From Xenophilus aerolatus (GTDB taxonomy: Bacteria > Pseudomonadota > Gammaproteobacteria > Burkholderiales > Burkholderiaceae_C), in assembly GCA_030418545.1 (NCBI GenBank), contig QAIB01000008.1, positions 1 to 64,000 of the forward strand: a stretch of DNA of 64,000 nt, given 5' to 3'. The notes below the pieces were generated by a model, which saw only the letters and a program-made list of their open reading frames with translations, was not told where the DNA came from and did no database searches. Made by a program: the position numbers and the translations under genes. Below are positions 1 to 64,000 of the stretch, one piece after another. Within the stretch, counting starts at the first letter, position 1; each line of letters begins with the position of its first letter.

Positions 1-199
1 GCGCCATTCGCGGCGCCGTGCAGTGCCCAAAGCGCGTCGATTCCAGGCGAGCACCTCCGTCGTGCCGCACGACGGTCAGCGCGAGCCTGAGCCGGAGAAC
101 GCACACCGGCGCCGCCGGCCGGGTTCAGGCCCGCAGCCGCTATTCACCCAAGCCTGGGCCTCGCAATAAAGACCGCAGCGAACGGGACGTCCACGGCCT

Positions 200-724
200 T
201 CAGGGCCGCCGAACCTCCATCGGCTGCTTCGACCAGTACACCCCCGCCAACTGGTCCAACCGCACCGTGCCGCCTGTCGACGGCGCATGCACGAAGCGGC
301 CGTCGCCGACGTAGATGCCGGCATGCGTGGGCCGGCCGCGGCCGAAGAGCACCAAGTCGCCGGTGCGGATCTCGTCGATGCCGACGGGCTCGCCGAAAGC
401 GCTGAGTTGCGCCACCGTACGTGGCGGCACCAGGCCAGCGCGGCTGCGGTACACGTAGCCGATCAGCCCGCTGCAGTCGAAGCCGCTGTCGGGCGTGTTG
501 CCGCCGTAGCGGTAGGGCGTGCCCACCAACCCCAATGCATGGATCGCGATGTCGTCGGACTGCGAGGGCGTGAGCGGCGGGTAGTAGGTGGTGCGCGGCG
601 CGGCCGGCATGCGGCCGCCGCTGGGCGGGGTGGTGCAGCCGGCCAGCAGGGCGCCGCACACCAGGGCAGCGATCAGCGGCGCGGAAGGCAGGGCAGCGAT
701 TCGGAGCGGCAGGACCAGGCGCAT
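200..724 (-). CDS. NlpC/P60 family cell-wall peptidase, lipoprotein
   Basis: This 174-residue protein is probably a D,L-endopeptidase that cleaves peptidoglycan stem peptides in the periplasm. The N-terminus has a basic start, a hydrophobic stretch and the lipobox LLAGC near residues 26-30, so it should be acylated and membrane anchored. The C-terminal half is an NlpC/P60 domain: the catalytic cysteine sits in GFDCSGLIGYVY and the catalytic histidine in THAGIYVG, followed by FVHAPS. Family knowledge gives the activity; the exact bond is not known. The gene ends a leftward series that begins with the toxin-antitoxin pair but is separated from the deaminase by about 118 bp containing a dispersed repeat, so it may have its own promoter. 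Confidence 0.9.
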   Translation of the reverse strand: MRLVLPLRIAALPSAPLIAALVCGALLAGCTTPPSGGRMPAAPRTTYYPPLTPSQSDDIAIHALGLVGTPYRYGGNTPDSGFDCSGLIGYVYRSRAGLVPPRTVAQLSAFGEPVGIDEIRTGDLVLFGRGRPTHAGIYVGDGRFVHAPSTGGTVRLDQLAGVYWSKQPMEVRRP

Positions 725-747
725 GGCAGTGGCGGATGAGCTGGGAT

Positions 748-796
748 GCTATGAAGTTTATAGCTGACGGCGCCCGCCCCGCCTGCTCTGGCGGCC
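748..796 (+). repeat. Dispersed 49-bp repeat, copy A (GCTAT-N7-ATAGC family)
   Basis: Intergenic copy between the NlpC/P60 gene and the deaminase. It begins with the dyad GCTAT, seven bases, ATAGC (748-764), continues with CGGCGCCCGC and ends CTGGCGGCC. Read side by side with the copy at 36544-36592 it agrees at about 40 of 49 positions, in the same orientation on the plus strand. Related, more divergent copies lie at 47226 and 55829. No coding capacity was seen. Confidence 0.75.
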
Positions 797-842
797 TCGA
801 TGAGGGTCAATCGTGGGCCGACCGCAACGCGCGGCCGCCAAC

Positions 843-1340
843 TCAGCGGCTCTGCCAGAAACCGCGGTGCGTGGCCACCATCTCCTCGGCCACGGCTTCG
901 GCCGGGCCGATCACCTCCACCGTGCGCTGCCCGCGCGCGAACACCTCGCGGCAGGGCAGGCTCAGCGTCGGGTTCTCGGGATGGTCGCCGGTCAGCGCCA
1001 GCAGCGCCGTCTCTTCGGCGCCGTACAGCACGCGGCCGATGCCGGCCCAGTACACCGTGCCGGCGCACATGGCGCAGGGCTCGAAGGTGGTGACCAGCGT
1101 GCACTGGGCGAGGTAGCTGCCGGGGTAGTTGGCCGCTGCCGTTCGGGCCAGCGTGGCCTCGGCGTGGTTCACCGTGTCGATGTTGCCCTGCTCGGCGAGC
1201 ACGGTCTCGCCATCGGGCGCCAGCAGCAATGCGCCGAAGGGATGGCGGCCCATGGCCATCGCGCGGCGCGCCACGGCGTCGGCGCGGCGCAGGTGGCGGG
1301 CGCATTGGTCGGGGGTGAGGTCTTGGAGGGTGGGTGGCAT
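843..1340 (-). CDS. Nucleoside/nucleobase deaminase, zinc-dependent CDA fold
   Basis: A 165-residue cytidine-deaminase-like enzyme. The zinc site is complete: HAE at residues 59-61 supplies a histidine ligand and the proton-shuttle glutamate, and PCAMC at 88-92 supplies two cysteine ligands. This motif pair is shared by TadA, guanine deaminase and related nucleoside deaminases. The length and the FEPCAMC context fit the general nucleoside deaminase group better than TadA, so the substrate is left open (guanine, cytosine or another base are possible). The start lies 4 bp downstream of the PIN toxin stop, which suggests cotranscription with the toxin-antitoxin genes; whether that has any functional meaning is unknown. 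Confidence 0.85.
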   Translation of the reverse strand: MPPTLQDLTPDQCARHLRRADAVARRAMAMGRHPFGALLLAPDGETVLAEQGNIDTVNHAEATLARTAAANYPGSYLAQCTLVTTFEPCAMCAGTVYWAGIGRVLYGAEETALLALTGDHPENPTLSLPCREVFARGQRTVEVIGPAEAVAEEMVATHRGFWQSR

Positions 1341-1344
1341 GGTG

Positions 1345-1773
1345 TCAACAGGCGAGCAAGGCGCACGCCTGGCCGGGCGTGAGCACCGGCAGGTCCTCGA
1401 TGCGCGAGAGCAGCAGCAGATCCTGGTCGCCGCTCACGATGGCATCGGCCGATGCGGCCAGCGCCACGTGGATGAACTTGTCGTCGTCGGCATCGCGCGA
1501 GAAGGTCCGGCCCGCAAGCTCCGGGGAAATGTCGACCCAGACGCCGGCGGCGCCCAGGTCGTGCAGGATCGCCTTGCGGTCTTCCAGGTCGAGGTAGCGG
1601 TCGAACTTGGGGCGCCAGAGCCGGGACTGCAGTTCGGCGAAGGTGGCATCGGAAAACAGAAGCCGCCCGTGCGCCAACGCATGCCGCACGATGCGCGCGG
1701 GCGGCGAAGTGGTCGACAGCGCGGCGCTGATCAGCACGTTCGAGTCGATCACCAGTGCGGCGTCAACTCTCAT
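1345..1773 (-). CDS. PIN-domain toxin of a type II toxin-antitoxin pair
   Basis: A 142-residue PIN_3/COG1569-type protein, probably a metal-dependent ribonuclease toxin. Acidic residues expected in a PIN active site are present: D10 in VIDSNVL, E47 in TFAELQS, the DADDDK cluster at 94-99 and D116 in VSGDQD. It follows the Phd-type antitoxin gene and overlaps it by 11 bp, the usual translational coupling for such pairs. The call as toxin rests on family and neighbour; the RNA target cannot be read from the sequence. Confidence 0.88.
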   Translation of the reverse strand: MRVDAALVIDSNVLISAALSTTSPPARIVRHALAHGRLLFSDATFAELQSRLWRPKFDRYLDLEDRKAILHDLGAAGVWVDISPELAGRTFSRDADDDKFIHVALAASADAIVSGDQDLLLLSRIEDLPVLTPGQACALLAC

Positions 1774-2014
1774 CGGCCAGCAGTCGGTCGATGCCCTCCT
1801 GCGTCAGACCGCCTGCCTCGGCCTTGGCGGCGGTGCGGTCCAGCGTGTGTGCCAGCCGGTTGGCGTAGAAAGCGCGCATCGCCTCGTAGTCGCTGGGCGA
1901 CACCAGCACCCCCACGACCCGGTCGTGCCGCAGCACGCGTACGGGCTCTTTCTGCGCCATGTCGATGAAGGCGCCGAACTGGGTCTTGGCCTGGTTGGCC
2001 GTCATGGTCCGCAT
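1763..2014 (-). CDS. Phd/YefM-type antitoxin
   Basis: An 83-residue protein with the Phd/YefM N-terminal pattern: MTANQAKTQFG, then a short strand ending PVRVLRHDRVVGVLVSPSDY, then a helical toxin-binding tail. It should bind and neutralise the PIN toxin and repress the operon. Two ATG codons exist; the first, at 2014, is preferred because GAGG lies six bases upstream, and the second is nine bases further in. A perfect 8+2+8 palindrome lies 29-46 bases upstream of this start and is a good candidate for its operator. Confidence 0.88.
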   Translation of the reverse strand: MRTMTANQAKTQFGAFIDMAQKEPVRVLRHDRVVGVLVSPSDYEAMRAFYANRLAHTLDRTAAKAEAGGLTQEGIDRLLADES

Positions 2015-2042
2015 GGCTTGCCTCGAAAAGTGCCCACTTTAG

Positions 2043-2060
2043 TCGAATCGTTCGATTCGA
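2043..2060. promoter_or_regulatory. Palindrome, candidate antitoxin operator
   Basis: TCGAATCG-TT-CGATTCGA is a perfect 8-bp inverted repeat with a 2-bp spacer. It lies in the 50-bp gap upstream of the antitoxin start and just before the end of the DUF2272 gene. Phd-type antitoxins bind short palindromes in their own promoters, so autoregulation at this site is a reasonable inference. Confidence 0.55.
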
Positions 2061-2064
2061 GCGT

Positions 2065-3084
2065 TCATCGCCACTGCAGCAACAGCGACCACGGCTGGCG
2101 GCTCATGTGGCGATCGACGCAGGTGGGCGTGCCGGCCACGCAGCCGGTAGGCAGGTAGCTCGGGTCCAGGCGCCGCGTGCCCGGCGCGAACTCGAGCCGG
2201 CGCAGGGTGACGGACTGCAGCACGTTGCCGCCGATGGCGTCGAAGCCCCGGGTGTCGACCTGCGTGACGACGTCGCAGTGCATGGGCAGGGCGCCACCGG
2301 CGGTGTTCCGGCGCGCCAGTTCCTCGCCCAGCTTGTCGAAGGTGTCCAGAGCGGCCTCGGACCCGCGCGCCTGGCACACCAGGTCGCCCACGCGCGGCGC
2401 GGTGCGCGCCAGGTCGCAGGCGCGCAGCGCAGAGGGTGTGGGCTGGCCGGCCTGCTCGCGCTGGGTGGCGGCCCAGGCTGCACCGGCATAGTCGGCATGG
2501 GCTTCGGAAAATGCGAACTCCCCGGCCTGCAGGCCCGCTTCGCGCGCCAGCCAGCTGATGAAGGCCGCGGACCAGGGCGTGTCGACCACGGCGACACGGT
2601 CGATCGCGGTCTGCAGGGCGCGCAGTTCGGCGGACGAGAGGCCCTGGTCCGGGCCCACGCCCAGGCCTTGCAGATGCGAGGCGCTGGCCTGCTGCAGCGC
2701 CTGCTGCAACAGCCGCCGGTCGGCCGGTCGCAGCGCGCCGAAGCGCACCTGCGAGGGAATGCGGCCGTCGGGGTCGACCGCCTCCCAGTAACCCATCACA
2801 CGCTGCCAGGGCGGCGCCACGCGCAGGGAACGCGGCGTGTCCTCGGCCTCGTAGCTGCCGGCGTCGAGCAGGCGGCCCTGGGCGTCGAGGGCCGCGCCGC
2901 CCCAGGCGGCGTGCTCGCGCTGGGCGAGCGCGGCCAGCGTCAGTGCGCGTGGCGGGGGACTTTGTGTGGCACCGGCGGCGCATCGTGCGTCGGCAGGCTG
3001 TGCGGCGGCGGGTGTCGGCCACGCGAGCCAGGCGCCGAGCAGGGCGCAGGCGAGGACGCGGCAAGCAGGGAAGGGCAGAGGCAT
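2065..3084 (-). CDS. DUF2272 domain protein, secreted
   Basis: A 339-residue exported protein of unknown function. The open frame extends upstream into the ABC permease, but the start at 3084 gives a clean signal peptide: basic-neutral MPLPFPACR, a hydrophobic core and an AxA-type end near TPAAAQ at about residues 25-29. The body carries the DUF2272-like signature WSAAFISWLAREAGL followed by FSEAHADY, and later cysteine-containing segments (LVCQARG, MHCDVV, TGCVAGTPTC). DUF2272 proteins resemble NlpC/P60 or CHAP-type folds in having a start-of-helix motif followed by H-x-D, but the catalytic cysteine is not evident here. It lies 52 bp after the ABC permease and may be in its operon. Confidence 0.75.
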   Translation of the reverse strand: MPLPFPACRVLACALLGAWLAWPTPAAAQPADARCAAGATQSPPPRALTLAALAQREHAAWGGAALDAQGRLLDAGSYEAEDTPRSLRVAPPWQRVMGYWEAVDPDGRIPSQVRFGALRPADRRLLQQALQQASASHLQGLGVGPDQGLSSAELRALQTAIDRVAVVDTPWSAAFISWLAREAGLQAGEFAFSEAHADYAGAAWAATQREQAGQPTPSALRACDLARTAPRVGDLVCQARGSEAALDTFDKLGEELARRNTAGGALPMHCDVVTQVDTRGFDAIGGNVLQSVTLRRLEFAPGTRRLDPSYLPTGCVAGTPTCVDRHMSRQPWSLLLQWR

Positions 3085-3136
3085 GCCCGGCCGAGCATAG
3101 CCCGCTGCGCGAGCCGGCCGGAGCTGGCCCAGGCGC

Positions 3137-3904
3137 TCAGCCGCCTTGAGAGCCGCGGTGTGCCCAGCCGGTGGTGCGCTTCTCGATGGCGCTGAAGAGC
3201 TCGTACATGACCATCGCCATGGCACCCACCACCATCAGGCCGGCGAAGGCCAGGCCCATCTGCATCGCCGAGCCGGCGCTGATGAGCAGGTAGCCGATGC
3301 CCTCGTTGGCCGCGGTCATCTCCGACACCGTGGTGCCGACGAAGGCCAGCGTGATCGCGACCTTGAGCGAGGCGTAGAAATACGGCATGGAGCGCGGCAG
3401 GCCGATCTTCATGAGCACGTCCCAGCGCTTGGCGCCGAGCACGCGCAGCACGTCCTCCAGCTCCGGCTCCAGCGTGGCCAGCCCGGTCGCGATGTTGACC
3501 ATGATGGGGAAGAAGCTGATGAGGAAGGCCGTGAGGATGGCCGGCCCGATGCCGATGCCGAACCACACCACGAGGATGGGCACGAAGGCCGCCTTGGGCA
3601 GCGCGTTGAAGGCGGTCATGAGCGGGTACATGGCCGCGTAGGCCAGCCGCGAGCTGCCGATCACGAAGCCCAGCAGCACGCCCACGACGATCGCGAGGCC
3701 GAAGCCGGCCATCGTCACCCAGAAGGTGCGCCAGGCGTGGCCGGCGATGATGGTCTTGAATTCCCAGAACTGCGTCCAGATGCGCCAGGGGCTGGGAAAG
3801 ATGAAGTCCGAGACGTTGAAGGCCGAGCAGACGATCTGCCACAGCACGATCACCGCCACCAGCAGCAGCCAGGGCGACCAGCGTTCGAGTTGCTTGTTGT
3901 TCAT
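3137..3904 (-). CDS. ABC transporter permease, NitT/TauT (SsuC-like) family
   Basis: A 255-residue inner-membrane permease with about six hydrophobic segments, starting MNNKQLERWSPWLLLVAV. It is the membrane component of an importer for a small organic anion or similar solute. The cytoplasmic coupling loop is visible as LEDVLRVLGAKRWDVLMKIGLP. The ATG at 3904 overlaps the ATPase stop as ATGA, so the two subunits are translationally coupled. The substrate is not identified; nitrate is less likely because a separate nitrate system is encoded at 52-55 kb. Confidence 0.9.
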   Translation of the reverse strand: MNNKQLERWSPWLLLVAVIVLWQIVCSAFNVSDFIFPSPWRIWTQFWEFKTIIAGHAWRTFWVTMAGFGLAIVVGVLLGFVIGSSRLAYAAMYPLMTAFNALPKAAFVPILVVWFGIGIGPAILTAFLISFFPIMVNIATGLATLEPELEDVLRVLGAKRWDVLMKIGLPRSMPYFYASLKVAITLAFVGTTVSEMTAANEGIGYLLISAGSAMQMGLAFAGLMVVGAMAMVMYELFSAIEKRTTGWAHRGSQGG

Positions 3905-4728
3905 GCGACCTCCCCGGTGGCCACCGGCTGCCGCATCGCCCCGATGTGGCTGCGCAGCTCGTGCACGATGTCGCTGAACTCCTTGGTGTAGGTCAGCTCG
4001 AGGTCGCGCGGGCGGGGCAGTTCGATCTCGCGCCGCACGACGAAGCGGCCGGGCGACTTGCTCATGACGTAGACCGTGTCGGCGAGAAACACCGATTCGC
4101 GCAGGTCGTGCGTGACCAGGATCACGTTGAAGCGCTGCTCGGTCCAGAGGTCGCGCAGGATGCACCACAGCTCCTCGCGCGTGAAGGCGTCCAGCGCGCC
4201 GAAGGGCTCGTCCAGCAGCAGCATCTTGGGCTCGTGGATGAGCGCGCGGCAGATCGACGCGCGCTGCTGCATGCCGCCCGAGAGCTGCCAGGGGAACTTG
4301 TCCTCGTAGCCGCCCAGGCCCACCTTCTGCAGCAGGCGGCGGGCGCGCTCCTCGTACTCCTTGCGCTTGCTCTTGAAGCTGGAGCGGTAGGGCTCGACGA
4401 TCTCCAGCGGCAGCAGCACGTTGTCGACCGTGGTGCGCCAGGGCAGCAGCGAGGGCGCCTGGAAGGCCATGCCCGAGATCTTGAGCGGGCCGGTCACCGG
4501 CTGGCCGTCGATGCGGATCCTGCCCATCGAGGGCATCTTCAGCCCGGTGGTGAGCTTCATGAAGGTGGACTTGCCGCAGCCCGAGGGCCCGACGATGGCG
4601 ATGAATTCGCCCTGCCTGACCTTCAGGTCGATGGCTTCGACGGCGAAGTGGTTCTCGCGCAGCAGCTGCTCGTTGTAGGCGAGCCAGACGTCCTGGAAGT
4701 CGACGAAGGGGGTGTCGGTGTCTGCCAT
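3901..4728 (-). CDS. ABC transporter ATP-binding protein, NitT/TauT family
   Basis: A 275-residue ATPase that would power the importer encoded with its neighbours. Walker A is GPSGCGKST at residues 47-55, the signature is LSGGMQQR, and Walker B is LLLDEPFGALD followed by the switch histidine in VTHDLRE. The start MADTDTPFVDF at 4728 was chosen because the upstream frame has no family similarity and overlaps the binding-protein tail. It overlaps the permease by four bases (ATGA) and follows the binding protein by 83 bp. Confidence 0.92.
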   Translation of the reverse strand: MADTDTPFVDFQDVWLAYNEQLLRENHFAVEAIDLKVRQGEFIAIVGPSGCGKSTFMKLTTGLKMPSMGRIRIDGQPVTGPLKISGMAFQAPSLLPWRTTVDNVLLPLEIVEPYRSSFKSKRKEYEERARRLLQKVGLGGYEDKFPWQLSGGMQQRASICRALIHEPKMLLLDEPFGALDAFTREELWCILRDLWTEQRFNVILVTHDLRESVFLADTVYVMSKSPGRFVVRREIELPRPRDLELTYTKEFSDIVHELRSHIGAMRQPVATGEVA

Positions 4729-4811
4729 GGTTCGGATATGAAAAGGGCCTGCGACGCCCAGGGGGCGGGCGCAGGCCGCAATCGTTTTGAAAGCAAGCCC
4801 CGGAAGCGGAC

Positions 4812-5840
4812 TTACTTCTTGAGGATCGCCAGCTCGGCCGCGGGCGGCAGCAGCGCGCTGGTCCACACGGCGTCGGGGCTCACGCGGGTCTTGGTGTTGA
4901 AGGCGTCGGACACCTGCGAGGCCATGAGCGACAGGCGGCCGGGGTTCACCACGCCGAAGCCTTCCGCCTTGGCGTCGGGGCTGTTGATGACGGTGTCGAT
5001 GGCGAGCTGCAGGCGGCGCGTTTCCAGCTTGCTGTCGATGATGCCGTCGCGCGCCTTCACGGACTCGATCGCCACCGCCGGATTGGCGATGACTTCCTTG
5101 GCGCCCTTGGCGAAGGCCGAGAGGAAGGCCTTCACGACTTCGGGCTTCTCCTTGATGAGCTTGGGCGACGCGATGATGACGTTGCCGTACAGCTTCACGC
5201 CGTAGTCGGGGTAGGGCAGCACCACCACGTCGCCGGCCTTGGCGCCGCGCGCCTCGAGGTTGAGCAGCGAGGTGAAGGTGAAGCCGGTGATGGCGTCGAT
5301 GTCGCCGCGCATGAGCATGGTCTCGCGCAGCGTGGGGTCCATGGCGGTCCACGTCACGTTGCCGATGTTGTTGGCCTTGGCGAAGATCGGGAAGGCCCGG
5401 CGGCCGGCGTCGAACACCGGGGCGCCCAGCTTCTTGCCGGTGAGGTCGCCCGGCTTCGTGATGCCGCTCTTCTTGAGCGCCATGACCGAGGCCGGCGTGT
5501 TGTTGTAGACCATCATCACCGCGACCGGCTTGTTCGGGCTGTCGGGGTTGTTCGCGTGGAATTCCATCAGCGCCGCGAGGTCGGCGAAGCCCATGTCGTA
5601 GGCGCCCGAGGCCACGCGCGTGACCGTGCCGCCGGAGCCGTTGCCGGCGTCGATGGTCACGTCGATGCCGGCGTTCTTGAAGTAGCCCTTGGCGGCCGGG
5701 TGCAGGAAGAGGGCGGCCGGGCCTTCGAAGCGCCAGTCGAGCTGGAACTTGATCGGCGTGGTCTGCGCCTGGGCCGTGCCCAGCCCGAAGCAGAGGGCGG
5801 AAGCGGCAAGGAAGGACTGGAGGAGTTGTCGCTTGTTCAT
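4812..5840 (-). CDS. ABC transporter substrate-binding protein, NMT1/THI5-like
   Basis: A 342-residue periplasmic binding protein with a signal peptide (MNKRQLLQSFLAASALCFGL, cleavage after AQA) and an NMT1/THI5-like body beginning IKFQLDWRFEGP. Proteins of this class bind nitrate, sulfonates, pyrimidine precursors, riboflavin or aromatic acids, so the substrate remains open. The glycine-rich GNGSGGTVTRV region near the first lobe is typical of the pocket. The start at 5840 gives the canonical signal peptide; an upstream ATG at 5936 adds a non-signal-like extension. It is the first gene of the SBP-ATPase-permease operon. Confidence 0.88.
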   Translation of the reverse strand: MNKRQLLQSFLAASALCFGLGTAQAQTTPIKFQLDWRFEGPAALFLHPAAKGYFKNAGIDVTIDAGNGSGGTVTRVASGAYDMGFADLAALMEFHANNPDSPNKPVAVMMVYNNTPASVMALKKSGITKPGDLTGKKLGAPVFDAGRRAFPIFAKANNIGNVTWTAMDPTLRETMLMRGDIDAITGFTFTSLLNLEARGAKAGDVVVLPYPDYGVKLYGNVIIASPKLIKEKPEVVKAFLSAFAKGAKEVIANPAVAIESVKARDGIIDSKLETRRLQLAIDTVINSPDAKAEGFGVVNPGRLSLMASQVSDAFNTKTRVSPDAVWTSALLPPAAELAILKK

Positions 5841-5990
5841 CGGTGACTCGGGATAAGGAATGTCACGATTCAAGCAATAAGGGTGCCCGCACGCCATTGG
5901 TGCGAATCCCGAGCGAGGCGCCAAAGCGGTGCGCATCGGCGTCGACGGTTTCCGCGTAGAAACCCGCAGGAGCGGTCAGGCTCTTGTCAT

Positions 5991-6026
5991 GAAAAACGCC
6001 CCGCTGCGTGCACCGCGGCGGGGCGT
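5991..6026 (-). terminator. Intrinsic terminator after malic enzyme
   Basis: On the minus strand, nine-base arms ACGCCCCGC (5996-6004 on plus) and GCGGGGCGT (6018-6026) pair around a 13-base loop and are followed by a run of U residues (plus-strand A run at 5992-5996). It lies 17 bp past the maeB stop. Confidence 0.8.
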
Positions 6027-6042
6027 CGACAGGGGCGATGCA

Positions 6043-8343
<2,301 letters not shown>

Positions 8344-8384
8344 CCAGACTCTCCTTGGTTCTTGGAACGTGACAACTGCTTGCG

Positions 8385-8425
8385 GAAAAGCAGAAGGAGA
8401 GGCTACCGCAAAGCGGCACCTCTCC
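8385..8425 (-). terminator. Hairpin downstream of glxR, probable terminator
   Basis: GGAGAGG (8396-8402) pairs with CCTCTCC (8419-8425), with an inner CCGC/GCGG pair around AAA. On the minus strand the stem is followed by TTCTGCTTTTCC, a weak U-rich tract. Its position 29 bp past the glxR stop suits termination of the glyoxylate operon. Confidence 0.5.
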
Positions 8426-8453
8426 CGGGTGGTGAAACTACGAAAGGCGGCGT

Positions 8454-9368
8454 TTACCGATGCGTATCGGGCATCACCGGATGTTGCGCCAGGGCCTCCA
8501 GTGCGCAGACCAGGGCCGAATGGTCGTCCTGCCCGTGTCCCAGCGCGGCGCAGGCGTTCATCAGCTGGGCCGCGCCGGCCGTCTGCGGCAGCGCGACGCC
8601 CAGGCTGCGCGCGCTCTGCATCGCGAGGTTCAGGTCCTTCTGGTGCAGCGCGATGCGAAAGCCGGGCGCGAAGCTGCGCTTGATCATGCGTTCGCCATGC
8701 ACCTCCAGGATGCGGCTGGACGCGAAGCCGCCCATCAGCGCCTGGCGCACCTTCGCGGGATCCGCCCCGGCCTTGCTGGCGAACACCAGCGCCTCGCCCA
8801 CGGCGGCGATGTTCAGCGCCACGATGATCTGGTTGGCCACCTTGGTGATCTGGCCGGCGCCGACCTCGCCCACGCGTGTCACGTTCTTGCCCATCGTTTC
8901 GAGCAGCGGGCGCACGCCCTCGAAGACGGCCTCCTCGCCGCCGCACATGATGGTCAGGCTGGCCGCCTTGGCGCCCACTTCGCCGCCGGACACAGGCGCG
9001 TCGACGTACCCGCAGCCCAGCGCGGCGATGCGCGCCGCGAAGTCCCGGGTCGCGATCGGATCGATGGAGCTGCAGTCGACCACGGTCTTACCCGCGGTGA
9101 GGGCCGAGGCCACGCCGTTCTCGCCGAAGAGCACCTTCTCGACGTCAGGGGTGTCGGGGACCATGATGAAGATCACGTCCGCGTGGCGAGCGACCTCGGC
9201 CGCGCTGGCGCAGGCCTCGGCCCGGCCCGCGACGGCCCCGGGCACGTCGCCGCGCGTGTTCACGAAGAGGGTGTGGCCGGCGTCGATCAGGTGGCCGGCC
9301 ATGGGCGTGCCCATGATGCCCAGGCCGATGAAGCCGATGCGGCGGGGGGTGTTCGTCGTGTTGCTCAT
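8454..9368 (-). CDS. glxR: 2-hydroxy-3-oxopropionate (tartronate semialdehyde) reductase
   Basis: A 304-residue beta-hydroxyacid dehydrogenase that reduces tartronate semialdehyde to glycerate with NAD(P)H. The Rossmann motif GFIGLGIMGTPMAGHL begins near residue 11, the substrate motif DAPVSGGEVGAKAASL lies in the middle, and the catalytic lysine is in GQITKVANQ. It belongs to the glycerate route for glyoxylate use together with gcl and hyi, the gene lying 14 bp upstream. The frame is open far upstream, but MSNTTNTPRRIGFIG at 9368 is the natural start. No glycerate kinase is visible nearby, so the last step must be encoded elsewhere. Confidence 0.95.
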   Translation of the reverse strand: MSNTTNTPRRIGFIGLGIMGTPMAGHLIDAGHTLFVNTRGDVPGAVAGRAEACASAAEVARHADVIFIMVPDTPDVEKVLFGENGVASALTAGKTVVDCSSIDPIATRDFAARIAALGCGYVDAPVSGGEVGAKAASLTIMCGGEEAVFEGVRPLLETMGKNVTRVGEVGAGQITKVANQIIVALNIAAVGEALVFASKAGADPAKVRQALMGGFASSRILEVHGERMIKRSFAPGFRIALHQKDLNLAMQSARSLGVALPQTAGAAQLMNACAALGHGQDDHSALVCALEALAQHPVMPDTHR

Positions 9369-9382
9369 GGTGATCTTTCTCT

Positions 9383-10162
9383 TCAGGAGGTCAAAGCTTG
9401 GCGCCAGCCCAGGCCATCGAGGGTGTTCGTGCGCGGCTTGTATTCGCAGCCGATCCAGCCCGTGTAGCCGATCGCGTCGATGTGCCGGAACAGCCACGGG
9501 TAGTTGATCTCGCCGGTGCCGGGCTCGCCGCGGCCCGGGTTGTCCGCGAGCTGGATGTGGCCGATGCGTGCCAGGTGCGCAGAGAGGGTGCTGGCCAGTT
9601 CGCCCTCCGTCCGCTGCGCGTGGTAGATGTCGTACTGGACGCGCAGGTTGTCCGAGCCCACCGCGTCGAGCAGCGCCAGCGCCTGGTCGGTGCGGTTCAG
9701 GAAGAAGCCCGGAATGTCGAAGGTGTTGATCGGCTCGACCAGCAGCCTGAGGCCGGCCGTCTCCAGCGCGCGCGCGGCGAAGCGCAGGTTCTCGACCAGC
9801 GTGGCTTGCACGTCCTGCCGCGTGGCGCCGGCCGGCAGCTTGCCCACCAGGCAGTTGAGCTGCGGGCAGCCCAGCGTGGTGGCGTAGTCGATCGCCCGGC
9901 TCACGCCCTCGCGGAACTCGGCCATGCGATCGGGATGGCAGGCGATGCCGCGTTCGCCCGCCTCCCAATCGCCAGCGGGCAGGTTGTGCAGGACCTGCAC
10001 CAGGCCGTTGGCCTTCAGCGCCGCGGCCAGTTCGTGCTTGTCGAAGGCATAGGGAAAAAGGTATTCCACCGCCTCGAAGCCGGCGCGCGCGGCGGCCTCG
10101 AAGCGCTGCATGAAGGGCAGCTCGGTGAAGAGCATGGTGAGGTTGGCGGCAAAACGGGGCAT
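9383..10162 (-). CDS. hyi: Hydroxypyruvate isomerase
   Basis: A 259-residue TIM-barrel sugar isomerase that interconverts hydroxypyruvate and tartronate semialdehyde in the glyoxylate carboligase pathway. It begins MPRFAANLTMLFTELPF, and metal-binding residues expected for the family occur in LLVEPINT, VQYDIYHAQ, HIQLADNPGRGEPGTG and CEYKP. The length matches the family. It sits between gcl and glxR on the same strand. The upstream gap to gcl (155 bp) is nearly filled by a long inverted repeat, which could affect relative expression of the downstream genes. Confidence 0.95.
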   Translation of the reverse strand: MPRFAANLTMLFTELPFMQRFEAAARAGFEAVEYLFPYAFDKHELAAALKANGLVQVLHNLPAGDWEAGERGIACHPDRMAEFREGVSRAIDYATTLGCPQLNCLVGKLPAGATRQDVQATLVENLRFAARALETAGLRLLVEPINTFDIPGFFLNRTDQALALLDAVGSDNLRVQYDIYHAQRTEGELASTLSAHLARIGHIQLADNPGRGEPGTGEINYPWLFRHIDAIGYTGWIGCEYKPRTNTLDGLGWRQALTS

Positions 10163-10187
10163 GGTGTTTGTAGAGAGTATTGAAAGC

Positions 10188-10307
10188 GGGCAGCCGAACG
10201 CAGAGGGCGCAGAGGATTCGCAGAGGGCGCAGAAGAAGACAGAAGATTTTTTGGTATTTCTTCTGCGACCTCTGCGCAACCTTCGCGTCCTCTGCGTTCG
10301 GCTGCCC
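10188..10307. repeat. Long near-palindrome between gcl and hyi, family copy 1
   Basis: Arms of 49 bases (10188-10236 and 10259-10307) pair around a 22-base centre. The outer 18 bases are perfect (GGGCAGCCGAACGCAGAG and its complement); the inner 31 have about six mismatches. The centre begins AGACAGAAGA, as does the centre of a similar element at 53258-53356. Each arm is built from repeated CGCAGAGG-like units. The element lies inside the gcl-hyi operon and would form a long RNA hairpin on either strand. Confidence 0.85.
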
Positions 10308-10317
10308 GATCCCGTAT

Positions 10318-12111
<1,794 letters not shown>

Positions 12112-12189
12112 GCACTTGTCTCCTTGAACATGGCCGCACTGTAGGAAAGCGGGGCCGGACGCAGAAGCGCCTTCCTCGCCATAAAAGCT

Positions 12190-12204
12190 ATTCCCGGATG
12201 GAAT
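12190..12204. promoter_or_regulatory. LysR-type box in the gcl/lysR divergent promoter
   Basis: ATTCC-CGGAT-GGAAT is a perfect 5-bp inverted repeat containing the T-N11-A pattern typical of LysR regulators. It lies 37 bp before the lysR start and 79 bp before gcl, a usual place for a shared recognition site. Confidence 0.6.
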
Positions 12205-12241
12205 AAGTGGCTACGATGCGGCCCTCGGACAAGGGGATGCG

Positions 12242-13159
12242 ATGGACCGGCTGCAGGCGATGGAGATGTTCGTGCGCGTGGTGGAGACCGGCAGCTTCTC
12301 GAAGGCCGCGCGGGAGTTCAACACCACGCAGCCCACCGTGACCAAGCAGGTCGCGGCCATCGAGGGCCGGCTGAAGGTGCGGCTGCTCAACCGCAACACG
12401 CGCGGCGTGAGCCTGACGGAGCCCGGCGCCCTGTACTACGACAAGTGCAAGGCGATCGTGCGCGAGGTCGAGGAGGCCGACAGCGTGGTGCGCCTGCGGC
12501 AGACCCAGGCGCAGGGGCTGCTGCGCATCGGCACCTCGGTGGCCTTCGGCCGGCGCGTCGCGGTGCCGCTGGCGCTGGCCTTCATGAAGCGGCATCCCCA
12601 GGTGCAGGTGGACCTGAGCTTCGAGGACCGTTATGTCGACCTGGTGGCACAGGGCATCGACGTCGCGATCCGCATGGGCAAGCTGGCCGATTCGTCGCTG
12701 GGGGCACGTTTTCTCGGCACCAACCCGTGGGTGATGGTGGCGTCGCCGGCCTACCTGCGCCGCGCCGGTGCGCCGCGCCGCGCGCAGGACCTGAGCGCCC
12801 ACACGGCGCTGATCTACAGCAGCGTGGTCGGCGACGACGTGTGGCGGCTGCGCACGCCGCGGGGCGAGGCGGTCAGCGTGCCGGTGACCGGGCGCCTGCG
12901 GTCCAACAACCTGTCGGCCGTGCTGGCCGCGGCGCGCGACGGCATGGGCATTGCGCTGATGCCGCGCTACGTGGCCAGCGATTCGCTGGCCCACGGCAAG
13001 CTGCTCGAGGTGCTGCCCGACCATCCGCTGCCGGAGCAGGAGATCCATGCCGTGTTCCCGTCGCCCAAGCTCGTGCCGGGCAAGGTGTCTAGCTTCGTGG
13101 CCTTCCTGCAGGGCCACTTCGGCGAGGGCTGGTGGGCAGGCGAGGGGCCCGGCTTGTAG
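12242..13159 (+). CDS. LysR-family regulator, probable regulator of gcl operon
   Basis: A 305-residue LysR transcription factor. The N-terminal winged helix-turn-helix runs MDRLQAMEMFVRVVETGSFS to about residue 60 (TTQPTVTKQVAAIEGRL), followed by a PBP2-like effector domain of the CrgA/DhcR-like subgroup (LLRIGTSVAFGRR onward). It is transcribed away from gcl, with a LysR box between them, so control of glyoxylate genes is the likely role. The effector is unknown; glyoxylate or a purine-degradation product are possibilities from pathway logic only. Confidence 0.9.
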   Translation: MDRLQAMEMFVRVVETGSFSKAAREFNTTQPTVTKQVAAIEGRLKVRLLNRNTRGVSLTEPGALYYDKCKAIVREVEEADSVVRLRQTQAQGLLRIGTSVAFGRRVAVPLALAFMKRHPQVQVDLSFEDRYVDLVAQGIDVAIRMGKLADSSLGARFLGTNPWVMVASPAYLRRAGAPRRAQDLSAHTALIYSSVVGDDVWRLRTPRGEAVSVPVTGRLRSNNLSAVLAAARDGMGIALMPRYVASDSLAHGKLLEVLPDHPLPEQEIHAVFPSPKLVPGKVSSFVAFLQGHFGEGWWAGEGPGL

Positions 13160-13176
13160 TGCCCACGTCCAGAAAC

Positions 13177-14418
13177 TTAGCGGGGTAGCTTGAGATTTGA
13201 GCCTTCGAGCTTGGCCTGATCGCTGCGCAGGCGCTGCACGTTGGCCTGCTTGGCCTGGGTGTGACTGAAGTCCACGCCGCGGTTGATGGTGTTGCCGCTG
13301 ATCTCCAACTGGCCAATGCGGCTGTTGCTCACGTCCAGCGAGCCGATCTCGTTGCCTTGGAGTTGCAGATGCTGCGTTTCTAGCCACGAGGCATCGATCC
13401 GGGGCAGCCGGCTGTTACGGATGATGGCCATCTTGTTGCGGGGCGTAGCGCTCCACTCGTTGGCTCCCAGCGCGCGGCCCTCTCCCACCCCCACCAGATC
13501 TTGCAGGCCGCTGGCGAATTGGACGTTGTCGATGAGGAAGGTTTCGCTGGCAGCGATGGCTGTATCGAACACAGGCTTTCCTTGCTCTGCCGGACCATAA
13601 ATCTGGCTGTCCTTGAGCGTGAAGTTGCGCGATGCGAAGCCCGCTTTGAGCGCCCCGCCCTTGACCCGCTCAATCACCACATCCCCCTTCACCGTGGCTC
13701 CCGTCAGATCCAGCAAGTCGAGTTGGGTGTCGCGGATGGTGAGGGAGGCCAACCGTGCCGGGTGCATTCGAAACTCTCCAAGAAGCTTGCTGCCCTCGAT
13801 CACGACAGGTGCTCCGTCTTCGCTGTGCAGACCCGGCCCACAAGTTATGTCTTCGAACTCACAGCCTCGAATCTCCAGTCGGGTTTCGGCCGCAATATCG
13901 AACCATTTCGCCTTGCAGTTAACGAATACAGCTTCGCCATATGCGCCGACAGAACCTTGCTGATTCCTGTCGCTGGTTTCGCCAATGAACCGACATTCCT
14001 CGAAAAAAACTTCCTTGCTCCCGACGTTGCCGCCCCAATTGGACGCGCCACCAGAGAGGCACTTGTAGAAGCGAACCTTGTTCATCGCCCCGAAGTCGTG
14101 GATGCCCAAGATCTTGCAGCTCTCGAACGCGCAGTTCTCCATCGCCGTGAGCTTGATCTCGTAGCCACCCGCGAAGTCGCAGTTCACGAACCGGATGTTC
14201 TTCCAGGTCAGGTATTTGAAGTCCACCCCACTGAACAGTGCATCCTTGATGACCAGTTGCGCGTCCCGAGTCTCTTTGGTTCGCAGTTCGGGGTCTTTGA
14301 GGTACGTGTAGGGCTTGCCGAAAGATTTGATGTTGGTTTTGCTCATGCTGCATCCGGTGCTCAGTGCCCAAGGGGTTACTAGGATGAAAGCCTTTTGGAG
14401 TAGCCGTCGACGCCTCAT
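13177..14418 (-). CDS. Lipoprotein with beta-helix-like repeats, unknown function
   Basis: A 413-residue protein not assigned to a named family. With the start at 14418 it has a lipoprotein signal: MRRRRLLQKAFILV, a hydrophobic core and STGC with the cysteine at residue 23. A later ATG (MSKTNIKS) would remove this signal. The rest consists of short repeating strands with cysteine, asparagine and hydrophobic spacing (for example IRFVNCDFAGG, CAFESCKILG, VFFEECRFIG, AVFVNCKAKW), as in pentapeptide-repeat or right-handed beta-helix proteins. Its start lies 4 bp past the metallophosphoesterase stop, so the pair is an operon. Base composition is visibly more AT-rich than neighbours, which suggests acquisition. 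It may be an immunity or partner protein; that is conjecture. Confidence 0.75.
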   Translation of the reverse strand: MRRRRLLQKAFILVTPWALSTGCSMSKTNIKSFGKPYTYLKDPELRTKETRDAQLVIKDALFSGVDFKYLTWKNIRFVNCDFAGGYEIKLTAMENCAFESCKILGIHDFGAMNKVRFYKCLSGGASNWGGNVGSKEVFFEECRFIGETSDRNQQGSVGAYGEAVFVNCKAKWFDIAAETRLEIRGCEFEDITCGPGLHSEDGAPVVIEGSKLLGEFRMHPARLASLTIRDTQLDLLDLTGATVKGDVVIERVKGGALKAGFASRNFTLKDSQIYGPAEQGKPVFDTAIAASETFLIDNVQFASGLQDLVGVGEGRALGANEWSATPRNKMAIIRNSRLPRIDASWLETQHLQLQGNEIGSLDVSNSRIGQLEISGNTINRGVDFSHTQAKQANVQRLRSDQAKLEGSNLKLPR

Positions 14419-14422
14419 TTTT

Positions 14423-17400
14423 TTAGCCGTACGGCCGGATGACTTCTTTTGCCTTCGGATACTTGTTCCCGGTCTTAGTCGGCGTGTCACCCCAGGTGAC
14501 TTGCAACCAATCCCAATCGGGCACCTCGCCCCGCTCTTTTGCAGGCCGTCCGAAGTGCCACACCGCCTGGGTCGGATGGGCCGCATCCGACTTGTCCATG
14601 CTCCAGCCCCCCAGGTCCACATTGCCGTCGATCAGCGCGATGTCCAGCGGGAACACCCAGGGGTCCTTGTCGTACAGCATGTCCTTGCCCCAGTCTTCGC
14701 CAGCGGCGGTGGCAGCAGGCGCCTTGAGCGCCACTTCGCAGAACACCTGCGGCAACCGGCGACTCAGCGTCACGTGGGCCGTGTGGGGGTGCGTGTCGAT
14801 CATCGACTTCGGGCTCCAGACCAGCACCGGCTCGGTGCCGGCGCGCGCATTGCTGGCATTCATCAACCGCGCCAACGTGGCACGGTCGGCATCGCTGAAC
14901 TTGAGCTTGCTGCCGTCGCGGGCAGGCGTGAGGCGGTGCCAATGCTTGATGGCGCCTGCCCCTCGTGTGCTGTTCTTCTCGCCCGCCACCTCAAACACCC
15001 ACAACGCGATGTCGCCGAGGCAGCCGAGCTTGCTCACCTGCTCGCTCAGCACCAGTTCCACCTCGCCCGTTCTGGCGAAGTACCCCGGCTTGAAGCGCAG
15101 CGGCGGCGCAATGCGGCCTTCGGGCCCCTCACCTCCCTTGTCCTCGATCCCGCTCATCACATGCAGGTAGTCCAGCGCCACACACAGGCGCGGCCTCTCG
15201 TTGAAGCCCTTGCCGTCTTCGACGTGGCTGCGCTCGGTCTTGACCTGCGTGATTCTTCCCCTCGCCGGCTCCAGCAGATTGCCCGCAGGCGCACGCCCGG
15301 TCCACGCGCTCAGCTCGCCATCCAAGTTCTGGTAGCCGATGCCGCCCCCCGCACTGACGACCACAAAGGCGGTGGTCTTGTCCTTGGGCACCGTCTGCGC
15401 GCCATGGATGCCGGGGTCCTTGGCACCGATCACGTCCAACGGCCGGCCCGCATACACCGGCCGGCCCGAGGACGCTACGGCCACCTGCCGGGGCTGCCCC
15501 CAGCGCAGCGTGTACACGCCCGAGCGGTGGCTGTGGCCCGACAGGTGCCAGTCCACCGGGCTTGCCACCACGCCCAAGCCAGGGATGCAGGTGTGTTCCT
15601 CCAGGTAGGTTTTCTGGTTGCGCTCGCACGTGCCTACGTTCAGGTGGTTGAAGGCCGGCAGCGCCCCCGGTGCACCGCTGGCGCTGTCGCTGGGGTACAG
15701 CCGCGCCTGGTCGGGCGCCTTAGTCACCAGGCTGTACGCCTGCGGTTCGTCGAAGCTGATGACTGTGAAGTGACTGGCTACCGTGAGGCTGGCGTTGCTG
15801 CCGTTTTGCTTGTAACGCCTGGCCTGCGTCACCAGCTTGAGTTGGTCGGCACTGAAGGACTCGGTCGCACGCGGCAGAATGCCCGCGCCCTGGCGGTCCG
15901 CGCCGATCTTGCTCAGGGCCTTGCTGTCCCACAGGTTCTTGAAGTTTTCATCCACGCCCCAGCCTAAAGCGGCGATCACCTGGCTGGCACCTGCACCGCC
16001 GGCCTGGCTGCTGTCGGCGCCATAGGCATAGACCACGTCGGCCAGCGGGGTGAAGAGCGCGTAGAACCAATCGAACTGCCCGCCATCGAAGTTGTAGCCG
16101 GTCAGGGCCTGGCCGTAGGTGGGGCCATAGGCCAAACAGGCCTCGTAGATGGTCATGTTGTGGTCGCGGCTCATGCCTTCATTCGCCTTGCCACGAGTCC
16201 ATGCGCTGGCGGCTTCAAGTTGCTTCTTGTGCTCGGGCAGGGCGTTCTCGCCCCACGCACGCAGACCGCCGCCCGTAAGGATGCCCGGCACGGTGCCCTT
16301 GAGCACCGTGTCCAAGGGGCCGCCCACTGTGTCCGAAAGCTTGCGCCCATCGGCAGCAGCCTCCAGCACGCCCAGCTTGAAGGCCCAGTTGCCCATGTCC
16401 CCCGCCTCCACCCGCGCGCTGATGCCATAAGGCACCTGATACGCCTCATGGTTGCCGCTGGTCATGATGACGGGCAGTTTGTGCTTGCGGTACATCTCGC
16501 GAACCAGGCTGAACACGAGCATGTCGTCTAGGCCGCGCGGGTACAGGTCTTTGCCCTTGACCGGATCGAACACATTGGCCAGCAGGTTGAATTTCTTCCA
16601 CTGCTCGCCGATGCCCACGCGGGTGTTGTTGGACACGCTGGACATGAACTGAGCCGGGTTGGCGTTGCGGTTGTAGTCGATCAGGTCGCCGGTGAGCAGC
16701 ACGGCATCCACGCGCTCAGAGCCGCCTTCCTGGCCGGCCATCTTCTCGAACAGGGCCTTGAGCGATTCGAAGGCATTGCACACCTTGCCGCCGACCGCCT
16801 TGTTCCAAGGGGCCTGTGCGGCGTCGGCGTCTTCCAGCACCTTGGCGGGCGATTGCGCCAGCGCGTTGTGGCGCGCGCTCACGTGCACGTCGCTCAGGTG
16901 GCCCAGCTTGAGGACGGGCTGGCCCATGCGCTTGACGGGGTGCCAGCTCTTGAGCAACGTGCGGATGTTGCGCTGCTGGCCTGGCGAGGCCCAGGAAAAC
17001 GCGCTGCCCGGCTCGGGGATCTTGAATTCGTAGAACTTGTCGAAATGCCAAGGGTCGCGCTTCTTCTGCTTCTGCAGAAAGCGAACGATGGCGAGGTCCT
17101 GCGGCTCGGCGTACTTGACGTCCCTGAAGCCTTCCAACTCCCGATCGGCCTTGCTCAGCCGCACCATCCAGGCCAGGTTGCTCATGCTGCCGGGTGCCTG
17201 GAGATCGGCGAAGGGCGGCGCCGACAGGTCCAGCTCGATTTCGTAGACGTCCTGCACAGAGGTGTAGATCTGCGCGGCGGCCGGCGCGACGGTGGCAAAG
17301 GGGCGGCCATGCCGGTCCGAGATGAGCGCACCCGGCCCGAACTCGCCCACGCGCCAGCCTTTGATGTGTGCCTTGGCCTGCGCGCAGGCCTTGCCGTCAC

Positions 17401-17701
17401 CGAAGAGGGTGCCGGTCTCGGTGCAGCCGTCGGCTTGGTTCGCCTCCTTCTTGTCGTCGATGCCGGTCACGCGCATGTGCTGGTCCACCAGCCTGTACAT
17501 GTTGACGGCCTCCTCGCGCAACGGCTGGCCGGCCACCTTGGCGCGCATGCTGCTCGGTGCGGCGATGAAGATGCTGGCCTTTTGCTGCCCCGGCGCCAGC
17601 AGCAGCGGGCTGCCCAGGTTGGGGAACAGGATGATGGCCTGCTCTTCGAGCAGGGGCGCCTCCGTGCAATCGCAAACGCCTCCTTTGGGGTGGTAGGGCA
17701 T
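14423..17701 (-). CDS. Large metallophosphoesterase, unknown role
   Basis: A 1092-residue protein containing a complete calcineurin-like metallophosphoesterase centre: D271 and H273 in GHLSDVHV, GDLID at 338-342, GNHE at 416-419, H644 in ASHF and GHSH at 722-725. Residues 1-250 and 760-1092 match nothing I recognise; the latter looks like a beta-rich domain. No signal peptide or membrane segment is evident. A strong AGGAGG lies just upstream of the ATG at 17701. The catalytic blocks are spread over some 450 residues, wider than in ordinary phosphoesterases, with a long insert between GNHE and H644. It is cotranscribed with a lipoprotein. A secreted effector or a phage-defence enzyme are both possible. 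Confidence 0.8.
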   Translation of the reverse strand: MPYHPKGGVCDCTEAPLLEEQAIILFPNLGSPLLLAPGQQKASIFIAAPSSMRAKVAGQPLREEAVNMYRLVDQHMRVTGIDDKKEANQADGCTETGTLFGDGKACAQAKAHIKGWRVGEFGPGALISDRHGRPFATVAPAAAQIYTSVQDVYEIELDLSAPPFADLQAPGSMSNLAWMVRLSKADRELEGFRDVKYAEPQDLAIVRFLQKQKKRDPWHFDKFYEFKIPEPGSAFSWASPGQQRNIRTLLKSWHPVKRMGQPVLKLGHLSDVHVSARHNALAQSPAKVLEDADAAQAPWNKAVGGKVCNAFESLKALFEKMAGQEGGSERVDAVLLTGDLIDYNRNANPAQFMSSVSNNTRVGIGEQWKKFNLLANVFDPVKGKDLYPRGLDDMLVFSLVREMYRKHKLPVIMTSGNHEAYQVPYGISARVEAGDMGNWAFKLGVLEAAADGRKLSDTVGGPLDTVLKGTVPGILTGGGLRAWGENALPEHKKQLEAASAWTRGKANEGMSRDHNMTIYEACLAYGPTYGQALTGYNFDGGQFDWFYALFTPLADVVYAYGADSSQAGGAGASQVIAALGWGVDENFKNLWDSKALSKIGADRQGAGILPRATESFSADQLKLVTQARRYKQNGSNASLTVASHFTVISFDEPQAYSLVTKAPDQARLYPSDSASGAPGALPAFNHLNVGTCERNQKTYLEEHTCIPGLGVVASPVDWHLSGHSHRSGVYTLRWGQPRQVAVASSGRPVYAGRPLDVIGAKDPGIHGAQTVPKDKTTAFVVVSAGGGIGYQNLDGELSAWTGRAPAGNLLEPARGRITQVKTERSHVEDGKGFNERPRLCVALDYLHVMSGIEDKGGEGPEGRIAPPLRFKPGYFARTGEVELVLSEQVSKLGCLGDIALWVFEVAGEKNSTRGAGAIKHWHRLTPARDGSKLKFSDADRATLARLMNASNARAGTEPVLVWSPKSMIDTHPHTAHVTLSRRLPQVFCEVALKAPAATAAGEDWGKDMLYDKDPWVFPLDIALIDGNVDLGGWSMDKSDAAHPTQAVWHFGRPAKERGEVPDWDWLQVTWGDTPTKTGNKYPKAKEVIRPYG

Positions 17702-17880
17702 GGTTTCCTCCTGAATCTTCTTATGGCAGCCGATGCCAGCCTTGTAGGGCGCGGACGGCTGCGTGCATTATGTGCGTCGGTCCGGCAACTATCAGCGGAC
17801 CTGGCAAGGCTGACGCTGTTTGTGGCAGCCTTCGAACCTTTCTCGACAACGCACGCGGGCCTGTGCCGCTGGAGCGCCGC

Positions 17881-18954
17881 TTAAGGCGACGGTGGCGCGT
17901 TGCCGTCTTCTTCGTTCGAGGCGGCGTACAGGCTCCACACGGCCATGAAGAGCGCGGCGATCACCGGCCCGATGACGAAGCCGTTGATGCCGAAGAGCGC
18001 CATGCCGCCGATGGTGGAGATCAGCACGATGTAATCGGGCATCTGCGTGTCCTTGCCCACCAGCAGCGGGCGCAGGAGGTTGTCGACCAGGCCGATCACG
18101 AACACGCCGACGAAGATCAGCACCAGCCCCTTCCAGATCACGCCGGTGGCCAGGAACCAGACCGCGACCGGGGCCCAGATGAGTGCGGCGCCGACGGCGG
18201 GCAGCAGCGACAGGAACGCCATCACCACGCCCCACAGCAGGGCGCCCTGCACCCCCAGGAACGCGAACGCCATCCCGCCGAGCAGGCCCTGGGCGGCGGC
18301 CACGGCCACGTTGCCCTTGATGGTCGCGCGGATCACGGTGGTGAACTTGTTGAGCAGGTAGTGCGTGTGCGGCCTGGCCAGCGGCAGCGCGTTGCGGATG
18401 GTCTTCGACAGGTCGCTGCCGTCGCGCAGCAGGAAGAACAGCAGGTAGAGCATCACGAAGAAGCTCACGATGAAATCGAAGGTGTTCTGCCCGATCGACA
18501 GCGCCTGCTGCCCGATCGCCTGGCTGGCCTGGGCGGCCCCGGTCGAGAGCTTGGCCAGCATGGCTTCCATGTTGCCCAGGCCGAAGCGGTCGAGCAGGCC
18601 GAGCAGCCATTGGGGCAGCGCGTTGACGACCTGCTGGAAGTAGGCCGCGAAATTGATGTCGCCCGAGCGCACGCGCTGCGCGACCTCGGCCACGTCCTGC
18701 ACCAGCGAGGCGGTGATCATGATCAGCGGCAGGATCACGATCACCAGCACGATGCCCAGCGTGGCCAGGGCGGCCAGGGTGCGGCGCTTGCCCATCTTGC
18801 CCAGGAACCAGCGGTACAGCGGCGTGAACAGGATCGCCAGCGCCATGCCCCAGAACACTGCGCCGAAGAAGGGCATCAGGATCCAGCAGAAGGCCGCGGT
18901 GACGGCGAAGAGCAGGGCGAGGAACACGCCGCGCTGGAGCGAGGGGGAATTCAT
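17881..18954 (-). CDS. AI-2E family (PerM-like) transporter
   Basis: A 357-residue integral membrane protein of the AI-2E/PerM family, with two hydrophobic hairpins at the N-terminus, a central soluble region rich in helices (VAQRVRSGDINFAAYFQQVV), and four to five C-terminal membrane segments including the conserved GLLGGMAFAFLG and GLVDNLLRPLLVG. Members export small molecules or act as Na/H antiporters; substrate cannot be deduced. It ends in a charged tail (SNEEDGNAPPSP). It lies 40 bp after the GntR gene and could be read from the dctA promoter. Confidence 0.88.
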   Translation of the reverse strand: MNSPSLQRGVFLALLFAVTAAFCWILMPFFGAVFWGMALAILFTPLYRWFLGKMGKRRTLAALATLGIVLVIVILPLIMITASLVQDVAEVAQRVRSGDINFAAYFQQVVNALPQWLLGLLDRFGLGNMEAMLAKLSTGAAQASQAIGQQALSIGQNTFDFIVSFFVMLYLLFFLLRDGSDLSKTIRNALPLARPHTHYLLNKFTTVIRATIKGNVAVAAAQGLLGGMAFAFLGVQGALLWGVVMAFLSLLPAVGAALIWAPVAVWFLATGVIWKGLVLIFVGVFVIGLVDNLLRPLLVGKDTQMPDYIVLISTIGGMALFGINGFVIGPVIAALFMAVWSLYAASNEEDGNAPPSP

Positions 18955-18993
18955 GGTGGGCCGAATGTAGCCGAGGCCCCGGTCGCCCTCTCG

Positions 18994-19689
18994 TCAGCGG
19001 ACGCGCCGGGGCAGGGCAATCGGCGCGAGGGTGGACCGCAGCCGCGTCGCCGGCTCCGGCGACGGGAGTTCGGTCTGCAGGGCTTGCTCGACATGGCCGA
19101 TGTGGTCGAGCATGAGCGTCCGCGCCCGTGGAATGTCGCCGGCTTCCAGTGCGCCGACGATGGCGGCATGCTCCGCGCACGACGCGCCCGCCTCGTGGCG
19201 CGACTGGTAGAGGGTGGCGGCAAGCGTGGTGCGGGCGGTGAGGTCGCGCAGCACGTCGCACAGCAGGCGGTGCCCCATCTGCTCGGCGAGACAGACGTGG
19301 AAGTCGGCCAGCAGGAAGGCCCGGGTCGCGGCATCGGCGCCCTCGATCGCCCGTTGCTCGTCGGCGATGTGGGTGCGCAGTGCCCGGATGACCTTGGCCA
19401 GGGGGCGGCCGGCCTCGGCCAGGATGCCGGCCTCGACGATGCGCCGGGCCGAGAAGGCGTCGCGCGCCTCCTCGGCCGAAGGCTGAACGACGAACCAGCC
19501 GCGCTTGGCCTGCACCTCGACAAAGCCCCGCGCCTGCAGCTGCATCAGCGCCTCACGCACCATGGTGCGGCTGACGCCGAAGAGGTCGGCCAGGTCCTGC
19601 TCGCCCAGGCGCTCGCCGGGCGCGAGCTTCTGGGCGAGGATGGACTCGACGACGCGCTCGGCGATCGAGGTGGGGCTGATGTCGGGCAT
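18994..19689 (-). CDS. GntR-family regulator, FCD (FadR/VanR) subgroup
   Basis: A 231-residue regulator with an N-terminal winged helix (AERVVESILAQKLAPGERLGE to about residue 70, recognition segment GVSRTMVREALMQLQARG) and an all-helical FCD ligand domain with metal-type residues (DFHVCLAEQ, HEAGASCAEHAAIVGALEAGD). The start at 19689 lies 4 bp after the dctA stop, so it is cotranscribed with the transporter. Two TTGCATGCAA palindromes upstream of dctA are good candidates for its operators, giving control by a transported organic acid. The preferred ligand is not known. Confidence 0.92.
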   Translation of the reverse strand: MPDISPTSIAERVVESILAQKLAPGERLGEQDLADLFGVSRTMVREALMQLQARGFVEVQAKRGWFVVQPSAEEARDAFSARRIVEAGILAEAGRPLAKVIRALRTHIADEQRAIEGADAATRAFLLADFHVCLAEQMGHRLLCDVLRDLTARTTLAATLYQSRHEAGASCAEHAAIVGALEAGDIPRARTLMLDHIGHVEQALQTELPSPEPATRLRSTLAPIALPRRVR

Positions 19690-19693
19690 GGCC

Positions 19694-21019
19694 TCAGTGT
19701 GCCGCAGCCGCGGGGTCGGGCAGGGGCAGCTCCGCTTCGGGTGCGTCCTCCAGCGGGGGCAGGCGGCCGTCGAGCGCGGCATGGGCCTGCTCGCGGTCGA
19801 TGTCGCCCTCCCAGGCCGCGATGGCCACCGTGGCGACGCAGTTGCCGACCAGATTGCCCAGGGCGCGCGCGATGCCCATGAACCAGTCGACCGACAGCAC
19901 CAGCACCAGGCCGATCGCCGGAATGGCCGGGATGGCGTGCAGCGTGGCGGCGAGCACGACGATGGCCGAGCCCGGCACGCCGTGCGCGCCCTTGGAGGTC
20001 ACGAGGGCGATGGCGAGGATGGTCAGCAGGTCGGCCGTCGACACCGGCGTGTTGGTGGCCTGCGCGATGAACACGGCGGCCAGCGTGATGTAGATCGAGA
20101 AGGCGTCGAGGTTGAAGGAGTAGCCGGTCGGGATCACCAGGCCCACGGTCGAGTCGCGCACGCCCATGCGGCGCAGCTTGGCCATGATCTGCGGCAGCAC
20201 GCTGTCGGAGGAGGTGGTCGCGAACACCACCATCAGCTCTTCGCGCAGGTAGCGCAGCAGCTTCCACAACGAGAAGCCGGACAGGCGCATCACCAGCCCG
20301 AGCACCACGAAGACGAAGAAGAGCACCGCCCCGTAGAACAGCGCCACCAGCATGCCCAGCTGCTTGAGCGAGCCGACGCCGTAACGGCCGACCGTGAAGG
20401 CGATGGCACCCAGCACGCCCAGGGGCGCCAGCTTGATGAGGATGCCCATGATCTTGAACAGCACCAGCGAGGTGGCGTCGATCACCGCGGCGACCGGCCT
20501 GCCGCGCTCGCCCAGCAGCGTCAGCGCACAGCCGAAGAGCACCGCGAAGAGCAGCACCTGCAGCACGTCGCCGGTGGCGAAGGCGTTCACCACCGTGGTG
20601 GGAATCAGCTTCATCAGGAAGTCGACCGTGCCGCCGCTGGTCAGCTTGTCGGCATTCGACGCGTAGGCGCTCATGGCCGAAGCGTCGAGCGTGCGCGGAT
20701 CGACGTTCATGCCGGTGCCGGGCTGGAACACGTGGCCCAGCAGCATCCCGAGCGCCAGCGCGACGGTGGTCAGCACCTCGAAGTAGATCAGCGCCTTGAC
20801 GCCGACCCGCCCCACGCGCCTGAGGTCGCCCGCGCCGGCGATGCCGTGCACCACCACGCAGAAGACCAGCACGGGGATGATCATCTTGATGAGCTTGATG
20901 AAGCCATCGCCCAGCGGCTTCAGCTTCACGGCGAAGTCGGGAAAGAACAGCCCGGCCACGACGCCGAGCACGAGGGCAATGACGACCTGCCCGAACAGGG
21001 ATCTGACGAATCGGACCAT
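19694..21019 (-). CDS. dctA: Dicarboxylate/cation symporter, DctA family
   Basis: A 441-residue inner-membrane symporter of the DAACS family, importing C4-dicarboxylates or related acids with cations. Family landmarks are FIKLIKMIIPVLVFCVVVHG near the N-terminus, TTSSDSVLPQIMAKLRRMGV (the serine-rich reentrant loop), GYSFNLDAFSIYITLAAVFIAQ and the tail segment SKGAHGVPGSAIVVLAATL. The start at 21019 follows AGGAGAC; an upstream ATG would add 22 non-conserved residues and cover the operator region. GntR follows immediately. Succinate, fumarate or malate are usual substrates; an alternative such as an amino acid cannot be excluded. Confidence 0.92.
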   Translation of the reverse strand: MVRFVRSLFGQVVIALVLGVVAGLFFPDFAVKLKPLGDGFIKLIKMIIPVLVFCVVVHGIAGAGDLRRVGRVGVKALIYFEVLTTVALALGMLLGHVFQPGTGMNVDPRTLDASAMSAYASNADKLTSGGTVDFLMKLIPTTVVNAFATGDVLQVLLFAVLFGCALTLLGERGRPVAAVIDATSLVLFKIMGILIKLAPLGVLGAIAFTVGRYGVGSLKQLGMLVALFYGAVLFFVFVVLGLVMRLSGFSLWKLLRYLREELMVVFATTSSDSVLPQIMAKLRRMGVRDSTVGLVIPTGYSFNLDAFSIYITLAAVFIAQATNTPVSTADLLTILAIALVTSKGAHGVPGSAIVVLAATLHAIPAIPAIGLVLVLSVDWFMGIARALGNLVGNCVATVAIAAWEGDIDREQAHAALDGRLPPLEDAPEAELPLPDPAAAAH

Positions 21020-21039
21020 GGCGTGTCTCCTGGATGTTT

Positions 21040-21049
21040 TTGCATGCAA
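21040..21049. promoter_or_regulatory. Palindromic half of paired GntR operator (proximal)
   Basis: TTGCATGCAA, a perfect 10-bp palindrome 21 bp upstream of the dctA start. It is repeated 23 bp further upstream (21063-21072). Paired copies in front of a transporter cotranscribed with a GntR gene suggest autoregulation. Confidence 0.6.
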
Positions 21050-21061
21050 GTTTTTGCTCAA

Positions 21062-21073
21062 CTTGCATGCAAG
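21062..21073. promoter_or_regulatory. Palindromic half of paired GntR operator (distal)
   Basis: CTTGCATGCAAG, a perfect 12-bp palindrome sharing its 10-bp core with the proximal site. The centre-to-centre distance is 23 bp, about two helical turns. A TTGACT that could serve as a -35 element lies just upstream on the minus strand (21081-21086). Confidence 0.6.
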
Positions 21074-21156
21074 AAATGTAGTCAAGTTGGATGGAAGGGA
21101 TTTGCGGGTTTTCCCGGCGTCGGGCCTAACATGGGCCCCAGCCCAGGAGCGTCCTC

Positions 21157-22011
21157 ATGCCCGCCAGCGATATGCCGCAAGCCCTCTCCCTGCCCAAGCT
21201 CGGCCTGGGCACGTGGCGCATGGGCGAGGACGCGTCCCGCCGCCAAGCGGAGGTCGCCGCCGTGCGCGAGGCGCTCGCTATGGGCTACCGGCTCATCGAT
21301 ACGGCCGAGATGTACGGCGAGGGTGGCGCCGAATCCGTGGTGGGCGCAGCGCTCGCCGAGGCATTGCGCGTGGGCGACGTCCGTCGCGACGATCTGGTGG
21401 TGGTGAGCAAGGTCTACCCGCACAACGCCACGCGCCGCGGCACGCCGGCCGCCTGCGCGCGCAGCCTGGGGCGGCTCGGGCTCGAACGCATCGACCTCTA
21501 CCTCCTGCACTGGCGCGGGTCGGTGCCGCTCGCCGAGACGGTCGAGGCGCTGCAGGACCTGCAGGCGCGCGGCCACATCGGCCGCTGGGGCGTCAGCAAC
21601 TTCGACGTGGACGACATGGAAGAGCTGTGGGCGCTCGAGGGCGGCGCAGGCTGTGCCGCGAACCAGGTCTATTACTCGCTCGGCGAGCGCGGGCCTGCGC
21701 ACAGCCTCCTGCCGTGGCTGCAGGCCCGCGGCGTGCCGCTGATGGCCTACAGCCCGATCGATCAGGGTGCGATCGCCCGCGACCCCTCACTGGCAGCGCG
21801 TGCCGCTGAATTGGGCCTGAGTGCCGCGCAGCTGGCGCTGGCCTGGCTGGCGGCGCAGCCCGGCGTGGTGCCGATCCCGAAGGCGGTGCAGTCGGCCCAC
21901 CTGCGGGAGAACCTGTCGGCGGCCCGGCAGGTGCTCGACGAAAGCACGCGCGCCATGCTCGCCGCGCGCTACCCCGTGCCTTCGCGCAAACCGCCGCTGG
22001 CGATGATCTGA
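21157..22011 (+). CDS. Aldo/keto reductase
   Basis: A 284-residue NADPH-dependent oxidoreductase of the aldo/keto reductase superfamily. The catalytic tetrad is visible: aspartate in LIDTAEMYG, tyrosine in the same motif, lysine in VVSKVYPHN and histidine in YLLHWRGS. The cofactor-binding region near the C-terminus reads GVVPIPKAVQSAHLREN. The start MPASDMPQALSLPKLG at 21157 fits the family N-terminus. It stands alone, divergent from dctA, with no partner that reveals a substrate; the family includes diketogluconate reductases and general aldehyde reductases. Confidence 0.92.
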   Translation: MPASDMPQALSLPKLGLGTWRMGEDASRRQAEVAAVREALAMGYRLIDTAEMYGEGGAESVVGAALAEALRVGDVRRDDLVVVSKVYPHNATRRGTPAACARSLGRLGLERIDLYLLHWRGSVPLAETVEALQDLQARGHIGRWGVSNFDVDDMEELWALEGGAGCAANQVYYSLGERGPAHSLLPWLQARGVPLMAYSPIDQGAIARDPSLAARAAELGLSAAQLALAWLAAQPGVVPIPKAVQSAHLRENLSAARQVLDESTRAMLAARYPVPSRKPPLAMI

Positions 22012-22044
22012 GCGCGACGGGGGCGGGGCGCGGCGGCGCCCGTG

Positions 22045-23532
22045 TCAGTGCGCCTCGGCCTGCTTGGCCGCCGCGATCGCGGCCTGCTCGTCGAACTTCG
22101 CGCCATTGAGGAACATGTTCAGCAGCACCGCGCAGATGGAGGTGAGCAGGATGCCCGACTCGATCAGCGAATGGATGCCGTGCGGCATCCATTGCTTGAA
22201 GTTGGGGGCGAGCAGCGGAATCATCCCCACGCCGATCGACACGGCCACGATCATGGCGTTGTGGCGGTTGTTCTTGAAGTCCACGCCGCCCAGGATGCGG
22301 ATGCCGGTGGCGAGCACCATGCCGAACATGACGATGCCCGCGCCGCCCAGCACCACCGTCGGCAGCGATTCCACCAAAGCCGCCATCTTGGGCAACAGGC
22401 CCAGCACGATGAGGATGATGCCGCCGGCGACGCAGACGAAGCGGCTCTTCACGCCCGTGACCGCCACCAGCCCGACGTTCTGCGAGAAGCTGGTGTAGGG
22501 GAAGGTGTTGAACACGCCGCCGATCAGGGTGCCCAGGCCGTCGGTGCGCAGGCCGCGTGCCAGGTCCTGCTGGCCGATCTTGCGATCGGTCATCTCGCCC
22601 AGCGCGAGGAACATGCCGGTCGACTCGATCATCACGACGATCATCACCAGCGTCATGGTCAGGATCAGGAAGGGGTCGAAGGTCGGCATGCCGAAGTGGA
22701 AGGGCAGCACCACGTCCACCCAGGCTGCCTTGCCCACCTTCTCGAAGGTCATGAGCCCCATCGCGGCGGCCACGACGGCCCCGATCACGATGCCCAGCAG
22801 CACCGAGATGTTGGCGACGAAGCCCTTGGCGAACTTCACGATCAGCAGGATCGACACCAGCACCAGCGCCGAGATGCCGACGCCGCTGAGGTCGGCGTAC
22901 CTGGGGTTGGGCACCGTGGGCACGATCGCCAGGCCCTTGGGCGCGGGCGGCAGCGATGAGCCGGGCGAGGTCACCTCGGCCAGCCACTTGGCGTAGACCG
23001 GGTCGACCACCGCCGGAGCCGTCGGGCCGACCGGGTTGCCGAAGATCCAGTTGATGCCCACGCGCATCAGCGTGATGCCGATGACGGCGATGATCGTGCC
23101 CGTCACCACCGGCGGAAAGAAGCGCAGCATCCGGCTCACCAGCGGCGCGATCAGGATCGAGACGATGCCGGCGCCGATGATCGATCCGAACAGCAATTGG
23201 GCGCCGGCCTGGCCCGGGTTGGCGTTGGCGATGGCCACCATCGGCGCGACCGAGGCGAAGGTCACGCCCATCATCACCGGCAGCTTGATGCCGAACCACT
23301 GCGTGGCGCCCATGGCCTGGATCAGCGTGGCGATGCCGCAGCAGAAGAGGTCGGCCGAGATCAGCAGGGCCACCTCGTCCGGGCTCAGCTTGAGCGCACG
23401 TCCGACGATGAGCGGCACGGCCACCGCCCCCGCGTACATGACCAGCACGTGCTGCAGGCCGAGGGCCGTCACTCTGCCCAGCGGGAGGCGCTGGTCGACG
23501 GGGTGGACGGGGGTGGACGCGGACGCACTCAT
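22045..23532 (-). CDS. NCS2 family purine/xanthine or urate permease
   Basis: A 495-residue inner-membrane symporter of the nucleobase:cation symporter-2 family with 12-14 hydrophobic segments. It begins VTALGLQHVLVMYAGAVAVP, the family N-terminal signature, and has SADLFCCGIATLIQ, GLMTFEKV and the C-terminal half motif GLRTDGLGTLIGGVFNTFPY followed by SFSQNVGLVAVTGVKSR, as in xanthine and urate carriers of the XanQ/UacT/PucK group. Uracil is less likely given this motif. The start at 23532 drops a 17-residue extension that would run through the promoter. It is divergent from a LysR gene. Confidence 0.9.
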   Translation of the reverse strand: MSASASTPVHPVDQRLPLGRVTALGLQHVLVMYAGAVAVPLIVGRALKLSPDEVALLISADLFCCGIATLIQAMGATQWFGIKLPVMMGVTFASVAPMVAIANANPGQAGAQLLFGSIIGAGIVSILIAPLVSRMLRFFPPVVTGTIIAVIGITLMRVGINWIFGNPVGPTAPAVVDPVYAKWLAEVTSPGSSLPPAPKGLAIVPTVPNPRYADLSGVGISALVLVSILLIVKFAKGFVANISVLLGIVIGAVVAAAMGLMTFEKVGKAAWVDVVLPFHFGMPTFDPFLILTMTLVMIVVMIESTGMFLALGEMTDRKIGQQDLARGLRTDGLGTLIGGVFNTFPYTSFSQNVGLVAVTGVKSRFVCVAGGIILIVLGLLPKMAALVESLPTVVLGGAGIVMFGMVLATGIRILGGVDFKNNRHNAMIVAVSIGVGMIPLLAPNFKQWMPHGIHSLIESGILLTSICAVLLNMFLNGAKFDEQAAIAAAKQAEAH

Positions 23533-23636
23533 GACGACTCTCCTGGTCGGGGTGGAGCGGGATGCAGCAGGAAGCGGTCGCAAGAATAGGCGGTAGCTCT
23601 GGATCGAAAAAGAAGCACAATTCGATAAATCAATCG

Positions 23637-23648
23637 GATCGATCGATC
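23637..23648. promoter_or_regulatory. Palindrome in the NCS2/lysR divergent promoter
   Basis: GATCGATCGATC, a perfect 12-bp palindrome within an AT-richer stretch 16 bp before the lysR start. It could be a binding site for the adjacent regulator, but GATC repeats are also low-complexity, so support is modest. Confidence 0.35.
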
Positions 23649-23663
23649 AATCACGGCGCTGTC

Positions 23664-24557
23664 ATGAGCATCAAGTCCTCGCTGCCGGAACTGCGCGTCT
23701 TCGTGGCTCTGGCCGAAAGCGGCCATTTCACTCGCGCGGCCGAGCGCCTGGGCATGTCGCAGTCCTCGCTGAGCGCCGCTCTGGGCAAGCTCGAGCGCAT
23801 GCTGGGTGCGCGCCTGTTCGATCGCCACACCCGTGCCTGCCGCCTCACGGACGCGGGCACCGCGCTGCTGCCGGCAGCGCAGCGCCTGGTGGCCGACTGG
23901 GACCACCTGGTCGCCGACGCGCGGGACTTCAGCCGCTTCGCGCGCGGCCGGGTGGCCATCGCGGCGCCCAACGCCCAGTGCGCGCTGCTGCTGCCGCCGG
24001 TGATCCGCCGCTTTCGCGACAGCCACCCGGGGGTGCGGGTGGAGCTTCACGATGTGCCCGAGCACGAGGTGCATGCCCTGGTGCGCAGCGGCACCGCGGA
24101 CCTGGGCATCGCCACCCAGACCGACGCGCGCAGCGACCTGGTGGCCACCCCGCTCAACACCGACGAGTTCATCGCCGTGATGGCGCCCTCGCACCCGGTG
24201 GCGGCGCGCCGCAGCCTCGAATGGGCGCAGATCGCACGCGAGGACGTGATCGGCTACCTGCCAGGCAACCCGGTCCGGCGGCTGCTGGAGGAGAAGCTCG
24301 CCGAGCGCGGCATCGTGCTGAACTACACCTTCGAGATCGCCTTGCCGTGGACCATGATGGGCCTGGCGCGCGAGGGGCTGGGCGTGGCCGTGGTGACCAT
24401 GGCGCTGCGCCCGCTGGCGCAGTGGCACGGGCTGGAGGTGCGCACCGTGGGACGCCCCCAGTTCGCCCGCACCATGACGCTGCTGCGCGCACCGGGCAAC
24501 TCGATGTCGCCGGGGGTGGGGGCGTTCCGGGACCTGCTGATGTCCGTCGCGGGCTGA
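23664..24557 (+). CDS. LysR-family regulator next to purine permease
   Basis: A 297-residue LysR regulator. The DNA-binding helix-turn-helix spans residues 1-60 (LRVFVALAESGHFTRAAERL, then SQSSLSAALGKLERMLGARL), and the effector domain contains VAIAAPNAQCALLLPPVIRR and ends in a short tail. The first in-frame ATG is far upstream; the start at 23664 aligns with the family N-terminus. It is divergent from the NCS2 permease, which is the probable target. Its 3' end converges with mog, 19 bp apart. Confidence 0.9.
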   Translation: MSIKSSLPELRVFVALAESGHFTRAAERLGMSQSSLSAALGKLERMLGARLFDRHTRACRLTDAGTALLPAAQRLVADWDHLVADARDFSRFARGRVAIAAPNAQCALLLPPVIRRFRDSHPGVRVELHDVPEHEVHALVRSGTADLGIATQTDARSDLVATPLNTDEFIAVMAPSHPVAARRSLEWAQIAREDVIGYLPGNPVRRLLEEKLAERGIVLNYTFEIALPWTMMGLAREGLGVAVVTMALRPLAQWHGLEVRTVGRPQFARTMTLLRAPGNSMSPGVGAFRDLLMSVAG

Positions 24558-24576
24558 AAGCGCCCGCGCGCCGTGC

Positions 24577-25185
24577 TCAGCCCGCCGCGGGCCTGAGCGC
24601 CGACTTCGGCCGGAAAGCCTTGCAGACCTCGTCGTCGGTCTGGAGGTACGGCCCGCCGATCAGGTCGATGCAGTAGGGGACGGCGGCGAAGATGCCCGGC
24701 ACCGCCTGCGACCCGTCCGCGTTTTTGAGCCCTTCCAGTGTCTCGGCGATCGCCTTGGGCTGCCCCGGCAGGTTCAGGATGAGCGCCCGGTCGCGGATCA
24801 CGGCGACCTGGCGCGAGAGGATCGCGGTAGGCACGAAGCGCAGGCTGATCTGCCGCATCTGCTCGCCGAAGCCGGGCATCTCCTTGTGCGCCACGGCCAG
24901 CGTCGCCTCGGGCGTGACGTCGCGCAGCGCCGGCCCGGTGCCGCCGGTCGTCAGCACCAGCGAGCAGCCGGCGTCCACCAGCTCGATGAGGGTCTGGCTG
25001 ATGCGCGCCTGCTCGTCCGGAATGAGGCGCGGCTCGAAGGTGATGGGATTCTTCAGCGCCCGGCCGAGCCAGTCCTGCAGCGCTGGCAGGCCCTTGTCCT
25101 CGTAGACACCGGTCGATGCCCGGTCGCTCACCGAGACGATGCCGATCTTGACCGGGTCGAAGGAGGAGGCTGGCACCGCGCTCAT
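24577..25185 (-). CDS. mog: Molybdopterin adenylyltransferase
   Basis: A 202-residue MoCF-fold enzyme that adenylylates molybdopterin before molybdenum insertion. The N-terminus reads VKIGIVSVSDRASTGVYEDKG, the active-site motif is LTTGGTGPALRDVTPEAT and the later family motif is MPGFGEQMRQISL, with the conserved RALILNLPGQPKAI. The start at 25185 was taken as the last reasonable ATG before the domain. Its product would be needed by the molybdenum-dependent nitrate reductase in this window. It lies 61 bp downstream of yjgA. Confidence 0.93.
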   Translation of the reverse strand: MSAVPASSFDPVKIGIVSVSDRASTGVYEDKGLPALQDWLGRALKNPITFEPRLIPDEQARISQTLIELVDAGCSLVLTTGGTGPALRDVTPEATLAVAHKEMPGFGEQMRQISLRFVPTAILSRQVAVIRDRALILNLPGQPKAIAETLEGLKNADGSQAVPGIFAAVPYCIDLIGGPYLQTDDEVCKAFRPKSALRPAAG

Positions 25186-25246
25186 CGGATCACCTCCGTG
25201 CTTCGCACCGCGGTGCGAGCCCCCTTCGGAGCGGCCGGGCGGGGGC

Positions 25247-25903
25247 TCATGCATCCTCCTCGCGCGACTCGGCCGCAGCCTGCTCGCCGTGGTCGGCGTC
25301 GCCATGGACGGCGAGCTGGGCGCGCACGATCTGGAACACCTCGCGGTAGGCCTTGCCCTGGCGCGGTGCCTCGCCGGGCTTGCCGGCCTGCAGGTCCTTG
25401 CGGGCCTGGCGCACGAGCGCGCGCAGCTGCTGCGCGTCGGTGGCCGGGTGGGTCTCGATCCAGCCGCCCAGGGCGTCGTCGTCGGCGATGAGGCGGTCGC
25501 GCCATTGCTCGGCCTGGTGCAGCAGGGCGGTGTCCTGCGCCGGGCCGCGGGCCTGCTCGTCCAGGGCGATGCGCGCGGCGTCGAGCGTGGCGGCGTCGAG
25601 CTTGCGCATCAGCTTGCCGATGTACTGGATCTGCCGGCGCCTTCCCTCGAAGTTCGTGATGCGCCTGGCCTCGGCCAGGGCGTCGATCAGGCCGTCGGGC
25701 AATTCCAGCCGCGCGAGCAGGTCGCTGCGCAAGGTCATGAGCGACTCGCCCAGCGCCTGCAGGTCGGCGCTTTCGCGCTTGAGGTCGGTCTTGCTGACCT
25801 CGATGCCGCCCTTGAGCTCGCGCTTGAGCTCCTGGTCGAGTTCGCTGCCTTCGGCCACGAAATGGCCGCGGACGAAGTAGCCTTTTTTGGGTTTGCGGGG
25901 CAT
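25247..25903 (-). CDS. darP: Ribosome-associated protein YjgA/DarP
   Basis: A 218-residue, highly charged helical protein of the YjgA family, which associates with late 50S ribosomal particles. The conserved N-terminal block is ELDQELKRELKGGIEVSKTDLKRESADLQALG and RRITNFEGRRRQIQYIGKLMR is the central signature, both visible here in shorter form. The start MPRKPKKGYFVRG at 25903 is preferred over an upstream ATG 33 bases away that overlaps the promoter shared with the divergent pmbA. The adjacency of yjgA and pmbA is conserved in many proteobacteria. Confidence 0.92.
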   Translation of the reverse strand: MPRKPKKGYFVRGHFVAEGSELDQELKRELKGGIEVSKTDLKRESADLQALGESLMTLRSDLLARLELPDGLIDALAEARRITNFEGRRRQIQYIGKLMRKLDAATLDAARIALDEQARGPAQDTALLHQAEQWRDRLIADDDALGGWIETHPATDAQQLRALVRQARKDLQAGKPGEAPRQGKAYREVFQIVRAQLAVHGDADHGEQAAAESREEDA

Positions 25904-25965
25904 GTCGGGAAATGGAATGGGCCGCCCGTCCTTCATTGGAGGGCGTCGCTATCATTGTCCCCCAC

Positions 25966-27336
25966 ATGACCTCTTCCTCCTCCCGTGCCGACAGCGGCTT
26001 CGCCTACAGCCGCGATTTCTTCGAAAACCTGGTCGACACCGCCCTGGCCCATGCCAAGAAGCTGGGCGCCACCGACGCAGGTGCCGAGGCCTCCGAGGGC
26101 TGCGGCCTGACGGTGTCGGTGCGCAAGGGCGAACTGGAGAACGTCGAGCGCAACCGCGACAAGTCGCTGGGCGTCACCGTCTACGTCGGCAACCGGCGCG
26201 GCAACGCGAGCACCTCCGACTTCTCCGAGGCGGCGATCGCGCAGACGGTGCAGGCCGCCTACGAGATCGCGCGCTTCACCGCCGAAGACCCGGTGGGGGG
26301 CCTGCCCGACGAGGCCGACATCGCCAGGGAGCATCCCGAACTCGACCTGTTCCACCCCTGGGCGGTGACGAGCGAGGAGGCGGCGAAGCTGGCGCTCGAA
26401 TGCGAGGCGGCCGCGCTCTCGACCGACCGGCGCATCACCAACAGCGAAGGCGCCGGCGTCTCGGCGCAGCAGAGCCACTTCTTCAGCGCCCACACGCACG
26501 GTTTCCGCGGCGGCTATGCCAGCTCGCGCCACTCGATCTCGGTGGCGCCCATTGCAGGCAAGGGCGACGACATGCAGCGCGACGCCTGGTACAGCTCCAT
26601 GCGCTCTGCCGAGGAACTCGCCAGCCCCGAGGCGGTGGGCCGCTACGCCGCCGAGCGGGCACTGAGCCGGCTGAAGTCGCGCAAGATCAAGACCACCGAG
26701 TGCCCGGTGCTGTTCGAGTCGCCGCTCGCGGCGGGCCTGCTCGGCGGCCTGGTGCAGGCCACCAGCGGCGGCGCGCTGTACCGGCGCAGCACCTTCCTGC
26801 TCGATTCGCTGGGCAAGCCGGTGCTGCCGAAGCACATCGACGTGCTCGAAGACCCGCACGTGCTGCGCGGCAAGGGCAGCTCGCCCTTCGACGACGAGGG
26901 CGTCGTGACGCGCAGGCGCAAGGTGGTCGACGGCGGCCGGCTCGAAGGCTATTTCCTGTCGACCTACTCGGCGCGCAAGCTCGGCATGAAGACCACCGGC
27001 AACGCCGGCGGCTCGCACAACCTCACGCTGAGTTCTCGCCTGACGAAGCCCGGTGACGACCTGGACGAAATGCTGCGCAAGCTGGGCACAGGCCTGTTCG
27101 TCATCGAGCTGATGGGGCAGGGCGTGAACTACGTGACCGGCGACTACTCGCGCGGCGCGAGCGGCTTCTGGGTCGAGAAGGGGCGCATTGCCTATCCGGT
27201 GCAGGAAATCACGATCGCCGGCAACCTCAAGGACATGCTCCTGGGCATCGAGGCGGTGGGCGCCGACGCCTACAACTATGGCGCCAAGACCACGGGATCG
27301 CTGCTGGTCAACCGCATGAAGGTCGCCGGATCCTGA
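25966..27336 (+). CDS. pmbA: Metalloprotease PmbA/TldE
   Basis: A 456-residue subunit of the TldD/TldE (PmbA) zinc protease involved in peptide maturation and antitoxin turnover. TldE-type proteins lack the HExxxH metal site, and none is seen here. Recognisable blocks are GLTVSVRKGELENVERNRDK, SLGVTVYVGNRRGNASTSD, TTGNAGGSHNLTL, VIELMGQGVNYVTGDYSRG and GFWVEKGRIAYPVQEITIAG. The start MTSSSSRADS at 25966 is downstream of an ATG that would overlap the yjgA promoter. The partner tldD is not in the window. Confidence 0.95.
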   Translation: MTSSSSRADSGFAYSRDFFENLVDTALAHAKKLGATDAGAEASEGCGLTVSVRKGELENVERNRDKSLGVTVYVGNRRGNASTSDFSEAAIAQTVQAAYEIARFTAEDPVGGLPDEADIAREHPELDLFHPWAVTSEEAAKLALECEAAALSTDRRITNSEGAGVSAQQSHFFSAHTHGFRGGYASSRHSISVAPIAGKGDDMQRDAWYSSMRSAEELASPEAVGRYAAERALSRLKSRKIKTTECPVLFESPLAAGLLGGLVQATSGGALYRRSTFLLDSLGKPVLPKHIDVLEDPHVLRGKGSSPFDDEGVVTRRRKVVDGGRLEGYFLSTYSARKLGMKTTGNAGGSHNLTLSSRLTKPGDDLDEMLRKLGTGLFVIELMGQGVNYVTGDYSRGASGFWVEKGRIAYPVQEITIAGNLKDMLLGIEAVGADAYNYGAKTTGSLLVNRMKVAGS

Positions 27337-27345
27337 GCGCCGGCG

Positions 27346-27364
27346 CGGCTGCGCGACGCAGCCG
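27346..27364 (+). terminator. Hairpin after pmbA, possible terminator
   Basis: CGGCTGCG and CGCAGCCG pair perfectly around CGA, 10 bp past the pmbA stop. No U-rich tract follows, so it may stabilise the 3' end or assist termination rather than act alone. The remaining bases to 27485 hold a second GC-rich hairpin at 27453-27470 and nothing else recognised. Confidence 0.4.
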
Positions 27365-27485
27365 TCGCGACCCGGTGGTGGCGATGCCCACCACAAGCGC
27401 GGCAGGGAAAAGCCCGGGCCGCCTGCGGCAGGTGTCCGGCTAGAGTGGCGAGGCCCCGTGTCGGCGGGGCGCCCCCTCGCCATCG

Positions 27486-28322
27486 ATGCCTGTCGTTTCC
27501 TTTCGCAATGTCGTCCTCTCCGGCGCCTGTGGCGGCCTGGGGCAGGCACTGGCGCGCCAGCTGATCGCGGCCGGTGCGCAGGTGGCGCTGGTCGGGCTCG
27601 ACAGCGCGCGCTTGCATGCCCTGGCCGCGCTGTCGCCGGCGCGCTGTGCCGTCTACACCCCCGACGTGGCCGACAGCGTGGCGGTGCAGTCGATGGCACA
27701 CGACTGGCTCGCACGCTTCGGCACGCCAGACCTGGTGATCGCCAACGCCGGCGTCGCCGGCGGCTACGACACCGCGGTGGCCGGGGACCTGGCCGTCTTT
27801 CGCCGCATGCTCGAAATCAACCTGCTCGGCGCTGCCACCCTGTTCCAGCCCTTTGTCGCGGCGATGGGTGAACAACGGCGCGGCGCCCTGGTGGGCGTGG
27901 CCAGCATCGCCGGCTGGCGTGGCATGCCCGGCAATGGCGCTTACTGCGCGAGCAAGGCGGGGCTGATCCGCTACCTGGAGAGCCTGCGCGCCGAACTGCG
28001 CGGCAGCGGCGTCACGGTGCACACCGTCAGCCCCGGCTACATCCGCACGGCGCTCACCGCCGGCAATCGCTTCGCCATGCCAGCCCTGCTGGAACCCGAG
28101 GACGCGGCGCGGCGCCTGCTGGCCGCCGTGGCCCGCGGGCGCGAGCAGATCGTGCTGCCGCGCCGCATCGGCTGGCTGTCGCGCGCGCTGGGCCTGCTGC
28201 CTGCGGCCTGGCATGACCGCCTCCTGCTCGGCCAGCCGCGCAAGCCCCGCGTGGGCGAGGCCGGTGCCACGGCCATCCCGGGGCTTGCTCCGTCCTCCAA
28301 CCGCACTCCGCCGCCCACGTGA
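27486..28322 (+). CDS. Short-chain dehydrogenase/reductase
   Basis: A 278-residue classical SDR. The cofactor site is GACGGLGQALA (a TGxxxGxG variant with alanine-cysteine), the NAG motif is in VIANAGVAGG, and the catalytic serine, tyrosine and lysine are in GVASIAGW and YCASKAGL. The C-terminal segment after residue 230 is arginine-rich and ends in a proline tail. It is the first gene of a four-gene set; its stop overlaps the next start (GTGA). The substrate is probably a secondary alcohol or ketone, possibly a terpenoid or steroid given the neighbours, which is inference. Confidence 0.9.
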   Translation: MPVVSFRNVVLSGACGGLGQALARQLIAAGAQVALVGLDSARLHALAALSPARCAVYTPDVADSVAVQSMAHDWLARFGTPDLVIANAGVAGGYDTAVAGDLAVFRRMLEINLLGAATLFQPFVAAMGEQRRGALVGVASIAGWRGMPGNGAYCASKAGLIRYLESLRAELRGSGVTVHTVSPGYIRTALTAGNRFAMPALLEPEDAARRLLAAVARGREQIVLPRRIGWLSRALGLLPAAWHDRLLLGQPRKPRVGEAGATAIPGLAPSSNRTPPPT

Positions 28323-29644
28323 CCGACCTGCGCACCGAAGACACCATCGCCCTCATCGGCGCCGGCCCCTCCGGCCTGGCCGGGGCCCGCAACCTGCAGA
28401 AGCTGGGCCTGCCCTTCCAGGGTTTCGAGGCGCACCGCGACGTGGGCGGGCTCTGGGACATCGACAACCCACGCTCCACCGTCTACCACTCGGCGCACCT
28501 CATCTCGAGCAAGACGACCACGCAATTCGCCGAATTCCCGATGGCGGACTCGGTGGCCGACTACCCCAGCCACCGCGAACTGCGCCAGTATTTCAGCGAT
28601 TTTGCCGACCGCTTCGAGCTGCGGCGGCACTTCCGCTTCGGCACGCGGGTGCTGCGCGTGGAGCCTGTGAGCGATGCACCCGGCACGCCCTGGCGCGTGA
28701 CGGTGCAGGCGGGCGGGGCCGAGCCCGAGACCGCTGTCTATCGCGCAGTGGTGATCGCCAACGGCACGCTGGCCGAGCCCAAGCGTCCGGCTTTCGAGGG
28801 CCGCTTCGACGGTGAACTGCTGCACACGGCCGACTACAAGCACCCCGAGCTGTTCAAGGGCAAGCGCGTGCTCGTCGTCGGCGCCGGCAACTCGGGCTGC
28901 GACATCGCCGTGGACGCGGTGCACTACGCCGAATCGGTCGACATCTCGGTGCGGCGTGGCTACTACTTCGTGCCCAAGTACGTCTTCGGCAAGCCGGCCG
29001 ACACGCTGGGCGGCGGGATGAAGCTGCCGCCCTGGCTCAAGCAGAAGGTCGATTCGACGGTGCTCAAGTGGTTCACGGGCGACCCGGTGCGCTTCGGCTT
29101 TCCGAAGCCGGACTACCGCATGTACGAGTCGCACCCCGTCGTCAACTCGCTGGTCCTGCACCACATCGGCCACGGCGACATCGGCGTGCGGGCCGACGTG
29201 GCGCGCCTCGACGGCGGCACCGTGCATTTCAAGGACGGCAGCGCGCGCGACTACGACCTCGTGCTCGCGGCCACCGGCTATGCGCTGCACTACCCCTTCA
29301 TCGATCCGGCGCATCTCAACTGGCAGGGCATGGCGCCCCGCCTGTACCTCAATATCTTCACGCCCCGGTACGAGACGCTCGCGGTGCTCGGCATGATCGA
29401 AGCCAGCGGCATCGGCTGGCAGGGCCGCTACGAGCAGGCCGAGCTGGTGGCGCGCTACCTGGCGGCCCAGGCGGCCGGCACGCCGCAGGCGGCGGCATTG
29501 CGCGCCGCGGTGCAGGGGCCTGCGCCCGACCTGTCAGGCGGCTTCAAGTACCTGCAGCTCGAACGCATGGCGTACTACGTGCACAAGGACACCTACCGCG
29601 CCGCCGTGCGCGCCGCCTCGCATTCCCTGGGAGGGGCGCACTGA
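28319..29644 (+). CDS. Flavin-containing monooxygenase-like enzyme
   Basis: A 441-residue NADPH- and FAD-dependent monooxygenase. The FAD site is ALIGAGPSGLAGARN near the N-terminus, the FMO identifying motif FxGxxxHxxxY is present as FDGELLHTADY, and the NADPH site is VLVVGAGNSGCDIAVD. These assign it to the FMO class rather than to ordinary reductases; Baeyer-Villiger activity is possible because FMO and BVMO motifs are close. The start is GTG at 28319, overlapping the SDR stop by four bases, a coupling that supports it over later ATGs. The next gene starts on its stop codon. Confidence 0.92.
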   Translation: MTDLRTEDTIALIGAGPSGLAGARNLQKLGLPFQGFEAHRDVGGLWDIDNPRSTVYHSAHLISSKTTTQFAEFPMADSVADYPSHRELRQYFSDFADRFELRRHFRFGTRVLRVEPVSDAPGTPWRVTVQAGGAEPETAVYRAVVIANGTLAEPKRPAFEGRFDGELLHTADYKHPELFKGKRVLVVGAGNSGCDIAVDAVHYAESVDISVRRGYYFVPKYVFGKPADTLGGGMKLPPWLKQKVDSTVLKWFTGDPVRFGFPKPDYRMYESHPVVNSLVLHHIGHGDIGVRADVARLDGGTVHFKDGSARDYDLVLAATGYALHYPFIDPAHLNWQGMAPRLYLNIFTPRYETLAVLGMIEASGIGWQGRYEQAELVARYLAAQAAGTPQAAALRAAVQGPAPDLSGGFKYLQLERMAYYVHKDTYRAAVRAASHSLGGAH

Positions 29645-30549
29645 TGCTGCCGGTCGACGAGATACGCCTGAATTTCAACCCGGCGTCGCTCGTGGCGCTG
29701 AACGTGGTGCTGGGCTTCCTGATGTTCGGCATCGCGCTGGACACGCGCATCGAGGATTTCAGGCGGGTGGCCCGCATGCCCGGCGCGATGGCGGTCGGCA
29801 TCGGCGCGCAGTTCATCGTGCTGCCGGCCGTCACCTTCGGCCTCACGCTGCTGCTGCAGCCGGCGCCCAGCATTGCGCTCGGCATGATCCTCGTGGCCTG
29901 CTGCCCGCCGGGCAACATCTCGCAGATCCTCACGCACCGGGCGGGCGGCAACGTCGCGCTGTCGGTCTCGATGACGGCGATCTCCAACGCGCTGGCCATC
30001 GTGCTGATGCCGCTCAACTTCGCCTTCTGGGGTGGCCTGCACCCGACGGCGTCGACGCTGCTCAGGACCATCGCTCTCGACCCGCTCGACATGCTGGGCC
30101 ACATCGTGATGATCATCGGCATCCCCTTCGTGCTCGGGGTGGCGTGCGCACACCGGCTGCCCGGACTCACAACGCGCATCAAGAAGCCAGCGCGCATCCT
30201 GAGCTTCCTGGCGCTCGTCGGCTTCATCGTCGGCGCCATCGCGGGCAACTGGCGCTACTTTCTCGACTACGTGGGCCTGGTGCTGCTGGCGGTGGTGCTG
30301 CACGACGCGCTGGCCTTCGGCACCGGCTGGCTCTGCGCGCGTGCGGCGGGCCTGGCCGATTACGACCGGCGGGCCGTCGCCATCGAGGTCGGCATCCGCA
30401 ACGCCGGGCTCGGGCTGGTGCTGATCTTCAGCTTCTTCGGTGGCCTGGGCGGCATGGCGGTGGTGGCCGGCGTGTGGGGCTTCTGGGACATCATCGCCGG
30501 CCTTGCGCTGGCGAGCTGGTGGGGGCGGCGGCCGGCGGTGCAGGCATGA
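29644..30549 (+). CDS. Bile acid:sodium symporter family protein
   Basis: A 301-residue inner-membrane protein of the SBF/BASS family with nine to ten hydrophobic segments. The family signatures are ALGMILVACCPPGNISQILTH and GIRNAGLGLVLIFSFFGGLGG. It begins MLPVDEIRLNFNPASLVALN at 29644, sharing one base with the FMO stop (TGATG), and its stop overlaps the next start as ATGA. SBF proteins carry bile acids, other organic anions or pantoate-like acids with sodium. In this operon it is the likely uptake component for the compound oxidised by the flanking enzymes. Confidence 0.92.
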   Translation: MLPVDEIRLNFNPASLVALNVVLGFLMFGIALDTRIEDFRRVARMPGAMAVGIGAQFIVLPAVTFGLTLLLQPAPSIALGMILVACCPPGNISQILTHRAGGNVALSVSMTAISNALAIVLMPLNFAFWGGLHPTASTLLRTIALDPLDMLGHIVMIIGIPFVLGVACAHRLPGLTTRIKKPARILSFLALVGFIVGAIAGNWRYFLDYVGLVLLAVVLHDALAFGTGWLCARAAGLADYDRRAVAIEVGIRNAGLGLVLIFSFFGGLGGMAVVAGVWGFWDIIAGLALASWWGRRPAVQA

Positions 30550-31547
30550 GCGAGGCCGGAGGCGTGCCCGCGCAGCGTGTGCTGGTCACCGGCGGCGACG
30601 GCTTCCTGGGGCGTTCCGTGGTGGCAGGCCTGGCCGCGCAAGGCGGCCTCCACGTCGTGGCGCTGGATGTGCGCGAGGTGCCGCCCGAGCGTCGCCTGCC
30701 GGGCGTGGTCTATGCGGCGCAGGACGTGCGCGACCCGCGCATCGCCGACACGCTCTCGCTGCACGGCATCGACACCGTGGTGCACCTGGCCTCCATCGTC
30801 ACGCCGGGCCGCGGTTCGACCCGCGCCTTCGAGCATTCGGTCGACGTGGGCGGCACGGCCAACCTGCTGGCAGCCTGCACGGCACAGGGCGTGCGGCACG
30901 TCGTCGTGTCCTCCAGCGGGGCCGCCTACGGCTACCACGCCGACAACCCGCCCTGGATCACCGAGGACCAGCCGCTGCGCGGCAACCCCGTCTTCGCCTA
31001 TGCGGACCACAAGCGACAGGTCGAGGAAATGCTGGCCGCGTACCGCGCCAGCCACCCCGCGCTGGCGCAGACGGTCCTGCGCATCGGCACCATCCTCGGC
31101 GAAGGCGTCGACAACCAGATCACCGCGCTGTTCGAGAAGCCGCGCCTCATTGCCATCCGGGGCAGCGACAGCCCCTTCGTGTTCATCTGGGACGAGGACG
31201 TGACCGGCGCCGTCCTGCATGCCGTTTCGGGCGCGCCACCCGGCTGCTACAACCTCGCCGGCGACGGCGCGCTCACCATCCACGAGATCGCCCGCCGTCT
31301 CGGCAAGCGCACCCTCGACTGGCCGGCGGGCGTGCTGCGCGCGGCGCTGGCGGTCGGGTCGGCACTCCGCCTGAGCCGCTACGGCCCCGAGCAACTGGAC
31401 TTCCTGCGTTACCGGCCCGTGCTGCTCAACAGCGCGCTGAAGGAACGCTTCGGCTATGTGCCGCGCAGGACCAGCGCCGAGGCATTCGACGCGTTCGTGG
31501 AGGCGCGGGCGCGGCAGGGGCGGCCGGTCAGCGTGGCGGTGCCGTAG
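30546..31547 (+). CDS. NAD-dependent epimerase/dehydratase, 3beta-HSD-like
   Basis: A 333-residue extended SDR. The cofactor motif is VLVTGGDGFLGRSVV near residue 12, catalytic residues are in SSSGAAYG and a Y-x3-K at YADHK, and the C-terminal half carries IWDEDVTGAVLHAV, as in UDP-sugar epimerases and 3beta-hydroxysteroid dehydrogenases. No sugar nucleotide genes lie nearby, so a hydroxysteroid- or terpenoid-type alcohol is at least as likely as a nucleotide sugar. It starts inside the symporter stop (ATGA) and its 3' end converges with a LysR gene by 20 bp. Confidence 0.9.
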   Translation: MSEAGGVPAQRVLVTGGDGFLGRSVVAGLAAQGGLHVVALDVREVPPERRLPGVVYAAQDVRDPRIADTLSLHGIDTVVHLASIVTPGRGSTRAFEHSVDVGGTANLLAACTAQGVRHVVVSSSGAAYGYHADNPPWITEDQPLRGNPVFAYADHKRQVEEMLAAYRASHPALAQTVLRIGTILGEGVDNQITALFEKPRLIAIRGSDSPFVFIWDEDVTGAVLHAVSGAPPGCYNLAGDGALTIHEIARRLGKRTLDWPAGVLRAALAVGSALRLSRYGPEQLDFLRYRPVLLNSALKERFGYVPRRTSAEAFDAFVEARARQGRPVSVAVP

Positions 31548-32436
31548 CAGCCGGCGCATCGCACAGGTGCGCCAGCAGCCCACGCGCGTGGGGTGACAGC
31601 GCCGCGGCGTCCTTCGCCACGCACAGCAGCTGGCGCCGGGCCCAACGGTCGGTGAGCGCCACGCGGGCGATCTTCATCGTGCGCGCGCAGCGCCGCGCCG
31701 CGGCCAGCGGCACGACGCCGGCGCCGATGCCTTGTTCCACCAGGCTGCACACCGCGTCGAAGCTGCGCACGCGCACCCGGTAGGCCAGACGCTGGCCCTG
31801 CCGACGCGCCTGCTGGGCCACGTGCTCCTGCAGCGGGTTGCCGTCGACCAGGCCGACCCACTCGCGGGCGTTGAGCTCGGCGAAGCCGATGCGTCGGTGC
31901 CGGGCCACGGCGTCGCTTCGCGCCACCACGAGCACCAGGTCGTCGCGCCGGAAGGGCAGCGCCTCCAGGCCGCCGAGGTCCGCGGCATCGGACACGATGC
32001 CGAGGTCGGCCCGCCCGTCGCGCACCGCCTCCGCGATCTCGCCGCTGGGCTGCTCCTCGAGATCGATCGAGAGCTTGGGGTGCTGCGCCAGAAAGCGGCC
32101 CAGCGGCACGGGCAGGTGCTCCGTCATGGCCGAGGTGTTGCAGAGCAGGTGCACCCGGCCATGCAGCCCTTGGCCGTGTGCACCGAGCTCGGCCCGAAGC
32201 TGCTCCATCTGCTGCATGACCACGCGCGCATGGTGCAGCAGCGTGCGGCCGGCCTCGGTGGGTCGCACGCCATGGGCGTGGCGCGTGAGCAGGGGGTGGC
32301 CCAGCGCGTCTTCCATTCCGCGCACCCGCTGGCTGGCCGAGGCCAGCGTCATGTGCGCGCGCTGAGCGCCGCCCGTCAGGCTGCCGGCTTGCGCCACATG
32401 CACGAAGAGGCGCAGGTCGATGAGGTCGAAGCGCAT
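31528..32436 (-). CDS. LysR-family regulator, convergent with SDR operon
   Basis: A 302-residue LysR regulator: DNA-binding helix-turn-helix at residues 1-60 (LIDLRLFVHVAQAGSLTGGA, then TLASASQRVRGMEDALG) and a PBP2-like effector domain beginning GRVHLLCNTSAMTEHLPV. The start at 32436 aligns with the family. It points into the 3' end of the preceding four-gene operon and overlaps its last gene by 20 bp, so any control of that operon would be in trans. It may equally control the downstream divergent small protein and TSUP gene. Confidence 0.88.
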   Translation of the reverse strand: MRFDLIDLRLFVHVAQAGSLTGGAQRAHMTLASASQRVRGMEDALGHPLLTRHAHGVRPTEAGRTLLHHARVVMQQMEQLRAELGAHGQGLHGRVHLLCNTSAMTEHLPVPLGRFLAQHPKLSIDLEEQPSGEIAEAVRDGRADLGIVSDAADLGGLEALPFRRDDLVLVVARSDAVARHRRIGFAELNAREWVGLVDGNPLQEHVAQQARRQGQRLAYRVRVRSFDAVCSLVEQGIGAGVVPLAAARRCARTMKIARVALTDRWARRQLLCVAKDAAALSPHARGLLAHLCDAPAATAPPR

Positions 32437-32570
32437 GGCGCCACGGTAGCACGCGAGACTCAGGCGGGGGCTGAGGCTGGCTGCGCGAGATCCGCATTGG
32501 CGCTCCTCGGGCAGCGGGCCAGACTGCAGGCGCTGTCCGCGTGGTGCGGGCGGCACCTCCAGGAAAAGCC

Positions 32571-32810
32571 ATGCATTGCCGTGTGTCTCTGTCGCCGCTT
32601 CGCCACCACACGCCCGGGTGGCTGAGGCTGCGCCTGATCCTTGCCGCCCTCTGTCTGGGCGGCGCGGCCGTGTTCGCCGGCGACGAAGCCATCGGCGCGG
32701 CGACGCCGCTGCCGGGCGCGCAGGCCCGGGCGGCGCTGCAGGGCAGCGCCATCGGTCGCATGCACCGCGACCTTCTCAATCGCTCGCCGGCCGGCCGGCG
32801 GTGCGGATGA
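32571..32810 (+). CDS. Small exported protein, hypothetical
   Basis: A 79-residue reading frame supported by an AGGA-type ribosome site (CCAGGAAAAGCC before ATG), a hydrophobic segment (LRLILAALCLGGAAVFAG, about residues 19-36) that looks like a signal peptide with an AxA-like end, and a four-base ATGA overlap with the TSUP gene. No family was recognised; the mature part is only some 40 residues rich in alanine and arginine. An upstream ATG at 32541 is also open. It could be a small periplasmic partner of the transporter or a chance frame. Confidence 0.45.
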   Translation: MHCRVSLSPLRHHTPGWLRLRLILAALCLGGAAVFAGDEAIGAATPLPGAQARAALQGSAIGRMHRDLLNRSPAGRRCG

Positions 32811-33577
32811 ACGGGGCGTCGATGGCGCCGGCCCTGTCGTGGGAGACGGGGTGCCTCGCGGTAGCCGTTTTCTTGCTGGCCGGCGCGGTCAAGGGCGTGA
32901 TCGGGCTGGGGCTGCCGACCTTCTCGATGGCGCTGCTGGCCCTGTGGATGCCGCCGGCGCAGGCCGCGGCGCTGCTGCTCGTGCCTTCGCTGGCCACCAA
33001 TGTCTGGCAGGCCGGGCCGGTGCGCACGCTGGCGCCGCTGTGTCGCCGGCTCGCGGGGCTCCAGGCGGGCGTGGTGGTGGGCACGGTGGGCGGCGCGTTG
33101 GCCTTCGGCGCGCCCTCGGGACGCGCCGGTGCGTTGCTGCTGGGCCTGGCGCTGGTCGGCTACGCCGTCTGGGGGCTGGCGGGGCGCGCGCTGCGCGTCC
33201 CCCGCACCAGGCTGGACTGGCTCGGTGCCTGCGCCGGGGCCGCGACGGGGCTGCTCACGGCGCTGACGGGCGTCTTCGTCATCCCGGCCGTGCCTTACCT
33301 GCAGGGCCTCGGCCTGGAGAAGGACGAGCTGGTGCAGGCCATGGGCCTGTCGTTCACCGTGTCCACGCTCGCGCTTGGCGTGGGCCTGGGGTTGCAGGGT
33401 GAGGCGACGGGCCCGCAGCTCGCGGCATCGCTCTGGATGCTGCCCGCCGCCGCCGTGGGCATGGTGGCGGGGCAGCGGCTGCGCGCACGCATGCCCGTGG
33501 CGGCCTTTCGCCGCTGCTTCTTCGTCGGCCTGGCCGCGCTGGGAGCGTGGATGGTGTGGCGCGCGGTGCGCGGATGA
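32807..33577 (+). CDS. TSUP (TauE/SafE) family sulfite/organic anion exporter
   Basis: A 256-residue membrane protein with about eight hydrophobic segments and the TSUP pattern of two repeated halves: LLAGAVKGVIGLGLPTFSM in the first and GAATGLLTALTGVFVIPAVP in the second, each with glycine-rich helix ends. TSUP carriers move sulfite, sulfoacetate or other small organic anions. The start overlaps the small upstream frame (ATGA). Substrate is not indicated by the neighbours. Confidence 0.88.
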   Translation: MNGASMAPALSWETGCLAVAVFLLAGAVKGVIGLGLPTFSMALLALWMPPAQAAALLLVPSLATNVWQAGPVRTLAPLCRRLAGLQAGVVVGTVGGALAFGAPSGRAGALLLGLALVGYAVWGLAGRALRVPRTRLDWLGACAGAATGLLTALTGVFVIPAVPYLQGLGLEKDELVQAMGLSFTVSTLALGVGLGLQGEATGPQLAASLWMLPAAAVGMVAGQRLRARMPVAAFRRCFFVGLAALGAWMVWRAVRG

Positions 33578-33586
33578 AGGCGCCGC

Positions 33587-34045
33587 TCAGGTCGCCAGCA
33601 CGGCGCGCACGCGTTCGATGACCTGCCGGTAGGGCAGGGCGAAGCCGTCCAGCGCTTCGTGCGCCGCCAGCCAGCGGAAGGCAAAGACCAGGCCCTCCTC
33701 CTCGGGGCTGCCGATGGCCGTGTGTTCGAAGCGCTCGGGCCAGGCGGCGGTGCTGCGCATCAGGAACAGGTGCCAGCGCTGGTCGTGGTCGTGGCGGTTC
33801 CCCTCGACACCGCCGGCGCAGAAGCGGTGCAGCGTGCCCAGGGGCTCGAGCGGGCCCTCGAAGCGGATGCCCGACTCCTCGAGCAACTCGCGGCGCACCG
33901 CGTCTTCGGGGCTCTCACCCGCTTCGATGGTGCCCTTGGGCAACTGCATGCCGCCATCGGCTGGATGATCGAACACCAGCAGCCGGCCGCGCGTGTCCAC
34001 GAGGCACGCGCAGGCCTTGCCGATCGGCTCGAGGGCCTCCGCCAT
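33587..34045 (-). CDS. NUDIX hydrolase
   Basis: A 152-residue NUDIX enzyme that cleaves nucleoside-diphosphate-linked substrates. The Nudix box GTIEAGESPEDAVRRELLEE with SGI following matches Gx5Ex7REUxEExGU in full, starting near residue 37. The frame is open upstream through yqeY, but MAEALEPIGKAC at 34045 gives the usual length. The gene lies 7 bp downstream of the yqeY stop. Preferred substrate is unknown. Confidence 0.9.
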   Translation of the reverse strand: MAEALEPIGKACACLVDTRGRLLVFDHPADGGMQLPKGTIEAGESPEDAVRRELLEESGIRFEGPLEPLGTLHRFCAGGVEGNRHDHDQRWHLFLMRSTAAWPERFEHTAIGSPEEEGLVFAFRWLAAHEALDGFALPYRQVIERVRAVLAT

Positions 34046-34052
34046 GGCGTGC

Positions 34053-34502
34053 TCAGCCCCCGGCGAGGGCCGCCTTGACCGCCGCGCTGACCTGGCCCAT
34101 CTCGGCCTTGCCGGCCAGGCGTGTCTTGACCACGCCCATGACCTTGCCCATGTCGCCAGGCCCCTTGGCACCGAGCTCCGCCACGATGGCCTTGACCTCG
34201 GCGGCCACCTCATCGGCGCTCATGCGCTGCGGCAGGTAGGCCTCGATGACCTTGATCTCGGCGGCTTCCTTGTCGGCAAGCTCGGTGCGGCCGGCCTGCG
34301 TGAAGGCGGCGATCGAGTCCTTGCGCTGCTTGATCATCTTGTCGATCACGCCCACGATCGCGGCGTCGTCCAGCTCGACGCGCTCGTCGACTTCCTTCTG
34401 CTTCATGGCGGCGAGCAGCAGGCGGATGGTGGCCAGCCGTTCGGATTCCTTGGCGCGCATGGCGGCCTTCATGTCGTCGCTGATCTGTTGCTTGAGGCTC
34501 AT
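34053..34502 (-). CDS. GatB/YqeY domain protein
   Basis: A 149-residue YqeY-family protein, similar to the C-terminal tRNA-contacting domain of GatB. It is helical throughout, with the blocks MSLKQQISDDMKAAMRAKE, RLATIRLLLAAMKQKEVDER, and the C-terminal QVSAAVKAAL. Its location after rpsU is a widespread proteobacterial arrangement (rpsU, yqeY, dnaG). A terminator separates it from rpsU, giving graded expression. Confidence 0.93.
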   Translation of the reverse strand: MSLKQQISDDMKAAMRAKESERLATIRLLLAAMKQKEVDERVELDDAAIVGVIDKMIKQRKDSIAAFTQAGRTELADKEAAEIKVIEAYLPQRMSADEVAAEVKAIVAELGAKGPGDMGKVMGVVKTRLAGKAEMGQVSAAVKAALAGG

Positions 34503-34533
34503 GGGTCTTCCTTCAAAGCCCGGTGGACGGGCG

Positions 34534-34573
34534 AAAAACGAAAAGGCCGCGACAGGTTTCCCGGCGCGGCCTT
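34534..34573 (-). terminator. Intrinsic terminator between rpsU and yqeY
   Basis: On the minus strand AAGGCCGCG and CGCGGCCTT form a nine-base stem (plus 34543-34551 and 34565-34573) followed by TTTTCGTTTTTC. It lies 32 bp past the rpsU stop and would make most rpsU transcripts monocistronic, with some readthrough into yqeY. Confidence 0.8.
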
Positions 34574-34604
34574 CAGGTCACTGGCGGGGCCAGTGCCGGC
34601 GTGA

Positions 34605-34817
34605 TCAGTACAGCTTCTTGGGCAGCTGCATGCTGCGCACGCGCTTGTAGTGGCGCTTCACGGCCGCGGCCTTCTTGCGCTTGCGCTCGGCGGTCGGCTT
34701 TTCGTAGAACTCGCGGGCACGCAGGTCCGTCAGCAGGCCGAGCTTCTCGATCGTGCGCTTGAAACGGCGCAGGGCGACGTCGAAGGGCTCGTTTTCTTTA
34801 ACGCGGATGGTGGTCAT
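34605..34817 (-). CDS. rpsU: 30S ribosomal protein S21
   Basis: A 70-residue ribosomal protein that helps base-pairing of mRNA with 16S rRNA at initiation. The sequence starts [20 protein letters not shown] and ends in a lysine/arginine-rich tail ([20 protein letters not shown]), both diagnostic. The length is normal. A TATAAT lies about 110 bases upstream on the minus strand, and a terminator follows. Confidence 0.98.
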
Positions 34818-34926
34818 GGATACAAACAGTCTGTTGAATGTGGCCGGGGAAGATCGGGCCCCGTGCCGGGTGTCCTCAACTGAAATCGTGTGTGGCCCGC
34901 TGAGGGAAGGCCGAAGTTAGCCGGGC

Positions 34927-34932
34927 ATTATA
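34927..34932 (-). promoter_or_regulatory. Candidate -10 box of rpsU promoter
   Basis: The minus strand reads TATAAT within GGGCTATAATGCCC, a consensus -10 element in an otherwise GC-rich gap of 146 bp. No convincing -35 was seen. It would give rpsU a leader of about 105 bases. Confidence 0.5.
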
Positions 34933-34963
34933 GCCCAGGCGCGCCGGCGGCTGACGGCGTGCG

Positions 34964-35758
34964 TCAGCCGGCCAGGCCACCCCGCTCGGGCAGGATGCGG
35001 GCGGCGTGCTCCGGCCATCCGGGGAACAGCCGCGGCAGGGCGTCTGCCGGCAGGCGCTCGCGGGCGAAGCAGCGGGCCGTCGAGGCCGGATGCACGAGGT
35101 GCAGGCAACTGGCGTTGACATCGTTCACGGCGATGAAGTGCGCGCCCGAGGCCACCACGCGCCGCGCGAAGCTTTCGTCCTCGCACAGGTCGATGTCGTC
35201 GAAGCGATGCATCTGCGCCAGGCGCCGGCGGTAGACGTACGAAAAGCCGTAGAAGAGGATCAAATCCGCGCCGATCTGCATGCCGTCGTGGAACAGCACC
35301 TCGCGCAGCTCGCCGCGCACCAGCTCGAAATGCCGGCCGACCCGCGCATTCAGGTCCATGTAGCCCAGGAACTGCAGCGAGGGCGCCCACACGTAGAAGC
35401 CCGACAGCTTCACCAGGTCGGCACCCTGTGCGTCGAGCAGTCCGCAGAATTCGCGCAGGTAGTCCGGGGCGTAGTAGTCGTCGTCGTCGAAGTGGGCGAT
35501 GCAGTCACCGCTCGCCATGCCGATGAGCAGGTTGCGCTTCGAGCCGATGGGCACGCGCTCACGGCTGTGGACGTAGCGCACGCGGCCATCGGCGGCGGCC
35601 AGCGCCTGCATGAAGGCGCTCGGCGCGGGGCTGTCGTCGTGCACCAGCCACTCCCAGTCGACCGTCTGGGACTGGACGCACGCGGCGATGGCCGGCAGGT
35701 AGTGTTCGCGCCGCGACGTCGGCGTGATGATCGAGACGGTCGGTGTCCGCATGGCCAT
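34964..35758 (-). CDS. Glycosyltransferase, family 2
   Basis: A 264-residue GT-A fold glycosyltransferase. It begins VSIITPTSRREHYLPAIAAC, with a nucleotide-sugar site DWEWLVHDDS and the metal-binding DxD region in AHFDDDDYYAPDYLREF, followed by the acceptor-side motif CEDESFARRVV. Two ATGs (35758 and 35752) are six bases apart and cannot be separated. No polysaccharide genes lie nearby, so sugar and acceptor are unknown. The start is 15 bp from the next gene upstream (flavoprotein stop at 35773). Confidence 0.85.
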   Translation of the reverse strand: MAMRTPTVSIITPTSRREHYLPAIAACVQSQTVDWEWLVHDDSPAPSAFMQALAAADGRVRYVHSRERVPIGSKRNLLIGMASGDCIAHFDDDDYYAPDYLREFCGLLDAQGADLVKLSGFYVWAPSLQFLGYMDLNARVGRHFELVRGELREVLFHDGMQIGADLILFYGFSYVYRRRLAQMHRFDDIDLCEDESFARRVVASGAHFIAVNDVNASCLHLVHPASTARCFARERLPADALPRLFPGWPEHAARILPERGGLAG

Positions 35759-35772
35759 GGAACCTGGCAGCC

Positions 35773-37038
35773 TCAGGACGCGTCGCCCGCCAGCGCCTGC
35801 GCGCAGGCATGCGCGCTCGCCCAGGCCCACTGGAAGTTGTAGCCGCCCAGCCAGCCGGTCACGTCGACCACCTCGCCGATGAAATGCAGGCCCGGCTGCC
35901 GGGTGGCTTCCATCGTCTGCGACGAGAGTTCACGCGTATCGACGCCGCCGGCCGTGACCTCGGCCTTCCTGTAGCCCTCGGTGCCGTCGGGCGTGATCTC
36001 CCAGTGGGCGATGCGCTCCGCCAGCCCCGCCAGCGCCTTGTCGGCCGCTTCGTTGATGGGGCGCTGCAGGGCCGGGTCCTCGCCCACCCAGGCGTCGGCC
36101 AGGCGCGAGGGCACGAGCGCCGCCAGTTCGTTGGCGATGCGCTTGCGCGAATCGCGCTTGGCGGCGGCGAGCGCGGCGCCCACGTCCACGCCCGGCGCGA
36201 AGTCGATCGCGAGGGGCGTGCCGGGCTGCCAGTAGCTGGAAATCTGCAGCACTGCTGGGCCGGAGAGGCCGCGGTGCGTGAACAGCAGGTCTTCCACGAA
36301 CTGCATGCGTGTCTTCTTCGAGCCGGTGGCGATCTCGACCGGCAGTGCCAGCCCCGCCAGGCCGGCGTAGGGTGTCCACGCGTCGCCGCCGAAGGTCAGC
36401 GGCACCAGCGCCGGCCTCGGCTCGACCACGCGCAGGCCGAACTGTTTGGCGACCCGGTAGCCGAAATCGCTCGCACCCAGCTGGGGGATCGACAGGCCGC
36501 CGGTGGCGATCACCAGCTGCCGTGCGACGACGGAGCCCCGATCGCTATGGATTTGATAGCTTCCGGCGCCCGCGCCGTCTGGGCTGGAGGCCGAAAAGGC
36601 CACTGAACGCACGGCGCAGGGCTGCCAGCGTTCGACGCTGCCGTCGGCGCATTCGGCCAGCAGCATGTCGATGATCTGCTGCGAGGGGCCATCGCAGAAC
36701 AGCTGGCCCTTGTGCTTCTCGTGCCAGGCGATGCCGTGGCGCTCGACCAGCGCGATGAAGTGCTGCGGCGTGTAGCGGGCGAGCGCCGAGCGGCAGAAAT
36801 GCGGGTTGTCGCCCACGAAGTGCCGCTGCGGCGCGCGCGGGTCCAGGTCGCGGTTGGTGAAGTTGCAGCGCCCGCCGCCCGAGATGCGGATCTTCTCCGC
36901 CACGCGCTCGCTGTGGTCGATGACCAGCACCTTCAGCCCGCGCTGCCCGGCCTGCGCGGCGCAGAACAGGCCGGCGGCGCCGGCGCCGACGATCACGACG
37001 TCGAAGAAGGCGGCGGCTGCACGGGCGGGGGTCGGCAT
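35773..37038 (-). CDS. HI0933-like (BaiN/YhiN) NAD(P)/FAD flavoprotein
   Basis: A 421-residue flavoprotein of the HI0933/BaiN family. The FAD motif is VVIVGAGAAGLFCAAQAG near residue 14, followed by the family marker KIRISGGGRCNFTNRD and later GGLSIPQLGASDFGY and LSGPAVLQISSYW. Its physiological substrate is not known; members reduce quinone- or dienoyl-type compounds. A copy of the 49-bp dispersed repeat lies inside the gene in frame (36544-36592), giving about 16 residues of repeat-derived sequence around SPDGAGAGSYQIH, probably in a surface loop. Confidence 0.9.
   Translation of the reverse strand: MPTPARAAAAFFDVVIVGAGAAGLFCAAQAGQRGLKVLVIDHSERVAEKIRISGGGRCNFTNRDLDPRAPQRHFVGDNPHFCRSALARYTPQHFIALVERHGIAWHEKHKGQLFCDGPSQQIIDMLLAECADGSVERWQPCAVRSVAFSASSPDGAGAGSYQIHSDRGSVVARQLVIATGGLSIPQLGASDFGYRVAKQFGLRVVEPRPALVPLTFGGDAWTPYAGLAGLALPVEIATGSKKTRMQFVEDLLFTHRGLSGPAVLQISSYWQPGTPLAIDFAPGVDVGAALAAAKRDSRKRIANELAALVPSRLADAWVGEDPALQRPINEAADKALAGLAERIAHWEITPDGTEGYRKAEVTAGGVDTRELSSQTMEATRQPGLHFIGEVVDVTGWLGGYNFQWAWASAHACAQALAGDAS
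36544..36592 (+). repeat. Dispersed 49-bp repeat, copy B, inside a coding gene
   Basis: GCTAT-N7-ATAGC at 36544-36560, then CGGCGCCCGC and CTGGAGGCC. It is the closest relative of copy A and lies in the minus-strand flavoprotein gene, where it is read in frame as about 16 residues rich in glycine and alanine. Confidence 0.75.
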
Positions 37039-37075
37039 CGGCTGGATGGGTGTCCTGGGTGGGAAGGCGCGCGTG

Positions 37076-37738
37076 TCAGGCGAACAGGGCCTTGGCGCCC
37101 GAGGTGGCGATCTGCAGCCCGACGCAGAAGATGAAGAAGGCGATCAGCCGGTTGAAGATCTGCTCGCCGCGCGATCCGAGATAGTGCTGCAGGCGCTGCG
37201 TGTTGAGGTAGAAGAAGTAGACCATGGCGCACATGACGACGATCGCGAGCTGGATCGCGCCCAGGCTCAGCAGCGTGCGCTCCCAGGTTTCCGACGCCCC
37301 GTGTGCGCTCAGCGTCAGCAGCACCGAAATCGTGCCGGCGCCGGTGGTGAGCGGGAAGGTCAGCGGGTAGAACAGCTGGTCGTCGATGTCGGTGCGCTGT
37401 GCCGGCGCGGCCGCATCGTCGGTCGGCTCGCTCTTCTTCTTGTCGGACGCCAGGAACTCCCAGCCCATCTTGCAGATCATGATGCCGCCGCCGAGCTGCA
37501 CGACCGGGATCGAAAGGCCGAAGAGCTTGAGGATCCAGCCGCCGGCCACCAGCGTCACCGTGCACAGGCAGAAGGCGTACAGCGTGATGAGCCCGACCGC
37601 GCGGCGCCTGCCGGGCGGGTCGAGCAGCGCCAGCGAAGGCATCACGACGAAGGCCGTTCCTACCGGATTGACCACCGGGAACAGCGCCACCACGCCGATG
37701 AACAGCAGGTGGATGAAGGTGTGGACGTCGGCGTTCAA
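37076..37738 (-). CDS. MarC family integral membrane protein
   Basis: A 220-residue MarC (UPF0056) protein with six membrane segments. Typical elements are LFPVVNPVGTAFVVMPSL near the N-terminus and PLTTGAGTISVLL in the middle; the function of the family is unsettled. No ATG fits the family start, but TTG at 37738 gives the expected length and overlaps the upstream lipoprotein stop as TTGA, so a coupled TTG start is the best reading. A cytoplasmic insert KKKSEPTDDAAAPAQ lies between halves. Confidence 0.85.
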   Translation of the reverse strand: MNADVHTFIHLLFIGVVALFPVVNPVGTAFVVMPSLALLDPPGRRRAVGLITLYAFCLCTVTLVAGGWILKLFGLSIPVVQLGGGIMICKMGWEFLASDKKKSEPTDDAAAPAQRTDIDDQLFYPLTFPLTTGAGTISVLLTLSAHGASETWERTLLSLGAIQLAIVVMCAMVYFFYLNTQRLQHYLGSRGEQIFNRLIAFFIFCVGLQIATSGAKALFA

Positions 37739-38538
37739 CGGCTGTCCGCCCCGTCGGCCGTGATGATCGGCGGCGGGTTGTACTTGAGGTGGCCCACGTA
37801 GCGAAGCGGCCGGGTCGACGGGATCGAGGGCACGTCGCCCTCGCGCATGTGCAGCAGGTCGGCCGGGCTCACCCAGCGCGGGTCGGCCGTGGTGATGGGC
37901 AGACCGGCCCGGCGGTACGCCTCCAGCACGAACTGCGAGCAGAAGAACTGGTCGTCGCGGCTGGTGCCCAGCTGCACGGTGGCCATGCCGCTCACGCAGA
38001 AGTTGCGCACCGCATCGGGCAGCAGCGGCAGCTCGCACATTCGGCGGTTGAGCACGAAGGGCGCCTGCAGCAGCACGCCGCCCGTGTTGTAGCGCGTGCC
38101 GACCTGCGACGCCGCCCAGGCGCGCATCCGCTCGGCGTGGGAGGCTGTCACACCCGGCAACCGGAAGGCGACCACCATCTGCTCCTCGGCCGTCACGGCC
38201 TCCAGCGGCCGGGCGCGCACACCCGTTCCCACCGCCTCGGCGATCTGCCCGTCACCCAGGTAGAGCACGGCATGGCTCACCGGCGACAAGGTGCCCAGGC
38301 GGATGCCGAAGGAATTCACGGTCGCCACCGAGGTGAGCAGGATGTCGCCCGGCTCCAGCACCGCGGCGCTCACCAGCTCGCCGCCATTGCCCGGCGCGAT
38401 GCCGGAGTGCTGGAAGTGCACGCCCAGTGGCGCCTCGGGCGAGGGCGCCTGCACGCGCGAGGCACAGCCGGCAAGGCCGGCGGCAAGCGCCACGAGCAGC
38501 GCCGACGCACCCGCGCGGGTGCCGAAGCCGCCGCGCAT
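37735..38538 (-). CDS. YaeF/YiiX-like permuted papain-fold lipoprotein
   Basis: A 267-residue lipoprotein: the lipobox is GLAGC with the cysteine near residue 25. The body fits permuted NlpC/P60-like (C92/YiiX) hydrolases: LEPGDILLTS, then SHAVLYLGDGQIAEAVG with the histidine, and DQFFCSQFVLEAYRRAG with the probable catalytic cysteine. In this permuted fold the histidine precedes the cysteine, as seen. The substrate may be a lipid or peptidoglycan fragment. It is followed by marC with a four-base overlap and lies one base from the upstream gene stop. Confidence 0.82.
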   Translation of the reverse strand: MRGGFGTRAGASALLVALAAGLAGCASRVQAPSPEAPLGVHFQHSGIAPGNGGELVSAAVLEPGDILLTSVATVNSFGIRLGTLSPVSHAVLYLGDGQIAEAVGTGVRARPLEAVTAEEQMVVAFRLPGVTASHAERMRAWAASQVGTRYNTGGVLLQAPFVLNRRMCELPLLPDAVRNFCVSGMATVQLGTSRDDQFFCSQFVLEAYRRAGLPITTADPRWVSPADLLHMREGDVPSIPSTRPLRYVGHLKYNPPPIITADGADSR

Positions 38539-38539
38539 C

Positions 38540-39673
38540 TCAGCCCTTCCAGACGAAGGGGAACTTCAGCTGCTTGAAGAAGCCGTTGGGCACGTAGTCG
38601 CCCACCACGCCATAGCGGTCGGGCCAGAGCCGGTCGCTCTTCACGGCCGTGCCGAAGAGGTAGTCGAGGAAGGCGTAGTGCGCCGCGTAGTTCTTGTCGA
38701 TCGCCTCGTCGTCCTGGCTGTGGTGCCAGTGGTGGAAGTTGGGCGTGACGATGAGGTAGCGCAGCGGGCCCAGCCGCACGCTCACGTTGCAGTGGTTGAA
38801 CACCGCCTGGAAGCCGACCACCACGATGTACGCGTCGATCACTTCCTTGGAGAAGCCCAGCACGTAGATCGGCGCCAGCACCAGCGTGCGGGTGATGAGC
38901 AGCTCCAGGATGTGCTGGCGCGAGCCGGCCATCCAGTCCATGCTCTTGACGCTGTGGTGCACCGCGTGCAGGCGCCACAGCAGCGGCACCTCGTGGTAGG
39001 CGCGGTGCGTCCAGTACTGCACCAGGTCGGCCACCAGGATGATCAGCAGCAGCCCGGCCCAGAAGGGCAGGTTGGCGATCCAGCCGCGGATGCCGTCGTT
39101 GGCCGCCCAGCCGAAGAACTTGTGCACCATCAGGTTGGTCGCCAGCAGCACGAAGCCGACGATCATGTGGTTCACGATGAAGTGGTGGAAATCGGTCTGC
39201 CACTCGGCGCGGAAGATCGGCTGGTCCTTGCGGTGGGCGAACAGCTTCTCGATGAAGATGAAGATCAGCGAGGAGCCCAGCAGGTCGAGGATGAACCAGT
39301 CCAGCCCGATGTAGGGCGTCCCGTCGGGGAAGTTCGGGTCCACGTTCACCTTGTGGCCGCCCAGCAGCGCGGCAGCGGCCACAAGCAGGAAGGCGAAGGA
39401 CGAGAGCCATCGCGTGCGGTTGAAGACGATGTTCACCAGCGCCAGCCCGCCCGCGATGACCATGGCCGTGAGCAGCACCCAGCGCATCAGGTCCACGTTG
39501 TAGCTCTTGCGCAGCTCGGGCGTGGTGAGGTACTGCGGGAAGTGGAAGGCCAGCACGCCCAGGAAGCACAGGATCGCCAGGCTGAGCGCGATCACGCCGG
39601 TGACCAGGCCCTTGCCCCGTTCCAGTTCCCCGTGGCTTTCTGCCAGGTGGTTGAGTTTTTCTATATCCAGCAT
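38540..39673 (-). CDS. Sterol desaturase/fatty acid hydroxylase family protein
   Basis: A 377-residue membrane di-iron oxygenase. The histidine clusters are complete: HRAYHE, HAVHHS and HHWHHS, with a further histidine in FHHFIVNH upstream. Hydrophobic segments flank them, with the N-terminal 110 residues forming additional membrane helices. Members hydroxylate or desaturate sterols, fatty acids or ornithine lipids; which one applies is not visible. It starts MLDIEKLNHLAESHG at 39673 and its stop is directly followed by the lipoprotein gene, so the three genes to marC may form one transcript. Confidence 0.9.
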   Translation of the reverse strand: MLDIEKLNHLAESHGELERGKGLVTGVIALSLAILCFLGVLAFHFPQYLTTPELRKSYNVDLMRWVLLTAMVIAGGLALVNIVFNRTRWLSSFAFLLVAAAALLGGHKVNVDPNFPDGTPYIGLDWFILDLLGSSLIFIFIEKLFAHRKDQPIFRAEWQTDFHHFIVNHMIVGFVLLATNLMVHKFFGWAANDGIRGWIANLPFWAGLLLIILVADLVQYWTHRAYHEVPLLWRLHAVHHSVKSMDWMAGSRQHILELLITRTLVLAPIYVLGFSKEVIDAYIVVVGFQAVFNHCNVSVRLGPLRYLIVTPNFHHWHHSQDDEAIDKNYAAHYAFLDYLFGTAVKSDRLWPDRYGVVGDYVPNGFFKQLKFPFVWKG

Positions 39674-39782
39674 CCCGGCCCCTCTCTTCGTGTTGTCGTT
39701 CGGACGGGCGGGATTTTAGGCGCGCGAGGCCGTTCGCCTACACGACGAATGGCCGGTCCCTGCGCGGCAGGCCGTGGCGTCT

Positions 39783-40775
39783 TCAGTCCACCTGGGCCCC
39801 GCTCTGGCGCACCAGTTCGCCCCACTTGGCCGTCTCGCGCGTGCCGAAGGCGCCGAGCGACTCGCCCGCCGCGCCGACGGATTCCAGGCCCTGCGCGGTG
39901 AGCCGCGCCTGCGTCTCGGGCGCCGCCAGGGCCGCCTGTGCCGCATCGCGCAGCCGCGCCAGCACGGGCGCCGGTGTCGCGGCCGGTGCATAGACCATGA
40001 ACCACGCCACCAGGTCGAAGGGCTGGCCGGTCTGGGCCTGCAGCGTCGGCACCTCGGGCGCCGCCTGGCTGGGTTTGGCGCTCGACACGCCCAGTGCCCG
40101 CAGCTTGCCGGCCCTGATCTGCGGCAGCACGGCGGCCGGGTGGTAGAACATGAACTGCACCTGCCCGGCCATCACGTCCGACAGGCCGACCGCGCCGTCC
40201 TTGTAGGGCACGTGCACCATCTGGCCACCCAGGGCGCGCCGCAGCAGGTCGCCGGCCAGGTGGCCCGAGGTGCCGTTGCCTGCCGAGGCGAAGCTGACGC
40301 CCGGCGCGCGTGCCGCCGCGGCGCGCAGGTCCTGCAGCGACTGGAAGGGCGAACCCGCAGCGACCACCAGCAGCGTCGGCGTCTGCCCCACGAAGCCCAG
40401 CGGCGCGAAGTCGCGGGCGGCGTCGTAGGGCAGCTTGCGGTACAGCGCCGGATTGATCGCGTGCGTGCCGACGGTGCCCATGACCAGGGTGTAGCCGTCG
40501 GCCGGCGCGCGCGCCACCGCCTCGGTGCCGATCACGCCGCCGCTGCCGGCTCGGTTCTCGACCACCACCGTCTGGCCCAGCTGCCGGCCCATGGCCTCGG
40601 CCACCACCCGGGCCACGGTGTCGGTGGAGGTGCCGGGGCCGAAGGGCACGACCATGCGCAGCGGGCGTGTCGGGAAGTCGGCGGATGCCTGGGCCTGCGC
40701 GGTCCAGGGCAGCAGGGCGGCCAGGGCGGGCCATGCGGCGCGCAGCAGCGTGCGCCGCGCCAATTGAAAACGCAT
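39783..40775 (-). CDS. Bug-family (TctC-like) substrate-binding protein
   Basis: A 330-residue periplasmic receptor of the Bug family, used by tripartite tricarboxylate transporters or as sensors. The signal peptide is MRFQLARRTLLRAAWPALAA with a twin-arginine-like RRTLLRA, cleaved near AQAQA. The mature start FPTRPLRMVVPFGPGTSTDTVARV and NRAGSGGVIGTEAVARAPADGY are the usual Bug landmarks. AAGGAGA lies before the ATG at 40775. No tctAB membrane genes are adjacent. It is 82 bp downstream of the dioxygenase gene, so an aromatic or tricarboxylic acid is a plausible ligand. Confidence 0.92.
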   Translation of the reverse strand: MRFQLARRTLLRAAWPALAALLPWTAQAQASADFPTRPLRMVVPFGPGTSTDTVARVVAEAMGRQLGQTVVVENRAGSGGVIGTEAVARAPADGYTLVMGTVGTHAINPALYRKLPYDAARDFAPLGFVGQTPTLLVVAAGSPFQSLQDLRAAAARAPGVSFASAGNGTSGHLAGDLLRRALGGQMVHVPYKDGAVGLSDVMAGQVQFMFYHPAAVLPQIRAGKLRALGVSSAKPSQAAPEVPTLQAQTGQPFDLVAWFMVYAPAATPAPVLARLRDAAQAALAAPETQARLTAQGLESVGAAGESLGAFGTRETAKWGELVRQSGAQVD

Positions 40776-40857
40776 CGATGTCTCCTTGAGTGGTCGTTCG
40801 GGTCGGCCAGCGCGCACGCAGGGCGGGGAGCAGCTGCGCCCTGCGCAGCAGATCAGT

Positions 40858-41751
40858 TCAGTCCCGCTGCGGCGCCAGGCGGAAGTCGTAGCGCGCGGTC
40901 CAGTAGGGCGTGGCCATCGTGCGGCCGTCCTCCGCCGTGCCGGCCGGCTTCTTCTCGAAGGGCACGATCAGCGCCGGTCGCACGCCGAACACCACGTCGG
41001 TGTCGAGGTACGGGCTGTCGGACACGAACAGGTGCGTGGTCACCGGCACGTGGCCCGGCGCCGAGACGATCATGTGGATGTGGCCGGGCCGGTTGGGGTC
41101 GCGGCCCAGGCGGTCGATCATGCGGCCCACCGGGCCGTCCATCGGGATCGGGTAGTAGCTCGGCCGGATCGACCAGAACCAGTAGCGGCCCTCGGCGTCG
41201 GTGCGGATGCGGCCGCGCGCCAGCATCTGGTCGTTGCCTTCCATCTGCATGTCGTAGACGCCTTCGCCGTCGCCCGACCAGATGTCCAGCAGCGCGCCGG
41301 CCAGCGGTTTCCCCTCGGTGTCGAGCACGCGCCCGCTGTAGAAGGCCGGCTCGCCCGGCACGCCTTCGCCGAGGTCGTCGCCCAGCGCACGTTCCGGCGC
41401 GCCCTCCCAGTAGTAGGGGCCCTGCACCGTGGCCTCGGTCGCGGGCGTTGCGCCGGTGGCCGAGGCGCGCGACTGGGCCAGCGCCACCACCAGCATCGAC
41501 ACGCCCAGCGTGTCCGACAGCAGGATGAACTCCTGCCGCTTCGGGTCGCAGGTCTTGCCGGTGGCGGTGAGGAACTCGATGGCCTGGATCCATTCCTCGG
41601 GCTTGAGGTCGACGGCGCGCACGAAGTCGTGCAGCCGAGTCACCAACTCGCTCATGATGTGCTTGAAGCGCGCATCCTTGGCGCCTTCGAGCGTGGCGAG
41701 GACTTCGCGGGTGAGTTCGGGCGCGCAGGCCTGGGCCGTGTGGGTGCTCAT
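40858..41751 (-). CDS. Intradiol ring-cleavage dioxygenase (hydroxyquinol/catechol 1,2 type)
   Basis: A 297-residue non-heme Fe(III) dioxygenase that opens a catechol- or hydroxyquinol-type ring between the hydroxyls. The ligands line up as Y166 (GEGVYDMQ), Y200 (RPSYYPIPMDGPVG), H224 and H226 (RPGHIHMIV), and the N-terminal dimerisation helices precede ATVQGPYYWEGAPE. The last motif and the overall form suggest hydroxyquinol 1,2-dioxygenase over catechol dioxygenase, but no maleylacetate reductase or muconate genes are nearby to confirm it. GGAG lies before the start. It is divergent from a LysR gene, the probable regulator. Confidence 0.9.
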   Translation of the reverse strand: MSTHTAQACAPELTREVLATLEGAKDARFKHIMSELVTRLHDFVRAVDLKPEEWIQAIEFLTATGKTCDPKRQEFILLSDTLGVSMLVVALAQSRASATGATPATEATVQGPYYWEGAPERALGDDLGEGVPGEPAFYSGRVLDTEGKPLAGALLDIWSGDGEGVYDMQMEGNDQMLARGRIRTDAEGRYWFWSIRPSYYPIPMDGPVGRMIDRLGRDPNRPGHIHMIVSAPGHVPVTTHLFVSDSPYLDTDVVFGVRPALIVPFEKKPAGTAEDGRTMATPYWTARYDFRLAPQRD

Positions 41752-41831
41752 GGGTGTGTCTCCGTCTTCGTCATGGGTGTGGTCCGCGGGCCGGTAGCAT
41801 CGGCCTCCCGTCCGCGCGCGCCGCGATCTTC

Positions 41832-42755
41832 ATGGAACTGCGTCATCTCCGCTATTTCGCTGCCCTGGCCGAATGCCTGAACTTCACGCGCGCCGCGCAG
41901 CGGATGCATGTGACGCAGTCCACGCTCTCGCACCAGATCCGCCAGCTCGAGGAGGAACTGGGCCAGGCGCTGTTCGACCGCATCGGCCGCAAGGTGCTGC
42001 TGACCGAGGCGGGCGAATCCTTCCTCGGCTATGCCGCCAAGGCGCTTCGGGAGGTGGACCAGGGGCTCAACGAACTGCGCAGCGGCTCGGCGGCGCTGAG
42101 CGGCGAACTGCGCATCGGCGCCACGCCCACCTTCAGCATGGAGTTCCTGCCCGAATGCCTGGCGCGCTTCATGGCCCGGCATCCGGAGGTGAAGATCGTG
42201 GCGGAAGAACTCTCGGCGCAGGACATCGCCAGCGGCCTGCTGGCCGAGCGGCTGGACCTGGGCGTGTCCTACCAGCCGGCCGAGACCGACGCGCTGTGGT
42301 TCGAGCCGCTGCGCAGCGAGGAGATGGTGCTGGTGGTGGGCCGTTCGCACCCCTTCGCGCAGCGCCGGCGCGTGCGCATGGTCGAGCTGCACCGCCAGCC
42401 GCTGGTGCTGCTCACGCCGGGCTTCGCCACGCGCAGGCTGCTCGACGAGTGCTTCCGCCACAGCGGCGCCGAGCCGCTGATCGCGGTGGAGATGAACGCG
42501 GTGATGCCGATGCTCGGCCTCGTGGCCCGCACGGGGCTGGCCACCATCGTGTCCGAACACGCCCTGCCGCTGCGCGAGGACCTCGCGGCCGTGCCGCTGG
42601 AGGAGCCCACGCCCGTGCGCACCCCCGGCCTGCTGTGGAAGCAGCGCCCGCGCCAGAGCGCCGCCCTGCGCGCGCTGGCGGCCGAGATCCGCCGCATGGC
42701 GCTGCGCCGCAGCCGCCGTGTGCCCGAGCCCGACGACGCGCCCGGCGCGGCCTGA
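41832..42755 (+). CDS. LysR-family regulator of dioxygenase, CatR/CbnR-like
   Basis: A 307-residue LysR regulator with a CatR/CbnR-like N-terminus: MELRHLRYFAALAECLNFTR, then HVTQSTLSHQIRQLEEELG. The effector part contains GELRIGATPTFSMEFLPECL and the long C-terminal tail is arginine-rich. It starts at 41832 and diverges from the intradiol dioxygenase, 80 bp apart, so activation by a ring-cleavage product is the usual model. No perfect dyad was found in the short gap. Confidence 0.9.
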   Translation: MELRHLRYFAALAECLNFTRAAQRMHVTQSTLSHQIRQLEEELGQALFDRIGRKVLLTEAGESFLGYAAKALREVDQGLNELRSGSAALSGELRIGATPTFSMEFLPECLARFMARHPEVKIVAEELSAQDIASGLLAERLDLGVSYQPAETDALWFEPLRSEEMVLVVGRSHPFAQRRRVRMVELHRQPLVLLTPGFATRRLLDECFRHSGAEPLIAVEMNAVMPMLGLVARTGLATIVSEHALPLREDLAAVPLEEPTPVRTPGLLWKQRPRQSAALRALAAEIRRMALRRSRRVPEPDDAPGAA

Positions 42756-42786
42756 GCAACAACGCGCCATCGCCGCCATTGCCGCT

Positions 42787-43938
42787 TCAGCGCGCGGCCT
42801 GCAGGCGCTCGCGCACCGGGCCCAGCACCGCTTCGTTGTCCTGGCCCAGCAGCGGCGGGGCGCTCACCTCGAGGCTGCGCTCGCCGTCGAAGCTGACGGG
42901 CGAGCGCACCGTGCGCCAGCGCCCGCCCTCGGGGTGCGGCGCGTCGATGGTCAGCTGCAGATGCCTGGCCTGCGGGTCCTCCAGCGCCTCGCTGGTGTCG
43001 TACATGGGCGCGTGCGGCACGTCCAGTGCTTCCAGCCGTGCGCACCAGTGCGAACGCGGGTGCTGCGCGAAGGCTTCGCCGAGGATGCGGATGAGCTCGT
43101 CCTGGTGCGCGATGCGACCTTCTCGGGTGGCGAAGCGCGGGTCCTTGAAGATGTCGGGCCGTTCGATGGCGTCGGCCAGGCCCTGCCAGAACTTCTCGGG
43201 CGAGGACATGTGCAGCGCAATCCACTCGCCGCCCTGGCACTCCAGCACATAGGACTGCGACACGCTGGGCCGGCTGAAGGGGCCCATCACCTCGCCCTCG
43301 GAGAAGTAGTGCGTGAAGGCGTCGAGGTTGAAGTGGCACATCGCCTCCAGCATCGACACCTCGACGCGCCGGCCGACGCCGGTGCGCTGGCGTTCCAGCA
43401 GCGCACCGAGGATGCCGTAGGCGGCGTAGAAGCCGGTCATCGCATCGGCCAGCGCCGGGCCCACCACGCGCGGGTTGGCCGGGTTGATCAGCAGCCGCAG
43501 GTAGGCGCTCGCGGCCTGCGCGACCGTGTCGTAGGCCGGGCGCCCGGCGGCCGGGCCGTCCTGGCCGAAGCCGCTGATCGCGCAGTACACCAGCCGCGGG
43601 TTCAGGCCATGCAGCCGCTCCCAGCCGGCACCCAGCCGGTCGGCCGCGCCGGGCCGGAAGTTCTGCAGGTACACGTCGGCGCCGCGCACCAGTTCGTCGA
43701 AGGCGGCGGCGTCCTCGGCGTTCTTGGTGTTGAGCGTGATGCTCTTCTTGTTGCGGTTGTAGGTCTGGAAGTGCGGGCTGTACAGCCCCCCGCGAAACGC
43801 GCGGAACGGGTCGCCGCTGCCCGGCTGTTCGATCTTGATGACCTCGGCGCCCAGGTCGGCGAGCAGCATGCCCGCCGCCGGGCCGGTGATGAACGTGCCC
43901 TGTTCGAGCACCGTGATGCCTTCGAGTACTTTGGCCAT
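42787..43938 (-). CDS. CaiB/BaiF-type (class III) CoA transferase
   Basis: A 383-residue class III CoA transferase that moves CoA between organic acids. The N-terminus LEGITVLEQGTFITGPAAGMLLADLGAEVIKIE is the family start, and the catalytic aspartate lies in PALADAMTGFYAAYGILGAL. Downstream VEVSMLEAMCHF is also conserved. The substrate is an organic acid; a neighbouring citryl-CoA-lyase-like gene suggests a branched or tricarboxylic C5-C6 acid. No Shine-Dalgarno is visible: the place is occupied by six GTGTGC repeats (43946-43981). The gene is 52 bp after the Bug gene and may be cotranscribed. Confidence 0.92.
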   Translation of the reverse strand: MAKVLEGITVLEQGTFITGPAAGMLLADLGAEVIKIEQPGSGDPFRAFRGGLYSPHFQTYNRNKKSITLNTKNAEDAAAFDELVRGADVYLQNFRPGAADRLGAGWERLHGLNPRLVYCAISGFGQDGPAAGRPAYDTVAQAASAYLRLLINPANPRVVGPALADAMTGFYAAYGILGALLERQRTGVGRRVEVSMLEAMCHFNLDAFTHYFSEGEVMGPFSRPSVSQSYVLECQGGEWIALHMSSPEKFWQGLADAIERPDIFKDPRFATREGRIAHQDELIRILGEAFAQHPRSHWCARLEALDVPHAPMYDTSEALEDPQARHLQLTIDAPHPEGGRWRTVRSPVSFDGERSLEVSAPPLLGQDNEAVLGPVRERLQAAR

Positions 43939-43945
43939 GAACGAT

Positions 43946-43981
43946 GTGTGCGTGTGCGTGTGCGTGTGCGTGTGCGTGTGC
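43946..43981. repeat. Hexanucleotide tandem repeat (GTGTGC)6
   Basis: Six perfect consecutive copies of GTGTGC on the plus strand (GCACAC on the minus strand), 8 bp upstream of the CoA-transferase ATG and 9 bp from the upstream Bug stop. The array fills the interval where a ribosome-binding site would be expected. Confidence 0.95.
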
Positions 43982-43990
43982 GGGAACGGG

Positions 43991-44956
43991 TCAGTCGAGC
44001 CGGATGTTGCGGGCCTTGACGATGCGGCCGTAGATGTCCGAGTCGCGCCGCACCATGGCGGCCATCTCCTCGCGGCTCGCGCCCAGCGGTTCGGAGTTGA
44101 GGTCGGTGATGCGCTTGCGCATCTCGGGGTCCTGGCTGGCGGCCAGGAAGGTGGCGTGCAGGCGCTCGACGATGGCCGGTGGCGTGGCGGCCGGCGCCCA
44201 CAGGCCGTGCCAGGACATCATCGACAGCTGCGGCACCTGCTCGGCGAAGGTCGCGACGTTGGGCATGGCCGGATGGCGCGCGGGGCCCGAATAGGCCAGC
44301 GCCTTGACCTTGCCCGAGGCGATGAGCGGGTAGGCCGAGGCCATCGGCTCCAGCACCAGGTCCACCTGTCCGCCGATGAGCTCCGGCACGGGCGTCGTGC
44401 GGTAGGGCACGTGGATCATGTGCGTCTTGGTCTCGTCCTTGAACCACTCCATGATCAGGTGCGAGGGGCTGCCGGCGCCGTACGACGCGTGCGTGATGGT
44501 GCCCGGCCTGGCGCGCGCCTGTTCCAGCAGCGCCTGCAACGAGTCGGCCTTGAAGCCCGGCCCGGCGATCAGCACCAGGCCCTGGCGCATGGTGGTGGCC
44601 AGCGGCACCAGGTCCTTCTCGGCGTCGAAGGGCAGCTTGCCGTAGATCGACGGGTTGATGGTGAAGGCCGTGGACACGTTGTAGAGCACCGTGTAGCCGT
44701 CGGCCGGCGCCTTGGCCACGGCGTCGGTCGCCAGGTTGCCGGCCGAACCGGGCTTGTTGTCGATCACGAAGGGCGTGTTGAGCTTGCGCGAGGCGTACTC
44801 GCCGTACATGCGCGCGAACACGTCGGGCGGCGTGCCGGCCGCGAAGCCCACCACGATGCGCACCGGCTTGTTGGGCCAGGCCGCAGTCTGGGCATGCGAA
44901 GGGGCGAGCGCGGCCAAGGCCAGGCCGGCGGCCGCGAGGGCTGCTGCGAATTTCAT
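43991..44956 (-). CDS. Bug-family (TctC-like) substrate-binding protein
   Basis: A 321-residue periplasmic Bug receptor. The signal peptide (MKFAAALAAAGLALAALAPS) ends at HAQ near residue 22, and the mature protein shows WPNKPVRIVVGFAAGTPPDV, NKPGSAGNLATDAVAKAPADGY and GTITHASYGAGSPSHL, all standard Bug elements. GGAGAC precedes the ATG. It lies between a citryl-CoA-lyase-like gene and a CoA transferase, all leftward, so it probably supplies the acid those enzymes process. Confidence 0.92.
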   Translation of the reverse strand: MKFAAALAAAGLALAALAPSHAQTAAWPNKPVRIVVGFAAGTPPDVFARMYGEYASRKLNTPFVIDNKPGSAGNLATDAVAKAPADGYTVLYNVSTAFTINPSIYGKLPFDAEKDLVPLATTMRQGLVLIAGPGFKADSLQALLEQARARPGTITHASYGAGSPSHLIMEWFKDETKTHMIHVPYRTTPVPELIGGQVDLVLEPMASAYPLIASGKVKALAYSGPARHPAMPNVATFAEQVPQLSMMSWHGLWAPAATPPAIVERLHATFLAASQDPEMRKRITDLNSEPLGASREEMAAMVRRDSDIYGRIVKARNIRLD

Positions 44957-45001
44957 GGGTTGTCTCCTGTGTTGTCTGTCTTGCCGGGATGCGTGTTCGG
45001 C

Positions 45002-45799
45002 TCAGCCGCCGCTGCCCGCGGGCGGCCCGTCGTAGACCACCTCGCGCGTCGCCTGGTACGACAGCGCGAAGCCGATGCCCTGCTGCAGCTCTTCGTTGAG
45101 GTGCGCGATCAGCCCCGCGGTGCGCGCCAGGATGGGCACGCCCTTGAGCGCGGTCACCGGGTAGCCGACGTCCAGCAGCACCGCCGGGATGGCCGCCGAC
45201 ACGTTGAGCTTCAGGTCGCGGCCGATCACTGCCGGCAGCACGGCTTCCACCGCCTCGGCGATGGCGACGAAGCGCCCGCGCACGCCGTTGTCCTGCGCCA
45301 CGCCGAAGAGCGCGTCGACGCGGGCGTCGCGCTCCTTGTGCAGCGGGTGGCCGTAGCCCGGCACCGGCTGGCCCTTCTCGCGCCAGGCGCGCACCACGGC
45401 CTCGGCGGCTGCGGCCAGGTCGCCGTCGCTGCCGGCGCGCTGGTCGACCTCCACGAACATGCGCCCGGCGGTCTCCGAAGCGCCGAGGATCACCGAGCCG
45501 CAGCCCAGGATGCCGGCCGCCACGGCGCCCTGCAGTGCATCGGGCGCGGCGGCCAGCGTCATGCGGCTGGCCTGCACGCTGGGCACCAGCCCGTGCTCGG
45601 CGATGGCGACGAGCGTGGCGTTGAGCACGGCCGAGGCGGCCGGGCCCGGCATCTCGCCGGTGACCAGCAGGTGGAAGTAGTCGGCGAAGCCGATGCGTCC
45701 GATGAGCTCCCTGCTCAGGTCGCGGCCGCGCACCGTGATGCTGTGCGCGTCCGAGGTGGAGATGGCGGTGCGAACCACCGTGGCCTTGCCGATCTTCAT
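45002..45799 (-). CDS. Citryl-CoA lyase-like (citrate synthase superfamily)
   Basis: A 265-residue short member of the citrate synthase superfamily, lacking the large N-terminal domain of citrate synthase. The histidine/proline motif is GYGHPLHKERDARVDALF and the C-terminal segment is LLDVGYPVTALKGVPILARTAGLIAHL in shorter pieces. Such proteins cleave citryl-CoA or citramalyl-like CoA esters to acetyl- or pyruvyl units and an aldehyde or acid. The start at 45799 begins MKIGKATVVRTAI; upstream ATGs add non-conserved residues. A 21-bp perfect inverted repeat lies 77 bp upstream. The three-gene set with Bug and CaiB proteins looks like a CoA-thioester degradation operon. Confidence 0.85.
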   Translation of the reverse strand: MKIGKATVVRTAISTSDAHSITVRGRDLSRELIGRIGFADYFHLLVTGEMPGPAASAVLNATLVAIAEHGLVPSVQASRMTLAAAPDALQGAVAAGILGCGSVILGASETAGRMFVEVDQRAGSDGDLAAAAEAVVRAWREKGQPVPGYGHPLHKERDARVDALFGVAQDNGVRGRFVAIAEAVEAVLPAVIGRDLKLNVSAAIPAVLLDVGYPVTALKGVPILARTAGLIAHLNEELQQGIGFALSYQATREVVYDGPPAGSGG

Positions 45800-45875
45800 G
45801 TTCAGGTCCGTTGCGAATCGGCGCGAACGGTAGCCCATGGGAGCGGCAGTCAGGAAATGATGTTTTTCGATGCTT

Positions 45876-45896
45876 TCGATCGATGCCATCGATCGA
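45876..45896. promoter_or_regulatory. 21-bp perfect inverted repeat, candidate operator
   Basis: TCGATCGAT-GCC-ATCGATCGA, nine-base arms with a three-base spacer, 77-97 bp upstream of the lyase start, in a stretch that is AT-richer than the surroundings. It is a likely binding site for a dimeric regulator, but no regulator gene adjoins this operon. Confidence 0.5.
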
Positions 45897-45944
45897 TAAG
45901 GCCGATCGACGGCGGGAGAGATCACGGCGCCGCGCGCCGCCAGG

Positions 45945-46751
45945 TCAGGTGCCGAAGTCGCGCGCCGCGGATGGCTGGGCGAGGGCCTGCACGCCCCGCA
46001 GCACGTCGCCCACCACGATCACCGAGGGGCTGCCCAGGCCGGAGGCGGCAAGGTCCGCATCCAGCGCGCCCAGCGTGCTCAGCAGTTGCTGCTGGTGCGC
46101 CAGCGTGGCGTGCTGCACCACCGCGACCGGCGTCGACGCCGGCAGGCCGCCGTCGAGCAGGGCGGTGCGGATGTGCGCGGCGCCAGCCACGCCCATGTAG
46201 ACCACCAGCGTCAGCCGGGCATCGCGGGCCGCGGCGGCGAGCTGGCGCCAGTCGGTCGCGTCGTGGCGGGCCCGCTCACCGGCCTTGGCGTGGCCGGTGA
46301 CGAACACCACGCCCTGCGCATGGTCACGATGCGTCAGCGGCACGCCCAGCGCCGTCACCGCGGCCAGGCCGGCGGTGATGCCGTTGACCACCCGGCATTC
46401 GATGCCGGCCTCGCGCAGGTGCTCCACCTCCTCGCCGCCGCGGCCGAAGATGAAGGGGTCGCCGCCCTTGAGGCGCACCACGTGCTCGCCCTCGCGCACG
46501 GCGGTGATCATCAGCTTCTCGATGAAGGCCTGCGGCGTGCTCTTGCATCCGCCGCGCTTGCCCACGTGCACGATGCGCGCGCCGGGGCGTGCCCAGGCCA
46601 GGATCTCGTCGTTGACCAGGTCATCGACGAACAGCACGGTGGACGCCTGGATGGCCTTGACCGCTTTCAGGGTGAGCAGTTCGGGATCGCCGGGGCCGGC
46701 GCCGACGAGGGTGCAGGTGCCCAGGGGCAGGGGGGCGTGGTGCGTGGTCAT
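45945..46751 (-). CDS. cobA: Uroporphyrinogen-III C-methyltransferase
   Basis: A 268-residue SAM-dependent methyltransferase making precorrin-2, the precursor of siroheme. It shows the family blocks LVGAGPGDPELLTLKAVKAI, VHVGKRGGCKS, RLKGGDPFIFGRGGEEVEHL and TPVAVVQHATL-like segments. Siroheme is the cofactor of assimilatory nitrite reductase, which explains its place at the end of the nitrate operon although no nitrite reductase gene is in the window. It is the single-domain CobA form, not the CysG fusion. Its start overlaps the ybiB stop as ATGA. Confidence 0.95.
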   Translation of the reverse strand: MTTHHAPLPLGTCTLVGAGPGDPELLTLKAVKAIQASTVLFVDDLVNDEILAWARPGARIVHVGKRGGCKSTPQAFIEKLMITAVREGEHVVRLKGGDPFIFGRGGEEVEHLREAGIECRVVNGITAGLAAVTALGVPLTHRDHAQGVVFVTGHAKAGERARHDATDWRQLAAAARDARLTLVVYMGVAGAAHIRTALLDGGLPASTPVAVVQHATLAHQQQLLSTLGALDADLAASGLGSPSVIVVGDVLRGVQALAQPSAARDFGT

Positions 46752-47656
46752 GCGAGGCTCGCGAGATGGACGATGTGCCGCACCTGGGCGGCGATGGGTT
46801 CGGGCACCGGCAGCGCACCGGCCAGCACGCGCCGCGTGTAGTCGGCGGTGGTTTCGACGTCGATGGCCGCGGGCAGGCCCGGCACCTCGGCCTGCGTGCC
46901 GGGCGCCTGGGCCTGCAGCACGCAGGGCGCGCCGCGCACGAAGCCGTCGATCTGCGGCGTGCGGCGCGGGTCGCTCACCACCTCGCCCTCGAGCCCGCGC
47001 GAGAGCAGGGCGGTCATGCCCAGCAGTTCGAACAGCTCGGTCATCACGGTGGCGAAGGCCGGGTGCGTGTAGCTGCCCACGATCACCTGCGGGCCGTCGA
47101 CCGGCTGCATGAGCTTGACCACGCTGTGCCCTGCGTTGCGCAGGCCGACGACGCGGCGCACGTCGAGCAGGCGCTTGAGGCCCTGATTCAGCAGCGCCGT
47201 CTCGACCACGACCACCTCGCCGTTTGCTATTTTTTTGATAGCCGCCTGTGCAGGCACATCAAGGGCTGCGAGCACATTCGACGCCGGAACGCGGCTGGAT
47301 TCGGTGGCGCTGCCGTGCACCAGCACCGGCAGCCCTTCGCGCGCCAGCAGCAGTGCCAGCAGAGGCGTGAGCACCGGCAGCTTGCGCGCGCCGTTGTAGC
47401 TGGGCAGCACGACCACGGGCCGGTCGCTGGCGGGCAGTCGGGCCAGGCGCGCATGCGTGGCGTCGAGGAAGCCCGCCATCTCCTGCGTGGTCTCGCCCTT
47501 CACCCGCATGGCCAGGCAGAAGGCGCCCACCTCCAGGTCGGTGACCTGGCCGTCGAGGACCTGGCCGAAGAGGTCGGCCGCCTGCTCGCGCGCGAGCGGC
47601 TTGGCGCCGCGTGCGCCGCGGCCGATGTCCTTGATGTAATGCGCGATGCTGCCCAT
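46748..47656 (-). CDS. ybiB: YbiB/TrpD2-type nucleic-acid-binding protein
   Basis: A 302-residue protein of the YbiB (TrpD2) family, structurally like anthranilate phosphoribosyltransferase but known to bind DNA/RNA rather than to make tryptophan. It begins MGSIAHYIKDIGRGARG, equivalent to the E. coli protein start, and contains LEVGAFCLAMRVKGETTQEM, VVLPSYNGARKLPVLTPLLA and LLDVRRVVGLRNAGHSVVKL. An upstream ATG at 47737 would add 27 residues. A dispersed repeat (47226) is read in frame. It lies between nasA and cobA and is coupled to the latter, so it shares nitrate control. Confidence 0.85.
   Translation of the reverse strand: MGSIAHYIKDIGRGARGAKPLAREQAADLFGQVLDGQVTDLEVGAFCLAMRVKGETTQEMAGFLDATHARLARLPASDRPVVVLPSYNGARKLPVLTPLLALLLAREGLPVLVHGSATESSRVPASNVLAALDVPAQAAIKKIANGEVVVVETALLNQGLKRLLDVRRVVGLRNAGHSVVKLMQPVDGPQVIVGSYTHPAFATVMTELFELLGMTALLSRGLEGEVVSDPRRTPQIDGFVRGAPCVLQAQAPGTQAEVPGLPAAIDVETTADYTRRVLAGALPVPEPIAAQVRHIVHLASLA
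47226..47274 (+). repeat. Dispersed repeat, copy C, inside ybiB
   Basis: GCTAT-N7-ATAGC at 47226-47242 followed by CGCCTGTGCAGGC and GGGCTGCGAGC. It is more divergent than copies A and B but keeps the seven-base spacer and length. It is read in frame on the minus strand within ybiB, giving residues around VPAQAAIKKIA. Confidence 0.6.
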
Positions 47657-47758
47657 GGGGGTGCCGATTGTCCCGCAGGCCTTATGCCCGTTCGCGGGGT
47701 CGCTTATGCCGTCCGGCGGGGGAATGCGGGCATTCATGGCGCTGCCGTCCAGAGCTTC

Positions 47759-50593
47759 TCAGGCCGCCTCGGGCAGGGACGCCGGCACGAGGCGCACCAT
47801 GCGCTGCAGCTCGGGCACGCAGGAGCCGCAGTTGGTGCCGCACTGGAGCGCGCCCTGCAGCTGCGCAAGCCGCGCCGCGTCGCTGCCGGCGCAGCGCGCC
47901 AGCGTGCCGGCGATGGCGGTCTCGCTCACGCCGAAGCAGCTGCACACCGTCTTGCCGCGCGCCGCGACCGCGACCGGCGCCGTGGGCTGGAAGGACAGCA
48001 GCTGCCGGCCGAAGTCCTGGGCCGGCAACTGGTCCTGCAGCAGGGCCTTGATCCACGCCTCGGCGCGCGTGTCGCCGGCCAACAGCAGGCCCACCACGTG
48101 GGCCGCGTCGCCGGCTGCCTGCCCGCGCTGCAGGCGCACCGCGCGGCGCTGCTGGCGCGCGGGGTCGGCGTACCGCAGGGTGTCGCCCTCGCCCAGACCC
48201 AGCAGGCGCTCGATCTCGGCCAGCACCGCGTCTGGCGGCGCCTGGTGCGCCGCGGCCCGCAGCAGCACGCCGGTGGGCTGCGCCGCACCGTCCTTCAGCG
48301 CGCCTGGCGCGCCGAAGGGGACGCAACTGAAGAAGGGCAGCGACTCGACCTGTGCACGCAGCGCCTCGCGCGCCGCCAGTGCCTGCCCGGTTGGCAGCCA
48401 GGCCATGCCCAGCATCGTCCAGCGCAGCTCGGCGCGGGCGATGCGCACGGCCGTGTGCTTGAGCTCGGGCTGCTTGGAGACGGGGCAGTGCTCGGGCGTG
48501 GTGAGGCCGTTGACGCCGGCCATCGGCCTGCCGTCGCTGCCGCGGCCGCGGCCGCCGATGAACTCGGGGCCCCAGTGCATGGCCATGAAGGCCTGCGAGG
48601 GCGCCAATTCGGTGCTGGCGGCCACCGGCACCACCAGGCGGCCGTGGCGTGAAGTGATCTCGACCAGTTCGCCTTCCGCGTAGCCGCGCCGCGCCAGGTC
48701 CTGCGGGTGCATCTGCAGCACCGGTTCGGGCACGTGGCCGAAGAGGCGCCCCAGCGTGCCGGTGCGGCTCATGCCGTGCCATTGGTCGCGCAGCCGGCCC
48801 GTGTTGAGCGAGAAGGGGTACCGGTCCTCGCGCGGCTCAGCCACCGGGCGGTAAGGCGTCGCGGCGAAGCGGGCGCGGCCGTCGGGGGTGGGGAACAGCC
48901 CGTCTTCGTAGAGCCGTGCGCGGCCCTCGCTGGCGTGTTCCGGCCGGGGCCACTGCTGCGGCGCGGCTTCGAGCAGGCCGTAGCTCAGGCCGGTGATATC
49001 CAGGTCGCGCCCGCGCGTCGACTCGCGGTGCTCGTTCCACACCTGCTCGGGGTGCTCGTAGGGGAAGAGCGTGCCGGTGCCCAGCGCGCGCCGTGGGAGC
49101 CGCGCCTCGAGCCGCCGCGCGAAGTCGACGCCGATGGCCCAGTCGTGCCGTGCCGCGCCGGCCGCCGGCACGGCTGCGCGCACGCGCGAGATGCGGCGCT
49201 CGCTGTTGGTCACGGTGCCTTCCTTCTCGCCCCAGGTGGTCGCGGGCAGCAGCAGGTCGGCGAAGGCGCAGGTGGCGGTGGTCGCGAAGGCCTCCTGCAC
49301 GACCACGAACTCGGCGCGCTCGAGCGCACGGCGCACCGTCGCCTGGTCGGGCATCGACTGGGCGGGGTTGGTGCAGGCGATCCACAGCGCCTTGATCTCG
49401 CCGTCGGCGGCGGCGCGGAACATCTCGATCGCGCTCCTGCCGGGCACGGCAGGGATGTCCGCCACGCCCCACGTCGCCGCCACCTCGGCGCGGTGCGCGG
49501 CATTCGCCATGTCGCGGTGCGCGGGCAGCAGGTTCGACAGGCCGCCCACCTCGCGCCCGCCCATCGCATTGGGCTGGCCGGTGAGCGAGAAGGGCCCCGC
49601 GCCGGGGCGGCCGATGTGCCCGGTCGCCAAGTGCAGGTTGATGAGCGCTGCGTTCTTCGCCGTGCCGCTGGAGGACTGGTTCAGCCCCATGCAGTACAGG
49701 CTCAGCGTGGCGGGCGAGGCGGCGAAGAGGCGCGTGGCCTGCAGCAGGTCGTCCACCGTGATGCCGCAGGTCCGCGCGACTGTCTCGGGCGTGCAGTCCG
49801 CGACGAGGGCGGCCAGGGCCTCGAAGCCGGTGGTGTGCGCGGCGATGTAGCCCGGATTCGTCCAGCCCTCGCGCAGCATCAGGTGCAGCATGCCGTGGAA
49901 GAGCATCACGTCGGTGCCCGGCTGCAGCGGCAGGTGCAGGTCGGCGATCTCGCAGGTGTCGGTGCGGCGCGGGTCGGCGACCACGATCCGCATCGCCGGG
50001 TTGGCGCGCTTCGCTTCCTCAATGCGGCGGAACAGGATGGGATGCGCCCAGGCCGTGTTGCTGCCGACGATGAAGAGGCAGTCGGCATGCTTCACGTCGT
50101 CGTAGCAGGCCGGCGGCGCGTCGGCGCCCAGCGTCTGCTTGTAGCCGGCCACCGCGCTGCTCATGCACAGCCGCGAGTTGGTGTCGAGGTTGTTGGTGCC
50201 GATGAGGCCCTTGGCCAGCTTGTTGAAGACGTAGTAGTCCTCGGTCAGCAGCTGGCCCGAGAGATAGAAGCCGACCGCGTCGGGGCCGTGCGTGCGGATG
50301 ATCCCGGCGAAGCGGTCCGCGGCGTGGTCCAGCGCCTCGTCCCAGCCGATCGGCGTCGGCGCGGTGCCGCGCGTGCTGCGCTGCATCGGCTGCAGCAGGC
50401 GCGTCTGGCGCGTGACCTCGGCCGAGGCCGTGAGGTGCAGCGTCGAGCCCTTGGTGCACAGCCGTCCGAAGTTTGCCGGGTGCTCGGGGTCGCCGCGCAC
50501 GCCGGTGATCTGGGCGCCCTGCGATTCGATGACCACGCCACATCCGACCCCGCAATAGGGGCAGGTAGAGCGGGTTTCGTTGGTGTTCGCCAT
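47759..50593 (-). CDS. nasA: Assimilatory nitrate reductase, catalytic subunit
   Basis: A 944-residue molybdopterin enzyme that reduces nitrate to nitrite in the cytoplasm. The N-terminal [4Fe-4S] cysteines are C11, C14, C18 and C46, followed by the molybdopterin domains (PNAMGGREVGGLSNLLPAHR; HWGPEFIGGRGRGSDGRPMA). The last 60 residues form a BFD-like [2Fe-2S] domain with C884, C886, C922 and C925, a form typical of NasA/NarB-fusions that take electrons from a separate flavoprotein. Starts at 50593 and 50614 are both open; the first gives the cysteine cluster at once. The adjacent FAD protein is the likely electron donor. Confidence 0.95.
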   Translation of the reverse strand: MANTNETRSTCPYCGVGCGVVIESQGAQITGVRGDPEHPANFGRLCTKGSTLHLTASAEVTRQTRLLQPMQRSTRGTAPTPIGWDEALDHAADRFAGIIRTHGPDAVGFYLSGQLLTEDYYVFNKLAKGLIGTNNLDTNSRLCMSSAVAGYKQTLGADAPPACYDDVKHADCLFIVGSNTAWAHPILFRRIEEAKRANPAMRIVVADPRRTDTCEIADLHLPLQPGTDVMLFHGMLHLMLREGWTNPGYIAAHTTGFEALAALVADCTPETVARTCGITVDDLLQATRLFAASPATLSLYCMGLNQSSSGTAKNAALINLHLATGHIGRPGAGPFSLTGQPNAMGGREVGGLSNLLPAHRDMANAAHRAEVAATWGVADIPAVPGRSAIEMFRAAADGEIKALWIACTNPAQSMPDQATVRRALERAEFVVVQEAFATTATCAFADLLLPATTWGEKEGTVTNSERRISRVRAAVPAAGAARHDWAIGVDFARRLEARLPRRALGTGTLFPYEHPEQVWNEHRESTRGRDLDITGLSYGLLEAAPQQWPRPEHASEGRARLYEDGLFPTPDGRARFAATPYRPVAEPREDRYPFSLNTGRLRDQWHGMSRTGTLGRLFGHVPEPVLQMHPQDLARRGYAEGELVEITSRHGRLVVPVAASTELAPSQAFMAMHWGPEFIGGRGRGSDGRPMAGVNGLTTPEHCPVSKQPELKHTAVRIARAELRWTMLGMAWLPTGQALAAREALRAQVESLPFFSCVPFGAPGALKDGAAQPTGVLLRAAAHQAPPDAVLAEIERLLGLGEGDTLRYADPARQQRRAVRLQRGQAAGDAAHVVGLLLAGDTRAEAWIKALLQDQLPAQDFGRQLLSFQPTAPVAVAARGKTVCSCFGVSETAIAGTLARCAGSDAARLAQLQGALQCGTNCGSCVPELQRMVRLVPASLPEAA

Positions 50594-50601
50594 GGCCAGA
50601 A

Positions 50602-51918
50602 TCACGTTTCGCATTCGGCCGCCAGCGCACGTAGCGCCTGGGCTCGCGCCAAACTCGTCACAGTCGTTACGATCTCCGCCACGGGTGCAGCCGGCGGCGC
50701 CGGCGGGCCGAACATGAGCTGGTCGCGCAGATCCGCCACGTTGCGGCGCTCGCGCATCAGGTCCAGGTACCAGCTGCCTTCGGCGGCATCGCCATACAGG
50801 CACACGCCCACCAGCCGGTCGTCCTGGAGCACCAGCTTGCGGTAGATGCCGCCGGCCGGATCGCGCAGCACGATCGTCTCGCTGCCTTCACCGCCCATGA
50901 AGTCGCCAGCCGAGAACAGTTCGATGCCCGTCACCTTCAGCCGCAGCGGCGTGAGCGAGCCGCCGTAGCGGCCGATGCCCATCTGCGCCAGGTGGGTGGC
51001 CGCGACGCGGCCCTGCTCGTAGAGCGGCGCGACCAGGCCGTAGGCGATGCCGCGGTGCTGCGCGCATTCGCCCACGGCGTAGATGCGTGGATCGGTCACG
51101 GTCTGCAGCGTGTCGTCGACCACGACGCCGCGTTCGCAGTGCAGGCGCATCTGCTTCGCCAGCGCCACGTTGGGACGGATGCCCACGGCCATCACCACGA
51201 GGTCGGCGTGGACCTCACTGCCATCGCTGAAGCGCACGGCCCGCACTCGGCCGCCGCCGTCGCCCTGCAGCGATTCGGTGTGCGTGCGCAGCCGAAAGGC
51301 GATGCCCCGCCCCTCCAGCGCACGCTGCAGCAGCGCGCCGGCCTCGGCATCGAGCTGCTTGTCCATGGGCCAGGCGTTGGTGTGCACCACCGTCACCTGC
51401 ATGCCGCGCTGCGCGAGGCCGTTGGCGGCCTCGAGCCCGAGCACGCCACCACCGATCACGACCGCGCGGCGCTGCGTGCGGGCGGCCGCGATCATGGCCT
51501 CGGTGTCGGCGATGTCGCGGTAGGCGATCACGCCCTGCAGGTCGGCCCCCGGCACGGGCAGCATGAAGGGGCTGGAGCCGGTGGCCAGCAGCAGGCGGTC
51601 GTAGGCCGCCTCGACGACGCGGCCGTCGTCAGCCTCGGCCCGCACCGTGCGGCGGGTGCGGTCCACCGCGCGCACGCGGCAGCCCGTGTGCAGCGTGATG
51701 CCGTGCCGCACGTACCAGTCCCGCGGGTGCAGCACGATCTGCTCGATCGTCTTCTCGCCCGCCAGCACCGGCGACAGCAGGATGCGGTTGTAGTTGGGGT
51801 GCGGCTCGGCGCCGAAGACGGTGATCTCGTACAGCCCGGGCGCGAGGCGCAGAAGCTCCTCGACCGTGCGCATGCCGGCCATGCCGTTGCCGACGACGAC
51901 GAGCTTCATCTTGCGCAT
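50602..51918 (-). CDS. FAD/NAD(P)-dependent oxidoreductase, nitrate reductase electron-transfer subunit
   Basis: A 438-residue pyridine-nucleotide-disulfide-type flavoprotein resembling the N-terminal third of NirB and the reductase subunits of assimilatory nitrate reductases. The FAD site is LVVVGNGMAGMRTVEELL, the NAD(P)H site is AVVIGGGVLGLEAANGLAQ, and the second FAD motif is IYAVGECAQH. It lacks the siroheme and Fe-S parts of NirB. Its place between a globin and nasA suggests it passes electrons to NasA, and perhaps to the globin as in other nitrate operons. Start at 51918 or 51909 cannot be separated. Confidence 0.88.
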   Translation of the reverse strand: MRKMKLVVVGNGMAGMRTVEELLRLAPGLYEITVFGAEPHPNYNRILLSPVLAGEKTIEQIVLHPRDWYVRHGITLHTGCRVRAVDRTRRTVRAEADDGRVVEAAYDRLLLATGSSPFMLPVPGADLQGVIAYRDIADTEAMIAAARTQRRAVVIGGGVLGLEAANGLAQRGMQVTVVHTNAWPMDKQLDAEAGALLQRALEGRGIAFRLRTHTESLQGDGGGRVRAVRFSDGSEVHADLVVMAVGIRPNVALAKQMRLHCERGVVVDDTLQTVTDPRIYAVGECAQHRGIAYGLVAPLYEQGRVAATHLAQMGIGRYGGSLTPLRLKVTGIELFSAGDFMGGEGSETIVLRDPAGGIYRKLVLQDDRLVGVCLYGDAAEGSWYLDLMRERRNVADLRDQLMFGPPAPPAAPVAEIVTTVTSLARAQALRALAAECET

Positions 51919-51949
51919 GGCGGGCGTGCAGCGGGTGGTGCGGACGCGT

Positions 51950-52378
51950 TCAGGGCGCAGTGGGCGTCGAGGCCTGCTGCTGCGCTTCGATCATCACGCC
52001 GGACAGCAGCGCATAGGCCTCGCTCCACGCCGCCTTCACGTCGGGGGTGAAGGCGGGGCCGAGGCCGCGCTCCAGCGTGTCGAGCAGCGCCTGCCCGACC
52101 ACCGGGTAATGCGCCGGCTCGGCGCCATAGGCCACATGCCGCTGCCCGAGCTTCTGCGCGGCCGGCACGATGGTCTCGAGCCGCGTGAGGCCGTTGACCA
52201 CCATCGCGAGCATGGCCATGAGCTTGCGGCCCTGTTCGGCCATGTCGCCGGTGAAGAGCGGCCGCACCTGCGGCGCGAGTTCGAACAGCCGCGCGTAGAA
52301 GATCTCCGCCGCCTGCGGCGCAATGGGCGCCACCTGCGCGAAGCTTTGCTGGACCAGGGTGATCTGCTGCGGGGTCAT
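51950..52378 (-). CDS. Single-domain bacterial globin
   Basis: A 142-residue globin like Vitreoscilla hemoglobin and the globin part of flavohemoglobin. It begins MTPQQITLVQQSFAQVAPIA, has the CD region FELAPQVRPLFTGDMAEQG and the proximal histidine in QRHVAYGAEPAHYPVVGQAL with VGQALLDTLERGLG following. GGAGG lies in front of the ATG. Single-domain globins here usually remove nitric oxide formed during nitrate or nitrite reduction. It sits between nrtD and the FAD oxidoreductase in the nitrate operon, which supports that role. Confidence 0.92.
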   Translation of the reverse strand: MTPQQITLVQQSFAQVAPIAPQAAEIFYARLFELAPQVRPLFTGDMAEQGRKLMAMLAMVVNGLTRLETIVPAAQKLGQRHVAYGAEPAHYPVVGQALLDTLERGLGPAFTPDVKAAWSEAYALLSGVMIEAQQQASTPTAP

Positions 52379-52419
52379 GGGGCCTCCGGATCGGGGGGTG
52401 AGGAGGGGGCGCGGCGCGC

Positions 52420-53226
52420 TCAGGCCGCCTGCTTCTCGACGTGCGCCTGGCGCGTGTAGAGGAAGTCGATCACGGCCTTGCGGTAGTGCACGTAGTCGCG
52501 GTCCTCGGCCAGCTCCACGCGGTTGCGCGGGCGCGGCAGGTCCACGCGCAGCACCTCGCCGATGGTGGCGGCCGGGCCGTTGGTCATCATCACGATCTTG
52601 TCCGAGAGCAGCACCGCCTCGTCCACGTCGTGCGTGACCATCACGACGGTGCTCTGGGTCTTCTGCACGATGGCGAGCAGCTCGTCCTGCAGCTTGGCGC
52701 GCGTGAGCGCATCCAGCGCGCCGAAGGGCTCGTCCATCAGCAGCACCTTGGGCTCCATCGCCAGCGCACGGGCGATGCCCACGCGCTGCTTCATGCCGCC
52801 CGAAATCTCGCCGGGGCGCTTGTGCGTGGCGTGCGTGAGGCCCACCAGCGCCAGCGCCTCGTCGGTGCGCTGCTTGAGCTGCGCCTTGCTCTCGCTGCCA
52901 CTGAAAACGCGCTCGACGCCCAGGTAGATGTTCTCGAAGCAGGTCAGCCACGGCAGCAGCGAATGGTTCTGGAACACCACTGCGCGTTCCGGACCGGGGC
53001 CGGCGATCTCCTTGTTGGCGCACAGCAGCACGCCCTGCGTGGGCCGGGTCAGGCCGGCGATCAGGTTCAGCAGCGTGCTCTTGCCGCAGCCCGAGTGGCC
53101 GATCAGCGCCACGAATTCGCCCTTGGCCACGTCGAGGTCGATGTCGCGCAGCGCGACGAAGCGACCCTTGGGCGTCTTGAACGCCTGCTCGACGTTCTGG
53201 ATCTGGATGTACTTGGAATCGGTCAT
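52420..53226 (-). CDS. nrtD: Nitrate ABC transporter ATP-binding protein
   Basis: A 268-residue ABC ATPase that powers nitrate uptake with the neighbouring permease. Walker A is GHSGCGKST, the signature is ISGGMKQR, and Walker B is LLMDEPFGALD followed by VMVTHDVDEAV. The NrtD-type ending RNRVELAEDRDYVHYRKAVI is also present. AGGAGC precedes the ATG at 53226. A near-palindromic element of about 100 bp lies between this gene and nrtB upstream. Confidence 0.95.
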   Translation of the reverse strand: MTDSKYIQIQNVEQAFKTPKGRFVALRDIDLDVAKGEFVALIGHSGCGKSTLLNLIAGLTRPTQGVLLCANKEIAGPGPERAVVFQNHSLLPWLTCFENIYLGVERVFSGSESKAQLKQRTDEALALVGLTHATHKRPGEISGGMKQRVGIARALAMEPKVLLMDEPFGALDALTRAKLQDELLAIVQKTQSTVVMVTHDVDEAVLLSDKIVMMTNGPAATIGEVLRVDLPRPRNRVELAEDRDYVHYRKAVIDFLYTRQAHVEKQAA

Positions 53227-53257
53227 GGTGTGCGTGCTCCTGAAATACGGGAACCGA

Positions 53258-53356
53258 ACGCGAAGGGCGCGAAGGTTTCGCGAAGGTCGCGAAAAGACAG
53301 AAGAAATCTTGGGGTTTCCTTTCGCGTTCTTCGCGAAACCTTCGCGACCTTCGCGT
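53258..53356. repeat. Long near-palindrome between nrtB and nrtD, family copy 2
   Basis: Two 37-base arms (53258-53294 and 53320-53356) are complementary with three mismatches around a 25-base centre that starts AGACAGAAGA, as in the element at 10188-10307. The arms are built from repeated CGCGAAGG units. The element lies within the nitrate operon and would form a long RNA hairpin upstream of nrtD. Confidence 0.85.
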
Positions 53357-53374
53357 ACGGAAGCCCGTGTTCTT

Positions 53375-54307
53375 TCAGGACTTCACTTCCTCGAACGTGA
53401 AGGCCGATGCGAGCTTGATCAGTGCGTACTCGAGCACGAGGCCGACGATGCCGATGACGAAGATCGCGATGATGATGTTCTTGACGTTGAGGTTGTTCCA
53501 CTCGTCCCACACCCAGAAGCCGATGCCCACGCCGCCGGTCAGCATCTCGGCCGCGACGATCACCAGCCAGGCGGTGCCGACGGCCAGGCGCACGCCGGTG
53601 AGCATGTAGGGCAGCACGGCGGGGAAGAGGATCTTGGTGACGATCTTCCATTCGGACAGGTTGAGCACGCGCGCCACGTTCATGTAGTCGCTGGGCACGC
53701 GCTGCACGCCGACCGCGGTGTTGATGACCATGGGCCAGATCGAGCAGATGAAGATGGTCCAGATGGCGGCCGGGTTGGCGCCCTTGAAGACCAGCAGGCC
53801 GATCGGCAGCCAGGCCAGCGGCGAGACCGGCCGCAGCAGGCTGATGAGCGGGTTGAACATGCGCGACAGGAACGAGAAGCGCCCGATCGCGAAGCCCGCC
53901 GGAATGCCCACCAGCGCCGCCAGGCCGAAGCCCAGCGCCACGCGCTTGAGCGAGGACAGCACGTTCCAGCCCACGCCCTGGTCGTTCGGGCCGTTGCTGT
54001 AGAACGGGTCGCTGAACACCGTCACCGCCTGCTTCCAGGTCTCGGCCGGGCCGGGGAAGGATCCGCCGCTCTGCAGCGACACGGCCTCCCAGATCAGCAG
54101 CAGCAGGCCGAAGCCCATGGCCGGCGGCAGCACGCGCAGCCAGAGGCCGCTGAAGTCCCGCGTCGCCTTCTGCACGGGGGCGGCGGCCGGGGCGGTGGGC
54201 AGGGCCGCCGGGGGCACGGCCTTGAGCGAAGGCTTGGCCGGTGTGGCGGCAGGCATGTCGGTGCGGGTGTCCGCATCGAGCGGCAGGTGGAAGACGGCGG
54301 CGACCAT
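53375..54307 (-). CDS. nrtB: Nitrate ABC transporter permease
   Basis: A 310-residue permease with a proline/alanine-rich N-terminal tail of about 50 residues and then six membrane segments. NrtB-type features are FKGANPAAIWTIFICSIWPM, GVQRVPSDYMNVARVLNLSE (coupling loop region) and EMLTGGVGIGFWVWDEWNN. It forms the membrane channel for the importer made with NrtA and NrtD. The ATG at 54307 follows CGGAG. The stop is followed by the long palindrome. Confidence 0.95.
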   Translation of the reverse strand: MVAAVFHLPLDADTRTDMPAATPAKPSLKAVPPAALPTAPAAAPVQKATRDFSGLWLRVLPPAMGFGLLLLIWEAVSLQSGGSFPGPAETWKQAVTVFSDPFYSNGPNDQGVGWNVLSSLKRVALGFGLAALVGIPAGFAIGRFSFLSRMFNPLISLLRPVSPLAWLPIGLLVFKGANPAAIWTIFICSIWPMVINTAVGVQRVPSDYMNVARVLNLSEWKIVTKILFPAVLPYMLTGVRLAVGTAWLVIVAAEMLTGGVGIGFWVWDEWNNLNVKNIIIAIFVIGIVGLVLEYALIKLASAFTFEEVKS

Positions 54308-54343
54308 GGCGGGCTCCGTGAGGGTTGAGTGGGAAGAGGGCGT

Positions 54344-55594
54344 TCAGCCCATCTGGACCTTGAAGGACTCGGCGTACTTCTTCGGGTCCTTGCCGTCCCA
54401 GACCACGCCGTCCATCAGCTTGCTGCTGCGCATGGGGCTGGCGGGCACGGGCGTCTTGGTGGCGGCAGCGGCCTGCTTGTAGAGGTCGATGCGGTTGATC
54501 TCGGTGGCGACCTTCAGGTAGTCGGGATGTTCCTTGAGCAGGCCCCAGCGCTTGTGCTGGGTGAGGAACCACATGCCGTCCGAAAGGTACGGGAAGGTCA
54601 CGGCGCCGTCGGCGTAGAACTTCATGTGGTTGGGGTCGTCCCAGCTCTTGCCCAGGCCGTTGGTGTAGCGGCCCAGGATGCGCTGGTTGATGGCGTCGAC
54701 GCTGGTGTTGACGTAGCTCTTGTCGGCGATGGTCTCGGCCATCTTGTTCTTGTTCTGCAGGCCGGCGTCGATCCACTTGCCGGCCTCGAGGATGGCGGCC
54801 GTCACGGCGCGTGCCGTGTTGGGGTACTTCTTCACGAAGTCGCCGGTGGTGCCCAGCACCTTCTCGGGGTGGTCCTTCCAGATGTCCTGCGTGGTGATGG
54901 CCGTGATCCCGATGCCGTCCATGATGGCGCGCTGGCCCCAGGGCTCGCCCACGCAGAAGCCGTCCATGTTGCCCACGCGCATGTTGGCGACCATCTGCGG
55001 CGGCGGCACCACGATCGCCTTCGCGTCCTTGAGCGGGTTGATGCCGCTGGCGGCCAGCCAGTAGTAGAGCCACATGGCGTGCGTGCCGGTGGGGAAGGTC
55101 TGCGCGAAGGTGTATTCGCGCTTGTCGCTGGCCATCAGCTTGGCGAGCGAGGGACCGTCGACGGCGCCCTTGTCGGCGAGCTTCTTCGACAGGGTGATGG
55201 CCTGGCCGTTGTTGTTGAGGGTCATCAGCACGGCCATGTCCTTCTTGGGGCCGCCGATGCCGAGGTGCACGCCGTACACCAGGCCGTAGAGCACGTGGGC
55301 GAAGTCCAGTTCGCCGTTGACCAGCTTGTCGCGCACGCCGGCCCAGCTCGCCTCCTTGCTGGGCACGATCTTCACGCCGTACTTCTTGTCGATGCCCAGC
55401 ACCGAGGCCATGACGACGCTGGCGCAGTCGGTCAGCGGGATGAAGCCGATCTTGACCTCCTCCTTCTCGGGCTTGTCGGAGCCCTGCGCCCAGACGGCGG
55501 CGCGCAGGGCGGGGTCGATGCCGACGGCGCCGGCGGCCGCGGCCTTGAGCACGGTGCGGCGGCTGAGCTTGCTGGGGATGAGGGGTTCGGTCAT
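54344..55594 (-). CDS. nrtA: Nitrate ABC transporter substrate-binding protein
   Basis: A 416-residue nitrate-binding protein of the NrtA/CmpA family, exported by the twin-arginine route: KLSRRTVLKAAAAGAVG near residues 9-25. The body starts VKIGFIPLTDCASVVMASVL, and RVGNMDGFCVGEPWGQRAIM with QTFPTGTHAMWLYYWLAASG are the ligand-pocket landmarks of this family. It is the first gene after the NasR-controlled leader; GTTGGCCCC directly precedes the ATG, with no clear Shine-Dalgarno. Confidence 0.95.
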   Translation of the reverse strand: MTEPLIPSKLSRRTVLKAAAAGAVGIDPALRAAVWAQGSDKPEKEEVKIGFIPLTDCASVVMASVLGIDKKYGVKIVPSKEASWAGVRDKLVNGELDFAHVLYGLVYGVHLGIGGPKKDMAVLMTLNNNGQAITLSKKLADKGAVDGPSLAKLMASDKREYTFAQTFPTGTHAMWLYYWLAASGINPLKDAKAIVVPPPQMVANMRVGNMDGFCVGEPWGQRAIMDGIGITAITTQDIWKDHPEKVLGTTGDFVKKYPNTARAVTAAILEAGKWIDAGLQNKNKMAETIADKSYVNTSVDAINQRILGRYTNGLGKSWDDPNHMKFYADGAVTFPYLSDGMWFLTQHKRWGLLKEHPDYLKVATEINRIDLYKQAAAATKTPVPASPMRSSKLMDGVVWDGKDPKKYAESFKVQMG

Positions 55595-55640
55595 GGGGCC
55601 AACTCCAGTCGAGGAAGGAAAGGGGCGAAGCGGGAGACGA

Positions 55641-55717
55641 AAAAACAAAAAAGGCGTCCTCAGCGCGCAGGAGCCGTCGCATGTCGCGAGCAGCCCTTGC
55701 GGGTCGAGGACGCCTTT
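55641..55717 (-). terminator. Leader terminator (attenuator) of the nitrate operon
   Basis: On the minus strand AAAGGCGTCCTC (plus 55706-55717) pairs perfectly with GAGGACGCCTTT (plus 55650-55661) around a 44-base loop and is followed by TTTTTTGTTTTTT. It lies in the nrtA leader, 56 bp before the start codon. Its 5' arm is shared with the second antiterminator hairpin, so the two structures exclude each other. Confidence 0.9.
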
Positions 55718-55752
55718 GTCCGGGTCGGTCGGCCGCACCCGCCTTTGGATGC
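55708..55752 (-). promoter_or_regulatory. ANTAR-type tandem hexaloop antiterminator
   Basis: Two hairpins in the nitrate-operon leader RNA. P1 is GCATCC-AAAGGC-GGGTGC (plus 55735-55752, six pairs with one G-U). P2 is GGAC-AAAGGC-GTCC (plus 55708-55721). Both loops are AAAGGC, with A at position 1 and G at position 4 as known for ANTAR-protein targets; the linker is 13 bases. P2 overlaps the terminator's 5' arm. NasR bound to these hairpins should prevent termination when nitrate is present. Confidence 0.85.
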
Positions 55753-55792
55753 CGCCTGCCTGGGACCGTCGCCGGTCCATGGCGGTGTCGGT

Positions 55793-55808
55793 TGCAAAGC
55801 CCGTGCCA
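55793..55808 (-). promoter_or_regulatory. Sigma-54 promoter of the nitrate operon
   Basis: The minus strand reads TGGCACGGGCTTTGCA, which fits the -24/-12 consensus TGGCACG-N4-TTGCA exactly. Transcription should begin near 55782, giving a leader of about 188 bases that includes the antiterminator and terminator. Confidence 0.85.
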
Positions 55809-55828
55809 GGGTGTGGTCGCCTAGGTTT

Positions 55829-55878
55829 GCTATGAAACCAATAGCTACTCGCGCAAGCGGGTTGCGGGCTGCAGGCCG
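55829..55878 (+). repeat. Dispersed repeat, copy D, upstream of the nitrate promoter
   Basis: GCTAT-N7-ATAGC at 55829-55845 followed by CGCGCAAGCGGG and GGGCTGCAGGCC. It retains the seven-base spacer and the CTG-N2-GGCC end of the family. It lies between the sigma-54 promoter and the candidate NtrC site. Confidence 0.6.
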
Positions 55879-55911
55879 ATTTGGCCTGAAAGCGCGCCGG
55901 GCGAAGCCGCA

Positions 55912-55926
55912 GCACGGAAGTTGTGC
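55912..55926. promoter_or_regulatory. Candidate NtrC enhancer site
   Basis: GCAC-N7-GTGC, the conserved core of NtrC binding sites, about 137 bp upstream of the predicted start of transcription. A second, weaker match (GCACCA-N3-GGGCGC) lies at 55930-55944. Distance and partner promoter both fit nitrogen control. Confidence 0.55.
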
Positions 55927-55963
55927 GGCGCACCAATCGGGCGCCGGATTCGCTCACACCTTC

Positions 55964-57253
55964 TCAGTGCCCGGGCAGGAACTCCGCCATCGCGAGCACC
56001 GATTCGGCCACCTCCACCAGACGGCGGTTCTGGTTCATCGCGGTCTGGCGCAGCATCTTGTGCGCCTCTTCCTCGCTGAGGCGCCGGTGCGCCATCAGCA
56101 GGCCCTTGGCGCGCTCGACCACCTTGCGTTCGTTGAGGCTGGCGCGCACGGTGGCGAGCTCGTCGCTCATCGCCTGCAGGCGGCGCGACTGCTCCTGCAC
56201 CATGTCGAGCACCGAGCGCTCGAGGTGCCGGCCATAGCGCGAGCCGGCGGTGCCCGAGGCATCGGCGAGTTCGTCGACCGCTGCTGCCGGCGCCGCATCG
56301 AAGAAGCCGGCCGGCATCGGCGCGTCGGCGTCCTTGCCTTGCGCCTGCAGGGAGGCGAGCAGCGTCTCGTATTGCGCGAGCTCCGTGCGCGCCTGCGCGG
56401 TCTTGCGTTCGCACAGGCTGCGCAGCTCGTCGGCGAGGCGATCTTCCAGGAGGCGCATGGCATCGATGCGGCGCGTGCAGCAGTCGAACCACACCGGGCC
56501 GAGGTCGGGCACCAGCGTGCCGCCGGGTGCCGCACAGCCGATGCGCCGCAGGCGTTCCAGTTCGGCGGTCCCGGCACCGTCCTGCAGCTGCTGCCAGTGC
56601 GCCCGCAACGCCTCGTCGGCGAACTCGGTGAAGACCTCGAAGCAGCGCTCCTGCGACTCGATCAGGTGCAGCCACTGCTGGCGCTGGGCGTCGTCGTTGC
56701 GCCCGCGCGTGAAGGCGGCGGCGCCGAAGGCGCGCTCCTGGCCGGCGAGTTCCTTGCCCTGCATGAAGTTGAACATTGCCACCAACCAGCGCGAGATCTG
56801 CGGGTCGGTCGCGCCGTCGGCGGCCTCGAAAACCAGCGCCAGCAGCCCCGCGATCAGCTTGACGAAGGCGGCGGTGGCCTCGGCGGGCGGCATCTTCAGG
56901 GTCGCGATGCGCGCGCGCAGCGCGGGCAGGCCGTCCAGCCCGGGCAGCACCCAGGCCACGCGGCTGAACAGGCGCGCGCCGTTGCCCAGGTGCTGCGGCT
57001 CGTGCTGCAGCGCATCCAGCGCCGTGCGCACTTCCTGCGTGACGGTCTCGCAGGCGGCGATCTGCTGCAGGCGTTGTTCCGCGAAGCGTGTGCCGCCGGA
57101 ACCGATGAAGACGTTGGAGATGCCGCGCTCCTTCTGCAGCGCGTGCACCAGGCGGCCGATGGTGCCGACCAGCGCGCTGGTGCGGCTGAGCTGGTCGAGT
57201 TCGTCGATCTCGCAACGGCGGGCGGCGACGAGGAAGCTGAGGCCGGAGGTCAT
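55964..57253 (-). CDS. nasR: Nitrate-sensing antiterminator NasR
   Basis: A 429-residue RNA-binding regulator. The N-terminal NIT domain ([20 protein letters not shown] near residues 28-47, with the arginine expected to bind nitrate, and further helices to about 300) senses nitrate or nitrite; the C-terminal ANTAR domain ([20 protein letters not shown] and [19 protein letters not shown]) binds the hexaloop RNA. It lies directly upstream of the leader it should control and is transcribed in the same direction, as in Klebsiella. The start at 57253 omits a non-conserved upstream extension. Confidence 0.93.
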
Positions 57254-57362
57254 GGAAAGGTCATGCAATCGTGGAGCGCGGCGCCCGTCGCGCGGTCGCT
57301 GTTCCCGCCGTGCAAATTCCATGCCCCGACTTGGGGCGGGCACCGCTCCCTACACTAGCCGC

Positions 57363-58400
57363 ATGCGAATCCTGGGCATCGAATCCTCCTGCGACGAGAC
57401 CGGCGTGGCGCTGGTGGAGAGTGGCACCACCGCTGTGCCGCGCCTCGTGGCGCATGCGCTGCACAGCCAGATCGCCATGCACCAGGCCTACGGCGGCGTG
57501 GTGCCCGAACTGGCGAGCCGCGACCACATCCGCCGCGTGCTGCCCCTGACCGAGCAGGTGCTCGGCGACGCCGGCGTGGGCCGCGAGTCGATCGACGTGG
57601 TGGCCTACACCCGCGGGCCCGGCCTGGCCGGCGCGCTGCTGGTGGGCGCGGGCGTGGCCTGCGCGCTCGGCGCGGCGCTCGAGCGGCCGGTGCTGGGCGT
57701 GCATCACCTCGAGGGGCACCTGCTGTCGCCCTTCCTGAGCGCCGACCCGCCTGAATTTCCTTTCGTCGCCCTGCTGGTGTCGGGCGGCCACACGCAGCTC
57801 ATGCGCGTGGAGGGGGTGGGGCGCTACGAGATCCTGGGCGAGACCATCGACGACGCGGCCGGCGAGGCCTTCGACAAGAGCGCCAAGCTGATGGGCCTGC
57901 CTTACCCGGGCGGGCCGTGGCTGGCCAAGCTCGCCGAGGGCGGCGACCCCGAAGCCTTCAAGCTGCCGCGCCCGCTGCTGCACAGCGGCGACCTGGACTT
58001 TTCCTTTGCCGGCCTGAAGACGGCCGTGCTCACCCAGGCGAAGAAGCTGGCTGACCAGCTTGAAGCGCGCAAGGCCGACCTCGCGGCCTCGACGCAGGCC
58101 GCGATCGTGGAGGTGCTGCTGCGCAAATCTCTGGCCGCACTGGACGAGACGGGCATGAAGCGCCTGGTGGTGGCCGGCGGTGTGGGCGCCAACCGGCTGC
58201 TGCGCAGCCAGCTCGACGCGGCCTGCGGCCGGCGCCGGGTGCGCGTGCACTACCCCGAGCTGCACCTGTGCACCGACAACGGCGCCATGATCGCCATGGC
58301 CGCCGCGATGCGGCTGCAGGCAGGGCTTGAGCAGGCGAGCGCGCGCTATGCCTTCGACGTCAGGCCGCGCTGGGCACTGGACGCGCTGCCAGGGGCGTAG
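57363..58400 (+). CDS. tsaD: tRNA threonylcarbamoyladenosine synthase subunit TsaD
   Basis: A 345-residue ASKHA-fold protein that, with TsaB and TsaE, forms t6A at position 37 of ANN-decoding tRNAs. The start [20 protein letters not shown] is diagnostic, the metal histidines are in [10 protein letters not shown], and the nucleotide site is in [11 protein letters not shown] with [16 protein letters not shown] and [10 protein letters not shown] later. It is essential in many bacteria. It is divergent from nasR and converges with a hydrolase gene, overlapping it by 41 bp. Confidence 0.97.
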
Positions 58401-59088
58401 CGGCCGCGCGCACACCGGCAGGCAGCGGCAGCACGTCGAGCATCTTGCGCCACAGGCGCGACCACTGCGGCCAGTCGTGGCCGCCTTCGGTGGTGAACAC
58501 GCGGCCCTCGGGCAGGGCATCGGCCAGCAACTGGTGGTTGGAGGCGAAGCGGTCGGCCAGGCCGAAGCCCAGGTACAGCGGCGGCAGTTCCTTGGGCGGC
58601 ATCGCGTGCGCGTACTGCTGCAGCCAGGGCCACAGGCGACGGTCGACTTCCTCGTCGGGCAGCGGGCCGGTGGGGGCCTTCCATGCGCGCAGACCGCCAG
58701 CCTTGTGGATCTCGGCCGCCAGGGGGCGCCGGCCCAGGTAGGGCGCCAGGGCCACGATGCCCTGCACCGAGCCCGGTTGCGACAGCTGATGGATCAGGGC
58801 GCCGAAGCCGCCGATCGAGATGCCGACCAGCCAGATGGATTCGTAGCCGAGCGCGCGCGCGGGCTCGATCACGTCCTTCTGCATGTGCTCGGTGAAAGTC
58901 TGGTCGTAGTAGTACGACACGTTGGCATCGACCAGCATGACGTCGGCTGCCACGTCGCGTTCCTGGACTGCGCTGACGAAGCCCTCGCGCTCGAATTCTT
59001 CCGGCGCGAGGAACGCACCGGGAAGGAAGACCAACAAGACATCGGAACGCTGGCCGTCTGCGCGCGTCACCTTGAGATGTGTATCCAT
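58360..59088 (-). CDS. Alpha/beta hydrolase
   Basis: A 242-residue alpha/beta-fold hydrolase. The nucleophile elbow is [12 protein letters not shown] (serine in GISIGG, near residue 96), the acid is probably the aspartate in [12 protein letters not shown], and the histidine is in [10 protein letters not shown]. The start [17 protein letters not shown] at 59088 has no signal peptide. Its 3' end overlaps the convergent tsaD gene. Substrate unknown; carboxylester or thioester hydrolysis is usual. Confidence 0.87.
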
Positions 59089-59220
59089 AGGTATCCTGAC
59101 CGGCGCGGATACCTTTGTTTGCAGTCAAGCAAAACCGTCGTCCGAACGCCGAAAGTGGTGGGCAAAAGTGAAAAACCGTCGCGATGATGTGACGGATTTC
59201 TCACTAATTTTGCGTTCGGA

Positions 59221-59255
59221 AAACAAAAAGGCCGGAAACGACGTGTTACCGGCCT
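59221..59255 (-). terminator. Intrinsic terminator after the small heat-shock gene
   Basis: On the minus strand AGGCCGG and CCGGCCT (plus 59249-59255 and 59229-59235) form a stem extended by an adjacent GUAAC/GUUUC-like pairing, followed by TTTTTGTTTT. It lies 18 bp past the hsp20 stop. Confidence 0.75.
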
Positions 59256-59273
59256 GAATGAACTCAAAAGTTT

Positions 59274-59648
59274 TCAGTTGATCGCGAGATTCACCACCTT
59301 GCTCACGGGTTCGAGCTTGGCCAGGCGCAAGGTGAGCACGCCGTTCTCGAGCTTGGCTTCGCTTGCCGCGGCGTCGATGTCCTGCGGCAGCTCATAGGCG
59401 GCCTTGAACTGGCGCGGGGCCTCGGCGCGGGTCTCGATGCGGACCACGGCAGCTTCGATGCCGATCTGGAGATCTTCGCGGGCAACGCCGGGGACGTCGA
59501 GGCGCAGGGTCCAGGCCTTGTCGTCCTGTTCGACGTCGAGCGAGCGGCGTGCGCCGTCGAAGGCGTCGTTGACGAAGCGCTCGAAGCTGCGGTCGAAGGC
59601 GCGGGGCGAGACGAAGGCGCGGCTGCGCAGGGTGGGGGCGAAGAACAT
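59274..59648 (-). CDS. Small heat-shock protein, Hsp20/alpha-crystallin family
   Basis: A 124-residue chaperone. The alpha-crystallin domain runs from about residue 44 (AWTLRLDVPGVAREDLQIGI) to the end and includes LENGVLTLRLAKLEPVSK, the conserved GVL motif; the N-terminal arm is short and arginine/phenylalanine-rich (FDRSFERFVNDAF). The C-terminal IxI tail typical of many members is reduced to VNLAIN. The start at 59648 is preceded by AGGAG; an ATG 36 bases upstream is a weaker choice. A terminator follows, and a hairpin (GGGACA/TGTCCC at 59678-59698) lies in the leader. Confidence 0.92.
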   Translation of the reverse strand: MFFAPTLRSRAFVSPRAFDRSFERFVNDAFDGARRSLDVEQDDKAWTLRLDVPGVAREDLQIGIEAAVVRIETRAEAPRQFKAAYELPQDIDAAASEAKLENGVLTLRLAKLEPVSKVVNLAIN

Positions 59649-59773
59649 GGTGGCAATCTCCTGGAATGAACACGGAGGGGACATGGAATGTGTGTCCCGT
59701 ACACTGCGCGGCCTTTCAATCGTGAGCGCCGCTTGAGCACCATCTAGGGCGTGCCGCGCGGCGTTTCAAGGGA

Positions 59774-61063
59774 ATGACTCCTCGCTTTATTTCGCGCCGT
59801 GCGCTCTTGAAAACTGGCGCCGCGGCGCTATGCATGCCGGCCCTGGGCCACGCTGCCGGCAAGGCCACGCGCCCGCCCATCCAGCTCGCCTTGGTGGAGA
59901 GCCTCAGCGGCCCCTTTGCGAACACTGGCGAGGCGGTGTTTCGCAACCTGCTGTGGGCCACCGAACGCGTGAACCAGCGCGGCGGCGTGCCGCTGCCCGG
60001 CGGGGCGCGCCCATTGCGCATCGACCGCTACGACAGCAAGGGCCAGACGGAAGAGGCGCTGTCGGCGCTGCGCTCGGCCATCGACGACGGCGCGGCCGTG
60101 GTCATGCAGGGCAACTCCTCCGCGACGGCCGCGGCCGTCCTCGATGCGCTGGCCAAGCACAACGAACGCAGTCCTCGCGCGCGCCAGGCGCTGTTCCTCA
60201 ACTACTCGGCGGTCGATCCGATCCTCACCAACGAGCGCTGCAGCTACTGGCACTTCCGCTTCGATGCGCATGCCGACATGCGCGTCACGGCCCTGATGGA
60301 GGTGCTCAAGGACGACCGCGGCGTGCAGCGTGCCTACCTGATCGGGCAGGACTACAGCTTCGGCCAGGCCGTGCTGCGCGAGAGCAAGCGCCAGATGGCA
60401 CAGCTGCGGCCCGACATCCAGGTGGTGGGCGAGGAGCTGCATCCGATGGGCCGGGTGAAGGACTTCGCGCCCTATGCCGTGAAGATCAAGGCCAGCGGTG
60501 CGCAGGCGGTGATCACGGGCAACTGGGGCAACGACCTCACGCTGCTCGTGAAGGCTGCGCGCGAGGTCGGCTTCGACGGCAAGTTCTACACCTTCTACGG
60601 CAATGCGCTCGGCGCGCCGGCCGCCCTCGGCGAGGCCGGCGTGGGCAAGGTGGTCGCGGTGGCCGACTGGCTGCCCAACGTGCAGACGTCGGAGTCCGCG
60701 GCCTTCTACCGCGCCTTTCGCCAGCGCTTCCCGCAGCCTGCGGACGACTACGTGCACATGCGCATGCAGCTGATGGTCGAGGCACTGGCGCAGGCCATCG
60801 GCCAGGCGCGCACGACCGATGCGCAGGAGGTCGCGGCGCGGCTCGAGCATGCACGCGTCAGCCTGGGCGGGCGCAGCGGGCACATGCGCGCATCGGACCA
60901 CCAGTTCCAGCAGCCGTTGGTGGTCGGCGTGATGGACCGCCAGGGCACGCCGGGCGTGCCCTTCGATGTCGAAGGCTCGGGCTACGGCTTTCGCGTCGTC
61001 AAGGACATTCCTGCCGACCTGACCGAGATGCCGACGAGCTGCCGCATGCATCGGCCGGCCTGA
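59774..61063 (+). CDS. Branched-chain amino acid-type ABC substrate-binding protein
   Basis: A 429-residue periplasmic binding protein of the Leu/Ile/Val-receptor type. A twin-arginine-like signal (FISRRALLKTGAAALCM) ends at GHAAG, and the mature domain starts IQLALVESLSGPFANTGEAV, with VVMQGNSSATAAAVLDALAK and AYLIGQDYSFGQAVLRES as lobe features. The ligand may be an amino acid, urea or aromatic acid. It has no transporter genes beside it, so it is an orphan receptor. The upstream 125 bp contain no recognised site. Confidence 0.88.
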   Translation: MTPRFISRRALLKTGAAALCMPALGHAAGKATRPPIQLALVESLSGPFANTGEAVFRNLLWATERVNQRGGVPLPGGARPLRIDRYDSKGQTEEALSALRSAIDDGAAVVMQGNSSATAAAVLDALAKHNERSPRARQALFLNYSAVDPILTNERCSYWHFRFDAHADMRVTALMEVLKDDRGVQRAYLIGQDYSFGQAVLRESKRQMAQLRPDIQVVGEELHPMGRVKDFAPYAVKIKASGAQAVITGNWGNDLTLLVKAAREVGFDGKFYTFYGNALGAPAALGEAGVGKVVAVADWLPNVQTSESAAFYRAFRQRFPQPADDYVHMRMQLMVEALAQAIGQARTTDAQEVAARLEHARVSLGGRSGHMRASDHQFQQPLVVGVMDRQGTPGVPFDVEGSGYGFRVVKDIPADLTEMPTSCRMHRPA

Positions 61064-61195
61064 GAGCGCGACGCACAATTGTTTCCGAATCCTTTTGTTT
61101 CAAAAAAGTCGGGCCGACTGTCGCGCTGCCGCCTCATGCCGGCTTGCCGACCGTCGGCAGCATCGTGAATCCGCCCTTGCCGAGACCCGCTGACC

Positions 61196-62362
61196 ATGCG
61201 CCCTGCCGTTGAACAACTCGAAGCCTCCAAGATCCGCGAGGTGGCCAACGCCGGCCTCGGGCGCGAGGACGTGCTGGCCTTCTGGTTCGGCGAGAGCGAC
61301 GAGGTGACGCCGGAGCCGATCCGCCGCGCGGCCATCGAATCGCTGGAACGGGGTGAGACCTTCTATGCCCACAACCTGGGGTTGCCGGAGTTGCGCGCTG
61401 CCATCGCCCGCTACCTGTCGGGCCTGCATCCGGCCCTCGGCCCCGAGCGCATCGCCGTCACCTCGGGGGGAGTGAGTGCGCTGATGCTGGCCGTGCAGGC
61501 GCTGGTGGACGCGGGCGACGAGGTGGTGGCGGTCACGCCCGTGTGGCCCAACCTGACGGCGCAGCCGGCCATCCTGGGGGCCCGCGTGCGCTGCGTGCCG
61601 CTGCGGCCCGTGGACGGTCAATGGACGCTGGACCTGCAGGCGCTGTGCGCGGCGGTGACGCCGGCGACGCGCCTCCTGATCGTCAATGCACCGAACAACC
61701 CCACCGGCTGGACGCTGACGCGCGAGGAGCAGTCCGCCATCCTCGCGCATTGCCGCGGCACGGGCACCTGGATCCTGGCGGACGAGGTCTACGAACGCCT
61801 CTACTACGAGCCGACGCCGAAGGCCTGCGCGCCGAGCTTCCTCGACGTCGCGGCGCCCGACGACCGGCTGGTGGTGGCGCACAGCTTCTCCAAGAGCTTC
61901 CTCATGACCGGCTGGCGCATGGGCTGGCTGGTCCTGCCCGCGTCGCTGATGGACGCGATGGGCAAGCTGATCGAGTTCAACACCTCCTGCACCAGCGTGT
62001 TCACCCAGCGTGCCGGCCTGGCCGCGCTGGCGCACGAGGCCGAGATCACACCCCGCGTCGTGGCCCACCTCAAGACCTGCCGCGACACGCTGCTGCCCCT
62101 GCTGGCCGCGGTGCCCGGCGTGGAGGTCGCGCCTGCACGCGGCGGCATGTACGCCTTCTTCCGTCTGGCGGGCTTTGCCGACTCGCTCGAAGTGGCCAAG
62201 CGGCTGGTCGCAGAGGCAGGTCTGGGCCTTGCGCCGGGCAATGCCTTCGCGCCCGAGGCGCAGGGCTGGCTGCGCTGGTGCTTCGCCTCGCGCGACCCGC
62301 AGCGGCTGGTGGCAGGGGTCGAGCGGCTCAGGGCCTGGCTGGCGGCGCAGCCGCAGGGCTGA
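61196..62362 (+). CDS. PLP-dependent aminotransferase, class I/II
   Basis: A 388-residue fold-type I aminotransferase. The PLP lysine is in HSFSKSFLMTGWRMGW, the phosphate and ring contacts are in VTSGGVSALMLAVQAL and NAPNNPTGW, and the aspartate in ILADEVYERLYYE contacts the pyridine nitrogen. These indicate an aspartate/tyrosine-type enzyme; the substrate is not determined. The start at 61196 follows CCGCTGACC without a clear Shine-Dalgarno. Confidence 0.92.
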   Translation: MRPAVEQLEASKIREVANAGLGREDVLAFWFGESDEVTPEPIRRAAIESLERGETFYAHNLGLPELRAAIARYLSGLHPALGPERIAVTSGGVSALMLAVQALVDAGDEVVAVTPVWPNLTAQPAILGARVRCVPLRPVDGQWTLDLQALCAAVTPATRLLIVNAPNNPTGWTLTREEQSAILAHCRGTGTWILADEVYERLYYEPTPKACAPSFLDVAAPDDRLVVAHSFSKSFLMTGWRMGWLVLPASLMDAMGKLIEFNTSCTSVFTQRAGLAALAHEAEITPRVVAHLKTCRDTLLPLLAAVPGVEVAPARGGMYAFFRLAGFADSLEVAKRLVAEAGLGLAPGNAFAPEAQGWLRWCFASRDPQRLVAGVERLRAWLAAQPQG

Positions 62363-62491
62363 GCGCGGCGGCCGCCGGCGGCGTCGGTGTCGAGGCGGGT
62401 GGCTGCCGGGAGGTGGGTGGGACGCCGGCTGGCGGGGCCAGCGGGCGGAGAAAACCGAGCGAGGGCAGGGGCATGGCACGCACCCTAATAT

Positions 62492-62507
62492 CTCAACCAA
62501 TGTTGAG
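62492..62507. promoter_or_regulatory. SoxR box
   Basis: CTCAA-N6-TTGAG, flanked as TCTCAACCAATGTTGAGGT, close to the known SoxR box built on CCTCAA/TTGAGG. On the minus strand TTGACC and TAGGGT lie 19 bp apart across it, the unusual spacing SoxR needs to activate; the promoter would point left. On the plus strand it lies 40 bp before soxR. Confidence 0.65.
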
Positions 62508-62546
62508 GTCAAGCGGGCGTTCGCGCCCTGTCACCGAGGGGTTGCG

Positions 62547-63017
62547 ATGGACCGTCTGGCGGGCGAGATGAGCGTCGGCGAACTGGCCGAGCGAAGCGGC
62601 GTGAATGTGTCCGCGCTGCATTTCTACGAGCGGCAGGGCCTCATCGCGAGCAGGCGTACCGCCGGCAACCAGCGCCGCTACGGCCGCGAGATGCTGCGGC
62701 GCGTCGCCGTGATCCGCGTCGCGCAGCGGGTCGGGGTGCCGCTGGCCGACGTGGGCGAGGCGCTGGCCACGCTGCCCCAGGGCCGCACGCCCACGCGCGA
62801 GGATTGGACGGCCATGTCGACGCGCTGGCGGGCGGAGCTGGACGAACGCATCGCCCAGCTCGAGCGGCTGCGCGATTCGCTGTCGGACTGCATCGGCTGC
62901 GGCTGCCTGTCGCTGGACCGCTGCGTGCTGCGCAACCCGGCGGACGAAATGGCCGCGCTCGGCCCGGGGGCACACCGCCTGGGGCCATGCCAGCCGGGCC
63001 GGGGCGCCGGTATATAA
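62547..63017 (+). CDS. soxR: Redox-sensitive regulator SoxR (MerR family)
   Basis: A 156-residue MerR-family regulator. The helix-turn-helix begins [20 protein letters not shown], the dimerisation helix follows, and C115, C118, C120 and C126 (CIGCGC-x5-C) form the [2Fe-2S] site unique to SoxR. It responds to redox-cycling compounds. A SoxR box lies 40 bp upstream. The first ATG at 62547 gives a seven-residue leader before MSVGEL. The stop codon lies inside the rpsO -10 box. Confidence 0.95.
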
Positions 63018-63018
63018 T
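63013..63018 (+). promoter_or_regulatory. Candidate -10 box of rpsO promoter
   Basis: TATAAT, a consensus -10 element, 91 bp before the rpsO start. The soxR stop codon TAA is embedded in it (63015-63017). No strong -35 was seen. Confidence 0.5.
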
Positions 63019-63108
63019 CCCAAGGCTTTGCATGCCGCAAGGCGCACGGCGCGTTCAGTTCCAGCGCGCGCCGCAAGTCAAACATCTTTGGAACGGGAAA
63101 CTTTCAAC

Positions 63109-63375
63109 ATGATCGCAGCCGAAAAGAAGGCGGACATCGTCAAGGACAACGCACGCGCCGCCAACGACACGGGCAGCCCCGAAGTGCAAGTGGCCATCCT
63201 GACCGCCCGCATCAACGAACTCACCCCCCATTTCAAGACGCACGCCAAGGACCACCATGGTCGCCGCGGCCTGCTGCGCATGGTGAGCCGCCGTCGCAAG
63301 CTCCTGGACTACCTCAAGTCCAAGGATGCCGACCGCTACACCGCCCTGATCGCCAAGCTGGGTCTGCGCAAGTAA
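63109..63375 (+). CDS. rpsO: 30S ribosomal protein S15
   Basis: An 88-residue ribosomal protein that binds the central domain of 16S rRNA. The sequence [20 protein letters not shown] and the helix [20 protein letters not shown] identify it, and the length is standard. It precedes pnp, the usual rpsO-pnp arrangement. A terminator follows and is separated from pnp by a stem-loop. Confidence 0.98.
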
Positions 63376-63389
63376 GACCTGCCTTTGCA

Positions 63390-63427
63390 AAAACGCCTGA
63401 GTTAGTCCGCTAGCTCAGGCGTTTTCT
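63390..63427 (+). terminator. Intrinsic terminator after rpsO
   Basis: AAAACGCCTGAG and CTCAGGCGTTTT form a 12-base stem around a 12-base loop, followed by CT after the four T residues of the stem. It lies 14 bp past rpsO. Since pnp follows, it probably acts as a partial terminator. Confidence 0.75.
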
Positions 63428-63461
63428 ACTTCGGAGACCGCAAAACAGAGCGAAGCTGTGT

Positions 63462-63498
63462 CATTCCAAGGGGGTCCGCTCCGGGCCCCGCTGGAATG
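63462..63498 (+). other. Stem-loop between rpsO and pnp, possible RNase III site
   Basis: CATTCCA (63462-63468) pairs with TGGAATG (63492-63498), with an inner GGGG/CCCC pair. In E. coli a long stem at this place is cut by RNase III and starts pnp autoregulation; this shorter structure may serve the same purpose. Confidence 0.4.
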
Positions 63499-63568
63499 GC
63501 ATCGTGTTCTGGATTGCGCTCCAACGCCCGCGGGCCCTGTGTGGCCTGCTATCAATAAAGGAGCAACC

Positions 63569-64000
63569 ATGAGCCTCTTCAACAAGATCACCAAGTCCTT
63601 CCAGTGGGGCGACAAGACCGTCGTCATGGAAACGGGCGAAATCGCCCGCCAGGCCACCGGCGCCGTGCTGGTAGACATCGACGGCACCGTCGTGCTGGCC
63701 ACGGTGGTCGCCTCCAAGTCCGCCAAGCCGGGCCAGGACTTCTTCCCGCTGACGGTCGACTACATCGAGAAGACCTATGCCGCCGGCAAGATCCCGGGCA
63801 GCTTCTTCAAGCGCGAAGCCAAGCCCAGCGAACTGGAAACGCTCACCAGCCGCCTGATCGACCGCCCGATCCGCCCGCTGTTCCCCGAAGGCTTCCTGAA
63901 CGAAGTGCACGTAGTGATCCACACCGTGTCGCTGAACCCCGAAGTCGACGCCGACATCGCCGCCATGATCGCCGTGAGCGCTGCGCTCTCGATCTCCGGC
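63569..64000 (+). CDS. pnp: Polynucleotide phosphorylase, N-terminal part
   Basis: The first 144 codons of PNPase, cut by the window edge. This is the first RNase PH-like domain: it begins [20 protein letters not shown] and includes [40 protein letters not shown] and [14 protein letters not shown]. PNPase degrades RNA 3' to 5' with phosphate. AAAGGAG lies at the correct distance before the ATG. It follows rpsO by 193 bp with a terminator and a stem-loop between them. Confidence 0.97.

Follow-up and report, generated by a model that had tools for sequence, protein, structure and literature searches.

A predicted NasR-type ANTAR antitermination leader before an assimilatory nitrate operon and its resemblance to narK RNA and P11

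Introduction

Between a nasR gene and a run of nitrate-assimilation genes, the window (the whole stretch of DNA analysed, 64,000 nucleotides) carries a short leader, and this raises the question of whether one such region could make an operon answer to both nitrogen limitation and nitrate. In Klebsiella oxytoca, NasR is reported to bind the two-hairpin nasF RNA with nitrate, readthrough being 52% with nitrate versus 5% without it (PMC7496416). Dual-hairpin ANTAR leaders at nitrogen genes of many bacteria, with Burkholderia named, were predicted in 2012 (PMC3369931), and a 2017 paper called nasR mainly gammaproteobacterial (PMC5424462). An earlier note on this DNA, made from the sequence alone, had read the region as a dual nitrogen and nitrate switch in a betaproteobacterium.

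Results

The leader reads, in the direction of the operon, as an NtrC-type palindrome, a sigma-54 box, a series of hairpins and a predicted terminator (Table 1). The box lies on the 3' side of nasR, 155 nt from its stop. These elements had been described in the earlier note, and the description held: the box TGGCACG-N4-TTGCA and the GCAC-N7-GTGC palindrome, centred 137 nt from the predicted start, were located where it had placed them, the two hairpins with the same AAAGGC hexaloops (A1, G4) were confirmed base for base, and the 12-bp terminator with its T6GT6 tail was found to overlap the second hairpin with its 5' arm. Domain matches likewise confirmed a NIT- and ANTAR-containing nasR directly upstream. 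A further hairpin, P0, is absent from that description.

Table 1. Positions of the leader elements and neighbouring genes in the window
Feature	Position	Strand	Basis or remark
nasR	55964-57343	-	NIT PF08376, 203 bits; ANTAR PF03861, 71.4 bits
Leader as a whole	55926-55640	-	between nasR and nrtA
NtrC-type palindrome GCAC-N7-GTGC	55926-55912	-	centre ~137 nt 5' of predicted start; sequence
Sigma-54 promoter TGGCACGGGCTTTGCA, TGGCACG-N4-TTGCA	55808-55793	-	sequence
Predicted transcription start	~55781	-	judged from motifs
Hairpin P0, GGACCG-GCGA-CGGTCC	55778-55763	-	at +4 of predicted RNA
Hairpin P1, 6 bp	55752-55735	-	hexaloop AAAGGC (A1, G4; loop 55746-55741); closing C-G
Hairpin P2, GGAC-AAAGGC-GTCC, 4 bp	55721-55708	-	predicted antiterminator; A1/G4 (loop 55717-55712)
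Intrinsic terminator hairpin	55717-55650	-	-44.2 kcal/mol; inner hairpin enclosed
Terminator arms, 12 bp, AAAGGCGTCCTC with GAGGACGCCTTT	55717-55706 with 55661-55650	-	
Terminator tail T6GT6	55652-55640	-	sequence
nrtA-like nitrate substrate-binding protein	54344-55594	-	PF13379, 341.2 bits; first gene behind leader
nrtB nitrate ABC permease	53375-54307	-	TIGR01183, 247.5 bits, above cut-off
nrtC nitrate ABC ATPase	52420-53226	-	TIGR01184, 339.9 bits, above cut-off
Globin (flavohaemoglobin-type N-terminal domain)	51950-52420	-	PF00042, 61 bits on ORF 51950-53023
nasC-like electron-transfer subunit (N-terminal half of NirB)	50602-51918	-	TIGR02374, 443.6 bits, positions 1-396 of 794
nasA assimilatory nitrate reductase	47759-50803	-	PF00384, 247.9 bits
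ybiB	46748-47737	-	NF006005, 372.5 bits, cut-off 185
Uroporphyrinogen-III C-methyltransferase (sirohaem synthesis)	45945-46751	-	TIGR01469, 274.3 bits, above cut-off

The 5' arm of the terminator begins at the first base of the P2 loop and runs on through the 3' arm of P2; sequence, covariation and folding agree that P2 and the terminator would exclude each other. Predicted folding of the leader RNA favours P0, P1 and the terminator at -78.3 kcal/mol, against -61.3 kcal/mol when P2 is forced, so that termination is the predicted default and P2 would need something to hold it. By position and family, we infer that this holder is NasR. A simple terminator scan of 55560-55990 returned none; the scan takes loops of 3-8 nt only, and the terminator in the window encloses an inner hairpin. 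Sigma-70-like sites were likewise not found in this interval by a simple scan. Matches of the region to other Rfam families (mir-1181, CRISPR-DR12, S6-S18 and P33) lay far under their gathering scores and were rejected as chance.

The leader has the marks of a dual-hairpin ANTAR target, namely two 6-nt loops with A1 and G4, closing C-G pairs and, for both P1 and P2, stems of 3 bp or more that are kept in relatives, and the gene of a cognate ANTAR protein adjoins it. This protein combines NIT and ANTAR domains in one chain, aligns across both with the solved NasR of K. oxytoca (4AKK), and was the sole match at E<=0.001 when its own 5.8 Mb genome was searched for ANTAR domains. Its nearest named relative among the matches listed, the NasR of Comamonadaceae bacterium ALPHA2B, is 95% identical, which bears out the betaproteobacterial host proposed earlier; the next named proteins among the matches listed, from Xenophilus and Variovorax, are mostly ~64-70% identical, and the named genomes may omit records very near the window's genome.

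Behind the leader lies a predicted operon whose first gene is nrtA-like. The earlier note had placed a globin gene and ybiB in this run, and both are present (PF00042; NF006005). The globin stretch scores 83.7 bits against NF009805, under the cut-off, and the 5' limit of its gene is approximate. For the nasC-like gene, the TIGR02374 score lies under the curated cut-off for full-length NirB. The nasA ORF falls under the cut-offs of the NasA and NasC models, a formate dehydrogenase model (also under cut-off) scoring higher; this ORF overlaps nasC, and its true start is likely downstream. A citryl-CoA lyase-like gene (45002-45925) follows the sirohaem methyltransferase gene in the same direction. 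The gene run 45002-51918 holds only the N-terminal half of NirB, nitrite/sulfite reductase domains being encoded on other contigs (C22, C45).

To place the leader among its relatives, the search for NasR-like proteins covered 200 order-level genomes, 399 family-level genomes and named genomes (at least 80 loci). We used the 11 longest order-level matches, the family-level matches with a fetchable 3' side and 80 named loci among those listed; three loci with too short a flank (L138, L173, L247) and one copy of the window (L010) were left out, and 186 loci were kept, near-duplicates included. A strict layout, defined as a sigma-54 box with a pair of C(A[AC]NGNN)G loops behind it at the right distances, occurs in 133 of these 186 loci (near-duplicates included) versus none of 3720 shuffled regions, whereas the box alone is found in ~1.0% of shuffled regions. 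The failures comprise 35 loci without a box and 18 with a box but without two such loops. Under an earlier test that also demanded stems, 54 of 109 loci had qualified, a total in which the window stands twice, compared with 0.375 expected.

A covariance model, R1, was built solely from leaders behind NasR genes, the window being one of its 83 source leaders. At E<=0.01 it matches 34 of the 53 strict-layout failures, among them L015, where the element lies upstream of NasR, and L150, where it lies ~650 nt behind NasR; neither the strict layout nor an R1 match at this threshold was found in 19 of the 186 loci. With these 34 matches, the notion of a leaderless group of ~40%-identical NasR proteins was mostly rejected. 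In a second NasR group (L129-L165, ~40% identical) the leaders are weaker or differently spaced, and several are visible only with R1. In the 5.8 Mb genome of the window, R1 has a single strong match, the leader itself (E 2.3e-11, the window being among the sources of R1), the next having an E-value of 0.199.

NasR-like proteins occur in 98 of the 399 genomes sampled from the window's GTDB family (E<=1e-40, partial matches included). Either the strict layout or an R1 match was seen at named loci of, for example, Variovorax, Xenophilus, Polaromonas, Hydrogenophaga and Azoarcus; gammaproteobacterial examples are Nitrincola (L238), Billgrantia (L242) and, with a weak match, Aquisalimonas (L240).

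Covariation was assessed on the 133 strict-layout leaders. In 4 of them the 3' arm of the terminator could not be recognised, and once near-duplicates (>=90% identical over the blocks) had been taken out, 83 were left. Since the anchors fix A1 and G4 of the loops, the closing C-G pairs and the terminator end GCCNTT, only other pairs were counted. P1 pairs 3-9 covary strongly in this set: pair 5 is G-C in 29 leaders and C-G in 28, and is paired in 72 of 83 versus 35.9 in shuffles. In the terminator, pairs b+10 to b+14 covary. Position 3 of the P2 loop and its terminator partner (b+2/e-3) form C-G in 60 leaders and A-T in 19 and are unpaired in 4, that is, 79 of 83 are paired versus 51.4 in shuffles. 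This pair exists in the terminator only and is therefore direct evidence for a second partner of the loop base. On a MAFFT alignment of the same 83 leaders, double-changed cells over 8 pairs numbered 68, whereas shuffles gave 18.6 and slid structures at most 17; the shuffle tests are inflated by relatedness, and the slid-structure control is free of that.

Paired cells make up 94.9% in P1 and 99.1% in P2. Because its pairs are nearly invariant, P2 as a helix cannot be proven by covariation, and the support for this predicted hairpin comes from conservation together with the covariation of its loop with the terminator. The comparison with relatives that the earlier note had proposed came out in favour of its reading: the hexaloops are conserved, and P1 and the terminator covary, the P2 pairs being too invariant to do so.

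The upstream part of the leader is also conserved. A perfect GCAC-N7-GTGC is found in 55 of the 80 leaders whose upstream sequence reaches 60 nt or more, versus 0.65 expected in shuffles. Both parts of a putative NtrC-controlled sigma-54 promoter, the -24/-12 box and the upstream palindrome, are thus retained, and RpoN and a full NtrC are encoded in the window's own genome.

The distance from the sigma-54 box to the P1 loop is 43-51 nt in 32 of the 133 leaders and ~20-32 nt in the rest. All 32 long-spacing leaders (near-copies included) carry a P0 stem, which starts 14-17 nt below the -12 element, at +2 to +5. The stem reads RGACC/GGTCY in 26 of the 32; the others differ, some with compensating changes (AGGCC/GGCCT, AGGTCC/GGACCT), and the loops range from tetraloops (GCGA, GAAA, TTCG) to hexaloops (GACGAA, AACGAA). 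A stem of at least 5 bp is present in 32 of 32, but by the shuffles 13.75 would already be expected to have one, so that the constant place and motif outweigh mere presence. In a tree built from 80 of 83 NasR proteins, the other 3 having been skipped, all 18 rows with the P0 layout stand on one side of a single branch with support 99/99, and these proteins form a clade provided that the root falls across that branch from them. The P0 layout marks the window's group, that is, Variovorax/Xenophilus and the window's genus.

P0 occupies the spot held by P1 in other leaders, which suggests descent from P1, and it is most likely either a retained former P1 or a stabiliser of the 5' end. Stable tetraloops include GCGA, GAAA, GCAA and TTCG. 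The presence of these very tetraloops in several P0 hairpins, and the start of P0 at +2 to +5, argue for a 5'-end RNA stabiliser outside the switch, and we regard this as a serious candidate that falls just short of being probable, given that the shared place with P1 points instead to descent from P1. We think it unlikely that P0 shares in NasR binding, so that NasR would choose between P0-P1 and P1-P2 and P0 would tune the switch. The loop distances are alike (22-29 nt for P0-P1 and 27-31 nt for P1-P2), an A1/G4 hexaloop, AACGAA, caps P0 at 2 of the 32 loci (L178 and L182), and the NasT-type loci L095 and L299 carry three A1/G4 loops; however, at the remaining 30 loci the P0 loop either has no A1/G4 or is of another size than a hexaloop, the loop of the window being GCGA, or GGCGAC without the inner pair.

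The two NasT-type leaders, at ~1530-1600 of L095 and ~1549-1640 of L299, lie behind NasT-type ANTAR genes, and their three A1/G4 hexaloops are 28 nt apart in L095. Such leaders suggest that three-hairpin forms are old or arose more than once.

The Rfam family narK RNA (RF03032) covers the window leader at 55807-55707, with the same place and layout, at 19.8 bits, under its gathering score of 43.2. Two other places in the same genome outscore it; the own-genome search with this model is uninformative because the window scores at background. RF00625 (P11) gave no match at E<=1 at the window's own locus (L010), its gathering score of 70 not being reached. In the 399 family-level genomes, 83 had an RF03032 match at E<=0.01 and none was above the gathering score. 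Of the best 30 loci, 9 follow NasR, 20 follow a different ANTAR gene of the same orientation, and one (L092) is without an identified partner, the ORF taken as its upstream gene having no Pfam match. The 20 NasT-type ANTAR genes directly 5' of these loci have a receiver domain above cut-off in 14 cases, a weak one in 2 and none matched in 4. Downstream, 7 of 10 tested genes 3' of NasT-type leaders gave weak matches to SsuA substrate-binding proteins and 3 matched nothing.

Positions 1 to ~25 of the RF03032 model read as a sigma-54 promoter. Its consensus contains a sigma-54 box, a P1 loop AACGGC and a P2 sequence with the loop AAAGAC, but the model pairs P1 alone and stops before the terminator. 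About a third of it is probably untranscribed DNA, a promoter counted as RNA. When 15 NasR loci were compared with RF03032 and RF00625, 13 matched one or both at E<=1, none at gathering score, and the window's own locus and L213 matched neither.

In 274 class-level genomes, RF00625 had matches in 10, one of them (L290) above cut-off. All ten loci combine a sigma-54 box with a T tail, the P2 loop being AAAGGC in 9 and AACGGC in 1; at L295 the second A1/G4 loop was not found. Six of the ten are near a NasR or NasT match, and four, L290 included, have none within ~1.5 kb. R1 recovered all 40 fetched loci (the 30 best RF03032 and the 10 RF00625 loci) at E<=1e-5, 9 of them being NasR loci, R1's own source class and in some cases the same places. 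From these results we concluded that there is one element: the narK RNA of RF03032 and the P11 of RF00625 look like the NasR leader.

NfiR, which its authors call a P11 homologue and which its discoverers held to be Pseudomonas-specific (PMC6606865), is joined to this element through that homology statement, and P11 itself through its Rfam model. As reported for Pseudomonas stutzeri, the nfiR promoter has an NtrC footprint and NfiR is lost without ntrC; without rpoN its expression is lowered, not abolished, and its 5' end was mapped 29 nt downstream of the sigma-54 box (PMC6606865). By analogy, these data would speak partly for and partly against the sigma-54 step at the window.

In the 200 order-level genomes, R1 found 101 elements in 74 genomes. 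Elements occur in 63 of the 84 genomes with an ANTAR match versus 11 of the 116 without one (p 3.7e-22), the ANTAR list coming from a NasR query that may miss ANTAR proteins and a few of the genomes having also supplied R1 leaders; in 21 of the 84 genomes with an ANTAR match no R1 element was found. Within 10 kb of an ANTAR match lie 65 of the 101 elements (38 directly behind it on the same strand), and 36 do not. Taken with the gene neighbourhoods, the partner of the element is predicted to be a NasR or NasT-type ANTAR protein. NasT antitermination in a nirBD leader was reportedly described in a 2012 Pseudomonas paper. Several leaders occur in one genome in G156 (three), G171, G133, G027 and G043, which points to small nitrate regulons.

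Discussion

By its sequence, the window element is a NasR-type ANTAR antitermination leader, and this kind of system, the NasR-type dual-hairpin leader, is already known. We consider it very probable, from sequence and from analogy with known systems, that it forms a two-signal switch before the assimilatory nitrate operon. Under nitrogen limitation, phosphorylated NtrC would bind near 55919 and sigma-54 RNA polymerase would start near 55781, as the motifs suggest. Without nitrate, the new RNA would fold into the strong terminator, with the P2 loop in its 5' arm, and transcription would stop after ~140 nt. When nitrate or nitrite is present, NasR would, judging from its family, free its ANTAR domains through the NIT domain; these would hold the A1/G4 loops of P1 and P2 and keep P2 out of the terminator, and with P2 held the polymerase would read into nrtABC-globin-nasC-nasA-ybiB. 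The dual-switch reading offered earlier is thus supported by the conserved layout, the NtrC palindrome, covariation, the NIT and ANTAR domains, RpoN and NtrC, from which we infer its function.

The published descriptions of K. oxytoca nasF and NasR (PMC7496416, PMC3369936, PMC5424462) share with the window a NIT-ANTAR NasR and an assimilatory nitrate operon and, as described there, two A1/G4 hexaloop hairpins, a P2 that overlaps the terminator, and Ntr control. Unlike nasF, the window has a betaproteobacterial host and the third hairpin P0. Compared with the Klebsiella gene order, its run has a globin gene and ybiB and no nitrite reductase. EutV leaders, as described in PMC3369931, have A1/G4 dual hairpins and a P2 antiterminator in common with the window, but their signal and genes differ. 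NasT-type nitrate antitermination is described for Paracoccus denitrificans, for example (PMC5424462), and in the GTDB family of the window an ANTAR gene of the NasT type stands directly 5' of 20 among the 30 best RF03032 leaders; the partner there is a receiver-ANTAR protein, whereas that of the window is the one-component NasR. The ten RF00625 loci share the sigma-54 box, the T tail and a P2-type loop with the window, and the nfiR promoter has an NtrC footprint (PMC6606865), but P11 and NfiR are filed as small RNAs, P11 being described as a regulator of the nirB/nirD/nasC operon (PMC12080996).

This filing raises the alternative that the main product is the ~140-nt terminated RNA, acting in trans as claimed for NfiR and P11, and that attenuation of the operon is secondary. 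RF00625 and the NasR leaders do look like one element, and NfiR is reported to act on nifD mRNA (PMC6606865). We nevertheless hold this to be quite unlikely, since it is the attenuator that covaries, 65 of the 101 elements have an ANTAR gene nearby, and a P11-linked worm effect was reportedly not reproduced by another group (PMC11942167). Least credible of all is a simple sigma-54/NtrC promoter with a terminator behind it that is under no control, the hexaloops being chance and NasR acting elsewhere: the P2 stem is indeed just 4 bp and nearly invariant, but the box with two spaced A1/G4 loops recurs across NasR loci and in none of the shuffles, the P2 loop covaries with the terminator arm, and the single ANTAR match of the genome adjoins its single strong element.

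The dual-switch reading, preferred here, could be widened to a single ancient sigma-54/ANTAR leader (narK RNA, P11 and, by homology, NfiR, with NasR or NasT-type partners) that controls nitrate assimilation across beta- and gammaproteobacteria, whose terminated RNA is active in trans, so that every such nas operon, that of the window among them, would also emit a nitrogen-starvation RNA, P0 serving the free RNA in Variovorax-like bacteria. We think this whole picture improbable, if somewhat less so than a leader acting chiefly in trans. In a literature search of incomplete coverage, the terms 'narK RNA', 'narK motif' and RF03032 were found in no paper, and an earlier unification of narK RNA and P11 may exist; a search on P11 within the same coverage gave no pairing with narK RNA or NasR.

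Three points add to the known system: Variovorax-like bacteria have the extra hairpin P0, narK RNA and P11 (with NfiR, through its stated homology) are joined to the NasR/NasT leader, and NasR is spread broadly in the family of the window. NasR-like proteins appear to be common in that GTDB family, compared with the mainly gammaproteobacterial nasR of PMC5424462. For the Rfam family narK RNA, whose name offers no mechanism, one is suggested, and the family would be joined to P11, an RNA disputed in studies of worm inheritance, and by homology to NfiR. If narK RNA, P11 and NfiR are one attenuator, then the levels of their short RNAs should track nitrogen limitation, through NtrC, and the absence of nitrate.
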